Source: Actinomycetota bacterium
GTDB lineage: Bacteria; Actinomycetota; Acidimicrobiia; IMCC26256; PALSA-610
Assembly (NCBI GenBank): GCA_003134555.1
Contig: PLBO01000091.1
Coordinates: 1-53,594, forward strand
Direction of reading: 5' to 3'
DNA length: 53,594 nucleotides
The notes beneath the pieces were generated by a model. That model saw only the letters and a program-made list of their open reading frames with translations, had not been told where the DNA came from and did not search any database. This document shows positions 1 through 53,594 of the stretch, in pieces. Every line of letters starts with the position of its first letter. Position 1 is the stretch's first letter. The position numbers were made by a program, and so were the translations under genes.

Positions 1-959
1 GCGTTGACGGTCATGTAGTCGACGATGTTCCACGCCTGGGTCGGGTGACCGGCCGCGTGGCACACGTGTACCCCGTCGATGTACCAGTCGGTGCCGGACG
101 GCTCGATGTCGGTGCCGTAGACGTGCATCCCGGTCGTGGGGTCGAAGCCCAGCGGGACGCCCTGGCAGCCACCGCCGCCCGAGGTGTGCGACGTCAGGTA
201 CACCCGGCCGTGGTTGTCGGAGTAGAACTCGTACGCGTCGGTCTCTTGGGCGCTGGCGTTGGTGCCGGGCGCACCCCAGGTCCAGAACGCGTCGAGGAAC
301 CCGGCCGGCGACGGGAACTGGCCCCGCTGTTCGATGTAGCCGTACGTGAACGCCTGCTTCGAACCTAACTGCCCCGACGTCCAGCCCTGACCACCCGGCG
401 CCGACTCGCGGCGCGCCTGGATCGTCAACGCACCATTCGCGAACGAGAAGTTCGCGCCGTCGGTCTTGTAGTCCAGCTCACCGTTGCCAATGTTGGAACG
501 GCCACCGTCGCAGCACTCCCATGTCCCGGTCGTGTTCCACTTCCCCCGGTCCAAACTCGAACCGTTGAACTCGTCCGCGAACGTCGCCGTCCACGAACCC
601 GGCACACCCAACGGCTCCGACGACCCCACATTCGGCACCACCGTCGTGGTCGAAGTTGTCGTCGGCTGCGTCGTGGTCACCGGCGGGATCGTCGTAGGGG
701 TCGTCGTGGTGGGGGCGCTCAGGAACGCCCGCGCACGCGTGAGCGCGAGACGCGAGGCTGTCATCTCGATACCCGCGGCCTGTGCGTGCGCGGCCGCATC
801 GGCGAGACAGCTCGGCGCATCAGCGCACGTTGATGTCGGCGCGCTCGCGCTCCATGCCGGGACTGCGACGAACGCCACGAACGCCACGAGGAGCACGGTC
901 GCGGTCGCCGCGACCCGTTGAACGGTGTGTTGCAGGTTCCGTAATTCGAAAGCTGTCAT
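1..959 (-). CDS. Secreted glycoside hydrolase family 16 (beta-glucanase/laminarinase-like), C-terminus cut by window edge
   Basis: At least 319 codons read from ATG 957-959; the C-terminus lies beyond the left edge. An AGGGAGGGG ribosome-binding site sits just upstream of the ATG. The N-terminus has a hydrophobic signal segment (about residues 17-36), then a mature region with two Cys, then a Thr/Pro-rich linker (about 80-112) typical of secreted actinobacterial enzymes. The catalytic domain begins with FADEFNGSSLDRGKW and GNGELDY. The GH16 active-site pattern E-x-D-x-x-E appears as ETDAYEFY, so nucleophile, helper Asp and acid/base are all present. Known role of the family: hydrolysis of beta-1,3 or beta-1,3-1,4 glucans outside the cell. 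The exact substrate is not readable from the sequence. It lies 109 bp downstream of a sigma factor on the same strand. Confidence 0.88.
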   Translation of the reverse strand, partial: MTAFELRNLQHTVQRVAATATVLLVAFVAFVAVPAWSASAPTSTCADAPSCLADAAAHAQAAGIEMTASRLALTRARAFLSAPTTTTPTTIPPVTTTQPTTTSTTTVVPNVGSSEPLGVPGSWTATFADEFNGSSLDRGKWNTTGTWECCDGGRSNIGNGELDYKTDGANFSFANGALTIQARRESAPGGQGWTSGQLGSKQAFTYGYIEQRGQFPSPAGFLDAFWTWGAPGTNASAQETDAYEFYSDNHGRVYLTSHTSGGGGCQGVPLGFDPTTGMHVYGTDIEPSGTDWYIDGVHVCHAAGHPTQAWNIVDYMTVN

Positions 960-1068
960 TGGCTTCCCCTCCCTAGGGAATACGTCTTCCATGGCTCGCG
1001 CCGCGCGCGTGCGCGCGGGCGGCGGTAGAGCTGCAGTACGGACGCGGGCGTGATCCAGCGGGCGGCGT

Positions 1069-1674
1069 CTACTGACCGACGAGCACGCGCTCCAACTCGG
1101 GGCGGATCTCGAACAGGATCTGGCTCACTCGCGACTCCGAGATCCCGAGCTCGACGCCGATCTCGTCCATCTTCACACCCGCCATGCGCTGCGAGATGAT
1201 CCACCTCGTACGTTGGGGCATCTGCCTCGTCGCGTACGCGAACGCGTCAGCTGCTTCCATTTCGGCGAACGCGGGATCGCCGCGGCCGATCGCTTCCAGC
1301 CGAAGGTCGAGCACGTCGGCGTCGTTGATGCTCGACCGCCGCTCGAAGTTCTTCCCGCTCGTTCGGCCCGACCGTCTCCGCATCGCATCGATCAGACGAA
1401 ACTTCAGGTTGCGGTTCACGTACTTGAGCCAAGGCGAGGCCGGTCGGTACGTATCGGCGAGGTTCAACAGCCCGGCGAGGGCCTCGGCCTCGATCTCTTC
1501 ACGAAGACCGAAGATTCCGTGATCCCGGCAGTACGTTCCGACGATCAGCTTGGCGAGCGGGATCGCCTCTTCGACGAGCTCGTTTCGGTGAGCGATGTGT
1601 GCGGCGTTCTGAGCCGCAGTCTCGGCCGGGGTCGGAATTGCGTCGGCGAACTTCGGATTGACTACGAGCGTCAT
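1069..1674 (-). CDS. Small sigma-70 family RNA polymerase sigma factor
   Basis: 201 residues, ATG at 1672-1674. The central part (about residues 35-95) looks like sigma region 2, with the segment YVNRNLKFRLIDAMRRRSGR matching region 2.3-2.4 of FliA/WhiG/SigB-type factors. The C-terminal 50 residues hold a region 4 helix-turn-helix ending in MDEIGVELGISESRVSQIL, which would read the -35 element. No region 1.1 or ECF-type short layout is seen, so it resembles the WhiG/FliA group. No anti-sigma factor is adjacent. The nearest codirectional downstream gene is the GH16 glucanase, which it might control; that is inference only. Regulon unknown. Confidence 0.85.
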   Translation of the reverse strand: MTLVVNPKFADAIPTPAETAAQNAAHIAHRNELVEEAIPLAKLIVGTYCRDHGIFGLREEIEAEALAGLLNLADTYRPASPWLKYVNRNLKFRLIDAMRRRSGRTSGKNFERRSSINDADVLDLRLEAIGRGDPAFAEMEAADAFAYATRQMPQRTRWIISQRMAGVKMDEIGVELGISESRVSQILFEIRPELERVLVGQ

Positions 1675-1758
1675 GACAACGAGACCTTCGGAGCGATTCG
1701 GGTACTCGCGCGGTGCGAGGCCGTCTCACCACCGTCGTCGGACCGGTGTTACGAGTCC

Positions 1759-1774
1759 GTGACCTGCACGTCAC
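1759..1774. promoter_or_regulatory. Imperfect palindrome upstream of the sigma-factor gene
   Basis: GTGACCTGCACGTCAC is symmetric at 14 of 16 positions and lies about 85 bp upstream of the sigma-factor ATG, in the 174-bp gap 1675-1848 that otherwise shows nothing. The GTGA/TCAC arms recall CRP/GlxR sites, but the spacer is 8 instead of 6 bases, so the binding protein is unknown. Could be chance. Confidence 0.25.
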
Positions 1775-1848
1775 AACCGACGCATTCGGGGGCGCGGGCC
1801 AGTCACCGGGCCGAAGAGCGCGCGCAGACTTCGCGAATACGCCGAGAC

Positions 1849-2184
1849 TCAGACGTACTTGTTGCAGGCGAGGCGCTTCTCGACGACCACCCTGCCGTTG
1901 ACCGTGTAGCGCACGACGACCTGTTGGGCCGGGCGCACGATCGGCTTCAGAACCGAGGGCGGCTCACACGCCGCTTTGAGCCGGTTGATCGACAGCCTCT
2001 GCGAACCCGGTCCGGCCGTGGCCGTCAAGACCTTCGTCGCGACCCCGGCCGCCCGGGCCGTCATGTCGACCGTCACCGTCGGATCGGGCTTGCGCAAGGG
2101 CGATCCGGTGTACTGCGGACGGAACGAAACCGGGAGCAGCGCCCAGAGGTAGAGCACGCCCGGGAGCATCACGGCGTAGCGCAT
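1849..2184 (-). CDS. Hypothetical membrane-anchored or secreted protein
   Basis: 111 residues from ATG 2182-2184; an upstream GTG at 2239-2241 would add 19 residues. I prefer the inner ATG because the N-terminal hydrophobic stretch (VMLPGVLYLWALLPVSF) then starts immediately, as in a signal anchor. The rest is an extracytoplasmic-looking domain with two Cys and Val/Thr-rich strands, ending in RLACNKYV. No family recognised. Third codon positions are mostly G or C, which supports real coding. It is divergent from the small membrane protein at 2277 with about 92 bp between starts. Confidence 0.55.
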   Translation of the reverse strand: MRYAVMLPGVLYLWALLPVSFRPQYTGSPLRKPDPTVTVDMTARAAGVATKVLTATAGPGSQRLSINRLKAACEPPSVLKPIVRPAQQVVVRYTVNGRVVVEKRLACNKYV

Positions 2185-2276
2185 GACCCGCTTCACGAGG
2201 ATCAGTGTTCCATCCGACGGGCCCCAGTTGGTGGCAAACACGTTTTCGCGGGGCCACGTATCTACAGTTGGCGAGG

Positions 2277-2639
2277 ATGAGGGGGTACGAAGGACGCCGG
2301 GCCGCGACCGGTATCGGCGCGCTCACTCGCAAGGATCGCTACCGAGAGGCGGCACTGACCCAGAGGATCGACGACGCCTACCGCAGCCTGGCGGTGACCT
2401 CGTCCACCCGCGCCCGGCGCCGCCATCTCCGTACGGCCCGGCGCCACGAACGCGCGCTCGTCGCCCAACGCCGCCGACCGCAGAGCTTGCTCAGCGCGCT
2501 CGCGCTCGCGCTGCTCGGCCTTCTCTTCGTGATCGCGGTCAATCGCGCGCCGATCACGCTCGCGCTGATCGTCGCTGCACTCCTCTTCGTCGACCTACGC
2601 GTGCTGCGATGGCGGCGTCGTACGCTGCGACGTTCGTAG
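2277..2639 (+). CDS. Small basic membrane protein of unknown function
   Basis: 120 residues from ATG 2277 (an in-frame ATG at 2205 is less likely because it overlaps the divergent gene). The first 75 residues are Arg-rich (about one residue in five is Arg or Lys) and predicted cytoplasmic. Then come two closely spaced hydrophobic segments (LLSALALALLGLLFVIAV and ITLALIVAALLFVDL) and a short RRRR tail. The layout is a hairpin membrane anchor. No family recognised. The 3' end overlaps the convergent whiB gene by 45 bases. Confidence 0.5.
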   Translation: MRGYEGRRAATGIGALTRKDRYREAALTQRIDDAYRSLAVTSSTRARRRHLRTARRHERALVAQRRRPQSLLSALALALLGLLFVIAVNRAPITLALIVAALLFVDLRVLRWRRRTLRRS

Positions 2640-2936
2640 ACCCGAGCGCGGCTCCACGCGATGACGCTCACGACGAAGGGAGCGCCGCTCCCGTTCGCTG
2701 AGACCGCCCCACACCCCGTGCGCGACCTTCAATCTCAGCGCGAACTCCAGGCACTCGTTCTTGACCGGGCACACCGTGCAAACGGCCTTCGCGTCGCGCA
2801 ACGACTCGCCGCGCGCGGGGAAGAAGTCGACCTCGCCCGCGTACTGCGCGCACTCGGCGAACTGCTGCCACCCGGAAGTGAGATCGCTCTCGGTCACGGC
2901 GGTCTCGGTCAGGGTGGGCTCGAAGCGTGATGGCAT
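2595..2936 (-). CDS. WhiB-family [4Fe-4S] transcriptional regulator (copy 1)
   Basis: 113 residues from ATG 2934-2936. It carries the family signature: an N-terminal Cys (ECAQYAG), then CTVCPVKNEC supplying the other three cluster ligands, then the G-V-W-G-G turn (HGVWGGLSERERRSL) and a basic C-terminal tail. WhiB proteins bind a redox-sensitive Fe-S cluster and act with the primary sigma factor. The family is confined to Actinobacteria and their phages, which fixes the host phylum. No good ribosome-binding site is seen before the ATG. Divergent from the second whiB gene across 167 bp. Confidence 0.92.
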   Translation of the reverse strand: MPSRFEPTLTETAVTESDLTSGWQQFAECAQYAGEVDFFPARGESLRDAKAVCTVCPVKNECLEFALRLKVAHGVWGGLSERERRSLRRERHRVEPRSGLRTSQRTTPPSQHA

Positions 2937-3103
2937 GCGGCCGATTGTCCGTCGCGCAGGCTGTGGGAAAAAAGGGGACAACCGTGTGACTTGCTTGTTG
3001 ATAAGCACGCCCGAAGTCCACAGACACCTGCTACCAGGCCCGATCCCGGCCTGCACATTTTCCTCACCTCGTTCACAGGCGACTTTCATCGTCGCCGTCG
3101 ATA

Positions 3104-3490
3104 ATGGCTGCCAGGTCTCGGATCTCGGTCGGTTCTCTCGCACCCCGCCCCGCAGGGGGCCGGCCGGGACCGAGCGCCCATCTCCCACCGACCGCTAGGG
3201 CGGCCTCGCCGGTCGTCGACAGGTTGCGCAACGTGCATCAGGTTCCCGACGAATACGCGTGGATGCTGCAGGGAGAGTGCCGAGGCGCGGACACGCGGGC
3301 CTTCTTTCCCTCCAACGGCCTCGGAGTCGAAGCCGCGCAACGCATCTGCCGAGGCTGTCCCGTGCAGAACGAGTGCCTCGAGTACGCGCTGTTGAACCGC
3401 ATCGATCAAGGCGTGTGGGGCGGCGCGTCCGAGCGCGAACGACGCCGCATCCTGCGGCAGCGGCGTCGGGCGGGCGCGCTTCCGGGCTGA
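3104..3490 (+). CDS. WhiB-family [4Fe-4S] transcriptional regulator (copy 2)
   Basis: 128 residues from ATG 3104 at most. Ligand Cys lie in GECRGADTRAFFPS and ICRGCPVQNEC, followed by QGVWGGASERERRRIL and an Arg-rich DNA-binding tail. The FFPSNG stretch resembles the WhiB2/WhmD-type subgroup, but subgroup assignment is uncertain. A GATAAT hexamer at 3100-3105 overlaps the first ATG. If it is the -10 box, translation must start further downstream (for example at GTG 3231, giving an 86-residue protein). The first 40 residues have no family match, consistent with a later start. Confidence 0.9.
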   Translation: MAARSRISVGSLAPRPAGGRPGPSAHLPPTARAASPVVDRLRNVHQVPDEYAWMLQGECRGADTRAFFPSNGLGVEAAQRICRGCPVQNECLEYALLNRIDQGVWGGASERERRRILRQRRRAGALPG

Positions 3491-3521
3491 AGCCTCGTCG
3501 CTTCGGCGCCTCCGGAGCGGC

Positions 3522-6500
3522 TCAGCTGACGGCGTCGGCCTGGGCCAGGACCCGCCCGTATCCGCCGCGCTGCGCGACCGCGCGGGCCTCTCGCACGAGC
3601 CGCTCGATCTCGCGCTCGTCGGCGGCACGGCCCCCGGCGCGCAACACCGTCGCGGCACACACCATGGCCTGCGCGACCCAATACGGAGCGTCGATGCGCG
3701 CCGCGGTCGACGTCGCCTCCGCGAAATGCTCGAGCGCGTCTTCTCGGCGACCGCAGGCCGCGTCGACCAGACCGAGCCAATGGTGGCCCGCACCCAGCAC
3801 TGCGCCGCCGGTGCCGAACACGACGACGTGATCGGCACACGGTTCGAGGAACTCGCCGAGGAGCTCCAAGAGGTGATGATCCTCGGCCGCGGCCGCGACT
3901 CCCGAGAACAGGGCCACCGCCGCGAGCCAGAACACGTCGCGGGGAAGCCCGGATCCGTCGGGACCGAGAGTGTCGTTGGCGATGGCCGATGCGCGCTCGG
4001 TCTGCCCGACCTCGGCACAGGCGGCCGCGACCAGCGCGGCACCGGCCCGGAAGACGGATCCCGCACCTCCGACCTGGCGGAGGTTGGCGAGCTCCTCCGC
4101 GAGGCGGCCCTGCTGGAAGCGCACGACGAACCGCTGCAGGAGATGCGCGCCGATCGAGCTCTGCTCGAGCTCGCGCCCTCGCAACGCGGCACCGCGTGCG
4201 AGCTGCTCCGCGGCGACGAGATCGCCGCGGCGTGTCGCTTGCGTCGCACGCAACGCGGCGGCCCAGTAGATATCGCGCGGACTGCCGAACTCGGTCGCCG
4301 ACCGCTCGTATTCGTCGAGGCTGGCGTCGAACTCGACCATCAGGGCGTTCTCGACGAGATCCGACAGCAGCGATCTATGAATGAGCAGCCGCAGCTCGCG
4401 CGGTCCCCCTTCGCGCGCCAAGAGCTGCCACGCGTCCGACGCCACCTCCAACCTTTCGCGTCGCGCCTGCGGTTGGTGCGTATACCAACGGTGGAGCGCG
4501 AGCTGCGCGGTGGCCCGCGCGCCGGGATCGTCGACGACCCGTGCGAGCGCGACGGCGTCGCGCGCGAGATCGCCTTCGCGATCGGGGTCGGTGTAGTACA
4601 GGTCGGACGCGATCCCGTTCAGGATCTGCACCCGGCGGACGAGATCCTCGTCTCCAATGCCCAAGAGCGCTTCTTCGAGCAACGGCAGCGCGGCGGGTTG
4701 GAACTCGGCACCGGAGCTCCACGGACCGTCGGCCGCGAGCGCCACGTCGGCGAGCAGGGCCGCGTCGCGCTCGCCCCGCGCAAACTCCGCGGCCGCGAGG
4801 TACGGCGCGCGGGCCAGCTCGAGCCGGCCGTCGTTCGCGTACGCGCGCCCGAGCGCGAGCAGCATCCTTCCGCGGCCGGGGTACACCGTCGACCGGTCCG
4901 CACGGAGCCGCAGCGCCTGCTCGTACCAGCGCGCCGCCTCGGCGAACGCGAAGCGCGCCGCGGCATCATCACCCGCGCGAGCGGCGTACTCGGCGGCCTT
5001 CTCCGCCAAACCGAGCGGCGCGGCCTCACCGAAGTGCCGCGCGAGGTCGACGCACCGGCGCGGCGTCATCGCCTCCGACTGCTCGAGGGCCTCGCCGGCC
5101 CGTCGATGCAACAGTATTCGCCGATCCGGCGCGATCGCGGCGTACACCGCGTTGCGCGTCAGCATGTGGGGGAAGAGATACCGCTCGACGTCGTCGAAGT
5201 CCTCGACGAGGAGCCGCGCGGCAAGGCTCTCCTCGAGCGCGTGGAACACGGCCGCGCTCGGGATCCGGCACATGCTCGCGAGCAGGTCGACGGAAACCTC
5301 CCCGCCGAGCACCGACGCGGCGTCGAGAACTTCCCGCGCTCGGTCGGTGAGGCGATCGAGTCGTCGATCGACCAGCGCGCGAACACCGGCCGGCGCGATC
5401 GTCGCCAGCGTCCGGGCCAGGTCGCCCTCGACGTCGGACTTCGCCGGCTCTTCGTCGAGCTCCCTCAGCAGCTCGCGCAGGAAATAGGGGTTCCCGCCCG
5501 TGATGCCCTGCAACGTGCCCGAAGCATCGATGATCATGGGCATCGTCTCGGGCAGCGCGGCCGAGCGAATCAGCGCGCGGACCTCGTGGTCGCCGAACCC
5601 GTCGAGACGCAGGGTCGTGGTGCTGGCCCGCGGCGCGAGGTGCTCGATGAACTCGGCGCGCTCGCCGATGAACTCGTCGTCGCGGAGCGTGGCGACGACC
5701 AGCAGGTGATCGAGTCGCGGATGTCGCTGCAGATATCGGAGCAGCGCGAGCGTCGGACGGTCGGCCCAATGGATGTCTTCGACGACGAGCACGATCGGCG
5801 TCTCGGCCAGGCGTTCGAGCGTCGTGGCGATCGCGTCGAACAGCCGGAATTGCGCGCCGGGCGCGTTGGTGTCGCCGGAAACCTCGCTCGACGACTGGTA
5901 GGCCGCGAGCTCCGGCAGCACGAGCCGGAGGGCGGTCGGAAGCTCGGAACGGCTCGACTCGTCGAGTCGCTTCACCAGCACCCGCAAGATCTCCGCGACG
6001 GGTTGATAGTCGCCGGCCGGATCGGGGTCGCAGTAGCCGAACAGCGGCACCGCGCCCTGGCACCGAAGGCGCTCGCAGTATTCCTCGACGAGGGTCGTCT
6101 TGCCGATCCCGGGTGGTCCGACCACGAGCGCCGAGCGGCGTTGCCCGTCGCGCGCCTCGTCGTAGAGCTCGACGAGGCGTCGGAGCTCGTCGCGGCGGCC
6201 GATGAACCGAACGCTCGACCACCCCCGTTGTGGCATCGCATGCGACATCGAGTGCGGCGCGACGAAATCGAGCGTCGAACGCTGCAACAACACGTCCTCT
6301 TCGAGACGCCGCAGGAGCGCGGACGGCGCGATCCCGAGATCGTCGTCGAGCCGGCGGGCCAGATCGGCGTACGCGCGCAACGCATCGCCCTGGCGACCGC
6401 TCCGGTAGAGCGCGCGCATGAGACTCTCCGTGAGCCGTTCGCGCAGCGGATGTTCCTTGATCGCCGCGGTCAGCGAATCGATGACGAGTGAGTGATCACC

Positions 6501-7028
6501 CAAGGAGAGCCGGACGTCGGCCAGCTGCTCGATGGCCACGATGCGCAGCTCCTCGAGCCGCGCGATCTCGGCGCGGGACGCGCTGAGATCGCGCGCGTCG
6601 GCCAGCGCGGCGCCGCGCCACAGGTCGAGGGCCTCGGTGAGACGGGGAACGGCGGCCCCGGGATCGCCGTGCGCGTCCGCCTCGCGCGCCAATACGAGGA
6701 GCCGTTCGAAGCGCTGGACGTCGAGCTCGTCGGGCTCGACCCGGAGCACGTAGCCGTGCGGACCCGCGGGCAACCGGCCGTTCGGGGCACTCGGGTTGCG
6801 ATCGAGCTCGAGCACCTGGCGGAGCCGGCCGATGTGCACTCGCAACGCGGTCGGCGCGCTCGGCGGCGGATCTCCCTCCCAGAGCTCCTCGATCAGCTCC
6901 TCCGAGGGCACCGAACGATTCGGGCGCATGGCCAGGAGCACGAGCAGCTGGCGCGGCTTGGCCCCGCGGAGCGAGACCGGCGACCCGTCATGGCGGATCT
7001 CGGTCGGACCGAGGATTCGAAGCTCCAC
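3522..7028 (-). CDS. SARP/BTAD-type transcriptional regulator with AAA ATPase and TPR-like C-terminus
   Basis: 1168 residues. Residues 1-95 form an OmpR-type winged-helix DNA-binding domain (starts MELRILGPTEI; ALRVHIGRLRQVLE). About 96-245 is the bacterial transcriptional activation domain (ELDVQRFERL, ALRAYADLARRLDDDLG). A STAND-type ATPase follows: Walker A GPPGIGKT (304-311) and Walker B IVLVVEDIHWAD. The C-terminal half is Ala/Leu/Arg-rich with helical TPR-like repeats. Such regulators activate secondary metabolism or stress genes in actinobacteria, with ATPase and TPR parts as signal input. It stands alone on its strand. Direct CCGTTT repeats lie about 80 bp upstream of its start. Target genes unknown. 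Confidence 0.92.
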   Translation of the reverse strand: MELRILGPTEIRHDGSPVSLRGAKPRQLLVLLAMRPNRSVPSEELIEELWEGDPPPSAPTALRVHIGRLRQVLELDRNPSAPNGRLPAGPHGYVLRVEPDELDVQRFERLLVLAREADAHGDPGAAVPRLTEALDLWRGAALADARDLSASRAEIARLEELRIVAIEQLADVRLSLGDHSLVIDSLTAAIKEHPLRERLTESLMRALYRSGRQGDALRAYADLARRLDDDLGIAPSALLRRLEEDVLLQRSTLDFVAPHSMSHAMPQRGWSSVRFIGRRDELRRLVELYDEARDGQRRSALVVGPPGIGKTTLVEEYCERLRCQGAVPLFGYCDPDPAGDYQPVAEILRVLVKRLDESSRSELPTALRLVLPELAAYQSSSEVSGDTNAPGAQFRLFDAIATTLERLAETPIVLVVEDIHWADRPTLALLRYLQRHPRLDHLLVVATLRDDEFIGERAEFIEHLAPRASTTTLRLDGFGDHEVRALIRSAALPETMPMIIDASGTLQGITGGNPYFLRELLRELDEEPAKSDVEGDLARTLATIAPAGVRALVDRRLDRLTDRAREVLDAASVLGGEVSVDLLASMCRIPSAAVFHALEESLAARLLVEDFDDVERYLFPHMLTRNAVYAAIAPDRRILLHRRAGEALEQSEAMTPRRCVDLARHFGEAAPLGLAEKAAEYAARAGDDAAARFAFAEAARWYEQALRLRADRSTVYPGRGRMLLALGRAYANDGRLELARAPYLAAAEFARGERDAALLADVALAADGPWSSGAEFQPAALPLLEEALLGIGDEDLVRRVQILNGIASDLYYTDPDREGDLARDAVALARVVDDPGARATAQLALHRWYTHQPQARRERLEVASDAWQLLAREGGPRELRLLIHRSLLSDLVENALMVEFDASLDEYERSATEFGSPRDIYWAAALRATQATRRGDLVAAEQLARGAALRGRELEQSSIGAHLLQRFVVRFQQGRLAEELANLRQVGGAGSVFRAGAALVAAACAEVGQTERASAIANDTLGPDGSGLPRDVFWLAAVALFSGVAAAAEDHHLLELLGEFLEPCADHVVVFGTGGAVLGAGHHWLGLVDAACGRREDALEHFAEATSTAARIDAPYWVAQAMVCAATVLRAGGRAADEREIERLVREARAVAQRGGYGRVLAQADAVS

Positions 7029-7103
7029 AGGCGACCCCGCGCGTCAGAACCGGAGCCGACCGTACACCGTTGCGCGGCGGCGACGCGGGTGCGATGGACT
7101 CGT

Positions 7104-7121
7104 CCGTTTTACGCACCGTTT
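7104..7121. promoter_or_regulatory. CCGTTT direct repeats between SARP regulator and gene 7204
   Basis: CCGTTT occurs at 7104-7109 and again at 7116-7121, a 12-base periodicity, in the 175-bp divergent gap 7029-7203. SARP proteins are known to bind heptameric direct repeats about 11 bp apart, so this might be an autoregulatory site. The match is short and could be chance. Confidence 0.25.
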
Positions 7122-7203
7122 ACGGCTCTCCCGTAGGAATCAGCGCAGGACAAGGTCGTAACACCGGGGCCGACACGCCCCGAATGATTCACCGAGGAGG
7201 AAC

Positions 7204-7599
7204 ATGTCGCCGGATCCATCCAGTGGTACTCCCCAACCCATGCTTCCCAGCAACTCGCTCGTCATGGCCGCGAACAACGCGCTCGCGAGGCCCGACTTTC
7301 GCGACAGCGTCCGGAAGATGCACGCCGAGGGCTACCCGCTCGTCAAGATGGTCGAGGCTCTGGGCCTCGAGGACGAGATGACCAAGCGGATCCGCCAGAT
7401 CCTCGAAGCGCTGCCCGCCGACGTCATCGAGGGAATCCGCAAGGCGACCATCGAGATGCTCGACTCGAAGGACTACGTGATGCCGCTCGATTGCACCGTG
7501 ACCGACGCCGAGCTCGACGAGGGCATCCCGGTCGAGGTCGAGGTGCTTCCCGAGATGGGCAAGGACACGATTCACGTCCGGCCGCTGTTGTCGAGCTGA
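7204..7599 (+). CDS. Conserved-looking small acidic protein of unknown function
   Basis: 131 residues from ATG 7204, preceded by GAGGAGG at 7194-7200, one of the best Shine-Dalgarno sequences in the window although only 3 bases from the ATG. The protein is soluble and mostly helical (MAANNALARPDFRDSVRKMH, VVEAL-like and IRQILEALPADVIEGIRKA segments), ending in a short beta-like part (VEVEVLPEMGKDTIHV). No signal peptide, membrane segment or known motif. It lies 35 bases ahead of the response regulator at 7635 and may be cotranscribed with it. Function unknown. Confidence 0.7.
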   Translation: MSPDPSSGTPQPMLPSNSLVMAANNALARPDFRDSVRKMHAEGYPLVKMVEALGLEDEMTKRIRQILEALPADVIEGIRKATIEMLDSKDYVMPLDCTVTDAELDEGIPVEVEVLPEMGKDTIHVRPLLSS

Positions 7600-7634
7600 C
7601 GACCGCGCCGAAGCGGCGAGACGCGACGGGAACC

Positions 7635-8309
7635 ATGGATCCCACGAACCCGATCCGGCTCTTGCTCGTCGACGACAAGCTGATCGTGCGCGAGGGCGTG
7701 CGCGCCTTCCTCGACCAACAATCGGGATTTCAAGTCATCGCCGAAGCGGCCAGCGTGGCCGAGGCGACGGCGCTCGACGTCCGCCCCGACGTCGTCGTCA
7801 CCGACGTCGTGCTCCCCGATGCTCGCGGCAGCGACGTCGTCACCGGGCTCTGGGGACGGTTCGCGCCCGCGGCGATCTTCGTGCTCACCGACGTCGACCA
7901 CGACGCGCTGTTGGAACGAATCGTGTCGGCCGGAGCAGGCGGCTACGTGCTGAAAACCGCGACGGCAGCCGAGTTCCTGTCCGGCCTACGCGCCGTCGCC
8001 CAAGGTGTGCAGTACGTGCAACCGTCGCTGCGCCACGCCCGCGAACGTCAATACGGGGCGTCGGCGACAGGAACGTCGGAGACACCCGACCAGACGATCG
8101 TCGGCTCGTTGAACGCGAAGGAGCGGGAGGTTCTGCGCTTCCTCGTCCTCGGGCACACGAACTCCGAGATCGCCGAGCTCAGCAAGGTCAGCCTGCGGAC
8201 GGTCGAGGCGCGGCGGGCCCGCATCCTGCAGAAACTCGGTGTCCACACCCGCGCCGAGCTCGTCCGGGTCGCGCATCGCATAGGCAACACCGATTTCGAG
8301 CACGTCTGA
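7635..8309 (+). CDS. NarL/FixJ-type response regulator (receiver + LuxR HTH)
   Basis: 224 residues from ATG 7635. Receiver domain 1-125: acidic pair in LLVDDK, phospho-acceptor Asp57 in VVVTDVVLPDARG, and conserved Lys in GGYVLKTATAAEF. The C-terminal LuxR-type DNA-binding domain (about 155-215) contains LNAKEREVLRFLVLGHTNSE and VSLRTVEARRARILQKLGV. It is the first of two response regulators in a run that also holds a histidine kinase (10306), so the kinase is its candidate partner. A strong GC hairpin overlaps the stop codon and may separate it from the next gene. Confidence 0.93.
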   Translation: MDPTNPIRLLLVDDKLIVREGVRAFLDQQSGFQVIAEAASVAEATALDVRPDVVVTDVVLPDARGSDVVTGLWGRFAPAAIFVLTDVDHDALLERIVSAGAGGYVLKTATAAEFLSGLRAVAQGVQYVQPSLRHARERQYGASATGTSETPDQTIVGSLNAKEREVLRFLVLGHTNSEIAELSKVSLRTVEARRARILQKLGVHTRAELVRVAHRIGNTDFEHV

Positions 8310-8333
8310 CGCCCGCCCACGTCGGCGGGCGTC
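8308..8333 (+). terminator. Perfect 10-bp hairpin after the first response regulator
   Basis: GACGCCCGCC and GGCGGGCGTC flank a 6-base loop, starting on the last bases of the stop codon. There is no following T-run, as is common in actinobacterial terminators. It may end transcription or stabilise the upstream transcript before the second response regulator 90 bp downstream. Confidence 0.55.
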
Positions 8334-8423
8334 GAGGGCGCCGCGATGTGAACTTCGTCTCATGTCCGGTCCGCGACGGGCTCAGCCGTCAAGCGCTCCG
8401 GCGGTGTTGGTCGTAGCTCTGGT

Positions 8424-8846
8424 ATGGCTCTCGCACCCCTCTCCATGCCTCCGACGGCCGTGCACCGCGGCGGACGGCGCGTGCTGTTCGCGGACGACGA
8501 CCCAGGGATGCGTGCGATCGTCCTGTTGAACCTCCAAGCCGAGGGCTTCGAGGTCACCGCCGTCGAAGACGGCGAGGACGCGCTGCGGGAAGCGGCACGC
8601 CTGCTCCCCGACCTGATCGTGCTCGACGTGATGATGCCCGGCCGAGACGGTTTCGAAGTGCTCCGGGTGTTGAAGGCCCGACCCGAGACCGCGGCCATCC
8701 CGGTCGTGCTCCTGACCGCCAAGGCGACCGACTCCGACGTCTGGGAGGGCTGGAAGTCGGGTGCCGACTACTACATGACGAAGCCGTTCAATCCCGAAGA
8801 TCTCGCGAATTTCGCGAACCACGTGCTCGGATTCGGGGACATCTGA
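8424..8846 (+). CDS. Stand-alone receiver (CheY-like) response regulator
   Basis: 140 residues with a single receiver domain: RVLFADDDPGM acidic pocket, Asp68 in LIVLDVMMPGRDG, Thr in VVLLTAKA, Lys in YYMTKPFNPEDL. There is no output domain, so it probably works by protein-protein contact or as a phosphate relay. Its last base is the first base of the protease ATG at 8846, so the two are translationally coupled. With the histidine kinase at 10306 it could form a two-component pair, while the protease between them may be an output or an input processor. Confidence 0.92.
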   Translation: MALAPLSMPPTAVHRGGRRVLFADDDPGMRAIVLLNLQAEGFEVTAVEDGEDALREAARLLPDLIVLDVMMPGRDGFEVLRVLKARPETAAIPVVLLTAKATDSDVWEGWKSGADYYMTKPFNPEDLANFANHVLGFGDI

Positions 8847-10345
8847 TGCGGCGCACGACGCGACGCGCCGTGCCGCACCCGGCCGCCCTGCTCACGCTCC
8901 TGGCGGTGAGCTTCGCCGCGACCCCGGCCGCGCACGCGGTCGTCACCGGATCAGAAGCCACGGTCATCGTCGAGGCGACGAGCGCGACCGCGGCAGCGAA
9001 CGCGGTCGCGACCGCCGGAGGGCACGTCGATCTCACGCTGCCGATCGTCGACGGCGTCTCCGCCCATGTTCGTCCGGACGCTCGGGCGACGCTCGAATCC
9101 GACCCGACGCTGCACGTCATCCCCGACGCGACACTGCACCCGACCGGCGCGTCGTTTCGGGCCGCGTCGACCGACACCCAGATCTCGGCGCTCGACCCCC
9201 CGGCCGGCTGGTCGCTCGACGCGGGCCGCGGTGTCACGGTCGCACTCGTCGACACGGGCGTCACCGACACGCCCGACCTCCACGGAAGCCGGCTCGTACG
9301 CGGACCCGATCTCTCGGGTGAACGCGACGGCATCGACCACTACGGCCACGGAACCTTCATGGCCGGCTTGATCGCGGGCGACGGAACCGCGAGCAGCAGC
9401 GCGACGACGCGTCACCTCGGAGTCGCCCCCGCGGCGACGCTCGTATCGGTCAAGGTTGCGGGCGCCGACGGATCCAGCAGTGTGTCGCGTGTCATCGCGG
9501 GCATCGGCTGGGTGGTCGGCCACCGTGACGCGTACGACATCGGCGTCCTCGATCTCTCGTTCGGGGTCGATGCGCCGATGCCGTACTGGAACAACCCGCT
9601 CTCGGCCGCGGTCGAAGCGGCGTGGGCGTCGGGCATCTCCGTGGTCGTCTCTGCCGGCAACGACGGTGCCGGACACGTGACCTCGCCCGGCAGTGATCCG
9701 TACGTCATCACGGTCGGCGCCGCCGACACCGCGGGCACCGCGTCGACCACCGACGACGTCGTGCCGGCGTGGTCCGGCACTGAACGCTTCCACGGGTATT
9801 CGAAGCCCGACGTCGTGGCTCCCGGTGTCTCGGTCGTGTCCCTCCGGGCGCCGGCCTCGACGATCGACGTCACGCACCCCGAAGGTCGCATCGACGACGT
9901 GTACTTCCGAGGCAGCGGTACCTCGATGAGCAGCGCGCTCGTCTCGGGCGCGGCCGCGGTGTTGCTCAGCCACCATCCGGCGGCCACGCCCGACGACATC
10001 AAGGGCGCGCTCGTCGACGGTGCGGCGAAGCTCGCGGGCGGGGCACGCGCGATCGACCTCGATCGCGCCGACCACGCCGAGCCCCGCCCGGCCTGGTGGC
10101 AGCACTACCGGGTCGCGTTCGACGGATTGGGCCGCGGACTCGACCACGGGATGCCGTGGACGGCATCCCGATGGACCGCATCCCGATGGACCGCGTCACG
10201 GTGGACCGCCACGCGCTGGACGGCAACGCGTTGGACTGATTCCGAGTGGGCGGCCTCGCGATGGACTGCGAGCAGGTGGACCGCCAGCCGGTGGACCGCG
10301 AGTAGATGGACTGCAGAGGCATGGCCGTCGCTGGGCTGGGGCTGA
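8846..10345 (+). CDS. Secreted subtilisin-like (S8) serine protease with Trp-rich repeat tail
   Basis: 499 residues. Signal peptide at 1-31 (ALLTLLAVSFAATPAAHA). A short propeptide-like region precedes the S8 domain: catalytic Asp136 (VALVDTGV), His168 (HYGHGTFMAG), oxyanion Asn in VVVSAGNDG, and Ser360 (GTSMSSALVSGAAAVLL). All three triad residues are present, so it should be active outside the membrane. The C-terminal 70 residues are unusual: eleven 5-residue units of the WTASR type, ending WPSLGWG. The coding region starts on the last base of the receiver gene and its repeat end overlaps the start of the histidine kinase by up to 40 bases, implying tight coupling. Confidence 0.93.
   Translation: MRRTTRRAVPHPAALLTLLAVSFAATPAAHAVVTGSEATVIVEATSATAAANAVATAGGHVDLTLPIVDGVSAHVRPDARATLESDPTLHVIPDATLHPTGASFRAASTDTQISALDPPAGWSLDAGRGVTVALVDTGVTDTPDLHGSRLVRGPDLSGERDGIDHYGHGTFMAGLIAGDGTASSSATTRHLGVAPAATLVSVKVAGADGSSSVSRVIAGIGWVVGHRDAYDIGVLDLSFGVDAPMPYWNNPLSAAVEAAWASGISVVVSAGNDGAGHVTSPGSDPYVITVGAADTAGTASTTDDVVPAWSGTERFHGYSKPDVVAPGVSVVSLRAPASTIDVTHPEGRIDDVYFRGSGTSMSSALVSGAAAVLLSHHPAATPDDIKGALVDGAAKLAGGARAIDLDRADHAEPRPAWWQHYRVAFDGLGRGLDHGMPWTASRWTASRWTASRWTATRWTATRWTDSEWAASRWTASRWTASRWTASRWTAEAWPSLGWG
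10157..10321 (+). repeat. Eleven tandem 15-bp units encoding WTASR-type pentapeptides
   Basis: Units read WTASR x3, WTATR x2, WTDSE, WAASR, WTASR x3, WTAEA. The DNA copies differ mainly at third codon positions, so the protein pattern is kept by selection more than by recent slippage. Regular Trp and Arg suggest a cell-envelope or polymer-binding tail; this is inference. Confidence 0.85.
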
Positions 10346-12354
10346 GCGCGGCGCCGTCCCGGCGACCGAAGCGGCTGGAACGCCGCGTCGGCACGCTCAT
10401 CGGCGCCCAGCTCGCGGTCGCCGCCGGCTTCGGGCTGCTCGCACACACCCGCGGCGCCGTCTTCGGACGTCCGTGGGTCGTCGCGATCCTGGTGTTGGCG
10501 TTCGCCGTCACCGGCTCCTTCGGAATGTCGCTCGAGCTCCATCGTCACCGCTTCACCTTCACGCTCGCAGAAGCGGTACTCGCGGTGGGCCTCTTCGTGG
10601 TCGGTCCCGTCGGCCTCGCGGTCGCGGCGGCCGTGGGCGAGGGCGTCAACATGGTCGTGCAGCGGCACGCGGCGCTCAAGGTCGCGTTCAACGTCTCCAA
10701 CCGGCTCGGCGCGACGACGGCCGCGGGCGTCGCGTTCGCGGCGCTCGGCCGCACCGACGTGCACGACGCCATTGCTTGGGTAGCCGCGCTCGCCGCCGCG
10801 TTGTGCTTTTCGGTCCTCGACGTGGTCTCGACCGCGGCCGTCCTCTCGATCGTGGAGGAGACGAGCTTTCACAACGTGTTCGTCCGTTCGGCCTCGACGG
10901 GCGTCCTCGCGACGCTCACCGCGGCGCCCGTCGGCCTCGTCGCACTCGACCTCGCCTCGCACGGGCCGTTGGTTCCCCTACTGCTCGCACCCATCGCGGC
11001 CGCGGTCGCCCTCAACGCCAAGTACGCGGTCGGCCAGCGCGACGAGCACCTGCGCTTCGAGCGCCTGTACGAGTCGTCGGCGCGTACGGCCCGCCTCGTA
11101 GCACTCGACGACGCACTGCGCTCACTCGCCGCCGAGACCCGTTCGCTCGGCACGGGTATCGCGGCCTTCTGCTGCGCGACCGGCGCTGACGGCGAATGGC
11201 GCGGGGCCTACTCCGACGACGACGGCGAACGGCTCGCGGCGCCGCACACCGTCGAGTCCGTGGCCGCGTTCGCCGAACGCGTCGGGGGCGGAGAGGTCGA
11301 CCTCGCCCACGCACCCGAGGTGATGCGCATCGCCTCCGGCGCGAGGAGCGCGGTCGTCGTCTCGTCGGTGCAGGAGAACACCGGCCGGGTCGTGCTGCTC
11401 GTGTTGCGAGACGGGGCCGCCGACGCCGGCGCCCACAGTCGCGTCGAGACGCTCGCCGCGTTCGCGCACAACGCGGCTCTCATCGTCTCCAACGCGCTGC
11501 TCCACGAAGAGCGCGCGGTCGCGCTCGCCCGGCAGGTCGACCTCAACCGGCAGAAGAGCGACTTCGTCGCGGCCGTGTCCCACGAGCTGCGAACGCCGCT
11601 CGCCGTGATGCTCGGTTCCGTGCACACGCTCGAGCGGCTCGACGGCCGGATGACCGACGAGCAACGTTCGCAGCTGTTCGACATGACCGTCGATCAGGGC
11701 GCGCGCCTGCAGCGACTCATCGACGAGCTCCTCCTGGTAGCCGCCGCCGAGCATTCCGAGGTGCAGCTTCAATGCGAGCCCGTCGAGATCTCGGATCTCT
11801 ACGCATCGATCGCGGCGGCCACCGCCGCGTCGATCGGACCCGATCGCCTCGTCTGGGCGGCCAACGGAGCCGGACGCGTCGTCTCCGACCCTTCGAAGAT
11901 CGAGCGCATCCTGCTCAACCTCGTCGAGAACGCGGCGAAGTACGCGCGGGACGAGCCGATCGAGCTCCAGGCCGCGCGCGTCGGCGACGAAGTGCGGCTC
12001 TCCGTCGTCGACCACGGGCCCGGCATTCCCGAGTGCGACCGCGAGCGTGTCTTCGAACGGTTCGTACAGCTCGATCAGTCGTCGACACGACGCCAAGGCG
12101 GGACGGGTCTCGGGCTGCACCTCTGCCGGCAGTTGGCGGAGCTCGTCGACGGCCGCATGTCGCTCGACGAGACGCCCGGAGGCGGTTGCACCTTCGCCCT
12201 CACGATCCCCTGCACGGCGTCGAACGCGCTCGAGACGTCCGACACCGGCACGACCGACAACCTCACCGCGTTTCCGTTCGGCAACGTGCGCGCCCGTCCG
12301 GTGGAGCTCGCACATTCACTCCGGGATTCGGCACTGCCGGACCACGCGCGATGA
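10306..12354 (+). CDS. Membrane-bound sensor histidine kinase
   Basis: 682 residues from ATG 10306; ATG 10321 is an alternative. Residues 25-240 contain about six or seven hydrophobic segments forming an integral membrane sensor, then a cytoplasmic linker and GAF-like region (about 255-400). The HisKA motif KSDFVAAVSHELRTPL has phospho-acceptor His426. The ATPase domain shows an N box (ILLNLVENAAKYA), G1 (DHGPGIPE), F box (FERFVQLD) and G2 (GGTGLGLHLC). It overlaps the protease gene upstream and the ParA-like gene downstream (ATGA), so three genes are translationally linked. Natural partners are the response regulators at 7635 and 8424. The stimulus is unknown. Confidence 0.93.
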   Translation: MDCRGMAVAGLGLSAAPSRRPKRLERRVGTLIGAQLAVAAGFGLLAHTRGAVFGRPWVVAILVLAFAVTGSFGMSLELHRHRFTFTLAEAVLAVGLFVVGPVGLAVAAAVGEGVNMVVQRHAALKVAFNVSNRLGATTAAGVAFAALGRTDVHDAIAWVAALAAALCFSVLDVVSTAAVLSIVEETSFHNVFVRSASTGVLATLTAAPVGLVALDLASHGPLVPLLLAPIAAAVALNAKYAVGQRDEHLRFERLYESSARTARLVALDDALRSLAAETRSLGTGIAAFCCATGADGEWRGAYSDDDGERLAAPHTVESVAAFAERVGGGEVDLAHAPEVMRIASGARSAVVVSSVQENTGRVVLLVLRDGAADAGAHSRVETLAAFAHNAALIVSNALLHEERAVALARQVDLNRQKSDFVAAVSHELRTPLAVMLGSVHTLERLDGRMTDEQRSQLFDMTVDQGARLQRLIDELLLVAAAEHSEVQLQCEPVEISDLYASIAAATAASIGPDRLVWAANGAGRVVSDPSKIERILLNLVENAAKYARDEPIELQAARVGDEVRLSVVDHGPGIPECDRERVFERFVQLDQSSTRRQGGTGLGLHLCRQLAELVDGRMSLDETPGGGCTFALTIPCTASNALETSDTGTTDNLTAFPFGNVRARPVELAHSLRDSALPDHAR

Positions 12355-13265
12355 TCCGCGACCTCCGCTCCTCGCAATGGAGAACGGCATCGCCGCCGTC
12401 GAAGTCGCTCGCGTTCGCGCGCGACGACATCGTGCGCGCCGGCGCGATCCAACCGGCGATCGCCGGCGCGAAGACGGATCGTGCGTTGACGATCGCCGTG
12501 ACCGCGCCGCGCTCGATTACCTGCAAACGCGGCCTCGCCGCGAACCTCGCGGCCCACCTCGCGGCCCGCGTCACACCCGATGGGTCGTCGGTGTGCGTCG
12601 TCGACACCGACCTGGAATCCCGTGACGTCGGTATCCGGTTCGACGTGACCGCCCCGACGCTGCTCGACGTCGCGAACGACATGGCCCTGCGCGACGGTCG
12701 CGCGCGTCTGTCCGAGCTGATCCCGCGCATCGACCCGCCGGGTCTGCACGTTCTTCCCACCCGGCTCCCCCAGAGCGCGCTCGTGCCGCTCCTCCACAGC
12801 AAGACGACCGCGCTGCTCGGACCACTGCGCGCGGCGTTCGACTTCGTCGTCATCGACGCGCCGGTCTGCGTCGGTCTCGGAACCTTCGACTGGGAGCGGA
12901 CGATGCTCCGTCAGGTCGACGTGCTGCTCGTCGCGGTGACCGCCGAAGCGTCGGCGGTCGGCGGCGTGCTCCGCTATCTCAATGCGATCGCCGCCGCGAA
13001 GAACAATGGCGCGCTCCCGCCGACGTTCGACGCCCACGTGGTACTCACAGGCCGCGACGACGACGGCACGCGGGCGCTCCTCACCGAACGCGACATCGAT
13101 CGCAAGCTGCGCGGGATACCAGTCATTGCGTTGGTTCCACAGTTGTGGGGGCGTCAACGCCCGGAGTCTGCGCTCGACCTCGACTTCCACGCCGGGCTGC
13201 ACCGCGAGTTCTCGGGCGTCATCGATCGGGTCATCGAGGATCAGCAGAGTCGACGCGCGCTCTGA
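12351..13265 (+). CDS. ParA/MinD/TadZ-like ATPase with degenerate P-loop
   Basis: 304 residues from ATG 12351, sharing ATGA with the kinase stop. The fold is visible from the A' motif (SVCVVDTDLESRDVGIRFD), Walker B (FDFVVIDAPVCVG) and the late strand VLLVAVTAEASAV. At the Walker A position, however, TAPRSITCKRGLAANLAA replaces the usual KGGxGKTT: the second Lys is retained while the Gly-Gly and Thr are lost. CpaE/TadZ proteins of type IV pilus systems show similar decay, but the N-terminus here (about 50 residues) is not a clear receiver domain. Probably a localisation or scaffold protein acting with the kinase. Nucleotide hydrolysis is doubtful. Confidence 0.7.
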   Translation: MIRDLRSSQWRTASPPSKSLAFARDDIVRAGAIQPAIAGAKTDRALTIAVTAPRSITCKRGLAANLAAHLAARVTPDGSSVCVVDTDLESRDVGIRFDVTAPTLLDVANDMALRDGRARLSELIPRIDPPGLHVLPTRLPQSALVPLLHSKTTALLGPLRAAFDFVVIDAPVCVGLGTFDWERTMLRQVDVLLVAVTAEASAVGGVLRYLNAIAAAKNNGALPPTFDAHVVLTGRDDDGTRALLTERDIDRKLRGIPVIALVPQLWGRQRPESALDLDFHAGLHREFSGVIDRVIEDQQSRRAL

Positions 13266-13844
13266 TCACACAATTCTCACCACGGCGCGCAGGGCCCGGA
13301 GCAGCTGTGTCTCGTCGCCGCCCGGAATCAGGAAGTACGAGAGCGCGGTGCGCACGATGAGATCGGCGACCTCCTCCGGGTCGCGTGTCGGGCGCGCGCC
13401 CTCCGAGTGCTCGACATTGTCGGCGAGCAGCCGCGCCAGGCTCGCCCGCTGGGTCGGGAGCATCCGGGCGAGACGCTCGAGAACCCAGGCCGGCTCGATG
13501 TCGACGAGGCGGCGCGTCCTGTCGTCGGCCTGGAAGCGCACGACGAAACGCAACACGGCGTCGATCTGCTCCTCGCGGCCCACGCCGCGGAGTGTTTCGG
13601 CCAGACCGGCGTCGAATCGGCATTGTTGGTGCTCCGCCAGTGCATTCAGGAGTTCCGGCTTGGACGGAAAGTAGCGATAGAGCGTCGGTCGTGAGACGCC
13701 GGCCAGTGATGCCACCGCCGACATGTTGAGCTTTCTCTCGCCGAATCGCGAGAGCGCGTCGACGGTCGCGTCGAGCAGGCGCAGCCGCGTCGCCTCGACG
13801 GCGCCAAATCGTTCGGCTGAGGAATCGGGCGAGGCCGTGCTCAC
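13266..13844 (-). CDS. TetR-family transcriptional regulator
   Basis: 192 residues from GTG 13842-13844. The N-terminal HTH is typical: LLDATVDALSRFGERKLNMS then VASLAGVSRPTLYRYFPSK. The C-terminal ligand domain is unassigned. It is divergent from a cytochrome P450 gene, and a TTACAG-N12-CTGTAA inverted repeat lies between them, so it most likely represses the P450 and itself. Its stop codon directly abuts that of the convergent ParA-like gene. Confidence 0.9.
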   Translation of the reverse strand: MSTASPDSSAERFGAVEATRLRLLDATVDALSRFGERKLNMSAVASLAGVSRPTLYRYFPSKPELLNALAEHQQCRFDAGLAETLRGVGREEQIDAVLRFVVRFQADDRTRRLVDIEPAWVLERLARMLPTQRASLARLLADNVEHSEGARPTRDPEEVADLIVRTALSYFLIPGGDETQLLRALRAVVRIV

Positions 13845-13853
13845 GCACAGACG

Positions 13854-13877
13854 TTACAGTCGATAGCGAATCTGTAA
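13854..13877. promoter_or_regulatory. Candidate TetR operator between tetR-type gene and P450
   Basis: Perfect 6-bp arms TTACAG and CTGTAA separated by 12 bp, in the 42-bp gap between the two divergent starts. Position and symmetry fit a TetR-dimer operator covering both promoters. Confidence 0.6.
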
Positions 13878-13886
13878 TATGCGTCG

Positions 13887-15098
13887 ATGGAGACGCCACC
13901 GTCCGACACCGCCGCCGACGGCAATCCGTTTGCGGGGATGGATCCGGAAACCGCCGCCAATCCCCAACCGATGTTCAAGGCGTTGCGGGAAAGCGTGCCG
14001 GTCATGCCGGTGGAGGGCGTCGGCGTCGTGCTGACGGGGCGCGCCGCGATAGACGAAGCCTTTCGCGACCCGACGACCTTCTCGTCGAACATGTCGGCGA
14101 TCGACCTGAAGAACGTCCGCCCGCTCATCCCGCTCCAGATCGATCCGCCCGACCACAAGAAGTACCGGAAGATCCTCGACCCGATCCTCGCCCCGCGCCA
14201 GATGGCATTGCTCGAAGTGCCGGTGACGCGACTGGTGAACGACCTCATCGACGGTTTCGTCGACCGCGGCGAGGTCGACTTCGCGCGGGAGTTCTCGGTT
14301 CCGTTCCCGTCGCAGGTGTTCTTGATGCTGCTCGGGCTGCCCCTCGACGAGCTCCCCCGTTTCCTCGCGATGAAGGACGGCATCATCCGTCCCGATCAGG
14401 TGACGGGTTCGCCCTACGGGAGCGATGCGATGCACGAGCTGCAGCGCGAGACGGCACAATCCATCTACGACTACTTCGACGGGATCCTCGACGAGCGTGA
14501 GATCGAACGGCGCGACGATCTGTTGAGCCAGTTCCTCGACGCCGAGGTCGACGGGCAGAAGCTGCAGCGCACCGAGATCCTCGACATCTGCTTCCTGTTC
14601 CTCATCGCCGGGCTCGATACGGTCACCGCCACCCTCGACTGCATGTTCGCGTTCCTCGCGCAGCATCCCGAGCACCGTCGACAGCTGGTCGACGATCCGG
14701 CACGGATTCCCGCGGCGGTCGAGGAACTGTTGCGGTGGGAGACACCCGTGATGGGCGTGGCCCGCATCGCCGCGCGCGACACGAACCTCGGCGGGTGCCC
14801 GATCAACCAGGGCGATCAGGTGATGGTGATGCTCGGTTCGGCCAACACCGACGAGACCGAATTCGACGACGCCGAGACAGTCCGGTTCGACCGTGAGTCG
14901 AACCGCCATCTCGCGTTCGGCGGCGGGATCCACCGCTGCCTCGGCTCACATCTCGCGCGCCAGGAGCTGCGTATCGCGCTGCGCGAGTGGCATCGACGCA
15001 TCCCCGAATACTCGGTCGCGCCCGGCCACACCCTGGCGTACACGTCCGGGATCAGGTCGATCGAGCACTTTCCGATGAATTTCGTGCCCGCGAACTGA
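13887..15098 (+). CDS. Cytochrome P450 monooxygenase
   Basis: 403 residues, a normal length for soluble bacterial P450s. I-helix AGLDTVTATLD carries the acid/Thr oxygen-activation pair; the K-helix ExxR is in VEELLRWETPV; the heme loop is FGGGIHRCLGSHLAR with the axial Cys. No membrane anchor. Redox partners (ferredoxin, reductase) are not in the window. The resemblance to CYP families acting on steroids, terpenes or fatty acids is not resolvable here. Probably controlled by the divergent TetR regulator. A signal-less binding-protein homologue follows 51 bp downstream. Confidence 0.94.
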   Translation: METPPSDTAADGNPFAGMDPETAANPQPMFKALRESVPVMPVEGVGVVLTGRAAIDEAFRDPTTFSSNMSAIDLKNVRPLIPLQIDPPDHKKYRKILDPILAPRQMALLEVPVTRLVNDLIDGFVDRGEVDFAREFSVPFPSQVFLMLLGLPLDELPRFLAMKDGIIRPDQVTGSPYGSDAMHELQRETAQSIYDYFDGILDEREIERRDDLLSQFLDAEVDGQKLQRTEILDICFLFLIAGLDTVTATLDCMFAFLAQHPEHRRQLVDDPARIPAAVEELLRWETPVMGVARIAARDTNLGGCPINQGDQVMVMLGSANTDETEFDDAETVRFDRESNRHLAFGGGIHRCLGSHLARQELRIALREWHRRIPEYSVAPGHTLAYTSGIRSIEHFPMNFVPAN

Positions 15099-15149
15099 TC
15101 GTTCCGCACGCGTCGACCGCGCCGATCTTGCATCCCGCGCGGTAGGTGT

Positions 15150-16232
15150 ATGCACAATGCGGCCATGGACCCGATCAAGATCGGATGGCTCGGTTCCGCG
15201 CTCGACGGACCCGACGGGGGCTACGACCGGATCCATCGCCTGGCGTTCGACGAAGCCGCGGCGCAGGGACTGCTCGATCGACCGGTCGAGTTCGTGCTCC
15301 ACCCCGAAAACGGTCTCCCGCAGGGCTCCGCCAAGAACGCGACCGACGGATTCAGGTATCTGGTCGACGAGGGATGCATCGGGGTCGCGGGCGCATACAG
15401 CTCCGACAACGCGATCACCGTCGGGCCCCTCGCCAACGACCTGCAGGTTCCGTTGATCAGCTGGTGCGGAACCGAGCGACTCCAGGGCGACTACTGCTTC
15501 CGGCTCGGCAACGGCGACTGCGGCGGCGACGCGGCGCTCGTCGTCGCGTGGCTGAAGCGTCGCGGCCACGAACGCGTCGCGGTGTTGAGCGAGATCTCAC
15601 CCAACGGTGAGGAGTACTTCCGGTTCTTCCGTCAGGAATGCCGGCGTCGGGGCGTGAGCATCGCCGCGGTCGAGACCGTCAGCCAGAGTCCGGAGAATCT
15701 CGCGACGAATCTCGACAATCTGCGCCGGGTCGACCCGGACGCGCTCGTCTACATGGGCTACGGCATGCTCGCGGCGAAAGGACTCCTGCGCGCCGCGCTC
15801 GACCAGCTCGGCTGGGACCCACCACGCATCATGGGCACCGCCTTCATGTTCTATTTGATGGGTCTCGACAAGTTCGAGGGTTGGGTCGGCATCGACCAGT
15901 TCGATCCGAGCAATCCGCTCGTGGAGGGATTCCGCGAACGATTCTCGGCGCGATACGGACAAGACCCGCCGCTGTGGCCGAACGCGATCCCGGTACTGGC
16001 CTACGACACCGCGCGCGTGCTGGTCGAGGGCCTGTTCCGCGCGCCCATTCTCTCGGGGCCGGGCCTGAAGGCCGGGCTCGAGGCGATCCGGTTCATGCCG
16101 AGCACGACCGGCGGACCGCGCACGCACATCGCGTGCTCGCCGTACGAACACGGGATGTTCCGCGGCGACTGGTTGCTCTACGGCCGCGTGCACGACGGCG
16201 AGCTCGACTTCGAAGGTCTCTTCGAACCGTGA
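15150..16232 (+). CDS. Type I periplasmic-binding-protein fold (Leu/amide-urea type), no signal peptide
   Basis: 360 residues from ATG 15150 (ATG 15165 also possible). The protein begins directly with the first strand of the fold (MDPIKIGWLGSALDGPDGGY) and shows two Rossmann-like lobes (GVAGAYSSDNAITVGPLAN; LSEISPNGEEYFRFFRQECR). It resembles branched-chain amino-acid or amide/urea ABC binding proteins. Unlike those, it has no signal sequence or lipobox, and no permease or ATPase genes adjoin. It may be a cytoplasmic ligand sensor or carrier linked to the P450. The same-strand position suggests cotranscription. Confidence 0.75.
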   Translation: MHNAAMDPIKIGWLGSALDGPDGGYDRIHRLAFDEAAAQGLLDRPVEFVLHPENGLPQGSAKNATDGFRYLVDEGCIGVAGAYSSDNAITVGPLANDLQVPLISWCGTERLQGDYCFRLGNGDCGGDAALVVAWLKRRGHERVAVLSEISPNGEEYFRFFRQECRRRGVSIAAVETVSQSPENLATNLDNLRRVDPDALVYMGYGMLAAKGLLRAALDQLGWDPPRIMGTAFMFYLMGLDKFEGWVGIDQFDPSNPLVEGFRERFSARYGQDPPLWPNAIPVLAYDTARVLVEGLFRAPILSGPGLKAGLEAIRFMPSTTGGPRTHIACSPYEHGMFRGDWLLYGRVHDGELDFEGLFEP

Positions 16233-16241
16233 GCTCCGCGC

Positions 16242-16517
16242 TCAGGTGGCTTTGCGGGACCTCGCGGGTGTCTCGCCGTTTCGCACGATCGCGCGGCGAA
16301 CGACGGGATCCTCACGGCTGAATCGACTCGCGTCGCGAACGGCGCGCATCTCGCGCAGCGCGCCGAAGCACTCGTCGAGCTCGCGCTCGACGACGCGCAG
16401 CCGGTTTTGATCGGTTGCCGAGAGGCCGAAACTGCTGGCGGAGCGACCGAAGAGCGTGGTGCGCTCGGAGGCGAGGCGCGCGACGCTGCGCTCGAGACTT
16501 CCGCGGTCGACGTTCAT
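16242..16517 (-). CDS. DUF2630-like small helical protein
   Basis: 91 residues from ATG 16515-16517, with AAGGAG upstream. Mostly helical; the core VERELDECFGALREMRAVRDA followed by DPVV resembles the DUF2630 pattern (Leu-Asp-Gln-Cys then LLRQRRA and a DP). Function of the family is unknown. It lies 22 bp downstream of the hypothetical gene at 16854 on the same strand, probably one transcript. Confidence 0.6.
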   Translation of the reverse strand: MNVDRGSLERSVARLASERTTLFGRSASSFGLSATDQNRLRVVERELDECFGALREMRAVRDASRFSREDPVVRRAIVRNGETPARSRKAT

Positions 16518-16539
16518 GCGCGAACTCCTTGTACTCGAC

Positions 16540-16854
16540 TCAATGCAGTGAGCGCGTAACCCGGTGGGTCGCGCGCCGGGGTCGCGGACTCTGGTTCGCG
16601 GCGGACTCGCTCGGTTCCACGTCGGGGATCGGGTCCGCCGTCACCCGGTACAGGCGCTCGCCGTGGATCGCGCCGTAGTACACGTCTCCGGTTCGGTGAG
16701 CCAACGTCTCACCCGACTCCGCGGCCACGAGCCAACCGTGCGACTCATGAGCCCAGAGCCGGTCGTCGCCGGCGCGGAAGAAGTCGCGCCGACCCGGCGC
16801 ATAGGCAAACAGCTGGTCGTCTTCGGTCGTGTAGAGATACCGCATTTGGCTCAT
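16540..16854 (-). CDS. Hypothetical protein with repeated Tyr/Trp-rich short strands
   Basis: 104 residues from ATG 16852-16854 (MSQMRYLYTTEDDQLF). The body consists of short aromatic strands with turns (LWAHESHGWLVAAESGET, GDVYYGAIHGERLYRV), like a small beta-barrel or a single blade, then a basic tail. No signal peptide and no known motif. It is divergent from the winged-helix gene at 16898 with 43 bp between them. Function unknown. Confidence 0.55.
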   Translation of the reverse strand: MSQMRYLYTTEDDQLFAYAPGRRDFFRAGDDRLWAHESHGWLVAAESGETLAHRTGDVYYGAIHGERLYRVTADPIPDVEPSESAANQSPRPRRATHRVTRSLH

Positions 16855-16897
16855 GGTAGCACTCGAATACCGGAATCTGATTGCTAGAGTCGCCGCC

Positions 16898-17221
16898 GTG
16901 GCGCAGTGGAGTTTCCTCACCAACCATGCCCGCGTGCTGCTCTGCATCGCGCACGATCCCGGTCTGCGACTGCGCGACATGGCCGCGGAGCTCGGCATCA
17001 CCGAACGCAGCGCCTTCGCCATCGTCAGCGACCTGACCGAGGCCGGCTACGTCGTGAAGGAACGCGACGGACGCCGCAACCGATACTCGATCCAGCACCA
17101 CATGCCGCTGCCCGACTCGACCGGGCGCGAGCGCACGGTGGGAGAAGTGCTCAACCTGCTCGTAGACAGGAAGTCACGTCCTCGAAGCAAGCCGAACGTC
17201 TCGGTCGCACGAAGCGGGTGA
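16898..17221 (+). CDS. Winged helix-turn-helix transcriptional regulator (MarR/ArsR-like, 'FLTNHA' family)
   Basis: 107 residues from GTG 16898. I choose this start because the actinobacterial family begins with a short xWxFLTNHAxVLLxIA motif, seen here as WSFLTNHARVLLCIAHDP. An upstream in-frame ATG at 16853 would overlap the divergent gene. The HTH is LRLRDMAAELGITERSAFAIVSDL and the wing is KERDGRRNRYSI. The C-terminus ends with VGEVLNLLVDRK. No Shine-Dalgarno is visible, so it may be leaderless. Ligand and targets unknown; it may control the divergent pair 16854/16517. Confidence 0.85.
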   Translation: MAQWSFLTNHARVLLCIAHDPGLRLRDMAAELGITERSAFAIVSDLTEAGYVVKERDGRRNRYSIQHHMPLPDSTGRERTVGEVLNLLVDRKSRPRSKPNVSVARSG

Positions 17222-17338
17222 CGCGGCGGGTGATGCACCGGCCGACGAAAATGTCGACCCCAACCGGGAATAGGATGGAGTCGGCTTCTTCGCCGGGCAA
17301 GTGGTTCGCCGACCGGGGCTGAGATCGGTCGTGCAGAC

Positions 17339-18088
17339 ATGGATGGCTTGCTCGTCGTGGATCCTTCTGGGCCAACGCGCGGCGAGATTCCCGTTCCCGG
17401 CATGGTCGATCGGCCGATGCTCGTCGCCGCTCCGTCCGGCGATCGTCACGCCGCATCGTCGGTGTCGAAGCTGCGAGTTCTCGAGGTAGTCGGGCGTCGA
17501 TCGCTTCCCTCGCTGATCGAGGCCACGATCATCCCCGCGATCCTCTTCTACGTGTTCTTCGTGACGCTCGGTCCCACGCCCGCGATGCTCGCCGTGCTGA
17601 CGTGGTCGTACGGAGCGGTGCTGCGCCGGCTGGTCCGCGGTCACGGGGTCCCGGGCGTGCTTCAGCTCGCCGTCATCGGGCTCACGGTGCGAACGATCGT
17701 CGGCATCATGAGCGGCACGTTCATGTACTTCCTCCAACCCGTCGCGACCACGGTCGCGCTCGCGCTCGTCTTCCTCGGATCGTTGAAGTTCGGTCGCCCG
17801 ATCATCGCCCGTATGGCATCCGACTTCTGCCCGCTCTCGCCCGAGATCGCGTGCCGTCCCGGAGTGGTCCGCCTGTTCAGCGGTCTCACGCTGTTATGGG
17901 CCGGCGTCCATCTCCTCAGCGCGGCGACCACGTTCTCGTTGCTCGTGCTCCTGTCGACGCCGACCTTCGTCGCGGTGCGGAGCTTCGTCAGCCTCGCGAT
18001 CACCATCAGTGCCGTCGTGCTGACCGTTTCCTGGTCGATCCGCACTGCCCGCGCCGAGAACCTCGTCTTCGCACGCGTCGCGCTCTGA
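17339..18088 (+). CDS. Integral membrane protein, VC0807/DUF3159-like
   Basis: 249 residues with a 50-residue soluble N-terminus and about six hydrophobic segments (for example LIEATIIPAILFYVFFVTLG, VLQLAVIGLTVRTIVGIMSG, ISAVVLTVSWSI). The arrangement resembles VC0807-type membrane proteins of unknown function. Gap 17222-17338 upstream shows nothing distinctive. Convergent with the sortase gene, 15 bp apart. Confidence 0.65.
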   Translation: MDGLLVVDPSGPTRGEIPVPGMVDRPMLVAAPSGDRHAASSVSKLRVLEVVGRRSLPSLIEATIIPAILFYVFFVTLGPTPAMLAVLTWSYGAVLRRLVRGHGVPGVLQLAVIGLTVRTIVGIMSGTFMYFLQPVATTVALALVFLGSLKFGRPIIARMASDFCPLSPEIACRPGVVRLFSGLTLLWAGVHLLSAATTFSLLVLLSTPTFVAVRSFVSLAITISAVVLTVSWSIRTARAENLVFARVAL

Positions 18089-18103
18089 CCCGCCGACGCG
18101 TCG

Positions 18104-18850
18104 TCAGAGAATGCGGGTCGCGAAGACGACCAAGCGGTGATCGTGGGTTCCGTTTCGGAACGTCCCCGCGCACGTGACGAGCGTCAGGTGCGAGAGACCG
18201 TCGACCGATCGTTGGGGCGTCGTGCCGGCGACGGGACCGACGCCGTACATTTGGGTCAGGACACCTTTCTCAGTCGTTTGGGCGAGCGAGAAGCTCGTCG
18301 AGCCGGTCACGGCGAACGGAACGTCGAGCCCGCTGCGGGTGTCGTGAACGATTATCCGATCACCGCGCCGCAGACGGTCGATGTGCGCGAACACGGCTTG
18401 GGTACCGCGCGGGCCGTCGATGTGGCCGGCGAACAACGCGGTGCTGATCACACCCGGAACCGCGCTGCCCCGGTACCAGAAGGCTTCCTGCCACACCGGG
18501 TCGCCGACCGGGCCCTCGGGCGCGTCCATCGCGTCGCCGGGCGTGACCCCCACTCCGAGCACGCGCGCGTCGACGTTCAGCGACGGGATCCGCAGTTGTA
18601 GTGGCACGGGCACGGGGCCGGCGCGCACGTCGAGACGCGCGGCGTAGAGAGCAGCGGGAACGGGTGGAACCGCAATGGTTCGACGGCGCGCGGTTGCGGT
18701 GCGCGGGGACGGGTCGGATCGCGCGGTCGCGGTCGGCGCGGTCCGCGCGGTCGGCGCGGTCCGTTGTCGATCGGCGCAACCAACCAGGACGCCGGTGCCC
18801 GCGATCAACAGGATCGCGAGCGCGATCCGTCCCGGGGCTCGTCGCCTCAT
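18104..18850 (-). CDS. Sortase (class E/F-like) transpeptidase, possible lipoprotein
   Basis: 248 residues from ATG 18848-18850. N-terminal membrane segment IALAILLIAGTGVLVGC has a Cys at the lipobox position (LVGC). A Thr/Arg/Pro linker follows, then the sortase beta-barrel. The catalytic triad is present: His in LFAGHIDG, Cys in LTLVTCAGTF, Arg in HDHRLVVFAT. Sortases cleave a pentapeptide sorting signal and attach the protein to the cell wall. The immediate upstream gene, 16 bp away on the same strand, encodes a surface protein with a C-terminal sorting-like signal, so enzyme and substrate are probably an operon. Confidence 0.9.
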   Translation of the reverse strand: MRRRAPGRIALAILLIAGTGVLVGCADRQRTAPTARTAPTATARSDPSPRTATARRRTIAVPPVPAALYAARLDVRAGPVPVPLQLRIPSLNVDARVLGVGVTPGDAMDAPEGPVGDPVWQEAFWYRGSAVPGVISTALFAGHIDGPRGTQAVFAHIDRLRRGDRIIVHDTRSGLDVPFAVTGSTSFSLAQTTEKGVLTQMYGVGPVAGTTPQRSVDGLSHLTLVTCAGTFRNGTHDHRLVVFATRIL

Positions 18851-18866
18851 TGACGCCGATGGCGGA

Positions 18867-19895
18867 TCAATGCCGCGGCCGCGACGCGCGGCGCAGTTGC
18901 AGACGGCGTCGCGCGAGCACACCTGTGGTCGCAGTCACCGCGACACCCGCGAACAACACCGCGGGCCAAGGGAAAGTCCCCGAGGTCAATGGTGCGACAC
19001 CGGTCCGCGGCGGACCGACGATGCCGACCGTGAGACCCAAGGAAGTCGTCGTCACGCCGCCGCCCCGGGGAGACGTCGTCGACGTGGTGACGCCCCCGCC
19101 GCCACCCGGCCCGGTCGACGAGGTGACGCCGCCGGGCGCCGCCGTCGTCGTGGTGGGAAGGCTCGTCGCGCAGGTCGGCGCGGTGAAGTGGTCGTTGATC
19201 AACGTCACCGAGCCGTTCCGCGCGAGCGCGCGGCCGTGAACGGTCACGTTGTTCTGCATGGTGATCGTGGTCAGAGCCAGGATGTTGCCGACGAACGTCG
19301 AGCTGCTCCCCAGGTTCGCGGAGCTCAGGACCTGCCAGTAGACGTTGCACTCCTGGGCGCCGCGGATGAGCCGGACGACGCTGCTCGATGCGGTGGTGAG
19401 GGTCGTGTCCGTCTGGAAGATGAAGACCGTGTTCGGCCGGTTGTTCCCGTCGAGCGTGAGCGTCCCGTTGATGCTCAGCGGACCCCTGCTCAGCGCGTGG
19501 TAGATACCGCCCTGCAGCGTGCCGGCGAGATTGTTGCCGGTCGTCGCGGTGACCACCGTCCGCAGGTGGGCGTTGTTGTACGCCTTGGTCAGGTCGAGCT
19601 GCGCCGCCGCGGCATTGGGGTTGTCGATCACCCCGGGACTGTTCACCACGCCGGGCCCGAAGCCGGTGATCGATGAGCCCGGCGAGACGCCGAGATTCTC
19701 GTTCATGGTGGTATTGCCGACGTTCGTGACCGATTGCCCGCCGAGGACCGCATAGTTCGCGGCGGTCCCCATCGGAACGTTGGTCACCATGGCCGCGCTC
19801 GCGGTGTGGGCGAACACGAGGAAGACCGCCGTGGCCAGGGCGAGCGCGATCACTGCCACTCCGCTCCGGCGGGCAACGGCGAGGTGATGTGTCAT
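18867..19895 (-). CDS. Ice-binding-like (DUF3494) surface protein with C-terminal sorting signal
   Basis: 342 residues from ATG 19893-19895 (a TTG just before it is less likely). Signal peptide about 1-35 (VAVIALALATAVFLVFAHTASA). The DUF3494 beta-helix spans about 38-240: AANYAVLGGQSVTNVGNT, NTVFIFQTDTTLT, CNVYWQVLSSANLG and FVGNILALTTITM are characteristic. A Gly/Thr linker follows, then PPRTG, a hydrophobic span and an RRR tail, the layout of LPxTG-type anchoring signals. In this family ice binding is proven for some members, while others are adhesins; no habitat claim can be made. Anchoring by the adjacent sortase is likely. Confidence 0.9.
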   Translation of the reverse strand: MTHHLAVARRSGVAVIALALATAVFLVFAHTASAAMVTNVPMGTAANYAVLGGQSVTNVGNTTMNENLGVSPGSSITGFGPGVVNSPGVIDNPNAAAAQLDLTKAYNNAHLRTVVTATTGNNLAGTLQGGIYHALSRGPLSINGTLTLDGNNRPNTVFIFQTDTTLTTASSSVVRLIRGAQECNVYWQVLSSANLGSSSTFVGNILALTTITMQNNVTVHGRALARNGSVTLINDHFTAPTCATSLPTTTTAAPGGVTSSTGPGGGGGVTTSTTSPRGGGVTTTSLGLTVGIVGPPRTGVAPLTSGTFPWPAVLFAGVAVTATTGVLARRRLQLRRASRPRH

Positions 19896-19909
19896 CAAAG
19901 AGCTCGTTT

Positions 19910-19976
19910 CGTACGTAGCAAGGCATCGCCACCAGCAGCACCGCCGCGGCAGGGGGGATTGGCCCTTGTACGTACG
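19910..19976. promoter_or_regulatory. Inverted repeat in the leader of the ice-binding-like gene
   Basis: CCTTGTACGTACG at 19964-19976 pairs with CGTACGTAGCAAGG at 19910-19923, with one bulged base and a 40-base loop. It begins 15 bp upstream of the ATG. It could be an operator or a long-range mRNA stem that occludes the start. The rest of the gap up to 20120 has short GC hairpins but nothing I can name. Confidence 0.4.
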
Positions 19977-20120
19977 ATCTGCTGACCAGGTCTCCCAAGC
20001 CGGCGCCGGGCACTGATCCGGACGTCATCTGGGAAGGCCAGCAACAGGGTGAGATACCGGCACCCTCATGTCCTATCGGCAGCGAAAGCGCCGAAACCCG
20101 GGAAATCTGCTCGCCAGGGC

Positions 20121-20139
20121 GGAATTTGTGGCAAATCCC
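20121..20139 (-). terminator. Hairpin downstream of modA
   Basis: On the minus strand GGGATTTG-CCA-CAAATTCC forms an 8-bp stem with one G-T pair, about 22 bp past the modA stop. A second stem, GGCCC/GGGCC at 20140-20158, precedes it. Together they probably end the long xanthine dehydrogenase operon. No T-tract. Confidence 0.4.
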
Positions 20140-20161
20140 GGCCCCGATCAGCCGGGCCAGG

Positions 20162-20953
20162 TCAGCCGGGGGGCAGGAATCCTCTCGCCTGCAACGCCTG
20201 CTGTCCGGTCCCGCCGACGATCTCGTCGACGAACGCCTCGGCGGCCGGGAGGTTCTTCGATGCCTTGACCGCGGCGATCGGATAGATCGCGACGACGTTC
20301 CGGCCGGCCGGGATCTCGACGCCTGCGACCTTGCTCCCCGCTGACTTCACGTCGGTGACGTAGACGACGACGGCATCGGCTTCACCGAGGGTGAGCTTCG
20401 AGAGTGCCGACTTGACGTCGAGCTCGTTCGACACCGGCCTCGGCGCGGGGAGCCCGGCCTTTTGGAACGCCTGGCGCGCGTACTTCCCGGCCGGCACCGA
20501 CGGATCCGCGAGCACGAGGGTCACACCCGGCCGCTCGAGATCGGCCAGGCCCGTGATGTGCTTCGGGTTGCCCGGCGCGACCGCGATCTCCAACTTGTTG
20601 CGCGCGAATTGTTTCGGCGGTTCGACAAGGCCCGCGTCGACGAGCTTCTGCATGTTCTTCTCGTCGGCCGACGCGAACACGTCGGCCGGGGCGCCCTGCT
20701 GGATCTGCGTAACCAACGCCTGCGAACCCGCGAAGTTGTAGGTCAGCGACAGCCCGGGGTCACTCGCTGCCAGCGTCTGCTTCTCGTCGGCGAACGCCCC
20801 GGTCAGCGACGCGGCCGCGAACACGTTCAGGGAGCCGCTGAGTTTTGGCGCCGCGGTGGTCGTGGAGGTGCTCGACGGTTTGCTGCTGCTGCCACACGCC
20901 GAGGCGACGAACGCAAAGGACAGGGCAAGCAACGCGATCCGTCGACGAGACAT
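20162..20953 (-). CDS. modA: Molybdate ABC transporter substrate-binding lipoprotein ModA
   Basis: 263 residues from ATG 20951-20953. Lipoprotein signal with lipobox VASACGSSS. The mature protein has the ModA pattern: GSLNVFAAASLTGAF, YNFAGSQALVTQIQQGAPAD, FASADEKNMQKL, and NELDVKSALSKLTLGEADAV with VVVYVTD. It should capture molybdate or tungstate outside the membrane. No ModB or ModC gene is nearby. It is the last gene of the operon encoding a molybdenum-dependent xanthine dehydrogenase, 35 bp after the oxygenase gene, which fits supply of metal for that enzyme and the XdhD-type one at 46776. Confidence 0.92.
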   Translation of the reverse strand: MSRRRIALLALSFAFVASACGSSSKPSSTSTTTAAPKLSGSLNVFAAASLTGAFADEKQTLAASDPGLSLTYNFAGSQALVTQIQQGAPADVFASADEKNMQKLVDAGLVEPPKQFARNKLEIAVAPGNPKHITGLADLERPGVTLVLADPSVPAGKYARQAFQKAGLPAPRPVSNELDVKSALSKLTLGEADAVVVYVTDVKSAGSKVAGVEIPAGRNVVAIYPIAAVKASKNLPAAEAFVDEIVGGTGQQALQARGFLPPG

Positions 20954-20988
20954 CGAAACCCCCGATCCGAGAAGTAGTCTGCGTGAGA

Positions 20989-21948
20989 CTAGTCGCGTGG
21001 GTCGATGAGGCCAATGTCGTAGAGCACGCGGTCGAGGAGCGCGCCGGCTTCGATCGTGCCGAATCGCAACGGGTGCGCGTCGTCGACACACGTCGGCAGT
21101 GGCGCGAGCGCGAACCACGGTGCCGGGTGACAAAACTGCACGACGGAGAATCGCTCGGTCGCCGAGCCCGGCCCGGCGATGACGCGATGCACGCCCGCGG
21201 GTATCCGGCCGTTGCTGAGGCGCTCGAGCATGATGCCGGAGTTGACGACCACGTGGCCCTCGGGCGGCACGACGTCGAGCCATCCCTCGGGCGTCTTCAA
21301 CTGCAAGCCACGGCTGGTCGCGCGCGGCAGCGCGGTCACGAGATTGATGTCGGTATGCGCGTCGGCCCACACGTATTCGGCCGAGGGCGCGTGCGCAATC
21401 GGTGGGTAGTGGATTGCCCGGGTGAGGTGCGAACCGTCGGCCAGGATGTCGTCGAAGTAGTCGTCGGCGACGCGCAAACCGGCCGCCACGATGCGAAGGA
21501 AGCGGGTCTGCAGATCGACGAGGCGCTCGTGGAACGCGGCCAGCACCACGCCGATGCCGGGCACCGCGATCTCGGGAAAGATCTGGTCGAGGTATCGGTG
21601 CGGATATCGGGTGCGCAGCGGATGATGCGGGGGCACAACCGCTCCCCAGTTGAGCATCTCCTTCCAGTCGGCGATGTCGCTGCTCGCCGCGGTCTCGACC
21701 AGCAGCCCGGTGTATCCGGTCTGGCCGTGACTCTCGGGCACGCGCCAGCGGTTCTTCTCGGCGGCCGAAAGCGCGAAGAACTGCGCGAGCATGGCGTAGG
21801 CCTCGTCCATCAGGTCGGGCGGGATGTCGTGGCTGGTGAAGACGAAACCGGTTCCCAAGCTGCGAGTCACGCCGTCGATCACCGCGCGCCGTTGCGCGTC
21901 GCTCCCCCGCTCGAACGCGAGCAGGTCGACGTCGAGTACCTCGGTCAT
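20989..21948 (-). CDS. 2-oxoglutarate/Fe(II)-dependent oxygenase, IPNS-like (first copy)
   Basis: 319 residues from ATG 21946-21948, overlapping the upstream stop by ATGA. The N-terminal DIOX_N part (VTRSLGTGFVFTSHDIPP) precedes the double-stranded beta-helix. Iron ligands are His and Asp in WADAHTDINLV and the distal His in AGVHRVIAGP. The 2OG-binding Arg is in ERFSVVQF. Family members hydroxylate small molecules using O2 and 2-oxoglutarate; fungal thymine-7-hydroxylase belongs to the same superfamily, which makes a base or ring-cleavage product a plausible substrate here. Substrate not deducible. Confidence 0.88.
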   Translation of the reverse strand: MTEVLDVDLLAFERGSDAQRRAVIDGVTRSLGTGFVFTSHDIPPDLMDEAYAMLAQFFALSAAEKNRWRVPESHGQTGYTGLLVETAASSDIADWKEMLNWGAVVPPHHPLRTRYPHRYLDQIFPEIAVPGIGVVLAAFHERLVDLQTRFLRIVAAGLRVADDYFDDILADGSHLTRAIHYPPIAHAPSAEYVWADAHTDINLVTALPRATSRGLQLKTPEGWLDVVPPEGHVVVNSGIMLERLSNGRIPAGVHRVIAGPGSATERFSVVQFCHPAPWFALAPLPTCVDDAHPLRFGTIEAGALLDRVLYDIGLIDPRD

Positions 21949-22880
21949 GATTCCGTGTCGGCGGGTTCGACCGCACCTCGTTGCGACGTGATGCGCGTGT
22001 ACATCTCCGGTCGCCGATAGCGGTCGAAGTCGAAGACCGTCCGCTTGTAGGCGAGGCAGAGATCGAGATCGCACACTGCGACGACGACCTCGTCGTCGGA
22101 TGTCGCGCACCGTGCGATCACTTCCCCCGACGGCGCGATGATCTGACTGTCGGAGAGAGCGTCGACGCCCTCTTCGACGCCGCCCTTGCCTACGCCGACG
22201 ACCCACGTGGCGTTCTGATACGCGCCGGCCGCCATCACCAGGTTGTTGTGGAACGCGGCGAGGCGATCTTGCGCGGGGTCGGGTGCGTAGTGGATGGGCG
22301 TGTTGTAACCGATGCACACCAGCTCCACGCCCTGCAGCCCGAGGACGCGGTAGGTCTCCGGCCACCGCCGGTCGTTGCAGATCGCGAGCCCGACGAGCCC
22401 GCCGAACGCGCGGTGCACCTGAAACGAGTCCGGACCGGGTTCGAAGTACTTGCGCTCCAGATGTTGGAACGGACGCCACGCTTCCGGTTCCTCGTGACCG
22501 GGAAGGTGGACCTTGCGATAGCGCGCGGCCACGTGGCCGTCGCGCTCGACGAGGATCGCGGTGTTGTACCGATGGCCGTCGGGGGTCAGCTCGGCGTAGC
22601 CCAGATGGAACCCGACACCGAGCCGCTCGGCCTCGTCGAACAGCGGCTTGGTGTCGGCGCTCGGCATGTCGCGCTCGAAGAACGTGAGGAGCTCCTCGTC
22701 GGGCAGGTCCCACCGCGGGAAGAACGTCGTGAGCGCGAGCTCGGGGAACACGACGAGCTCGGCGCCGCGGCCGGCGGATTCCCGGAGCATCGCGAGCAGC
22801 CGTTCGACCACGTGCGCGCGGGTTTCGGCCCGCCCGACCGGACCCATCTGCGCGGCGGCAATCGTGAGCGGTCGGCTCAT
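21945..22880 (-). CDS. N-carbamoyl-D-amino-acid hydrolase-like nitrilase-superfamily amidase
   Basis: 311 residues from ATG 22878-22880. The Glu-Lys-Cys triad is visible: Glu in VVFPELALTTF, Lys in YRKVHLPGHEE, Cys in LAICNDRRWPETYRVLGLQG. The CNDRRWPE loop followed by ELVCIGYNTP and the AAGAYQNATW segment are characteristic of D-carbamoylases, closer than to beta-ureidopropionase. The reaction would release CO2 and NH3 from an N-carbamoyl compound produced by the hydantoinase at 27963. Overlaps both neighbours by ATGA, so it is fully embedded in the operon. Confidence 0.88.
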   Translation of the reverse strand: MSRPLTIAAAQMGPVGRAETRAHVVERLLAMLRESAGRGAELVVFPELALTTFFPRWDLPDEELLTFFERDMPSADTKPLFDEAERLGVGFHLGYAELTPDGHRYNTAILVERDGHVAARYRKVHLPGHEEPEAWRPFQHLERKYFEPGPDSFQVHRAFGGLVGLAICNDRRWPETYRVLGLQGVELVCIGYNTPIHYAPDPAQDRLAAFHNNLVMAAGAYQNATWVVGVGKGGVEEGVDALSDSQIIAPSGEVIARCATSDDEVVVAVCDLDLCLAYKRTVFDFDRYRRPEMYTRITSQRGAVEPADTES

Positions 22881-24127
22881 CGCTCGTCCGTCGCGAGGCG
22901 CAACAACACGTGCAACAGCACGTTGGCGCCCGCTTCGAGATCGGCGTCGGCGGTGAGCTCGGCGGGATTGTGACTGATGCCCCGCACGCTGGGCACGAAC
23001 ACCATCCCGGCGGGACACACCCGCGCCAGCATCTGCGCGTCGTGGCCGGCCCCCGACGGCAGCCGCCGCGTCGAGAGCCCGCGCGCCCGCGCGATCTCCT
23101 CGACCAACGCGATGACGCGCTCGTCGAAGTCGACGGGAGCGAAGCGCGCGAGCGAGCGCCGCTCGATCGACACACCCTCGCGTTCGGCCAGCTCGTCACA
23201 GAACTCGAACAGCCTTCGCTCCGCCACGCCGACGAGCTCCTCGTCGGTGTTGCGCAGGTCGACGGTGATGGTCGCCCGCGCCGCAACGACGTTCACGAGG
23301 TTCGGGTGCAGCTCGATCCGCCCGACTGTCGCGACCTGCGGCGAACCCATATCGGCCGCGAGCCGGCGCACGAACGACGCCACCTCGGCCGCGGCGTACC
23401 CCGCGTCGTGCCGCATCGACATCGGCGTCGTGCCGGCATGGTTCGACTGTCCGATGATCGTCAGCTCGGTCCAGGAGATGCCTTGCACACCGGTCACTGC
23501 GCCGATCGTCACTGCCTCGGCTTCGAGCACCGGACCCTGCTCGATGTGCAGCTCGACGTAGGCGTGCGGCGGCCGCGCCGGGCACGGCTGCGGACCGGCG
23601 TACCCAATACGAATCAGCTCCTCGCCGAGGAGCGCGCCGTCGACCGCGCGCACGGCCAGCCCGTCCTCCAGCGACATCCCGCCCGCGAACACGAGGCTGC
23701 CCAGCATGTCGGGCGCGAACCGGCTGCCTTCCTCGTCGGTGAAGAAGGCGACCGCGAGCGGGTGCGCGAGCTCGACGCCCGAGGTGATCACCGTCTCGAG
23801 CACCTCGATCCCCGCGAGCACGCCGAGCGTGCCGTCGAACCGGCCGCCGGTCGCAACCGTGTCGATGTGACTGCCGGTCATGACGGGTGCGTCGGTGCGC
23901 TCGGGCGGCCAAGTACCGACGACGTTCCCGATCTCGTCGACGTCGATCCTGAGGCCCAGATCGCGCATCCAGCTCACGACGAGATCACGACCGAGTCGAT
24001 CGTCGTCGGTGAGCGCGAGCCGCGCGCAACCACCGCCTTCGATCGCGCCGAGCTCCGCGAGCGCGTCGAGGCGGGCGCGCAAGCGCGGGAGCGAGATCTC
24101 CAGATCGTCGACGGTCGCCCGGGTCAT
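22877..24127 (-). CDS. M20-family allantoate amidohydrolase / N-carbamoyl-L-amino-acid hydrolase
   Basis: 416 residues from ATG 24125-24127. Di-metal site motifs: GSHIDTVATGGRFDG, FFTDEEGSRF, HIEQGPVLEA, and the C-terminal SGAGHDAQMLA with GISHNP. These place it in the AllC/HyuC/beta-ureidopropionase group, not the ArgE/DapE group. Known activities are removal of ureido groups from allantoate, ureidoglycine-type intermediates or N-carbamoyl-L-amino acids. Overlap of 4 bases with both neighbours. Presence next to xanthine dehydrogenase favours a purine-ring-opening product as substrate, but the L-carbamoylase role cannot be excluded. Confidence 0.9.
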   Translation of the reverse strand: MTRATVDDLEISLPRLRARLDALAELGAIEGGGCARLALTDDDRLGRDLVVSWMRDLGLRIDVDEIGNVVGTWPPERTDAPVMTGSHIDTVATGGRFDGTLGVLAGIEVLETVITSGVELAHPLAVAFFTDEEGSRFAPDMLGSLVFAGGMSLEDGLAVRAVDGALLGEELIRIGYAGPQPCPARPPHAYVELHIEQGPVLEAEAVTIGAVTGVQGISWTELTIIGQSNHAGTTPMSMRHDAGYAAAEVASFVRRLAADMGSPQVATVGRIELHPNLVNVVAARATITVDLRNTDEELVGVAERRLFEFCDELAEREGVSIERRSLARFAPVDFDERVIALVEEIARARGLSTRRLPSGAGHDAQMLARVCPAGMVFVPSVRGISHNPAELTADADLEAGANVLLHVLLRLATDER

Positions 24128-26310
24128 GGCACGAGGTCGCGTGGTCGGACGGGCACGCGCGTGCACGCGGCGTCGGTTGCGTCCCTGATCGCGGCGACGA
24201 TCGCCGGCGTCGACGAGATCGTCGGCGGCTCCCCCACGCCCTTCGCGCCGAACGGCGCGCCCGGCTCGGGCTCTTCGATCAGCACCGCGTCGACGGTCGG
24301 CGCGTCGAGCGCGGTCGGGATCAGGTAGTCGGTGAAGCTGGCGTTGCGAACCTGCCCGCCCTCCACGATGAGCTCCTCCATCACGGCCAGACCGACCCCT
24401 TGCGCGATGCCGCCTTCTATCTGCCCCGTCACCTGTAGCGGGTTCAGGACGCGACCGACGTCCTGCGAGGTGGCGAGATGCACGACGCGCACGAGACCGA
24501 GCTCCGGATCGACGTCGACGACCGCTCGGTGGGCCGCGCACGCGAACGACACGTGCGCATCGCCCTGCCCGTCGGCGTCGAGCGGATGGGTGAGCCGGTG
24601 GTGATACTCCTCGGTGACGTCGACAGGCTCTCGCGCCGTGAGCGCGGCGATGTCGACCTCGTCGCCGCCCGCGCGACGTTCCAGCTCGGCGCGCGCCGCC
24701 CTGCACACCTTCTCGACCGCGCCCCCCGACATCATCGTCTGGCGACTCGCCGACGTCGATCCCGCGGATCCCATGTCGGTGTCGGCCGGCGCGACGATGA
24801 CGTCGTCGACGTCGAGGACGGTCCGTGCGATCTGCTGGACCAGGGTCACGAATCCCTGCCCGACCTCCGCCGCCGCACACGCGATGGTCACGACGCCGCC
24901 GTCGATGCGACAGCGCGCGACCGAACCGTCCATGTAGCCCTCCGCGTACATGAGGTTCTTGAACCCGACCGCGAAGCCGACGCCTCGGCGAACATCACGA
25001 GCCCCGGCCGTTCGTCCCGCACCACCGGGACGCGCCAGCACGTCGTCGACGGCCGGGGCCGGGAGCGGCAGTGCCGCGCACGCCCGGATGACCTCGGCAA
25101 CCGGCAACGCGCCCTCGATCCGCTGGCCGGTGAGCAGCTCGTCGCCCGGTGCGAGCGCATTCCGCAGCCGGACCTCGACCGGGTCGAGCCCGCACGCCGA
25201 CGCCAACAGATCCATCTGCGCCTCGTGCGCGAAACACGATTGCACGACCCCGAACCCCCGCATCGCCCCGCACGGCGGGTTGTTCGTGCGCACCGCGATT
25301 GCATGCACGAGCGCGTTCGGCACTCGATACGGACCCGCCGCGAAGCACGCGGCGTTCGCGGTGACGTGGTAGCTGGACGAGCGGTACGCGCCGCCGTCCA
25401 GGAGGATGCGGGATTCGACGCTCACGATCTCGCCGTTCGGGCGCGCGGTGTGCCGCATCCATATGCGCGCCGGATGCCGATGCACATGGCCGAGGAACGA
25501 CTCGGTGCGCGAGTAGACGATCTTCACGGGTCGCCCGGTGCGGACCGCGAGCAGGCACGCGTGAATGTGCAGGCTCACGTCCTCACGCGCGCCGAACGCG
25601 CCACCCACACCGCCGAGCGTCAGACGTACCAGCTCCGGTGCCAGTCCGAGGCAATCGGCGACCTGGTCGCGGTCGTTGTGCAACCACTGGGTCGACACGA
25701 CGAGATCGACACCGCCGTCGGCCGCCGGGCTCGCCAGCCCCGCCTCCGGGCCCATGAAGGCTTGGTCCTGCATCCCGATCTCGTAGTCGCCCTCGACCAC
25801 GACCGGTCCGCGCGAGTCGGGATTGCCGCGCCGAATGACGAGGTCGCGGAACACGTTGCCGTCGGGATGGATCGGACGCTCGACCGACTGGCTCAGCCCC
25901 GGGTCGACCAGCGGCGCGAGAACCTCGTAGTCGACGACGATCGCGGCACACGCTCGCCGCGCGGTGTCGGGGTGATCGGCGGCGACGATCGCGACCGGCT
26001 CGCCGGCGTAGCGAACGACGTCGCCCGCGAGCACGGCCTGGTCACGATGCTCGAGGCCGTACCGGTTGACCGGCACGTCGTCGGCGGTGAGCACCGCGTG
26101 GACGCCCGTGATCAGGAGCGCGGGCCCGACGTCGATTCCGCGGATACGCGCGGATGGATGCGGCGAGCGCAGCGCCTGACCCCACAGCATCCCCTCGGCC
26201 CAGAGGTCGCCCGCGAACGCGAACTCGCCCCGGACCTTCGCGACGCCGTCGGGCCGGATCGCGCGTTGGCCGATCCCGCCCGCCGTTCGCGTCCCTACCT
26301 CGACGCTCAC
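24124..26310 (-). CDS. Xanthine dehydrogenase-type molybdopterin-binding large subunit
   Basis: 728 residues from GTG 26308-26310, overlapping the 2Fe-2S subunit stop (GTGA). Features of the molybdenum hydroxylase large subunit: GGVGGAFGAREDVSLHIH, CGAMRGFGVVQS, a Gln-containing AEVGQGFVTL loop, and GAKGVGEPP carrying the catalytic Glu near the C-terminus. Family role: hydroxylation of purines or related N-heterocycles with water as oxygen source. Together with genes 26307 and 26792 it forms a three-subunit enzyme like PucCDE/XdhABC. No XdhC-type cofactor maturase is visible in the window. Confidence 0.92.
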   Translation of the reverse strand: MSVEVGTRTAGGIGQRAIRPDGVAKVRGEFAFAGDLWAEGMLWGQALRSPHPSARIRGIDVGPALLITGVHAVLTADDVPVNRYGLEHRDQAVLAGDVVRYAGEPVAIVAADHPDTARRACAAIVVDYEVLAPLVDPGLSQSVERPIHPDGNVFRDLVIRRGNPDSRGPVVVEGDYEIGMQDQAFMGPEAGLASPAADGGVDLVVSTQWLHNDRDQVADCLGLAPELVRLTLGGVGGAFGAREDVSLHIHACLLAVRTGRPVKIVYSRTESFLGHVHRHPARIWMRHTARPNGEIVSVESRILLDGGAYRSSSYHVTANAACFAAGPYRVPNALVHAIAVRTNNPPCGAMRGFGVVQSCFAHEAQMDLLASACGLDPVEVRLRNALAPGDELLTGQRIEGALPVAEVIRACAALPLPAPAVDDVLARPGGAGRTAGARDVRRGVGFAVGFKNLMYAEGYMDGSVARCRIDGGVVTIACAAAEVGQGFVTLVQQIARTVLDVDDVIVAPADTDMGSAGSTSASRQTMMSGGAVEKVCRAARAELERRAGGDEVDIAALTAREPVDVTEEYHHRLTHPLDADGQGDAHVSFACAAHRAVVDVDPELGLVRVVHLATSQDVGRVLNPLQVTGQIEGGIAQGVGLAVMEELIVEGGQVRNASFTDYLIPTALDAPTVDAVLIEEPEPGAPFGAKGVGEPPTISSTPAIVAAIRDATDAACTRVPVRPRDLVP

Positions 26311-26795
26311 CGAGCAGCTCCCCGGCGCGCGGCCACCGCGACCTCGACCGCTTCGAGGATCCGGCCGTAGCCCGTACAGCGGCACAGGTTCCCCGAGATC
26401 GCCTCGCGTACCGCGAGATCGGTGGGTTCGGGATCTGTCTCCAAGAGGGCGTGCACGGCCATGACGAGCCCCGGCGTGCAGAACCCGCATTGCACCGCGC
26501 CCGTCTCGACGAACGCGCGTTGCACGTCGGTCACCGCGCCGCGCGCGCTCGGTTGGAGTCCTTCGAGAGTTGTGATCTCCGTGTCGGCGGCCGCGGCCGC
26601 GAGTACGAGACATGCGCACACCAGCGTCGTGTCGACGAACACCGAACACGAGCCACACTCGCCCTGTTCACAGCCGGCCTTGGCGGCGGGAAAGCCCAAC
26701 CGCTCGCGCAGCACGTACAGCAGGCTCTCGCCGAGCCAGGCGTCGGCGACCGCGTGTTCGTCGCCGTTGACGCGCAGGACGTACATCTCGGTCAC
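26307..26795 (-). CDS. Xanthine dehydrogenase-type 2Fe-2S subunit
   Basis: 162 residues from GTG 26793-26795, chosen because it gives the same GTGA overlap seen at the other junctions; ATG 26784-26786 is only three codons later. Plant-type cluster: CEQGECGSC with a later Cys in LVCACLVLA. Second cluster: QCGFCTPG and GNLCRCTGY. It passes electrons from the Mo centre to the FAD subunit. Flanked by the other two subunits in the order FAD, FeS, Mo in transcription. Confidence 0.93.
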   Translation of the reverse strand: MTEMYVLRVNGDEHAVADAWLGESLLYVLRERLGFPAAKAGCEQGECGSCSVFVDTTLVCACLVLAAAAADTEITTLEGLQPSARGAVTDVQRAFVETGAVQCGFCTPGLVMAVHALLETDPEPTDLAVREAISGNLCRCTGYGRILEAVEVAVAARRGAAR

Positions 26796-27646
26796 CTCGT
26801 ACACCTCCGCAGCGCGCGCCGGGCCATCACACTCACTGCATGGCGACGGTACCGGGCCGTGCCGCGGTGATCGTCGATCGGGCGAGCCGCGCCGGCCACG
26901 CGTTCGCCGAACTCGACTACATCCTCGTCGGCGACCTCGACGCCGTCGCTCCGCCAGCGCGCGCGCGAGGCCACCCATGAACACGCTTCGGGCGCGGCGA
27001 GCGGCGTCGGACCGACCGAACCGAGGCCGATACCGACGCGGCGCGCTTCGAGATCGACGGCGATGGCGAGCGACGCGACGGCGATCACCATCGCGTTGCG
27101 CACACCGACTTTCAGATAATCCTGCGCGCCACGCAATACGGGAACCTGCACAGCCACGACGAGTTCGCCGGCATCCAGCACCGAGCGCTTCGGGCCGGTG
27201 AAGTAGTCGGCGATGGGCACCAGCCGCCGACGGTTCCCGCCTGCGATCTCGACCGACGCGCCGAGCGCGACCAGGACCGGCAGCGCGTCGCCGGCCGGGG
27301 ACGCCGTGGCGACGTTGCCCCCGATCGTGGCCGCGTTGCGGATCTGCGGCGAGCCGACCGTGCGCGCGGCGTACGCGAGCGCGGGTACGAGCTCGGCGAC
27401 CGGATCGCGCTCGAGCTGTGCGAACGTGGTGGCCGCGCCGATCACGACCGTCGCGCCGTCGACGCGAATTCCTGTGAGCTCCGGCACCCGCCCTACGGCC
27501 ACGACCCGCGTGAGCGGTCTGCGTCCGTCGTTGACCTCGACCATGAGGTCGGTTCCGCCCGCGAGGACCGCCGCGTCCGGATAGGCGGTCAGCGCCGCGA
27601 GCGCGGATTCGAGTGACTCAGGGACGATGACGGCCATGGCGTTCAC
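26792..27646 (-). CDS. Xanthine dehydrogenase-type FAD-binding subunit
   Basis: 284 residues from GTG 27644-27646, which has GGCGGAA upstream; ATG 27635-27637 is the alternative. FAD-binding signatures AVLAGGTDLMVEVNDG and NAATIGGNVATASPAGDALPVL; the latter is the classical pyrophosphate and flavin contact. The C-terminal CO-dehydrogenase flavoprotein-like domain is present but short. It is the first gene of the operon 27646-20162 and the palindromic site at 27661-27677 lies just upstream. Confidence 0.92.
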   Translation of the reverse strand: MNAMAVIVPESLESALAALTAYPDAAVLAGGTDLMVEVNDGRRPLTRVVAVGRVPELTGIRVDGATVVIGAATTFAQLERDPVAELVPALAYAARTVGSPQIRNAATIGGNVATASPAGDALPVLVALGASVEIAGGNRRRLVPIADYFTGPKRSVLDAGELVVAVQVPVLRGAQDYLKVGVRNAMVIAVASLAIAVDLEARRVGIGLGSVGPTPLAAPEACSWVASRARWRSDGVEVADEDVVEFGERVAGAARPIDDHRGTARYRRHAVSVMARRALRRCTR

Positions 27647-27660
27647 AGGTTCCGCCGCAA

Positions 27661-27677
27661 TTCAACAAACTGTCAAT
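27661..27677 (-). promoter_or_regulatory. Palindromic site A of the purine-cluster motif
   Basis: Minus strand ATTGACAGTTTGTTGAA. It contains a perfect TTGACA (-35-like) and the invariant half TGTTGAA, 15 bp upstream of the xanthine dehydrogenase operon start. Binding here would block or position RNA polymerase. Same motif at 32633, 39712 and 49347. Confidence 0.6.
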
Positions 27678-27706
27678 GCAGAGCCGTGAACACATCGTGA
27701 ATCGAG

Positions 27707-27943
27707 TCAACCGGGCCGGGCGATCTGCATGGATACGCGGGTCGCGCCCGCTCCGATCGCGGCCCGCACGATCGCATCGGCGGCCGACAGCACCTGATCG
27801 TCTTCCCCGACCACCGAGCTCCCGAACGGCCCGAAGTCGACGGCCAACCCGGCCGCTTGTGCGGCCTCGACCGCGGCGTGGACGTGCGGTCCGGGCGCAC
27901 CGTCCTTGAACGGTTCCACGGTGAATTCGATGCGTAACGCCAT
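27707..27943 (-). CDS. Thiamine-binding-type protein (MTH1187/YkoF-like, DUF77)
   Basis: 78 residues from ATG 27941-27943. The sequence MALRIEFTVEPF, GAPGPHVHAAVEAAQ, VDFGPFGSSVVGE and GATRVSMQI matches the ferredoxin-like DUF77 fold of MTH1187/YkoF proteins, some of which bind thiamine or its pyrimidine moiety. Normal length about 90-100. It lies 60 bp upstream of the xanthine dehydrogenase operon and its start is 19 bp from the divergent hydantoinase start, so it may be part of either regulatory unit. A role as carrier or sensor of a pyrimidine-like compound is inference. Confidence 0.75.
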   Translation of the reverse strand: MALRIEFTVEPFKDGAPGPHVHAAVEAAQAAGLAVDFGPFGSSVVGEDDQVLSAADAIVRAAIGAGATRVSMQIARPG

Positions 27944-27962
27944 CGCGGTGCACCCTAACGCC

Positions 27963-29348
27963 GTGCTGCTGCGCGGCGGGACCGTCCTCGACGTCGACGG
28001 CGAGCGGCGCGCCGACCTGCGCATCGGTCGCGACGGTCGCGTCGCCGCGGTCGAGCCCGCGCTCGAGCCCGAACCGGGCGAGACCGTGGTGGAGTGCGCG
28101 GGGCGGTTGCTGGTACCGGGTGGCGTCGACGTGCACACGCATCTGCACCTGCCGGTGGGCGCCGTGCGCGTGAGCGACGACTTCCTCACCGGAACGGTGG
28201 CGGCCGCGATCGGCGGTACGACGACGATCGTCGACTACGTGACTGCGTATCGCGGCCAGGACCCGATGGACGCTCTGGCGACGTGGCGCGGTTGGGCCGA
28301 GCCCGCGTGCATCGACTACGGCCTCCACATGACGTTCACCGAGCGCGTGCCGGAACGGACCATCGCCGCGTGTGTCGAAGCGGGCATCACGTCGTTCAAG
28401 TTGTACATGGCGTATCCCGAGCTGTTGCAGGTCGACGACGACGTCATCGACGAGATCATGCGCGCGACCCGCAGGCACGGTGCGTTCGTGACACTCCATT
28501 GTGAGAACGGCGGCGCGATCGAAGCACTACGGCGCCGCGCGCTCGCCGAGGGGCGTACGGGAATTCTCGAGCACGCGCGCACCCGCCCCGCCGAGCTCGA
28601 AGCGGAAGCCGTCGCGCGCGCCGCGGCCCTCGCCGAACGAGCGCAGACCAGTGTGTACGTCGTGCACTTGTCGTCGGCGCCGGCCCTCGCGGAGGTGCGC
28701 AAGGCGCGCGAGCGCGGCATCGACGTGATCGCCGAGACCTGTCCGCAGTATCTCTACCTCGACACTTCTCGCCTCAGCGATCCCGACGGCGAGTCGTATG
28801 TCTGCACTCCCCCGTTGCGTGACCCGTGGCACGTGGAGGAGCTCTGGCACGGGATCACGACCGGTGCGGTCCAGACGGTCGCGACGGATCATTGCCCCTT
28901 CACCGTGGCCGACCGGCGCGCCGGTTTGCGCGACCGCACCTCGGGATTCGCAGATTTCACCGAGATCCCGGGCGGTCTCCCGGGAATCGAGACGCGCATG
29001 GGCCTGGTGTGGGAAGGCGTGACCGCCGGGCGCATCACCCGCGCCGACTGGGTGCGACTCTGTGCCGAAGCGCCCGCGCGCACCTTCGGGCTCTGGCCCG
29101 CGAAGGGAAACCTGCGCGTGGGCGCCGACGCCGACGTGGTCGCATGGGATCCCGCGCGCGACCAGTCGCTCGACGCGGAAGCGCTGCACATGGCCGTCGA
29201 CCACTCGCCGTATCACGGGATGACCGTGACCGGCTGGCCCGATCTCGTGTTCGCGCGCGGCGAGCTCGTCGCCCGCGACGGAATGTACGTCGGCGAACCC
29301 GCGCGCGGCCGCTACGTCAGTCGAGCTCAGCCCGCGGCGTTCAGATAG
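27963..29348 (+). CDS. Dihydropyrimidinase/D-hydantoinase (HyuA-type)
   Basis: 461 residues from GTG 27963 (VLLRGGTVLDVDG); an upstream ATG at 27930 would overlap the divergent gene. Binuclear metal site: HTHLHL, carboxylated Lys in SFKLYMAYP, His in TLHCENGG and YVVHLSSAPA, Asp in VATDHCPF. ETCPQYLYLD and the CTPPLR loop are hydantoinase signatures. It opens cyclic ureides (dihydropyrimidines, hydantoins) to N-carbamoyl acids, which the D- and L-type carbamoylases at 21945 and 22877 could finish. Allantoinase is a less likely alternative. E. coli HyuA, its closest-looking relative by motif, sits in the xdhD/ssnA/ygeX cluster. Confidence 0.9.
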   Translation: MLLRGGTVLDVDGERRADLRIGRDGRVAAVEPALEPEPGETVVECAGRLLVPGGVDVHTHLHLPVGAVRVSDDFLTGTVAAAIGGTTTIVDYVTAYRGQDPMDALATWRGWAEPACIDYGLHMTFTERVPERTIAACVEAGITSFKLYMAYPELLQVDDDVIDEIMRATRRHGAFVTLHCENGGAIEALRRRALAEGRTGILEHARTRPAELEAEAVARAAALAERAQTSVYVVHLSSAPALAEVRKARERGIDVIAETCPQYLYLDTSRLSDPDGESYVCTPPLRDPWHVEELWHGITTGAVQTVATDHCPFTVADRRAGLRDRTSGFADFTEIPGGLPGIETRMGLVWEGVTAGRITRADWVRLCAEAPARTFGLWPAKGNLRVGADADVVAWDPARDQSLDAEALHMAVDHSPYHGMTVTGWPDLVFARGELVARDGMYVGEPARGRYVSRAQPAAFR

Positions 29349-29686
29349 TTGTAGATCGTGAACCGGCTCACGCCCATCGCGTCGGCGACACTCTCGACCG
29401 ATCGCCGTAGCGCGAACGCGCCGCGGTCGTCGAGCATCCGAACCGCGAGCTGCTTTTGCTCGCGCGACATGCGCGCGAACGCGGCCCCGAGCTCGTGCTC
29501 CACCCCCGCCATCATCCGCTCGAGCGACCCCTGCATTCCGGGGAGCCGGAGACCGCCCACGACCACACCCTCCCACTCCAGAGGGACGTCGCCCGCGCGA
29601 ACGTGCCGCGGGCCGACGAGCTCGCCGCCGAGCGATTCGGCAACGGGTTCGAGCGCGCGCAGGAGGGGGTGGCGCGCGGAGACCAT
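29327..29686 (-). CDS. YheO/HTH_22-family transcriptional regulator, short form
   Basis: 119 residues from ATG 29684-29686. The C-terminal 50 residues are the HTH_22 domain: MSREQKQLAVRMLDDRGAFA, then VADAMGVSRFTIYNYLN. The N-terminus contains only a remnant of the PAS-like YheO sensor domain (VAESLGGELVG, WEGVVVGGLRLPG), making it about half the length of YheO. The only dedicated DNA-binding gene inside the purine cluster, it is the leading candidate for recognising the four palindromic sites. No ribosome-binding site seen. Its 3' end overlaps the convergent hydantoinase by 22 bases. Confidence 0.8.
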   Translation of the reverse strand: MVSARHPLLRALEPVAESLGGELVGPRHVRAGDVPLEWEGVVVGGLRLPGMQGSLERMMAGVEHELGAAFARMSREQKQLAVRMLDDRGAFALRRSVESVADAMGVSRFTIYNYLNAAG

Positions 29687-29777
29687 GCAGCGAGCGTAAT
29701 GGCGGCGCTTGTAACGGTTGCGTGAACACGTCTTCGCCGAGTTGACAGGGTTTCCCGGGCCCCGGAACGCTGGCGCG

Positions 29778-31121
29778 GTGACGACATTGATCCGCAACGG
29801 CATCGTCTTCCCGATGGTCCCGAACGTCGCCGACGCGCTCGATCCGGGATCCGTCCTCATCGACGGCGACCACATCGTCGCCGTCGGCGCGGTCGACGAG
29901 CTCGATGTCGACCCGCGTGCTACCGACGCGGAGATCGTCGACGCGACCGATCACGCCGTGCTGCCGGGCTTGCACAATTGTCATCTGCACTCAGGGCTCC
30001 TGCGGGGCACGGCCGAGTCGATGTCGCTGTGGGACTGGCTCAAGGCCTACGTCGATCCCGCGCACAAAGCGCTCACACCGGAGATAGCCCGGGCCGCTTC
30101 GATGCAGTGCTACGCCGAGGGTCTGCTCGCGGGCACGACCTCGGTGATGGACATGTGGCGGTTCATGGAGGGCTCGGCCGACGTCGCGGCGGAGCTCGGG
30201 CTACGCGCCACGCTCGTTCCGTACGTCGCCGACGAGGCGGGCTTCGACTACTTCGAGAGCATCGCGTCGAACCGCCGGCTGCTCGAATCCCATGCCGTGG
30301 CGGCCGACGGCCGCGTGCGAACGTGGGTCGGCCTCGAGCACCTCATGTACTGCACGAGGGAGTGCTTCGCGCAGGCGGTCGAGCTCATGGACGAGTTCGG
30401 GACCGGGCTGCACACGCACTCGTCGGAATCGATATGGGAAGTCGAGGAATCGTTGAAGCGATGGGGCCGGCGCCCGATCGAGGTGTTCTACGACCGCGGC
30501 ATTCTCGGCCCGCGCACTGTCGTCGCGCATTGCGTATGGCTGTCCGACCGCGAGATCGAGCTCCTCGCGCAAACCGGCACCGCGGTCGCACACTGCCCGA
30601 CTTCGAACATGAAGCTCGCGTCGGGCGCGGCACGCGTGGGCGATCTGCGGCGCGCCGGGGTTCGGGTCGGGATCGGGAGCGACGGCGAGAAGGAGAACAA
30701 CAACCTCGACCTCATCGAGGAGATGAAGGTCGCGTCGCTCCTGCAGAAGGTGACCACCCTCGATCCGACAACGGGCGATCCGTGGGACGTGCTCGCGCTC
30801 GCGACGTCGGAGGGCGCGGCGGCGCTCGGCCTCGCGGAGACGACGGGAACGCTGCAGCCCGGGAAACGGGCCGACGTGATCACCGTGTCGATGCGCGGAC
30901 TGCACACCACGCCGATCATGCATGGCGAGCTGTTCAACGTCGCCGCGCATCTCGTGTTCTCCGCGTCGGGACGCGACGTGCGAGACGTCTGGGTCGACGG
31001 GCGCCCGCTCGTGCGAGACGGTCGAGCGCTGACGTTCGACGTCGACCGCGTACGCGCCGAGGCGCAGCTGGCGGCGGAGGAATTGTTCGAGCGGCGCGCG
31101 AAGGTGCTCGAATCGATGTGA
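29778..31121 (+). CDS. Amidohydrolase, SAH/MTA deaminase or chlorohydrolase-like
   Basis: 447 residues from GTG 29778. Metal motifs NCHLHSGLLRG, HTHSSES, AHCVWLSD and IGSDGEKENNNLDL fit the mononuclear aminohydrolase group that deaminates adenosyl compounds, guanine or triazines. The GTTSVMDMWRFMEG segment is typical of SAH/MTA/5'-deoxyadenosine deaminases. In this context it probably deaminates a purine or purine nucleoside. A GTTGACA half-site lies 31 bp upstream (29741-29747). Convergent with the 8-oxoguanine deaminase-like gene. Confidence 0.8.
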   Translation: MTTLIRNGIVFPMVPNVADALDPGSVLIDGDHIVAVGAVDELDVDPRATDAEIVDATDHAVLPGLHNCHLHSGLLRGTAESMSLWDWLKAYVDPAHKALTPEIARAASMQCYAEGLLAGTTSVMDMWRFMEGSADVAAELGLRATLVPYVADEAGFDYFESIASNRRLLESHAVAADGRVRTWVGLEHLMYCTRECFAQAVELMDEFGTGLHTHSSESIWEVEESLKRWGRRPIEVFYDRGILGPRTVVAHCVWLSDREIELLAQTGTAVAHCPTSNMKLASGAARVGDLRRAGVRVGIGSDGEKENNNLDLIEEMKVASLLQKVTTLDPTTGDPWDVLALATSEGAAALGLAETTGTLQPGKRADVITVSMRGLHTTPIMHGELFNVAAHLVFSASGRDVRDVWVDGRPLVRDGRALTFDVDRVRAEAQLAAEELFERRAKVLESM

Positions 31122-31133
31122 GCGTCGAGCCGG

Positions 31134-32549
31134 TCACACTCCCTGGATCCGCGCGCTGATCGTGCGGTGCCGGCGCAGCATGTCGGCCTCGCCCTGCACC
31201 ACGATCGTTCCGTTCCGGACCACGACCTTGCCGTGTACCACCGTGTGGCGGGCCGACACCGGTCCGCATCGCAACCAGGCTTCGACGGGATCGGTCAACG
31301 CGCCCGCGAACTGGACACCTTCGAGCGGCCAGCACACGAGGTCGCCCACCGCACCCGGCGAGAGCTGTCCGAGCTCACCGTCGCGCCCGAGACAGCGCGC
31401 AGAACCGCGCGTCGCGATCTCCAACGCGTCGCGCGCCCCCATCGAGGTGGGACCTTTGCGCAGGCGGCCGAGCAACAACGCGTTGCGCGCCTCCATCCAC
31501 AACGACGCGGAATCAGTCGAAGCCGAACCGTCACACCCGATGCCCACCGGCGCGCCCGCGGCGCGCAGGTCCGACACCGGCGCGATCCCGCCCCCACCGA
31601 TGAGCATGTTCGAGCTCGGGCAGTGCGCCACGCCGGTGCCCCACTTGCCCAGGCGCACGATCTCGTCCTCGTTCGGGTAGATGCAGTGCGCGACCCAGGT
31701 TCGATCACTCCCCCAACCGACTTCCTCGAACTGCTCGATCGTTCGCCGCCCGAACACCTCGGAAGCGAAGCGGTCTTCGTCGGGATCCTCCGCAAGGTGT
31801 GTGTGCAGGCGCACGTCGAGACGCTCGGCGAGCTCTGCGGTCGCGCGCATCAGTTCGGGTGTCACCGAGAAGGGCGAGCACGGCGCCAGTGCGATGCGCA
31901 CCATCGCGCCCCACGAGGGATCGTGATGCAACGCGACGAGTCGCTCGCTGTCGGCCAGGATCTCGTCGTCGTCCTGCACGACGGAGTCGGGTGGGAGGCC
32001 ACCGTCTTTCTTCGACAGGCTCATCGATCCGCGCGTCGGATGAAATCGCAGACCGATCTCGCGCGCGGCCCGGATCTCGGCCGAGATGAGATCGCCGGCA
32101 CCGCGCGGGTGAACATAGAGGTGATCGGTGCTCGTCGTGCAGCCGCCGAGCGCGAGCTCCGCGAGACCGATCCAGGCCGACACGTAGGCCGCTTCCTCGT
32201 CGAGCGCGGCCCAGCGCGGATAGAGAGTGGTCAGCCACTCGAACAACGTGCCGTTCACCGCGGGCCGGAAACTGCGCGTGAGGTTCTGGAAGATGTGATG
32301 GTGCGTGTTGATGAGTCCCGGTGTCACGAGGCAGCCGCGGGCATCGAGCAGGCGACCGGCCACCGGCGTCGGGTCCGTGGGACGGCCGACGGCACTCACC
32401 AGGCCGTCGGTGATCGCCACCCAACCGCCTTCGATCTCGCGGCGCTCGTCGTCTACCGTCGCGACGAGCTGCGCCCCGCGCACCAACAGATCGCAGCGGT
32501 CCGGTCGATCGAGGCGGCCGGACTCCGTCGGATGCGGTCGTGTCACCAT
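31134..32549 (-). CDS. 8-oxoguanine deaminase-like amidohydrolase
   Basis: 471 residues from ATG 32547-32549. Motifs INTHHHIFQNLTRSF, GTLFEWLTTLYPRW, HTHLAEDPDED, VAHCIYPNEDE and GIGCDGSASTDSASLW are those of the 8-oxoguanine deaminase/hydroxyatrazine ethylaminohydrolase group. The HHH-x-x-x-LTR segment distinguishes it from guanine deaminases. Product would be uric acid from 8-oxoguanine. It is divergent from the oxygenase at 32660 and shares palindromic site B with it. Confidence 0.85.
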   Translation of the reverse strand: MVTRPHPTESGRLDRPDRCDLLVRGAQLVATVDDERREIEGGWVAITDGLVSAVGRPTDPTPVAGRLLDARGCLVTPGLINTHHHIFQNLTRSFRPAVNGTLFEWLTTLYPRWAALDEEAAYVSAWIGLAELALGGCTTSTDHLYVHPRGAGDLISAEIRAAREIGLRFHPTRGSMSLSKKDGGLPPDSVVQDDDEILADSERLVALHHDPSWGAMVRIALAPCSPFSVTPELMRATAELAERLDVRLHTHLAEDPDEDRFASEVFGRRTIEQFEEVGWGSDRTWVAHCIYPNEDEIVRLGKWGTGVAHCPSSNMLIGGGGIAPVSDLRAAGAPVGIGCDGSASTDSASLWMEARNALLLGRLRKGPTSMGARDALEIATRGSARCLGRDGELGQLSPGAVGDLVCWPLEGVQFAGALTDPVEAWLRCGPVSARHTVVHGKVVVRNGTIVVQGEADMLRRHRTISARIQGV

Positions 32550-32632
32550 GACGACGGTCGCCGATCCGCCGCCGGATGGTCAAGTTGCACGGGCATCGTT
32601 CACACTCCTGTGATACGACGGCAACAGCCGAT

Positions 32633-32649
32633 TTCAACAGATTGTTGAC
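32633..32649. promoter_or_regulatory. Palindromic site B of the purine-cluster motif
   Basis: TTCAACAGATTGTTGAC: 7-bp arms with one mismatch around GAT. It lies between divergent genes 32549 (84 bp away) and 32660 (11 bp away), covering the likely promoter of the plus-strand oxygenase. The most symmetric of the four sites. Confidence 0.65.
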
Positions 32650-32659
32650 GATGTAGGAG

Positions 32660-33673
32660 GTGCGCGCCACGCTCCCGGTACACCCGGTCGACCTCGAGCC
32701 GTTCCGCCTCGGAGGCCGAGCCGAGCGCACCGCGGTCGCGGCGGCGATCGACACGGCATGCCGCGACTCGGGCTTCCTCCTCGTGTCGGGACACGGCGTC
32801 TCCGCGCCCCTCTGCGACGCCGTGCTCGACGGTTTCGGCGCGTTCTTCGATCTCCGTTTGGCCGACAAGTGCGGCTTCGTCGTCGCCGACGAGCGCGCGA
32901 ACCGGGGTTACAGCGAGCTCGGCAAGGAGGGACTCGCGTACAGCCGGGGCGAGGAGACGCCGCCCGACCTCTTCGAGGCGTTCAACGTGGGTCGCGAGGA
33001 TGCGATCGGTCCCGAGTACGACCGCCACCGCGAGTTCTACGCCCCGAACGTCTGGCCCGACCACCCGGCCGGATTGCAGGCGACCTGGCTGGAGTACGAG
33101 CAGGCACTCCGCGGCGTCGCCGACGACCTGCTCCGCGCGATGGCCCTCGCCCTCGAGCTGCCCGAACCCTGGTTCCTCGACCGGCTCGAGCGCGCGATCC
33201 TCACCACGCGCGCGATCAACTACGAGCGGGCACCCGGTGCACCCGACCCCCAACCCGGCCAGGCGCGCATGGGTGCGCACACCGACTACGGAGTGCTGAC
33301 GATCCTGCTCGCCGACGACGTTCCCGGTCTGCAGGTGTTCCGCGCCGGACGCTGGCACGACGTCGAGACGCCGCGCGGATCGTTCCTGTGCAACCTCGGC
33401 GACATGCTCGAACGCTGGACGAACAACCGTTGGACATCGACACTGCACCGGGTGGTCCCGCCGCCGCCCGATCAAGCGGGTCCCGTTCGCCGCCGTTCGG
33501 TGGCCCGCTTCCTCGACTGCCCGCCCGACCTCGTCGTCGAATGCATACCGACCTGCGCCAGCCCCGACAATCCCGCGCGGTACGAGCCGGTGTCGGCGGG
33601 TTCCTGGCTCCGCGAGAAGGTCCTCAGCAGCCGCGGCCGTCGCCAACCCGATCTCGGCGAGGCGATCGTATGA
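32660..33673 (+). CDS. 2-oxoglutarate/Fe(II)-dependent oxygenase, IPNS-like (second copy)
   Basis: 337 residues from GTG 32660. The AGGAGG at 32655-32660 abuts this GTG, so spacing is wrong; a slightly later non-ATG start or a leaderless message is possible. DIOX_N domain (CRDSGFLLVSGHGV), iron ligands in MGAHTDYGVLTIL and STLHRVV, and a 2OG Arg in RRRSVARFLD. Plant and fungal relatives include thymine-7-hydroxylase-type enzymes. Overlaps the next oxygenase by ATGA, so the two are an operon. Site B immediately precedes it. Confidence 0.88.
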   Translation: MRATLPVHPVDLEPFRLGGRAERTAVAAAIDTACRDSGFLLVSGHGVSAPLCDAVLDGFGAFFDLRLADKCGFVVADERANRGYSELGKEGLAYSRGEETPPDLFEAFNVGREDAIGPEYDRHREFYAPNVWPDHPAGLQATWLEYEQALRGVADDLLRAMALALELPEPWFLDRLERAILTTRAINYERAPGAPDPQPGQARMGAHTDYGVLTILLADDVPGLQVFRAGRWHDVETPRGSFLCNLGDMLERWTNNRWTSTLHRVVPPPPDQAGPVRRRSVARFLDCPPDLVVECIPTCASPDNPARYEPVSAGSWLREKVLSSRGRRQPDLGEAIV

Positions 33674-34437
33674 GTGACGGCACCTACGGGCCGCATGAGC
33701 TCGTGGCGGCTGCGGTTTCGTTCGCCGAGCGCGGGTTCACGATCTTGCGCGGGCTCTATGCCGACGTCGCGCTCGACGAGCTCCAACGCGAGCTCGAGGG
33801 ACTCCAGGTCAAGCTCGTCGCGGGCCAGCTGCCCGAGGCGTGCGGCACGGTCATCCTCGACGACCCCGATGCCGTGATCGATGGTGAGCCGTTCGCGCAC
33901 TACGTCTGCGAGATCACACCGGTGTCGGCACGGGCGCGCGCCGCGGTGACGCATCCGGTCGTCGTCGAGGCCGTGCAGCGCTTGCTCGGTCCCCATTGCT
34001 GGCTGCTCGAAGACGATCGCTTCGGCGTCGTGTACCAGGACGCGCGTCCGGGCGACGGCTCCGGGTACTCGCGCATCGGCTGGCATTCCGACGCCCAGTC
34101 GGGCCCGACCCTCGACTGGTGGCCGTCGGTCGCGTTCACGATCCATCTCGACGCGACCTCGCCCCAGAACGGCTTCCTCCGCGTCGTACCGGGATCGCAC
34201 CTCGGCGGAACCGGCGGCATGCCGCTCGGGTTCGAGAAGGTCGCCGGTGAGGTCGGCGTCTACTGCGACCGGGGCGACGTGTTGTTGCACCATTCCGACC
34301 TCTGGCACAGCGCGGCGCGCGCCACCGACGACGGGGACGGCGGTATCCGGCGCCACGTGCGCGGCGGCTGGTACGGCGGCACGCGTCCCGCGGGCCCGCA
34401 CGGCCTCGACGACTTCGTGAAGAACGCACGGCGCTGA
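33670..34437 (+). CDS. Phytanoyl-CoA dioxygenase (PhyH)-like Fe(II)/2OG oxygenase
   Basis: 255 residues from ATG 33670. The N-terminal FAERGFTILRGLYAD is the usual PhyH opening. Iron ligands His and Asp in GWHSDAQSG and distal His in HHSDLWHSAAR; the 2OG-binding Arg is probably in the RRHVRGGW segment. PhyH enzymes hydroxylate diverse small molecules. Coupled by ATGA to another 2OG oxygenase of a different subfamily, suggesting consecutive oxidations of one compound. Confidence 0.87.
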   Translation: MSDGTYGPHELVAAAVSFAERGFTILRGLYADVALDELQRELEGLQVKLVAGQLPEACGTVILDDPDAVIDGEPFAHYVCEITPVSARARAAVTHPVVVEAVQRLLGPHCWLLEDDRFGVVYQDARPGDGSGYSRIGWHSDAQSGPTLDWWPSVAFTIHLDATSPQNGFLRVVPGSHLGGTGGMPLGFEKVAGEVGVYCDRGDVLLHHSDLWHSAARATDDGDGGIRRHVRGGWYGGTRPAGPHGLDDFVKNARR

Positions 34438-34533
34438 ACCTCCCACGCGACATTGCGTGCGCCTTCGCGTGACGCGTTCCGCACACGTATCTGACCATTT
34501 TCTGTTGGGGGAGAGTCGGTAGGCTCGCCGCGA

Positions 34534-36024
34534 ATGCGGCGGGCCATTGCGACGATCGCGGTATGGGCCCTCGTCGCATCGTGTTCGTCGTCGAAGCACG
34601 CCGCCCCGCCGGAGCCGGCGACGCGTACCACGATCGCGACACCGGCGAACCTCACGGTCGTACACGTCGCCGCTGCGCCCGCGCAGACCATCAACGGGTT
34701 CGGCGCGTCGGGTGCGTGGTGGCCCAACGATCTCGTGAAGTTCGCCCCGGCCGTGCGGACGCGCGTCGCCGACATGTTGTTCTCGCGAGCGGGTATCGCG
34801 CTGTCGGGCTATCGCTACAACATCGGCGGTGGCGGTGTCGGCGTGAAGACGCCTGCTCGCGCACCCAAGGAAGAGCCGGCCGACACCGCAGGTCTGACGT
34901 TCGTGCGCGCGGCGAGCGACGCGCACGTGCCGATCCTCACCGGATTCGTCAACAGCGCTCCCCCTCGTTTCACGACGAATGGCAAGTCGTGCGGCGGCAA
35001 CCTGAGGCCCGGCACCGAAGCCGCGTACGCGCAGTATCTCGCGACGATCGTGCAGCGGCTCCACGACGACGAGCACATCACACTGCAGTACGTCAGCCCG
35101 ATGAACGAGCCCGACAACAGTTTCGGCGACTGCGGGCAGGAAGGCATGCAGGTTCCGGTCGCGGAGCGAGCACTCGTGGTCCAGGCGCTCGCTACCGCGC
35201 TCGCACGACAGGCGCCGTACGCCCGGGTCGTCGCCGACGAGACGACCGCCGACGCGATTCTTGCCAACGAGGCCCCGCAGTGGCTGGCCGTGCCGGGGAC
35301 GACCCGAGATGTCGCGGCGATCGCACACCACACCTACGACTTCCCGAACGACGCGCTGCGGCGGCTCGTGCCTCCGATCGCGAGACGGTTCGCGCGGCCG
35401 ACGTGGATGACCGAGATCTGCTGTTACAAGGGATCGGGCGGCGTCGCGACGAGCTTCGGCGCGCAGTACGACCCCACGATCACGCAAGGCTTGTGGCTCG
35501 CCGACCAGATCTACGACGACTTCACCATCGCCAACGACAGTGCCTGGTACTGGTGGACCGCCCTGTCGCCCGTCATCGGGTGCGACCCCAAGGCCGATCC
35601 GTCCTGCGTGACCCGCGTCAACACGAAGGGCTTCAACGACGGTCTGTTGTACTACGACGAGAAGTTCGCCGCCGACGGCGTCACCGACATCTTCCCGACG
35701 AAGCGCTACTACGTGCTCGGACAGTTCAGCCGCTACGTGCGTCCGGGCGCCGTCCGTCACGACGCGCGCGGCGCGCCCCGCGACATATCCGTCCTGGCCT
35801 TCGAGCAACCCACCGGGTGGACCGTCGTCGCGTGGAACGAGGGTCGATCGGAGGCGACGCTCGGTATCGCGTTGCCGTCACCGACCTCGACCGTTGTGGA
35901 CGCGGTCGCCACTTCGGCCACCGAACAGCTGTCGCCCACGACCGCGCCGGCCCGCACCGATACCGGCGCCTGGCTCGCACGCATCGCACCGCAAACGATC
36001 GTGACCTACACGTTTGCGAAGTAA
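34534..36024 (+). CDS. GH30-type glycoside hydrolase lipoprotein
   Basis: 496 residues. Lipoprotein signal VWALVASCSSS. The TIM barrel follows (INGFGASGAWW, YNIGGGGVG), with acid/base Glu in VSPMNEPDNSF and nucleophile Glu in WMTEICCY, both as in GH30 glucosylceramidases and xylanases/galactanases. A C-terminal beta-sandwich is present. Surface-anchored hydrolysis of a glycan is expected. It has no obvious connection to purine breakdown and sits between two purine-cluster units, starting 96 bp after the PhyH gene. The gap shows no palindromic motif. Confidence 0.88.
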   Translation: MRRAIATIAVWALVASCSSSKHAAPPEPATRTTIATPANLTVVHVAAAPAQTINGFGASGAWWPNDLVKFAPAVRTRVADMLFSRAGIALSGYRYNIGGGGVGVKTPARAPKEEPADTAGLTFVRAASDAHVPILTGFVNSAPPRFTTNGKSCGGNLRPGTEAAYAQYLATIVQRLHDDEHITLQYVSPMNEPDNSFGDCGQEGMQVPVAERALVVQALATALARQAPYARVVADETTADAILANEAPQWLAVPGTTRDVAAIAHHTYDFPNDALRRLVPPIARRFARPTWMTEICCYKGSGGVATSFGAQYDPTITQGLWLADQIYDDFTIANDSAWYWWTALSPVIGCDPKADPSCVTRVNTKGFNDGLLYYDEKFAADGVTDIFPTKRYYVLGQFSRYVRPGAVRHDARGAPRDISVLAFEQPTGWTVVAWNEGRSEATLGIALPSPTSTVVDAVATSATEQLSPTTAPARTDTGAWLARIAPQTIVTYTFAK

Positions 36025-36027
36025 CAC

Positions 36028-36894
36028 TCAGCTCGGGTTGTCGGCGAAGCGCGCGAGCACCAGTTTCTCGACGCCGCTGATCGACGTGTAGAGGATCATC
36101 GAGAACGCAGTCGCGAGCGCGGCCGCCGACCACAGCATGTTGTAGTTCGACAGTGACCCCGACTGGAGCATGAGGTACCCGAGCCCGTGCCCGGTCGCGA
36201 GCCACTCGGCCAGGAGCGCACCGACGAGCGCGAGCGGCGCCGCGATACGCAGCGATGCGAAGATCGCGGGCAACGCGTTCGGGAGCTGCACCTTTCGCAG
36301 CGTCTTCACCGGGCCGGCACCGTAGGCACGGAAGAGGTCGATCGACGCCTGGGGCGTGGCTCGCAGCGCGAGCGTGACGTTCACGAGGGTCGGGAAGAAG
36401 GTGACGATGCCCGCTATGACCGTCACGCCCATCAGCCCGCGGCCGAAGACGAGCGTGATCAGCGGCGTCATCGCGACGAGCGGCACCGAACGCAACACCA
36501 TCGCGAGCGGCATGACCGTCTGCTCGATCGAACGACGCAGGTTGAACACGATCGAGAACGCGAGCGCGGCAGCTGTGCCGGCGGCGAGCCCGACGAACGC
36601 GTCCTTGAGCGTCGTCACGGACGCCGAGTAGAGATGACCGCGGGTCGGCAGGCTCTGTGGTGCGGGCGCCGTCGAGCTCGCGGTCAGGAAGTGCCACACG
36701 TCGAGCGGGGTCTTGCCGACGAAGTGGTCGATGTGGAACACCCAGAGGAACAGGCGCCACGCGCCGAGCACGACCACGAGCGAGATGACCGACGACAACA
36801 CCCGGCGCCCGATGCGCAGTAGCCGGCTCCCCCCGCGCACGGGCGGCGTAACCGGAGGGACCGCAAGTGCTTGGAGCAACTCGGTCGAGCTCAC
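36028..36894 (-). CDS. ABC importer permease (BPD type), second copy
   Basis: 288 residues from GTG 36892-36894 with GTGA overlap. Six or so membrane segments; the ATPase-contact EAA-like loop is LFRAYGAGPVKTLRKVQLPN followed by ALPAIFASLRIAAPLALVG. This belongs to the nitrate/taurine/THI5-type permeases. Last gene of the four-gene importer operon and convergent with the GH30 gene. Confidence 0.9.
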   Translation of the reverse strand: MSSTELLQALAVPPVTPPVRGGSRLLRIGRRVLSSVISLVVVLGAWRLFLWVFHIDHFVGKTPLDVWHFLTASSTAPAPQSLPTRGHLYSASVTTLKDAFVGLAAGTAAALAFSIVFNLRRSIEQTVMPLAMVLRSVPLVAMTPLITLVFGRGLMGVTVIAGIVTFFPTLVNVTLALRATPQASIDLFRAYGAGPVKTLRKVQLPNALPAIFASLRIAAPLALVGALLAEWLATGHGLGYLMLQSGSLSNYNMLWSAAALATAFSMILYTSISGVEKLVLARFADNPS

Positions 36895-37694
36895 GAGCCG
36901 GCACCCTTCGGCGCCCACGGGGTGAGGAGCCGGCCGATCAGCGCGGTGATGCCGTAGGCCGCGCCCGCCAGCCCGGCGGCGACGATCGAGAGGCCCCATA
37001 CCCGCGGGATCTCCAACGCGGTCTCCGCCGCGACCATCGCGACGCCGAGGCCGCGCTCGGCTCCGAAATAGTCGCCGATGATCGCACCGAGGATGGCGGC
37101 GGGCGCCGCGATCCGAAGGGCCGCGAACAGGCTGGGGAGCGCGGCCCGGAGGCGAACCTTCGTCAGCTTGCGCACCGCACCACCGCCGTACGCATGGATC
37201 ACGTCGAGCGTGGTCTTGTCGGCCGCGCGCAGCCCCACCAGCGTCCCGATGAGAGTGGTGAAGAACACCTGCAGCGCGGCAAGGATGATATTCGGCGCTT
37301 GATCGTGGAATTTCAACGACAGGATCGGCGCGACTGCGATGATCGGCAGGCAATACACCACCACGCCCAGGCGCGTGAGCGGCCGTTCGAAGATCGGCGC
37401 GACGACGAACGAGAACGCGAGCCCGATCGCGAGCACGTTGCCCCACAACCATCCGAGCGACGCTTCGAACAACGTGGCGCGTGCGTTGTTCCAGTAGAAC
37501 ACGAACCCGTCGTCGAACATATGGGCGACGATGCGTGTCGGGGGAGGTACGAGACCGTTCCTCCCCCGGAAGAACACGAGGCCGACGATTTCCCAGACGA
37601 CGAGCAGGCCGACGACGCCGATCAAGCCGCCCCGCCACGCCGGCGTGCTGCCCGCCCGCGCCGCACGAGGTTCGGCGACGGCAACGGTTACCAT
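36891..37694 (-). CDS. ABC importer permease (BPD type), first copy
   Basis: 267 residues from ATG 37692-37694, whose A is shared with the ATPase stop (TGATG). Membrane segments and the coupling loop VIHAYGGGAVRKLTKVRLRAAL with FAALRIAAPAAILGAIIGDY. Paralogous to the permease at 36028, so the channel is probably a heterodimer. Confidence 0.9.
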   Translation of the reverse strand: MVTVAVAEPRAARAGSTPAWRGGLIGVVGLLVVWEIVGLVFFRGRNGLVPPPTRIVAHMFDDGFVFYWNNARATLFEASLGWLWGNVLAIGLAFSFVVAPIFERPLTRLGVVVYCLPIIAVAPILSLKFHDQAPNIILAALQVFFTTLIGTLVGLRAADKTTLDVIHAYGGGAVRKLTKVRLRAALPSLFAALRIAAPAAILGAIIGDYFGAERGLGVAMVAAETALEIPRVWGLSIVAAGLAGAAYGITALIGRLLTPWAPKGAGS

Positions 37695-38533
37695 CAGCGG
37701 TCGCCCGCCGCCTGACCCTGGCCGAACAACAGCTCGCTGAAGTGATCGCACAGCTCGTGGAAGTGCGGATCGCGCAACATCTGGGGCGTCCGGGGCCGGG
37801 GAAGGTCGATGTCGACGCGCGCCGTGATGCGGCCGGGCCGCGGACTCATCACCGCGACCGTGTCGGCCAGGAAGACGGCCTCGGAGATGGAGTGCGTGAC
37901 GAGCAGGGTCGTGCACGCCCGTTCGGTCCAGATGCGCTGCAGCTCGAGGTTCAGCCGCTGGCGGGTCATCTCGTCGAGGGCGCCGAACGGCTCGTCGAGC
38001 AGCAGCACCTTCGGCTCGATCACCAAAGCTCGCGCGATCGCAACCCGTTGGCGCATTCCGCCCGAGAGTTGCGCGGGTCGGGCCTGCTCGAAACCGACGA
38101 GGCCGACGAGGCCGACGAGCCCGTCGATCACGCCGGGCGCGGGTTTGATGCCCGCGAGCTCGAGCGGCAACTTGATGTTGGTGATGACCGACCGCCACGG
38201 CAGCAGCGCCGACTCCTGGAACGCGATCCCCAGGTGGTGGTTGCGACGTGCGGCCGCCGGCTCCTCGCCGTGCACGAGCGCCTGCCCGCTCGTCGGCGCC
38301 TCGAGATCGGCGAGGATCCGAAGAATGGTCGACTTCCCACACCCCGACGGACCGAGCAGCGCGGTGAAGGAACCCGCCGGGGCCGCGAGGTCGACACGCT
38401 CGAGCGCGACAACCTCCGATCGGCGCGACCGGAACACCTTTCCGAGCTGGCGCAGCGAGATGCCATCGTCGGCAATCACACTGAGATCGTTCGTCGGGAT
38501 ATCGGTTCCCGTCAAGGTGTGAGTCGTCGCCAC
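37694..38533 (-). CDS. ABC importer ATPase (SsuB/TauB/ThiZ-like)
   Basis: 279 residues from GTG 38531-38533. Walker [11 protein letters not shown] loop FQESALLPW, signature [15 protein letters not shown], Walker [14 protein letters not shown] and switch His in [13 protein letters not shown]. All functional residues are present. An in-frame 9-bp triplication encodes LVGLVGLVG just before the signature helix. Gap to the binding-protein gene is 4 bp. Confidence 0.93.
38094..38120. repeat. Three tandem 9-bp copies inside the ABC ATPase gene
   Basis: CCGACGAGG repeated three times (last copy ends in C). It encodes LVGLVGLVG on the minus strand. A slippage-prone microsatellite that keeps frame. 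Confidence 0.7.
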
Positions 38534-38537
38534 GGCG

Positions 38538-39671
38538 TCAAGCCGTCGTGTAGGTCTTGAGCTCGGGGTGCTCGGAGTACACCTCACTCAACACCGACAT
38601 GTCGAACAGCTTTTCCTTGGTGATCGTGATTCCTGCGAGCGCAAGGGTGCTGATGTTCTCGGCGATCAAGGCGTCGGTGATCGTGAAGAGCCCGTTCGCC
38701 TTGGTGTCGTTGGTCGAGATGAGCAGGTTCTCCGACGTCGACTCGAGTGTCTGCTCGGCAACGGTGAGCTTCTGGTCCTTCCCGTAGACGTTCGCCGCGA
38801 GCTTCGCGCCGACGCTCGGGTCCTTCAGGTTCTGCTGCCAACCCTTGATGTCGGCCACCAACATCGCCTTGACCGTCTTGCGCTTGGCGGGATCACTGAG
38901 ACTGGACTTCTTGACGACGTAGGTCTCCGAGACGAGCGGGTACTTGTAGTCGGCCAGCAGGAACGTCTTGGTGTCGATGCCCTGGGTCTTCAACAAGTTG
39001 GGCTCGTTCGTGACGAACGAGAACCAACCGTCGACCTGCTTCGAGACCAACGGCGACGGGTCGAACTGCACCGGAACCTTGGTTATCTTGCTCGCGTCGA
39101 TGCTGTTGGCCTTCAAGAACGCGTTCCAGACCGCCTCGTTCGTCGCCTGCACGCCGATCTTCTTGCCGATCATGTCCTGCGGCGTGTTGATCGGGCTGCT
39201 CGCGAGACTCATCACCGCGAACGGGTTCTTCTGGTACTGCGCGCCGATCGTCACGAGGTCGGCGCCCTGGTTGATCGCCGCGCTCGTGATGTCGGGCGCG
39301 GAGATGCACACCAGCGCCTTGCCTCCTTGCACGACCGAGTCCTGCTGCACCGTCGGTCCGCCCGACAGCAGCGTGACCTTCGAGAAGCCTGCGTCCTTGT
39401 AGTAACCGTTCGTGTCGGCGATGTACTCGCCCGCGAACTCGACGTTCTTGATCCACGAAAGTTGGAACGTCAGCTCACCGAGATCGGTCACACCGCCGAC
39501 GGTCGTCGTCGTGCCGGACGCGGCCGGTTTCGACGAGCTGCCGCACGCCGCGAGGATCGCCGACATACCTCCCGTACCGAGCAACGCAATTCCGATACCT
39601 CCTGCAGCACCCCTCCGCAGGAACGATCGCCGATCGAGCGACAGCTCTCGAAGATCGAATTCGTCGGCCAC
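38538..39671 (-). CDS. NMT1/THI5-type ABC substrate-binding lipoprotein
   Basis: 377 residues from GTG 39669-39671 with GGAGGCGTC upstream. The N-terminus has a twin-arginine type motif (DRRSFLRR), a hydrophobic stretch and lipobox LAACGSSS, so a Tat-exported lipoprotein is likely. The mature part is NMT1-like: [43 protein letters not shown]-like and FVTNEPNLL. Relatives bind thiamine pyrimidine precursor, riboflavin, nitrate or sulfonates. Coregulation by site C with deaminases favours a pyrimidine or purine ligand; inference. Confidence 0.88.
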
Positions 39672-39711
39672 GACGCCTCCCTGTTCTGGTCCCCGCAACT
39701 CCGGGAGCCCC

Positions 39712-39728
39712 CTCAACGATTTGTTGAA
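39712..39728. promoter_or_regulatory. Palindromic site C of the purine-cluster motif
   Basis: CTCAACGATTTGTTGAA, followed by GCG as in site D. It lies 41 bp upstream of the importer operon start and 110 bp upstream of the adenosine deaminase start, in the divergent gap 39672-39838. Confidence 0.6.
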
Positions 39729-39838
39729 GCGAACCATAGAAGCCCTGGAGTTTCGGCGCTGTACTTCGTCCATGAACGCAGCGTTTCGGTCCCGGAGGCA
39801 CCAGGTGCCGTGGCGAGCGAAGATGCCATGATCGTCAC

Positions 39839-40819
39839 ATGCGCGATCTCCGAGGGCTCCCGAAAGCCCATCTTCACATCCACCTCGAAGGCGCCATGCG
39901 GCCGGAGACCCTGCACGAGCTGGCCGGCGAGGCCGGACTCGAGGTTCCCACGATTCGCAGCTTCGGGAGCTTCGCCGCGTTCGCGGGCACGTATCTCGCG
40001 GCGTGCGACGTCCTGACCTCGGCCGACGCGCTCGCGCGGCTGACCCGCGAGGTCGTGGAGGACGCCGCTCGCGACGGCGCGGTCTGGGTCGAGCCCTCCG
40101 TCTACCTGCCACATCACAACGAGCGAATCGGGCCGCCCGCGGAGACGCTCGAGATCATCTTGGGTGCCGCGGCCGACGCCGCACGCGCGAACGACATCGG
40201 AGTCGGCATCGTGGTGGCCGCCGACCGGACGGTCGACCCGGCCGACGCGATCGAACAGGCGACCCTCGCGGGAAAGTACGCCGGGCGCGGTGTGGTCGGG
40301 TTCGGGCTCGCCAACGACGAGACCGGGCATCCGCCGGAGCCGTTCGCACCCGCGTTCGCGCTCGCGGCCGAGGCCGGACTGCTCTGCGTCCCGCACGCGG
40401 GCGAGCTCGAGGGCCCCGAGTCCGTCCGGGGCGCCGTCGACGCGCTTCACGCCGATCGCGTGCAACACGGCGTCCGGGCGATCGAGGATCCCGAGCTCGT
40501 CCGCCGCCTGGCCGACTCGCCGGTGTGCCTCGACGTGTGCCCCACCTCGAACGTGTTGCTCTCGGTGGTGCCCGACATGTCGGCCCATCCGCTGCCGGCG
40601 CTTCTGGCCGCGGGCGTGCGGTGCAGCCTCAACTCCGACGATCCGCTGCTCTTCGGCCCCAACCTGCTCGAGGAGTACGAGCTCGTGCGCACCACACTGG
40701 GGCTCGACGACGCGACGCTCGCGCACGTCGCCGGATGTTCGATCGACGCGTCGGGCGCACCCGCCGATCTCAAGGAACGCACGCGGACCGCAATCGCGGC
40801 CTGGCTCGCCGACGCGTAG
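39839..40819 (+). CDS. Adenosine/adenine deaminase family protein (first copy)
   Basis: 326 residues from ATG 39839. Zn and catalytic motifs: KAHLHIHLEGAMRP, GFGLANDE, VPHAGE, RVQHGVRA, and LNSDDPLLF with the paired Asp. Reaction: hydrolytic deamination of adenosine or a related 6-aminopurine. The NSDDP form is also seen in adenine deaminases of this superfamily, so the substrate is not fixed. Convergent with adenine deaminase; the two stops lie in the arms of one hairpin. Confidence 0.88.
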   Translation: MRDLRGLPKAHLHIHLEGAMRPETLHELAGEAGLEVPTIRSFGSFAAFAGTYLAACDVLTSADALARLTREVVEDAARDGAVWVEPSVYLPHHNERIGPPAETLEIILGAAADAARANDIGVGIVVAADRTVDPADAIEQATLAGKYAGRGVVGFGLANDETGHPPEPFAPAFALAAEAGLLCVPHAGELEGPESVRGAVDALHADRVQHGVRAIEDPELVRRLADSPVCLDVCPTSNVLLSVVPDMSAHPLPALLAAGVRCSLNSDDPLLFGPNLLEEYELVRTTLGLDDATLAHVAGCSIDASGAPADLKERTRTAIAAWLADA

Positions 40820-40833
40820 TCGCTGACTACGCG
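40813..40833. terminator. Bidirectional hairpin shared by two convergent deaminase genes
   Basis: CGCGTAGTC-GCT-GACTACGCG is a perfect 9-bp stem with a 3-base loop. The TAG stop of the plus gene lies in one arm and the TAG stop of the minus gene in the other, so symmetry also places both stops. Confidence 0.65.
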
Positions 40834-42596
40834 ATGAGGGCCGACGCGACGATGTCGCCGGTGGTCCCGTCGATGAGGCCGACGTCGGTGACGTGAGGAC
40901 CGGGCAGGCACGCGAGTGACGAGAGCATCACCTGGAACAACGGCTGCGTGAGCGTCGGCGCGAACAGCCCGATCTCCACGGCGGCATCCTGAACCGTTTT
41001 CTGCGCGGCCGCGACCTCGGCGGCGGGCAGGGGCGAGATGATCCCGGCGATCGGCAGCGCCACGTGCGCGATCACCGCGCCCGCCCGCGCGACCGCCACA
41101 CCGCCGCCCGACGCGATCACCGCGTTGGCCGCGAGAGCCATGTCGTGCGGATCGCGCCCGAACACGACAAGGTTGTGCGTGTCGTGGGCGACGGTCGTGG
41201 CAACCGCGCCCGTCCAGTTGCCCCATCCCGACAACAGCGCCGAGTACGGCACCGGCGTGATCCGGCCGTGCCGGTGCACCGTGACCTGCACGATGTGGTC
41301 GTCGGGTATCTCCACGACACCGTCACGTACCACGACGTCGGTCTCGTCCCAGCGCGTCATGACCGCATCGGCGATCACGCGCATCCGGTGGGTGCCGTCG
41401 GGCGCGTCGAGACGCAACAACATGTCGGACGGTTCGAGCGCCGAGAGCCGCATCGTGTCGAAGGGTGGGTCACTCGGACCTTCGACGACGTCGACGAGCA
41501 TCCGCCCGTGCGACGCGACCAGCCGTCCGTCGGTGAGGACGTGCTCGGCGGTGAACGACGTGAGGTCGGTGAGGACGACGATGTCGGCGCGCCGGCCGGC
41601 CGCGACGAGACCGAGATCGGCGCGCTGCAACCGGTACGCGGCGTTGTAGGTGGCGCACCGCAGCGCGAGCACGGGATCCATTCCGTACGCGACGAGCCGA
41701 CGGAGGAGATGATCGATCCCGCCGTCGTTGAGGAGTGTGAGCGCGAAGAGGTCGTCGGTCGCGGCGACGAGGTGCGTCGGCGGGATCGGCAGGCTGTTCA
41801 CCTCGGCGACGATCCCCGGCAGGATCGGATCGATCATCCCGCGCAGCTCGACCGTAAGCCCCGCACGCAGCTTCTCCAGACAATCGGGCTCGGTGAAGAT
41901 CTCGTGGTCGGAGGTCATCCCCGCCGCGAGGTACGCCTGCAACACGGGGCCGGTCAGGCCGGCCGCGTGGCCCGACACGAGCTTGCCGCTGTCGAGACCG
42001 GCGGCCACGACGTCGACCATGCGATCGGCGCCGCCGAGCACGCCGAGCATGTCCATCACCTCGGCCAGGCCACCGACCTCGTCCCACGAGAGCATCTCGA
42101 TCACCTCGGGCCCGAACAGGTCGGCCCCGGAGAGCTCGAGACCCGGTTGCGGCGGCACGCACGAAGGCGCCTGCACGACGAACCGGACCGGCAACCCGCG
42201 ACTCGCCTCGACCGCGTAACGCACGCCGGCCACGCCCGCGACGTTGGCGAGCTCGTGCGGATCGATGAACACCGTCGTGGTGCCGCGCGGGCACACTGCT
42301 TCGGCGTAGGCGCCGGGCGTCAGCATCGACGACTCGAAATGCACGTGCATGTCAACGAACCCGGGAGCGAGGAAGCGACCGTCGCAGTCGATCACGTCGA
42401 GCGCGTCGGCGCGCGTGGCGCGCTCGTGGACGCTGGCGATGATCGGCCCGACGACGCCGACGTCGGCAAGACGTTGCTCGCCGCACCCGACGTCGACCAC
42501 CGTTCCGCCCGCGAGGAGCAGGTCGAACGGCTCGCGTCCTTGGGCGGCCGCAACCGCGCGGGCCCGAATCTGCGGCTCCACATCGTCAACGCGCAT
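40827..42596 (-). CDS. ade: Adenine deaminase
   Basis: 589 residues from ATG 42594-42596 with GGAGGA upstream; usual length for Ade (about 570-600). Motifs LAPGFVDMHVHFESSML, FIDPHELANVAGV, SGHAAGL, TSDHEIFTE and ATDDLFA are specific to this family, as is the C-terminal domain (WTGAVATTVAHDTHNLVV and GGGVAVARAG). It converts adenine to hypoxanthine and ammonia, feeding the molybdenum hydroxylases. Last gene of the run starting at 49325. Confidence 0.94.
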   Translation of the reverse strand: MRVDDVEPQIRARAVAAAQGREPFDLLLAGGTVVDVGCGEQRLADVGVVGPIIASVHERATRADALDVIDCDGRFLAPGFVDMHVHFESSMLTPGAYAEAVCPRGTTTVFIDPHELANVAGVAGVRYAVEASRGLPVRFVVQAPSCVPPQPGLELSGADLFGPEVIEMLSWDEVGGLAEVMDMLGVLGGADRMVDVVAAGLDSGKLVSGHAAGLTGPVLQAYLAAGMTSDHEIFTEPDCLEKLRAGLTVELRGMIDPILPGIVAEVNSLPIPPTHLVAATDDLFALTLLNDGGIDHLLRRLVAYGMDPVLALRCATYNAAYRLQRADLGLVAAGRRADIVVLTDLTSFTAEHVLTDGRLVASHGRMLVDVVEGPSDPPFDTMRLSALEPSDMLLRLDAPDGTHRMRVIADAVMTRWDETDVVVRDGVVEIPDDHIVQVTVHRHGRITPVPYSALLSGWGNWTGAVATTVAHDTHNLVVFGRDPHDMALAANAVIASGGGVAVARAGAVIAHVALPIAGIISPLPAAEVAAAQKTVQDAAVEIGLFAPTLTQPLFQVMLSSLACLPGPHVTDVGLIDGTTGDIVASALIA

Positions 42597-42608
42597 GATC
42601 TCCTCCGG

Positions 42609-43649
42609 TCACCGTCGTCCCGCCGCACAATCGACCAGCTCCGCCAGGATCCGGCGGAGCTCGATGGTCATCCGGTCTGCCTTCACGTGCACCTCGGTCG
42701 TCAGCTCGAGGGGTAGGCGGCGATCGCGGTACCGCTCCTGCAGCGTCAGGTCCTCGTCGACGATCTTGCGCTCGAAGGCCACGCATTCGGCCATCCGCGT
42801 CTCGTCACCGTCGAGGTCGTTGCGATGCACCGTGGTGTAGATCCGGCACTGATCGTCGTCTTCGGGCTGCACGTAGAAGTCCAACACGTTCGTTCCGCCG
42901 GCCTCGACGTAGTCGATCCGCAAACAGATCGAGAACGGCGCGCGGTACCGGTACTCCAGGCGGCGCTCTTGCAGCAGGGGACGGATTCCCGCGGCAACGC
43001 CGGGATCTTCGCGGTTCGGGAACGGGTGCCGGCTGGATACGTTCATGCCGAAGCCGCGCCGCTCGACGGTGAAATCGAACGTCTCGGATTCGGGCGTCCC
43101 GATCGTCGCGGCGTGCACGAACGGGAAATGCGCGATGTCGCAGAAATTGTCGAGCATGAGACCGGCACCGACTCGGGCCGTGATCGGTTCCAGCGCACCG
43201 TGCATGAACGCCGGGTCGTCGGCTTCGGGAATCTCGAGCAACTCGTTCAACGGCGGCTCGGGCGCGAGGAACACCATGCCGTGGCGCTCGGCGACCGCGG
43301 CCGGCGCGGTCGCGATCGCGCGCGGCGGCACGTGCTCCGACGATTGCAGCGACGGGATCTCGCGACACGCCCCGGCGGCGTCGAAGCACCAGCCGTGGTA
43401 GCCGCAACGCAGGAACGAGCCGTCGACCGACCCGGCCGAGAGCGGGGCCAAGCGGTGCGGGCACCGGTCGACGAACGCCGCGAGCGTGGAACCGCCGGCG
43501 CCGTCGGGCAGGCGAACGACCACCCAGTCGTCGCCGAGCAACCTCGTCTTGCGCGGCACGGTCGCCACCTCGTTGCTGCGCGCCACCGGGTGCCACGCGC
43601 GCCGCAGCGCGGGATCGGTGTTCGACAGCATGCGCGTCCCGGCTTTCAT
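42609..43649 (-). CDS. Rieske non-heme iron oxygenase, alpha subunit
   Basis: 346 residues from ATG 43647-43649, sharing one base with the deaminase stop. Rieske cluster ligands Cys63/His65 (DRCPHRLAPLS) and Cys82/His85 (RCGYHGWCFD). Mononuclear iron ligands His174/His179 in DNFCDIAHFPFVHA plus a later acidic residue not located. It resembles vanillate/phthalate-type and N-demethylase-type oxygenases. No reductase or ferredoxin gene is adjacent. Position between adenosine and adenine deaminases suggests a modified purine substrate (for example an N-alkylated one); that is inference. Confidence 0.9.
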   Translation of the reverse strand: MKAGTRMLSNTDPALRRAWHPVARSNEVATVPRKTRLLGDDWVVVRLPDGAGGSTLAAFVDRCPHRLAPLSAGSVDGSFLRCGYHGWCFDAAGACREIPSLQSSEHVPPRAIATAPAAVAERHGMVFLAPEPPLNELLEIPEADDPAFMHGALEPITARVGAGLMLDNFCDIAHFPFVHAATIGTPESETFDFTVERRGFGMNVSSRHPFPNREDPGVAAGIRPLLQERRLEYRYRAPFSICLRIDYVEAGGTNVLDFYVQPEDDDQCRIYTTVHRNDLDGDETRMAECVAFERKIVDEDLTLQERYRDRRLPLELTTEVHVKADRMTIELRRILAELVDCAAGRR

Positions 43650-44674
43650 CAGCCTGCCAGCGCCTTGTCGAGCGCGGCGATCTCGTCGTCGAACGCGCGG
43701 TGCAGCTCCGCCTTCTCCGCGTCGTCGAGCCACGACGCGTCGACCCCGTTGCGCACGAGCTGCTTCGCGGTCTCGGGCGGGTACTCGTTCTGACCGACGA
43801 AGTCGACGTATTCCTTGCCGATGTCGGTGCGGAACATGGTCGGATCGTCGGAGTTCAGGTGCACGAGCAGCCCGGCCTTCATCATCGCGTTGATCGGGTG
43901 GGTCGTCAGATCGGGCCAGCCGTAGACGACGGCGGTTGAGGTGGGACAACAAGTGAAGTGGATCCCGTCGTCGCGGCAGCGCGCGACCACCGCGTCGTCT
44001 TCGAGAATGTGATAGCCGTGGTCGATCCGCTCGCAACCGAGCAGGTCGAGGCACGTCGAGATGTTCGAGGGCGGACCGTCCTCCGCGGAATGACTCGTCA
44101 GGTGCAAACCCGCCTCGCCCGCGACCCGAAAGCTCTCGAAGAACTTCTCCGGCGGATCCGGCGCCTCGGCCGCGTCCATGCCCAGCCCGATCACCTCGTC
44201 GCGCCGGTTCGCGAGCACCTCCTGAGTCATCTGCAGCGCCATCTCGGGGGGATCCTGGCGGTAGATGTCCGCGATCAGGCGGCAGCGCACACCGAAGTCG
44301 TTCTCGGCGGCGCGACAGCCGTCGATCAATCCGTCGATGATCGTCGACATCGCGACGCCGCGGGTCGTATGCAACGTCGGGTTGAAGAACATCTCGCGGT
44401 ACTTCAGATTGCCGAGCTTCACGCCGTCCTCGAGCGACTCGTAGGCGATGCGCGCGAAGTCGCCCGCTTCGATCACCGTCGAGTTGACGAGCCGGAAGAT
44501 CTCCAAGAACTCGTAGATCGTCTCGTAGTCGTAAATGCGGTCGACATCCGTCGTGGGCAGTGCGATGTCGTGTTTCCGCGCGAGATCGGCGACCGTTTGG
44601 GGCCGCAACGTTCCCTCGACGTGGCAATGCAGCTCGACCTTCGGCAGTTGACGCAGGTACTCGGCGTACTCCAT
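43649..44674 (-). CDS. Adenosine deaminase family protein (second copy)
   Basis: 341 residues from ATG 44672-44674, with GAGGAG 8 bases upstream. Motifs KVELHCHVEGTLRP, IGLGMDAAE, RIDHGYHI and LNSDDPTMF are canonical. At the usual HAGE catalytic site it reads SHSAEDG: His and Glu are kept but the residues between differ. It shares only the fold motifs with the copy at 39839, so the two are old paralogues that may differ in substrate. It is 51 bp after the LLM gene, probably in the same transcript. Confidence 0.9.
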   Translation of the reverse strand: MEYAEYLRQLPKVELHCHVEGTLRPQTVADLARKHDIALPTTDVDRIYDYETIYEFLEIFRLVNSTVIEAGDFARIAYESLEDGVKLGNLKYREMFFNPTLHTTRGVAMSTIIDGLIDGCRAAENDFGVRCRLIADIYRQDPPEMALQMTQEVLANRRDEVIGLGMDAAEAPDPPEKFFESFRVAGEAGLHLTSHSAEDGPPSNISTCLDLLGCERIDHGYHILEDDAVVARCRDDGIHFTCCPTSTAVVYGWPDLTTHPINAMMKAGLLVHLNSDDPTMFRTDIGKEYVDFVGQNEYPPETAKQLVRNGVDASWLDDAEKAELHRAFDDEIAALDKALAG

Positions 44675-44725
44675 CGGGGACTCCTCAAACGGGGGACGAC
44701 AACCTCGAACATCCCGAGCGTAGGG

Positions 44726-45727
44726 TCACGGATCCCATCCCCTGAACGCGTCGATCATCTTGCCGACGTCGGCACCGAGCGGATACAGGACCGGGCACGT
44801 GCAGCCCGCCTTGACGTACTCGCTCACCTTGTCGCGGCATTCGTCGGGCGTGCCCGACGCGGTGATGAGCTGCACGACGGCATCGGGTACGAGCCTCGAC
44901 GCCGCGACGACCTGTTCGTGCGTCGCCGGCCAGGTCAATACCTTCGCGATCTCGTCGAGGAGCTCCGGCGCGACGCCCGACGCCTTCATGATGTGCGGCT
45001 GTTGGCCGAGATACTGCGTCACGAGCAGTCGCGCGGCGTCGAGCGCGGCTTCGCGATCGTCGTCCATCGAGCAGACGACGAGCTGCGGGCGGTCGATGTC
45101 GTCGACGTCGCGACCGACCTTCGCCGCACCCTCGGCGAGCGCGTCGACAGCCGTCGCGTTGTACGCCGGCGAGACGAGGTAGTTCAGCAACGCGCCGTCG
45201 GCTATCTCGCCCGCGAGCCTCATCATCTGCATACCCGTCGCGCCGATCACGATCGGGATCTCCTTCGCGCGGCGCTCCTGGTGCACGTAGTCGAGCTCGA
45301 CACCGTCGAGATGCACGAACTCGCCGTCGAACGTGACGGTCTCGTTCGCGAGCAACGCGCGCACCGTCGTGACGATCTCGCGCATCGCCCGCAGCGGTCG
45401 ATCGCGCGACACGCCGACCTTGGCCGCGAGGGGGTCCCACCAGGCCCCGATGCCGAGGATCACGCGGCCGGGCGCCAGGTCGTCGAGGGTCGAGAAGGTC
45501 GCGGCCAGGAACGCAGGGTTGCGCACCCACATGCTGACGACCCCCGAACCGAGCTTGATGCGTTCGGTCGCGGCTCCGAACGCGGCAAGCGGGATCGTGG
45601 CCTCCCGGACCAGACGGCTCTCGGCCTGCCACACCGCCTCGAACCCCGCGTCCTCGGCCGCCTGCGCGAAGCGCATGCCGTCGCGAATCGGGTGTGCATC
45701 CTGGAGGTAGAGCGCGACGCGTCCCAT
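44726..45727 (-). CDS. LLM-class (luciferase-like) flavin/F420-dependent oxidoreductase
   Basis: 333 residues from ATG 45725-45727. TIM-barrel motifs [54 protein letters not shown] and [20 protein letters not shown] match the F420-dependent branch. LLM enzymes include the uracil ring-opening RutA, although this protein is not obviously RutA. Two bases separate it from the SsnA-like gene, so it should act on the same pathway. Cofactor and reaction unproven. Confidence 0.87.
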
Positions 45728-45729
45728 CG

Positions 45730-46779
45730 TCAGCCGTCCTCCAGGCGCGCGTGGAGCCGCGCGGCCTGCTCGGCCGCGCGGGCCCGGATCTCCGCCGCGT
45801 CGACACGGGTCGGACCCTGCTCGTCGAGCACCGCCTCGCCGCCGACTTCGACGCGCACCGGGCGAATACCCGTGGTGTAAGCGAGATGCCACGGCGAAGC
45901 CGGCTCGTACGACCAGGTGACGCGATCGTCGCGCGCCTCCGGAACGAGCTCCGCGCCGGCCGCGAGCCACGACCACACCGATTCCGGTGACGTCGCGACG
46001 TCGTCGGCGCGGGCGAGCGCGAACGCGAGGCGGAACTCCTCGAGCATGTCGGCACCGATGCCGTCGGTGCCGAGGGCTACCCGGTCGAAGCGCGCCGGAC
46101 GCCCGTAGCCGACCGCGTTGTTGAGGTTCGATCGGGGGTTGTGCACCACCATGCCCGGCAGGGCGTGCTCGAGGTGAACGGCGTGCGCGAGGATCCAGCG
46201 TTCGTCGGTGCGACCGGCGAAGCGTGCGCCCGCGGCCGCGTCGACGGGATCTTCGGCGACGTGTACGTGCACACCCACGCCGAGATCGGACGCGAGCCCG
46301 CACACCGCGTCGAGCGTTTCGTCGGAGAGGGTGAACGCCGCGTGGGCGCCGACGAGGCCGCGCCCGCCCGATCGGAGGAACCGCTCGTTCTCGGCCAGGC
46401 CCGCCTTGGCGCCGTCGGCGCCGTTGCGATCGGTGACCTCGTAACAGCACAGCACGCGCACGCCGACCTCGGCGCAGGCCTGCGCGATCACGTCGAGGCT
46501 GCCTTCGACGGCCGACGGGCTCGAGTGATGGTCGACGATCGCGGTGGTCCCGGCCTCGAGGGCCTCGAGCGCGCCGAGCATCGCCGACCACCGCACCATC
46601 TCGAGATCGAGGGCGCGATCCACGCGCCACCACACGAGCTCCAGGATCTCGGGAAACGCTCGGGGCGTGCGGGGCGGTGCGGGCATCCCGCGGGCGAGCG
46701 CCGAATAGAGATGATGGTGGGCGCACACCAGGCCGGGGGTCGTCGCGTTCATCGAGCTCGTCGAGCTCACCTTGCTCAC
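45730..46779 (-). CDS. ssnA: SsnA-type aminohydrolase, N-terminally short
   Basis: 349 residues from GTG 46777-46779, overlapping the XdhD-type stop by GTGA. Motifs typical of Ssn[81 protein letters not shown] and [13 protein letters not shown]. Relative to E. coli SsnA (about 440 residues) it lacks about 55 N-terminal residues that form the first half of the small beta-sandwich; the upstream DNA encodes XdhD in another frame, so this is a true shortening. In E. coli ssnA neighbours xdhD and belongs to the uric-acid degradation cluster. Confidence 0.88.
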
Positions 46780-49325
46780 CTTGATCGGCGCATCGGCAGG
46801 ACCGTGCGCCATTCACCGTCGAGGTCGTGCAACGCGGCCGCGACCGCGCCGGCCGTCGGCACGAGCCCGATCTCACCGACGCCCTTGATCCCGTACGGCG
46901 CACGCGGCTGGGGCTCCTCGACGAGGATCACCTCGATCGGCGGGACGTCCTTGGCGCGGATGATGCCGAGCCCGCGCAGGGTCATCAGCAGCGGCCTGCC
47001 CTGCTCGTCGCACGGGAAGTCTTCGGTGAGCGCGTAGCCGAGACCCATGTGCACCGAGCCTTCGATCTGGCCGACGCACTGCATCGGGTTGACCGCTCGC
47101 CCCACGTCGTGGGCGGCGACGACGCGCTCGATGTCACCCGTGTCGCGATCGACGACGACGAGCTGCGCCGCGTACCCGAACGCCGAATGGATCACCGGCT
47201 GCTCGACACCGGATGCGATCGAGCTCGTCCAGTCGACGCGGTACTCACCTTCGTAGTCGACACCGACCCGGCAATTGTCCTCACGCGCGGCGCGGCACGC
47301 TTCGGCCACGGCGCCGGCACCCATCAAGGTGCCACGCGAGCCGGTCGTCTGACCCGCACCGAGCTCGCGCGTCGTGTCGACGATCACCCGCACCCGCGCC
47401 GGATCGACCCCGAGCTCCTCGACCGCGACCTGCGCGGCCACCGTGTGCACGCCCTGACCCATCTCGGTCCAGCAGTGCCTGACCTCGATCGTGCCGTCGG
47501 CTTCGAAGCGCACGACGGCGCGCACGATCTCGAGAAAGCCGTTGCCGAGGCCCGAGTTCTTCAAGCCGAGACCGACACCGACCGCGCGACCGGCGGCGAT
47601 CGCCGCGTCGTACGCGGGCTTCACCGCCTCGAGACACCGTTGCGCGCCGCGACATCCGTCGTCCATCACCTGTCCCGGTCCCCAGACCTCGCCCGGCTTG
47701 ATGACGTTGCGGCGCCGGATCTCCCACCCCGTGATGCCGACTTGCTCGGCGAGCCGATCGAGCGCGCCCTCCATCGCGAACTGCGCCTGGTTCGCGCCGA
47801 AGCCGCGGAACGCGCCGCACACGGAATTGTTCGTGCGCACGGCGAACGCCTCCACGTCGATCGCGGGCAGGTGATACGGGCCGCTCGCATGACCGGCCGC
47901 GCGCTCGAGCACCTTCATGCCGACGGAGGCGTACGGTCCGGAGTCGCCGACCATCCGGGCCCGCAACGCGGTCAAACGGCCGTCGGAATCGCAGCCGACG
48001 GTGAGATCGATCCGGATCGGGTGCCGCTTCGGGTGGATGAACAGCGACTCCTCCCGGGACAACGTGCATTTCACCGGGGCGTCGAGGAGGAACGCCGCGA
48101 GCGCAGTCTGCGCCTGGTTCGCCATGTCCTCCTTACCGCCGAACGCGCCACCGTTCGACACCTGCTCGGCGGTGATGCGCTGCGGGTCGATACCGAGCAC
48201 CGAGGCGACCTGGTCGCGGTCGTCCCACACGCCTTGGCCGCCGGTGAACATCGTGAACCGACCGCCCGGCTCGGGCACCACGAGGGTCGACTCGGGCTCC
48301 AGGAAGGCGTGCTCGATGCGTTGGGTCTGGAAGACCTCGTGCACGACGTGTTCGCTCGCGCTCATGACCGAATCGGCGTCGCCGCGCGCGTACGCCGAGC
48401 GCGACAACACGTTGCCGTCGAGCTCCCACACCGCATCCTCGTCGTCGGTGAGGGCGGCGACGGGGTCGGTGAGCGTTCGCAACACGCGGTACTCGACGTC
48501 GACGAGCGCCGCGGCACGTCGTGCCGTCGCGCGGTCGGGCGCGACGACGAACGCGAGCACGTCGCCCAGGTACGACGTGCGCCCACCCTCCGGGATGAAG
48601 ACGGGCCAATCCTTGTGGATCAGCCCGACGCGGAGCTCTCCCGGTACGTCGGCAGCGGTGAGCACTCGCACGACACCCGGCACGGCCTCCGCGGCCGCGG
48701 TGTCGATCCGGAGCACGTCGGCACGCGCGTGATCCGCCAGCCGCACCGCGCCGTGCAACATGCCGGGCGGGCGCAGGTCGTCGACGTAGGGCTTGTCTCC
48801 GAGCGCGAGGTCGAGACCCTGATACCTGCTGCCGCTCGAGCCGATGCCACCGAGCGGTTGGAGCTCGAGAGTCTCGCCCTTCGCCAGAAGCTCGACCGCG
48901 TCGAGGATCTTCACGTAGCCCGTACACCGGCACAGGTGCGCGCCCAGATGGCGCGCCGCAGTTTCGCGGTCGAGGTCGGCGCCCTTGCGCTCGAGCAATG
49001 CCGCCACGCGGACGAGGATCCCCGGCGTGCAGAAGCCGCACTGCAACGCACCGGTGGCGGCGAAGGCCGACGCCATGCGTTCGCGCTCGTCTTCCGGCAA
49101 GCCTTCGAGGGTCGTGATCGTCGTACCCGCGACCTTCTGCACCGACAGGTTGCAGCTGACGACCGCCTTGCTGTCGACGAGCACCGTGCAACAACCACAT
49201 TGTCCCGACGGCGAGCAGCCGTCTTTGGGCGAGCACACTCCCAGCTCTTCGCGCAACGCCGCGAGCAAATGCGGGTGGTCGTCTGCGACCGTGACCTCGG
49301 AACCGTTGAGTACGAACGACACCAT
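46776..49325 (-). CDS. Fused 2Fe-2S/molybdopterin xanthine dehydrogenase, XdhD / selenium-dependent-XDH type
   Basis: 849 residues, the length of XdhD-type single-chain enzymes. Residues 1-155 are the iron-sulfur part: [29 protein letters not shown] and HLCRCTGY. The rest is the Mo-binding part: [38 protein letters not shown] and [13 protein letters not shown] with the catalytic Glu. It has no FAD domain, unlike the enzyme at 24124-27646, so electrons must leave through another partner. No Sec codon (in-frame TGA) is seen. Followed by SsnA and LLM genes in one operon. Confidence 0.92.
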
Positions 49326-49346
49326 TACCGCTAGCGTTCACTGCGC

Positions 49347-49363
49347 TTCAACAAAATGTCAAC
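49347..49363 (-). promoter_or_regulatory. Palindromic site D of the purine-cluster motif
   Basis: Minus strand GTTGACATTTTGTTGAA, containing a perfect TTGACA like site A. It is 21 bp upstream of the XdhD-type ATG and 47 bp upstream of the divergent ammonia-lyase ATG, so one protein could control both. Confidence 0.6.
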
Positions 49364-49410
49364 GCGAGATCCGTTGCATTCGCGTGAAATCGGCCCCACG
49401 CTCCACCCCG

Positions 49411-50523
49411 ATGCGACCAGTTGCCCCAGAGCTCCTCGTCAATCCCGGCCGCCGGCACGACGGGAGCGTGGCGCGCTCCGAGGTGCGGTCCGCGCAGCTC
49501 CACCGGCGTTTTCCCGGTTATGCACCAACCCGCGTGGTCGACGCCCCCGCCCTCGCCGCCGAGCTCGGACTCGCGAGCCTGTCCGTCAAGGACGAGTCGC
49601 GCCGCCTCGGGCTGCCCTCCTTCAAGATTCTCGGCGCCTCGTGGGCGGTCTATCGGCTGCTCGTCGATCGCCTCGGCCACGAACCCGAGTGGCGCGACAT
49701 CGATGATCTGCGCGCCGCGCTCGCGCCCCTCGGACACCTCACGCTGGTCGCCGCGACCGACGGGAATCACGGGCGCGCGGTCGCCCACATGGCCCGGCTG
49801 CTCGGATACGAATCGCGCATTCTCGTTCCGGCCGGAACCGCGTCGGCGCGCGTCGACGCGATCGAAGGCGAAGGCGCGTCGGTCACCGTCGTCGACGGGA
49901 CCTACGACGACGCGGTTCGCGCCTCCGCCGCGCTCGCGGCCGACGACGTGCTCGTCGTGTCCGACACCTCGTGGGAGGGATACACCGAAGTTCCGCGCAC
50001 GGTGATCGAGGGCTACGCGACGATCTTCGCCGAGATCGACGAGCAGCTCGCCGCCGCACCGGAGGTCGTCGTCGTACCGATGGGCGTCGGCGCGCTCGCG
50101 GCCGCGACGGTGCAGCACTACGCGTCGCACGCGACGATCATCGTGGTCGAGCCTCTGTCGGCCGCGTGCGGGCTGCACTCCGCGGCCGCCGGCCGCCCCG
50201 TCGCGGTACCGGGACCGCACGATTCGATCATGGCCGGCTTGAACTGCGGGATGGTGTCGATCATCGCCTGGCCCGCGGTGTCGGCAGGTGTCGACCTGTT
50301 CGTCGCGGTCGACGACACCGCGGCCGAGCAGGCGATGCGCGACCTCGCGACGATCGGTGTCGTTGCAGGAGAGACCGGCGCCGCCGCGCTCGCGGGTCTA
50401 CGGGCCGCGTTGGCCGCGGGTGCAGCCGGCGCCCCCGACCTCCGCGGCCGGCGGGTGCTCGTGCTCTGCACCGAAGGCGCGACCGATCCCGTCGCGTACC
50501 GGCGCATCGTGGGCGAGCCGTGA
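49411..50523 (+). CDS. PLP-dependent diaminopropionate ammonia-lyase-like enzyme (YgeX-type)
   Basis: 370 residues from ATG 49411. PLP Lys72 in DESRRLGLPSFKILGASWAV, phosphate/cofactor loop AATDGNHGRAVAHMA, VVVVPMGVGALAAA, and the DAPAL-type segment SIMAGLNCGMVS followed by AW. These features fit 2,3-diaminopropionate ammonia-lyase better than threonine synthase or tryptophan synthase beta. Product would be pyruvate plus ammonia. It is divergent from XdhD, with site D between, as expected if both belong to one purine-breakdown route. Substrate assignment is by family only. Confidence 0.82.
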   Translation: MRPVAPELLVNPGRRHDGSVARSEVRSAQLHRRFPGYAPTRVVDAPALAAELGLASLSVKDESRRLGLPSFKILGASWAVYRLLVDRLGHEPEWRDIDDLRAALAPLGHLTLVAATDGNHGRAVAHMARLLGYESRILVPAGTASARVDAIEGEGASVTVVDGTYDDAVRASAALAADDVLVVSDTSWEGYTEVPRTVIEGYATIFAEIDEQLAAAPEVVVVPMGVGALAAATVQHYASHATIIVVEPLSAACGLHSAAAGRPVAVPGPHDSIMAGLNCGMVSIIAWPAVSAGVDLFVAVDDTAAEQAMRDLATIGVVAGETGAAALAGLRAALAAGAAGAPDLRGRRVLVLCTEGATDPVAYRRIVGEP

Positions 50524-50528
50524 GCCGA

Positions 50529-51506
50529 TCAGTCGCCGAACAACGCGCGGGCGCAACTCCGGAAGCGCGCGACGTCGACGCCGAGCGCGACGCGCCAAGG
50601 CGCGAAGCCCTCGGGCGACGACTGGGTCGATCCGTCGAGCGCGGCGAAGTAGGGCGCGCGGAAGTCGACGACGGTCGTACCCCAAGCTGCGTCGCCGCCG
50701 CAGTCGACCGCGAGCGGCAGCACGGGCGCGTTCTCGACGATCTCCGGAACCGCGGCCGCGAGCACCGCGAGCAGGTCGTGGCACGGCGTGTCGGGAGCCG
50801 TGAACGTCGATCCGAACTCGCGATAGAAACGCAGAGGTGCGTCGAGGAAGGTCGCGGCCGCGTTGCGATGCTCGGCGAGCAGAGCAAACTCGCTCGGGCG
50901 AAGGGTGGCGGTGAGCGACACGTCGAGGCCGACCAGCAGCGGCGGCTTCGCCCACGGCGCGACGACCGTCCGCTGCGCGGCGACGGGGTCGTGCGCGACG
51001 TTGGCCTCGCCCGCCGGCAACGCGTTTCCCGCGCGGCGGGCGGAGCCGCCCATCACCACGAGCTCGTCGATCTCGCGCGCGAACTCGGAGTGATCCTCTA
51101 CCACGACGCCGACATTGGTGAGCGGGCCGAGCGTTACCAGCGTCAGCTCACCCGGACGCTCGCGCGCGAGCCGCGCGAGCAAAGAAAATGCGGTCTCCTC
51201 GACGGCCCGGGTCGGTGCTTCGGGTCCGGCGGCGTTGCCGAGGCCGTCGTCGCCGTGAATGAACGTCGCCGGCCGCAGATCGGGTGCCGGTGGCAGAGGA
51301 CGACTGGCACCGATGGCAACGGGAACGTCGTCGCGGCCGGCCGCGTGCACGACGCGCAGCACGTTCGCGGTCGCGTTCTCGACGGCGACGTTGCCCCACA
51401 CGACCGTGATCGCAACGACGTCGAGTGCCGGATCCGTGAGTGCCCACCAGAGCGCGACTGCGTCGTCGACACCGCCGTCGGTGTCGATCACCACCGGCCG
51501 GGTCAC
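50529..51506 (-). CDS. Nucleoside hydrolase (IUNH family)
   Basis: 325 residues from GTG 51504-51506. Ca-binding motif IDTDGGVDDAVAL (Asp8, 10, 14, 15), TLGPLTNVGVV, VVMGGSARRAGN, EANVAHDPVAA and the late Asp in CHDLLAVLAA. It cleaves the N-glycosidic bond of ribonucleosides to base and ribose. Lies 12 bp after the phosphoribosyltransferase stop on the same strand. Confidence 0.92.
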   Translation of the reverse strand: MTRPVVIDTDGGVDDAVALWWALTDPALDVVAITVVWGNVAVENATANVLRVVHAAGRDDVPVAIGASRPLPPAPDLRPATFIHGDDGLGNAAGPEAPTRAVEETAFSLLARLARERPGELTLVTLGPLTNVGVVVEDHSEFAREIDELVVMGGSARRAGNALPAGEANVAHDPVAAQRTVVAPWAKPPLLVGLDVSLTATLRPSEFALLAEHRNAAATFLDAPLRFYREFGSTFTAPDTPCHDLLAVLAAAVPEIVENAPVLPLAVDCGGDAAWGTTVVDFRAPYFAALDGSTQSSPEGFAPWRVALGVDVARFRSCARALFGD

Positions 51507-51518
51507 AGAGGTCGGGCC

Positions 51519-52079
51519 TCAGGCGTCGCGATTGACGACCGACACGACCGGGTCCTGGCACGACCACGGGAAGTTGATCCACCGCTCCGTGTGCGCCCAG
51601 ACGTATTCCGGCACGATGATCGACCAGGGCTTGTGGTACAGCACCGCGCAGCGCGCTTCGGCGACGTGCTCCGAGATCTCCTTGCGCACGAGCTCGAGCG
51701 TCTTGCCTGTGTCGGCGACGTCGTCGGCGATGAGCACGCGCATTCCGCGGATGTCGACGAAGTCGAGTGTGGGCGGGAGCACGACGGGAACGTCGAGTCG
51801 TTCGTCGACACTCGTGTAGAACTCGACGTTCATCGCAAAGCAGTTCTTCACGGCGAGTGCATACGCGAGCGCGCCCGCGACGGTGAGACCGCCGCGTGCG
51901 ATTGCGAGCACGACGTCGGGTCGGAACCCGTCGGCCGCGATCTCGGTGGCAAGCCCGCGCGTCGCGCGGCCGAAGCGCTCCCACGTGAGGACTTCACGTT
52001 CGTGCTCGGCCGTGTCGTCGCCGGCTCGGTCGCTCTGGTCGGTCCGGTCGGTCAGGTCGATCTCGGCCACGGCCACCAC
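51519..52079 (-). CDS. Purine phosphoribosyltransferase (xanthine/hypoxanthine/guanine type)
   Basis: 186 residues from GTG 52077-52079 (downstream GTGs are alternatives). PRPP-binding motif VLIADDVADTGKTLELV preceded by VLAIARGGLTVAG, with WINFPW near the C-terminus, as in actinobacterial Gpt-like enzymes. It would salvage free bases to nucleotides, the reverse direction of the surrounding catabolism. Starts 15 bp from the divergent AMP nucleosidase start. Confidence 0.85.
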   Translation of the reverse strand: MVAVAEIDLTDRTDQSDRAGDDTAEHEREVLTWERFGRATRGLATEIAADGFRPDVVLAIARGGLTVAGALAYALAVKNCFAMNVEFYTSVDERLDVPVVLPPTLDFVDIRGMRVLIADDVADTGKTLELVRKEISEHVAEARCAVLYHKPWSIIVPEYVWAHTERWINFPWSCQDPVVSVVNRDA

Positions 52080-52094
52080 GCTAGCGAGGTCTAG

Positions 52095-53276
52095 ATGATC
52101 GAACGTGCCATCGACGGGAGCGCGATCGACCGGACGCAACTCCGCGCCGCGGTAACCGAGCTCTGCGACGCCCTCGAAGCGATCGATGCCGACGGCTGGT
52201 ACTCGGTCATCGAGGTCGTCCGGCCGTGGTCGAGGCACAACCCGCACATGACCGGCGAGTTCGCGCGGCCGCGCACCATTCGCTGGTACCTCGAGCGGGA
52301 GCTCGGGGCGCTTCTGGAACTGGGCGCGACGATCACGGTTCGCGCCTCGCGTCGCGCGACGCCCCTCGACGACCCCGCGCTCCTGCGCGCGCTCGACGAG
52401 GTCGCGTGGGAGATGCGGGCGAAGAAGCTCTTCCTCTTCGCCCCCGAGCGCATGGCGCTGTCGATGGAGCGACTCGCGCACTACTGCGGTACTCCCGCCG
52501 AGTCCTTCCAGCGCTACGTGCTCTTCACCAACTACGCCATGCACATCGAGGAGTTCCGAGCCCGGTTCCCGGATGCCGAAGGCCCGGAGCACCCCGACGT
52601 GCAAATGCCGGCGTGGCACCACCGCACGCCCGACCAGGACGGAGTGTCGATCGTCGACATCGGGGTCGGTCCCTCGAACGCCAAGACGGTGACCGACCAC
52701 CTCGCCGTTCTCCGGCCTGACGCGATGCTGATGATCGGCCACTGCGCGGGCCTGCGCAATCACCAGGACATCGGCGACTACGTGCTCGCGACCGCTTATC
52801 TCCGCGACGATCGGATCCTCGACCACGCGTTGCCGACCACGATCCCCGTGATCCCGAATCACCGCCTGAACTCGTACCTCCTGAACGCGCTCGACGGGCA
52901 TGAGGCCCGCTACCGGATCGGCACCGTGCTCACGACCGCGAACCGGAATTGGGAGCTCGAGATCGAAGCGATGGAGCACACGTTCGAGCAGTCGCGCGCC
53001 GTCGCCGTCGACATGGAATCGGCGACCATCGCCACGAACGGCTTTCGATACCGCATCCCGAGCGCGACCCTGCTGTGCATCTCCGACAAGCCGCTGCACG
53101 GCGCGCCGAAGCTGGCGGAGCAGGCCAAACGCTTCTACGACGCGAGCCGGCGCGCCCACCTCGAGATCACGCTCGAGTGCATCGACCGCGTCCGTCGCGA
53201 ACACCCCGCCGGCATCCCGAACGCCGACATCCGGAGCCCGGGCGAGCCGCTCTTCGGCGCGCCCGCCGTCGAGTAG
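52095..53276 (+). CDS. amn: AMP nucleosidase
   Basis: 393 residues from ATG 52095. Motifs MHIEEF, SIVDIGVGPSNAKTVTDHLA, MLMIGHCAGLRNHQDIGDYV and AVAVDMESATIATNG with CISDKPLHG match Amn and other nucleosidase/phosphorylase folds. It splits AMP to adenine and ribose 5-phosphate; adenine then goes to the adenine deaminase. About 90 residues shorter than E. coli Amn, mainly in the N-terminal regulatory half. The next gene starts 14 bp after its stop. Confidence 0.92.
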   Translation: MIERAIDGSAIDRTQLRAAVTELCDALEAIDADGWYSVIEVVRPWSRHNPHMTGEFARPRTIRWYLERELGALLELGATITVRASRRATPLDDPALLRALDEVAWEMRAKKLFLFAPERMALSMERLAHYCGTPAESFQRYVLFTNYAMHIEEFRARFPDAEGPEHPDVQMPAWHHRTPDQDGVSIVDIGVGPSNAKTVTDHLAVLRPDAMLMIGHCAGLRNHQDIGDYVLATAYLRDDRILDHALPTTIPVIPNHRLNSYLLNALDGHEARYRIGTVLTTANRNWELEIEAMEHTFEQSRAVAVDMESATIATNGFRYRIPSATLLCISDKPLHGAPKLAEQAKRFYDASRRAHLEITLECIDRVRREHPAGIPNADIRSPGEPLFGAPAVE

Positions 53277-53290
53277 GAGACCGGTCGCCC

Positions 53291-53594
53291 GTGGCTCGTC
53301 ATGTGAGGTTGCGCGAATTGCTCGTGGGTGTCGAGGGCCTCGCGTTGCTTCGCCATCTCTACGACGGAACCGACGACGACGCCGATCGTCGCCTCGCGGA
53401 GGTCCGAGTGCTCCTCGACGACGAAGCCTTCTCGAGTGGCGAGCTGACGAGTGAGGCCGACCCGCGAGCCGGCTACACATCGTGGGCATCGAGCTACGAC
53501 GATCCCGGCAACCCGGTCATCGCGCTGGAGGAGCCGGCGGTCCGGTCGCTCGTCGATCCCCTGCCGACCGGCCGCGCGCTCGACGCCGCGTGCG
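53291..53594 (+). CDS. SAM-dependent methyltransferase, N-terminal part (cut by window edge)
   Basis: GTG 53291 preceded by TAGGAG. About 101 codons to the window end. The segment YTSWASSYDDPGNPVIALEE leading to GRALDAAC is the usual start of a class I methyltransferase (the LDAACGTG motif is cut). A helical N-terminus of about 50 residues precedes it. Substrate unknown. Probably transcribed with amn. Confidence 0.7.
   Translation, partial: MARHVRLRELLVGVEGLALLRHLYDGTDDDADRRLAEVRVLLDDEAFSSGELTSEADPRAGYTSWASSYDDPGNPVIALEEPAVRSLVDPLPTGRALDAAC

Follow-up and report, generated by a model that had tools for sequence, protein, structure and literature searches.

A Trp-tailed subtilase gene and its membrane sensor partner: conserved pairing, exchangeable outputs and a candidate extracellular sensing module

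Organisation of the locus

The window analysed here is the whole 53,594-nucleotide stretch of contig PLBO01000091.1 (assembly GCA_003134555.1), from an Actinomycetota bacterium. Six of its genes, all on the forward strand, encode in order a 131-aa protein without a Pfam or NCBIfam match (7204..7599), a NarL/FixJ-type response regulator consisting of a receiver and a LuxR-type HTH (7635..8309; PF00072, 2.2e-13; PF00196, 1.2e-13), a stand-alone receiver (8424..8846; PF00072, 2e-26), an S8 protease (8846..10345; PF00082, 2.6e-40), a membrane histidine kinase (10306..12354) and a ParA/MinD-like protein (12351..13265; AAA_31, E 3.4e-4, below the cut-off).

The LuxR-type regulator is separated from the next gene by a 114-nt gap without overlap. 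Beyond it, the genes and serial overlaps described by an earlier sequence-only reading proved real, the overlaps amounting to 1 base between receiver and protease, 40 or 25 bases between protease and kinase, and 4 bases between kinase and ParA-like gene. The kinase reading frame opens at ATG 10306 (40-base overlap), and the alternative ATG 10321 (25-base overlap) is an equally good start. The 25-base position holds GTG or ATG in all nine loci compared, which is weak evidence because the TGG codon in part dictates where it falls; a conserved 40-base overlap was rejected, the corresponding ATG not being kept in relatives. Overlapping starts are common in high-GC genomes, and on the sequences alone the overlaps mean little; the case against chance rests on conservation.

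The receiver-protease-kinase order was present in all eight operons found in the same family, each with the stand-alone receiver directly 5' of the protease, and at least five genomes from further afield share it; L092 and L095 carry receiver and kinase as one fused protein (confirmed by Pfam for L092). An order unique to one genome would have counted against the sequence-only reading, and it recurs in relatives. The four-gene order claimed there held for its first three members and was not supported for the ParA-like gene, which was found in three genus-level operons only, its orthologues being one in G051 and a contig-edge fragment in G053. The LuxR-type regulator is likewise kept in three same-genus operons, and by their distribution in the sequences both genes are genus-level additions. 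Close relatives of the 131-aa protein were found only in G000, G051 and G053 among 58 genomes of the order, with two more weak matches. An intact deviant Walker A motif of ParA/MinD proteins reads KGGxGK[ST]; inspection by eye revealed no such motif in the product of 12351..13265, where the corresponding stretch is degenerate (APRSITCKRGLAANLA, near-identical in L066). The ParA-like protein is probably not a core part of the system, and both it and the 131-aa protein, being genus-restricted, were dropped as core components.

The protease and its tryptophan array

The protease has a signal peptide (recognised by eye), a predicted subtilisin-type propeptide (residues 38-99, 8957..9142; AlphaFold and Foldseek), a catalytic domain (residues 127-396, 9224..10033; Pfam PF00082) and a C-terminal Trp array. 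Residues D136, H168, N272 and S360 were invariant across 45 sequences, AlphaFold pLDDT exceeded 90 for most of the propeptide and core, and the best Foldseek matches were the unprocessed pro-subtilisins 3afg and 3whi. With an Asp/His/Ser triad, a PF00082 match above the cut-off and a matching modelled fold, the protein classifies as a subtilase (MEROPS S8) of predicted activity. The closest NCBIfam protease model was the T7SS mycosin TIGR03921, an identity rejected at 125.6 bits against a cut-off of 278.75. Mycosins carry a C-terminal membrane helix, whereas the window protease has the array in its place.

This array (10157..10342), absent from the sequence-only reading, comprises 13 tryptophans at an exact spacing of five residues with the consensus WTASR, and the protease ends one residue past the last of them. 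AlphaFold predicts it to be disordered (pLDDT about 30). The spacing and small residues agree with a pentapeptide beta-helix motif; this assignment was dropped, since the Pfam pentapeptide model matched one of six arrays at a sub-threshold E of 0.027 and disorder is predicted.

The arrays are under purifying selection (median pS 0.55 versus pN 0.25, with pN below pS in 66 of 69). In the window, 16 pentad pairs are identical in amino acids and none in DNA, and the same holds for L065 (WTASR x9), with 36 identical amino acid pairs and none identical in DNA. Pentads are uniform at the protein level in many proteins, as in L092 (WNGSA x21), and the dominant pentad varies between lineages and, within G051, between the kinase operon (WTSTR) and the EAL operons (WNGSS). 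Heterogeneous arrays also occur, with 11-12 different pentads in L077 and 13 in L102, the tryptophan being invariant throughout. Acidobacterial relatives carry six-residue Trp repeats instead of pentads. A census based on TGG recurring at 15-nt intervals in the DNA was abandoned: it matched 139 of 296 genomes, and no count was taken from it because many matches were other repeats.

The kinase and its membrane sensor domain

The kinase combines an N-terminal MASE9-like membrane sensor domain (10360..11178) with Pfam-defined HisKA phosphoacceptor (residues 416-482, 11551..11751) and HATPase_c (residues 528-636, 11887..12213) domains. Together with its receiver partner, to which phosphotransfer would occur, it constitutes a two-component system. 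The best NCBIfam matches of the kinase core were PnpS and PhoR, both below their cut-offs.

The membrane domain is predicted to fold like the S-component of an ECF transporter (model residues about 54-221). Its model reached a Foldseek TMt of up to 0.72 to the S-component fold and VIA Z scores of 11-14 to ECF S-components and NikM/CbiM (rows 1-21). A PDB search with the sequence profile of the domain returned 12 matches at E up to 10, none of them an S-component, and one stand-alone membrane relative weakly matched PF12822 (E 0.0027). MASE9 (PF20972) was not detected in the window kinase, either with a 198-aa fragment or over the full protein at E 0.01; matches of relatives ranged from 1.3e-5 (L153, over the cut-off) to 0.34, and the stand-alone protein L159 also exceeded the cut-off. 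Profile comparison linked the stand-alone membrane proteins to the kinase domain (96.5%, E 7e-10); the membrane protein downstream in L162 gave a poor alignment to this group and was excluded before profile A6 was built. A topology from helix parity was dropped: seven predicted helices and a cytosolic kinase would place the positively charged N-terminus outside. Within the family the domain is rare, with 22 copies in 14 genomes and 0-4 per genome.

Pairing of protease and membrane domain across genomes

For this comparison, 75 S8 genes carrying three or more W pentads were collected by their similarity to an S8-W alignment, a route that may overlook divergent Trp-tailed proteases; 20 of the 75, from the family and order, were picked from the best matches. 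L085, L093 and L094 were left out of the pairing, distance, pentad and selection counts as duplicates of L068, L084 and L077, respectively. A membrane-domain gene lay directly downstream on the same strand in 52 of the 75 and upstream in five more. Among the other 18, eight proteases sit less than 900 nt from the downstream contig end and ten lack a partner despite available flank. The Trp-tailed protease of L205, counted separately, also lacks one. By comparison, none of eight non-Trp S8 loci in the family had the membrane domain nearby.

The 52 downstream partners comprise 20 histidine kinases, two histidine kinase-receiver hybrids and 30 GGDEF or GGDEF-EAL proteins. The suggestion that the protease belongs with the kinase was supported, and the pair recurs across phyla; it is not confined to two-component systems, the same type of protease adjoining c-di-GMP enzymes more often. 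Carriers include Actinomycetota, Chloroflexota and a Dormiibacterota genome, along with the Acidobacteria with six-residue repeats, whose proteases adjoin either an HD-GYP protein or a membrane protein standing alone; in five Acidobacteria, the protease is followed by such an output-less protein.

In the family, 10 of 22 membrane domains had no protease next to them; in a phylum-level sample the figure was 21 of 39 (rows chosen by hand, roughly one in four of those listed, with a row belonging to the window swapped for a neighbouring one; L254 was added deliberately and left out of this count). Hence the domain can sense without a protease. Weak matches of profile A2 are expected to be unlinked, as A2 was trained on protease-linked domains.

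Across 51 pairs, S8-core and membrane-domain distances were correlated (r 0.73, 0 of 2000 permutations as high). Array composition followed the membrane domain after removal of S8-core distance (partial r 0.21, 0 of 2000), and when the membrane domain was controlled for instead, its correlation with the S8 core was nearly as large (partial r 0.17, 1 of 2000); all of these Mantel tests leave shared species history in. The L092/L095 pair takes different positions in the S8 tree and the membrane-domain tree, which implies at least one exchange of partner in this clade.

A candidate sensory module

From gene order and its conservation, the common membrane domain, the swapped outputs and selection on the array, we propose that the protease and the kinase membrane domain together form a single sensory module whose outputs can be exchanged, the state of the protease setting kinase activity, a proposal we regard as evenly balanced between right and wrong. 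The subtilase would be secreted as a zymogen, and its W-x4 array would remain at the cell surface and engage the extracellular face of the kinase membrane domain, with its predicted ligand-binding fold of ECF S-components. Arrival, activation, inhibition, substrate cleavage or array shedding may each alter kinase activity, and phosphate would pass to the adjacent stand-alone receiver, the LuxR-type regulator or both. The module would thereby drive a two-component system in the window, and in relatives the pair would feed GGDEF-EAL, GGDEF or HD-GYP outputs instead. A more specific version, possible but doubtful, is that the zymogen carries its own tandem Trp-repeat ligand, which, intact or cut loose, is read by an ECF-S-fold receptor with an interchangeable output (histidine kinase, GGDEF-EAL, HD-GYP or none), lineage-specific pentads insulating paralogous systems in one cell; such a module would be previously undescribed.

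It is rather unlikely that the protease is the output, with the kinase or c-di-GMP enzyme using the S-component-like pocket to sense another cue and controlling a co-transcribed surface protease anchored by its array to a glycan, lipid or membrane. Such an arrangement would follow ordinary operon logic, the membrane domain is often found without the protease, and aromatic repeat arrays can bind polysaccharides; it nevertheless leaves unexplained both the output-less proteins 3' of the protease in five Acidobacteria and the recurrence of the same membrane domain as partner whatever the output. We consider it unlikely, too, that the array is a multi-copy peptide precursor, from which the subtilase or another protease frees near-identical pentapeptides for autocrine or quorum signalling through the neighbouring receptor. 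Uniform pentads with diverged synonymous sites (L065, L092), the lineage-specific dominant pentad and the difference between the G051 kinase and EAL operons would all suit a ligand, and S-component folds such as RibU, ThiT and BioY bind small ligands from outside. The heterogeneous arrays of L077 and L102, with their invariant tryptophan, suit structure better than a defined ligand, however; the pentad copies abut without spacers and no cleavage signal was identified. That the genes are unrelated neighbours overlapping by chance in a compact, high-GC genome can hardly be right, for all the frequency of overlapping starts at such GC content: it is contradicted by 52 of 75 directly downstream partners, in several phyla, for a domain present at 0-4 copies per genome in the family.

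Comparison with known systems

The HisKA and HATPase_c kinase with an adjacent receiver resembles canonical membrane two-component systems of the PhoR/PnpS type; its input differs in being an S-component-like membrane domain, with a Trp-tailed subtilase gene between receiver and kinase. MASE-type sensors (MASE9, PF20972) likewise join a multi-helix membrane input to GGDEF/EAL or HD-GYP domains, and relatives match this family weakly to borderline, whereas the present domain also occurs on histidine kinases or alone, is paired with an S8 gene and, in the window copy, falls below Pfam detection. Relative to the ECF S-components RibU, ThiT, FolT and BioY, which share the predicted fold, it is fused to signalling domains, and its sequence matched no S-component in the PDB. 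PopC of Myxococcus, and Kex2 acting on alpha-factor repeats, are subtilisin-like proteases involved in producing or processing signals. They too place a subtilase upstream of signalling, but with protease and repeat substrate as separate proteins, where the window has one polypeptide. HmrC of the Caulobacter HmrABCX pathway is a membrane signalling protein that its authors predicted to be S-component-like (PMC11481889), as is predicted for the window kinase; it differs in that no subtilase partner is mentioned in the part of that article considered here.

In the open-access literature searched, we found no description of the protease-membrane sensor pair and no described signal for MASE9-like domains, the sole MASE9 match being an unrelated cancer paper. 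Because the membrane part stays while the inner signalling part swaps, the pair resembles a widespread and so far undescribed means of sensing something outside the cell, and since outputs are swapped, it should be separable and open to testing with chimeric reporters. A further puzzle is the strictness with which tryptophan is kept at each fifth position, given that the other repeat residues drift from lineage to lineage. If functional, the pairing would provide a candidate input for MASE9-like membrane sensor domains, and would link extracellular proteolysis to two-component and c-di-GMP signalling.

Organization and conservation of the operon

The locus lies in a 4.63 Mb draft genome and comprises six co-directional genes (7204 to 13265). 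The first (7204-7599) encodes a 131-amino acid protein and the second (7635-8309) a NarL/LuxR response regulator; next come genes for a stand-alone receiver (8424-8846), for an S8 protease (8846-10345), for a membrane histidine kinase (starting at 10306 or 10321 and ending at 12354) and for a ParA/MinD-like protein (12351-13265). The sequence-only reading had described receiver, protease, kinase and ParA-like genes as overlapping in series from 7635; the overlaps match that description, but the gene at 7635 is the response regulator, which does not overlap the next gene. Divergent from the operon, the complementary strand encodes an 1168-amino acid protein (3522-7028) that by eye resembles a BTAD/AfsR-type regulator, and a neighbour of this type is retained beside the operon in L067 (73%) and in L066, there as a fragment at the edge of a contig. 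The Walker A motif of the ParA/MinD-like protein lacks the canonical residues (APRSITCKRGLAANLA), as does that of its L066 orthologue, and the protein is possibly a genus-specific pseudo-ATPase.

Conservation of the receiver-S8-kinase order, the combination singled out from the sequence, was borne out by eight operons of the same family (the window, L065, L066, L067, L068/L069, L070, L071 and L072), with L068/L069 counted as one operon presumably broken by contig ends. L065 is a second such operon in the window's own genome (contig C61), approximately 63-71% identical to that of the window and without the LuxR, ParA and 131-amino acid genes. The LuxR regulator and 131-amino acid gene were restricted to three operons of the same genus; the ParA-like gene was confined to two, with a fragment at a contig edge in addition. 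Elsewhere in the phylum, five loci (L090, L119, L225, L227 and L241) have a receiver directly upstream of a tryptophan (Trp)-tailed protease that is accompanied by a kinase or a membrane-domain gene, whilst receiver and kinase were fused in L092 and L095 (by Pfam for L092).

The protease and its tryptophan array

By eye, the S8 protease has a signal peptide; residues 38-99 are predicted to form a propeptide of the subtilisin type, and the catalytic domain covers residues 127-396. AlphaFold pLDDT exceeded 90 over most of these regions, and the top structural matches of the model were unprocessed pro-subtilisins. Asp136, His168, Asn272 and Ser360 were invariant in 45 sequences. From approximately residue 438 to the protein end there are 13 tryptophans at an exact spacing of five, mostly as WTASR, and in 45 of 72 arrays with at least five pentads and complete 3' ends the last tryptophan fell exactly one residue before the terminus. 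The dominant pentad varies between lineages. Pentad pairs identical in protein numbered 16 in the window, 36 in L065 and 21 in L071, none of them identical in DNA, and recent slippage was seen in a few arrays (L086, L145). Among 69 arrays with at least seven pentads, the median difference between repeats was 0.55 at synonymous versus 0.25 at nonsynonymous sites, with pN below pS in 66; because repeats differ less at nonsynonymous sites, the array is under selection.

Pairing of protease and membrane domain

An alignment of 20 Trp-tailed proteases (A1) was utilized as a search query and retrieved 80 named loci; 77 of these (three duplicates removed), the window and 20 family or order loci formed the census set, which held 75 S8 genes with at least three W pentads. 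A gene with the membrane domain of the kinase followed directly on the same strand in 52, including the first protease of the L077 tandem pair, where the second intervenes; these partners comprised 29 GGDEF-EAL proteins, one GGDEF protein, 20 kinases and two kinase-receiver hybrids. In another five the membrane-domain gene was upstream (three opposite strand, two same strand), eight lay less than 900 nt from a contig end, and ten had no membrane-domain gene despite available flank, though GGDEF genes were found near L142 and L156 and a GGDEF-EAL fragment near L083. The membrane domain was likewise absent from the 11-kb stretch inspected around the S8 gene of L205 (G049:C191; 10 W pentads). Carriers include Geodermatophilus, Blastococcus, Kineosporia, Dactylosporangium, Actinoplanes and Frankiales, as well as Acidimicrobiia, Thermoleophilia, Chloroflexi and Dormiibacterota. 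Tandem related subtilase genes with Trp repeats occurred in L077, L120, L160, L163 and L218, some pairs preceding a single membrane sensor gene; in L106 and L123 (Virgisporangium) an S8 gene with 16 W pentads is followed by a 609-610 amino acid protein that is not a recognized sensor.

Within the family, 22 copies of the membrane domain were counted in 14 genomes; 11 adjoin a Trp-tailed protease, 10 do not, and one is truncated where its contig stops, with the protease presumably on another contig. Conversely, the domain was not found near any of the eight profile-recognized family S8 loci without Trp arrays, nor near a ninth (L198) not recognized as S8 by profile. Across the phylum it was detected in 93 of 296 genomes (E 1e-10), and among 39 copies sampled by hand (L254, included on purpose, being left out of the counts) 16 adjoined a Trp-tailed protease, two an S8 protease without pentads and 21, mostly weaker matches, neither. 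These counts indicate that Trp-tailed proteases are usually partnered, whilst the membrane domain is not always accompanied by a protease.

Related acidobacterial S8 proteases carry C-terminal Trp repeats, frequently with a six-residue period (VWGNS, ALWGGN). Those of L136, L139, L146, L147, L151, L153, L160 and L163 adjoin HD-GYP or GGDEF/HD-GYP proteins with a MASE9-like domain, whilst in L137, L143, L154, L159 and L164 the next gene encodes a membrane protein of 231-267 amino acids with no output domain. Four of these five matched MASE9, L159 falling above the cut-off, and that of L143 weakly matched an ECF transporter family (0.0027); a profile of all five could be aligned to the kinase-type domain across 179 columns (96.5% probability).

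Predicted fold of the membrane domain

The AlphaFold model of the membrane domain (pLDDT mostly 80-97) placed the S-components RibU, FolT, ThiT, BioY and PanT near the top of a Foldseek search (best E 1.6e-3, probability 1.00). With VIA-align, rows 1-21 (Z 11.2-14.2) were all S-components or NikM/CbiM, followed by Lnt at 9.5, although Z below approximately 13 in helical bundles can reflect a common arrangement. S-components were absent among the matches of a PDB sequence-profile search. Since the same family consistently fills the top ranks, an S-component-like receptor fold is predicted; in Caulobacter, PMC11481889 describes HmrC, a sensor likewise predicted to be S-component-like.

Joint evolution and exchange of outputs

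Distances between S8 cores and membrane domains were correlated across 51 adjacent pairs (r 0.73; maximum of 2000 permutations 0.15), at 0.91 for kinase pairs and 0.51 for c-di-GMP pairs, values that include shared species history. The paralogues of genome G051 (one kinase operon, two EAL operons) grouped by partner type. The kinase label required three changes on the S8 tree and four on the membrane tree, two and three of them, respectively, forced by well-supported branches; output exchange therefore took place several times. L092 and L095 fell beside the G051 EAL-linked proteases in the S8 tree and elsewhere in the membrane tree, a partner exchange, which speaks against the two having been inherited strictly together. 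Array composition correlated with the membrane domain once the S8 core was removed (r 0.21, 0/2000 permutations), and with the S8 core once the membrane domain was removed (r 0.17, 1/2000), which lends weak support to a possible matching of array and receptor.

Every part of the system falls in known families or domains, whilst no account of the pairing, of its spread or of the exchange of outputs turned up in a search of open-access literature. The protease could be merely an output of the sensor system, but this would leave unexplained both the stand-alone membrane proteins and the retention of one and the same partner with all four output types. On the favoured interpretation, the secreted protease and the S-component-like receptor would together form one input module. 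Contact with the receptor may be made through the Trp tail, the obvious candidate because it is the conserved, selected and predicted-disordered part of the protease; it could act as a ligand, as a tether or by anchoring the protease to the cell wall.
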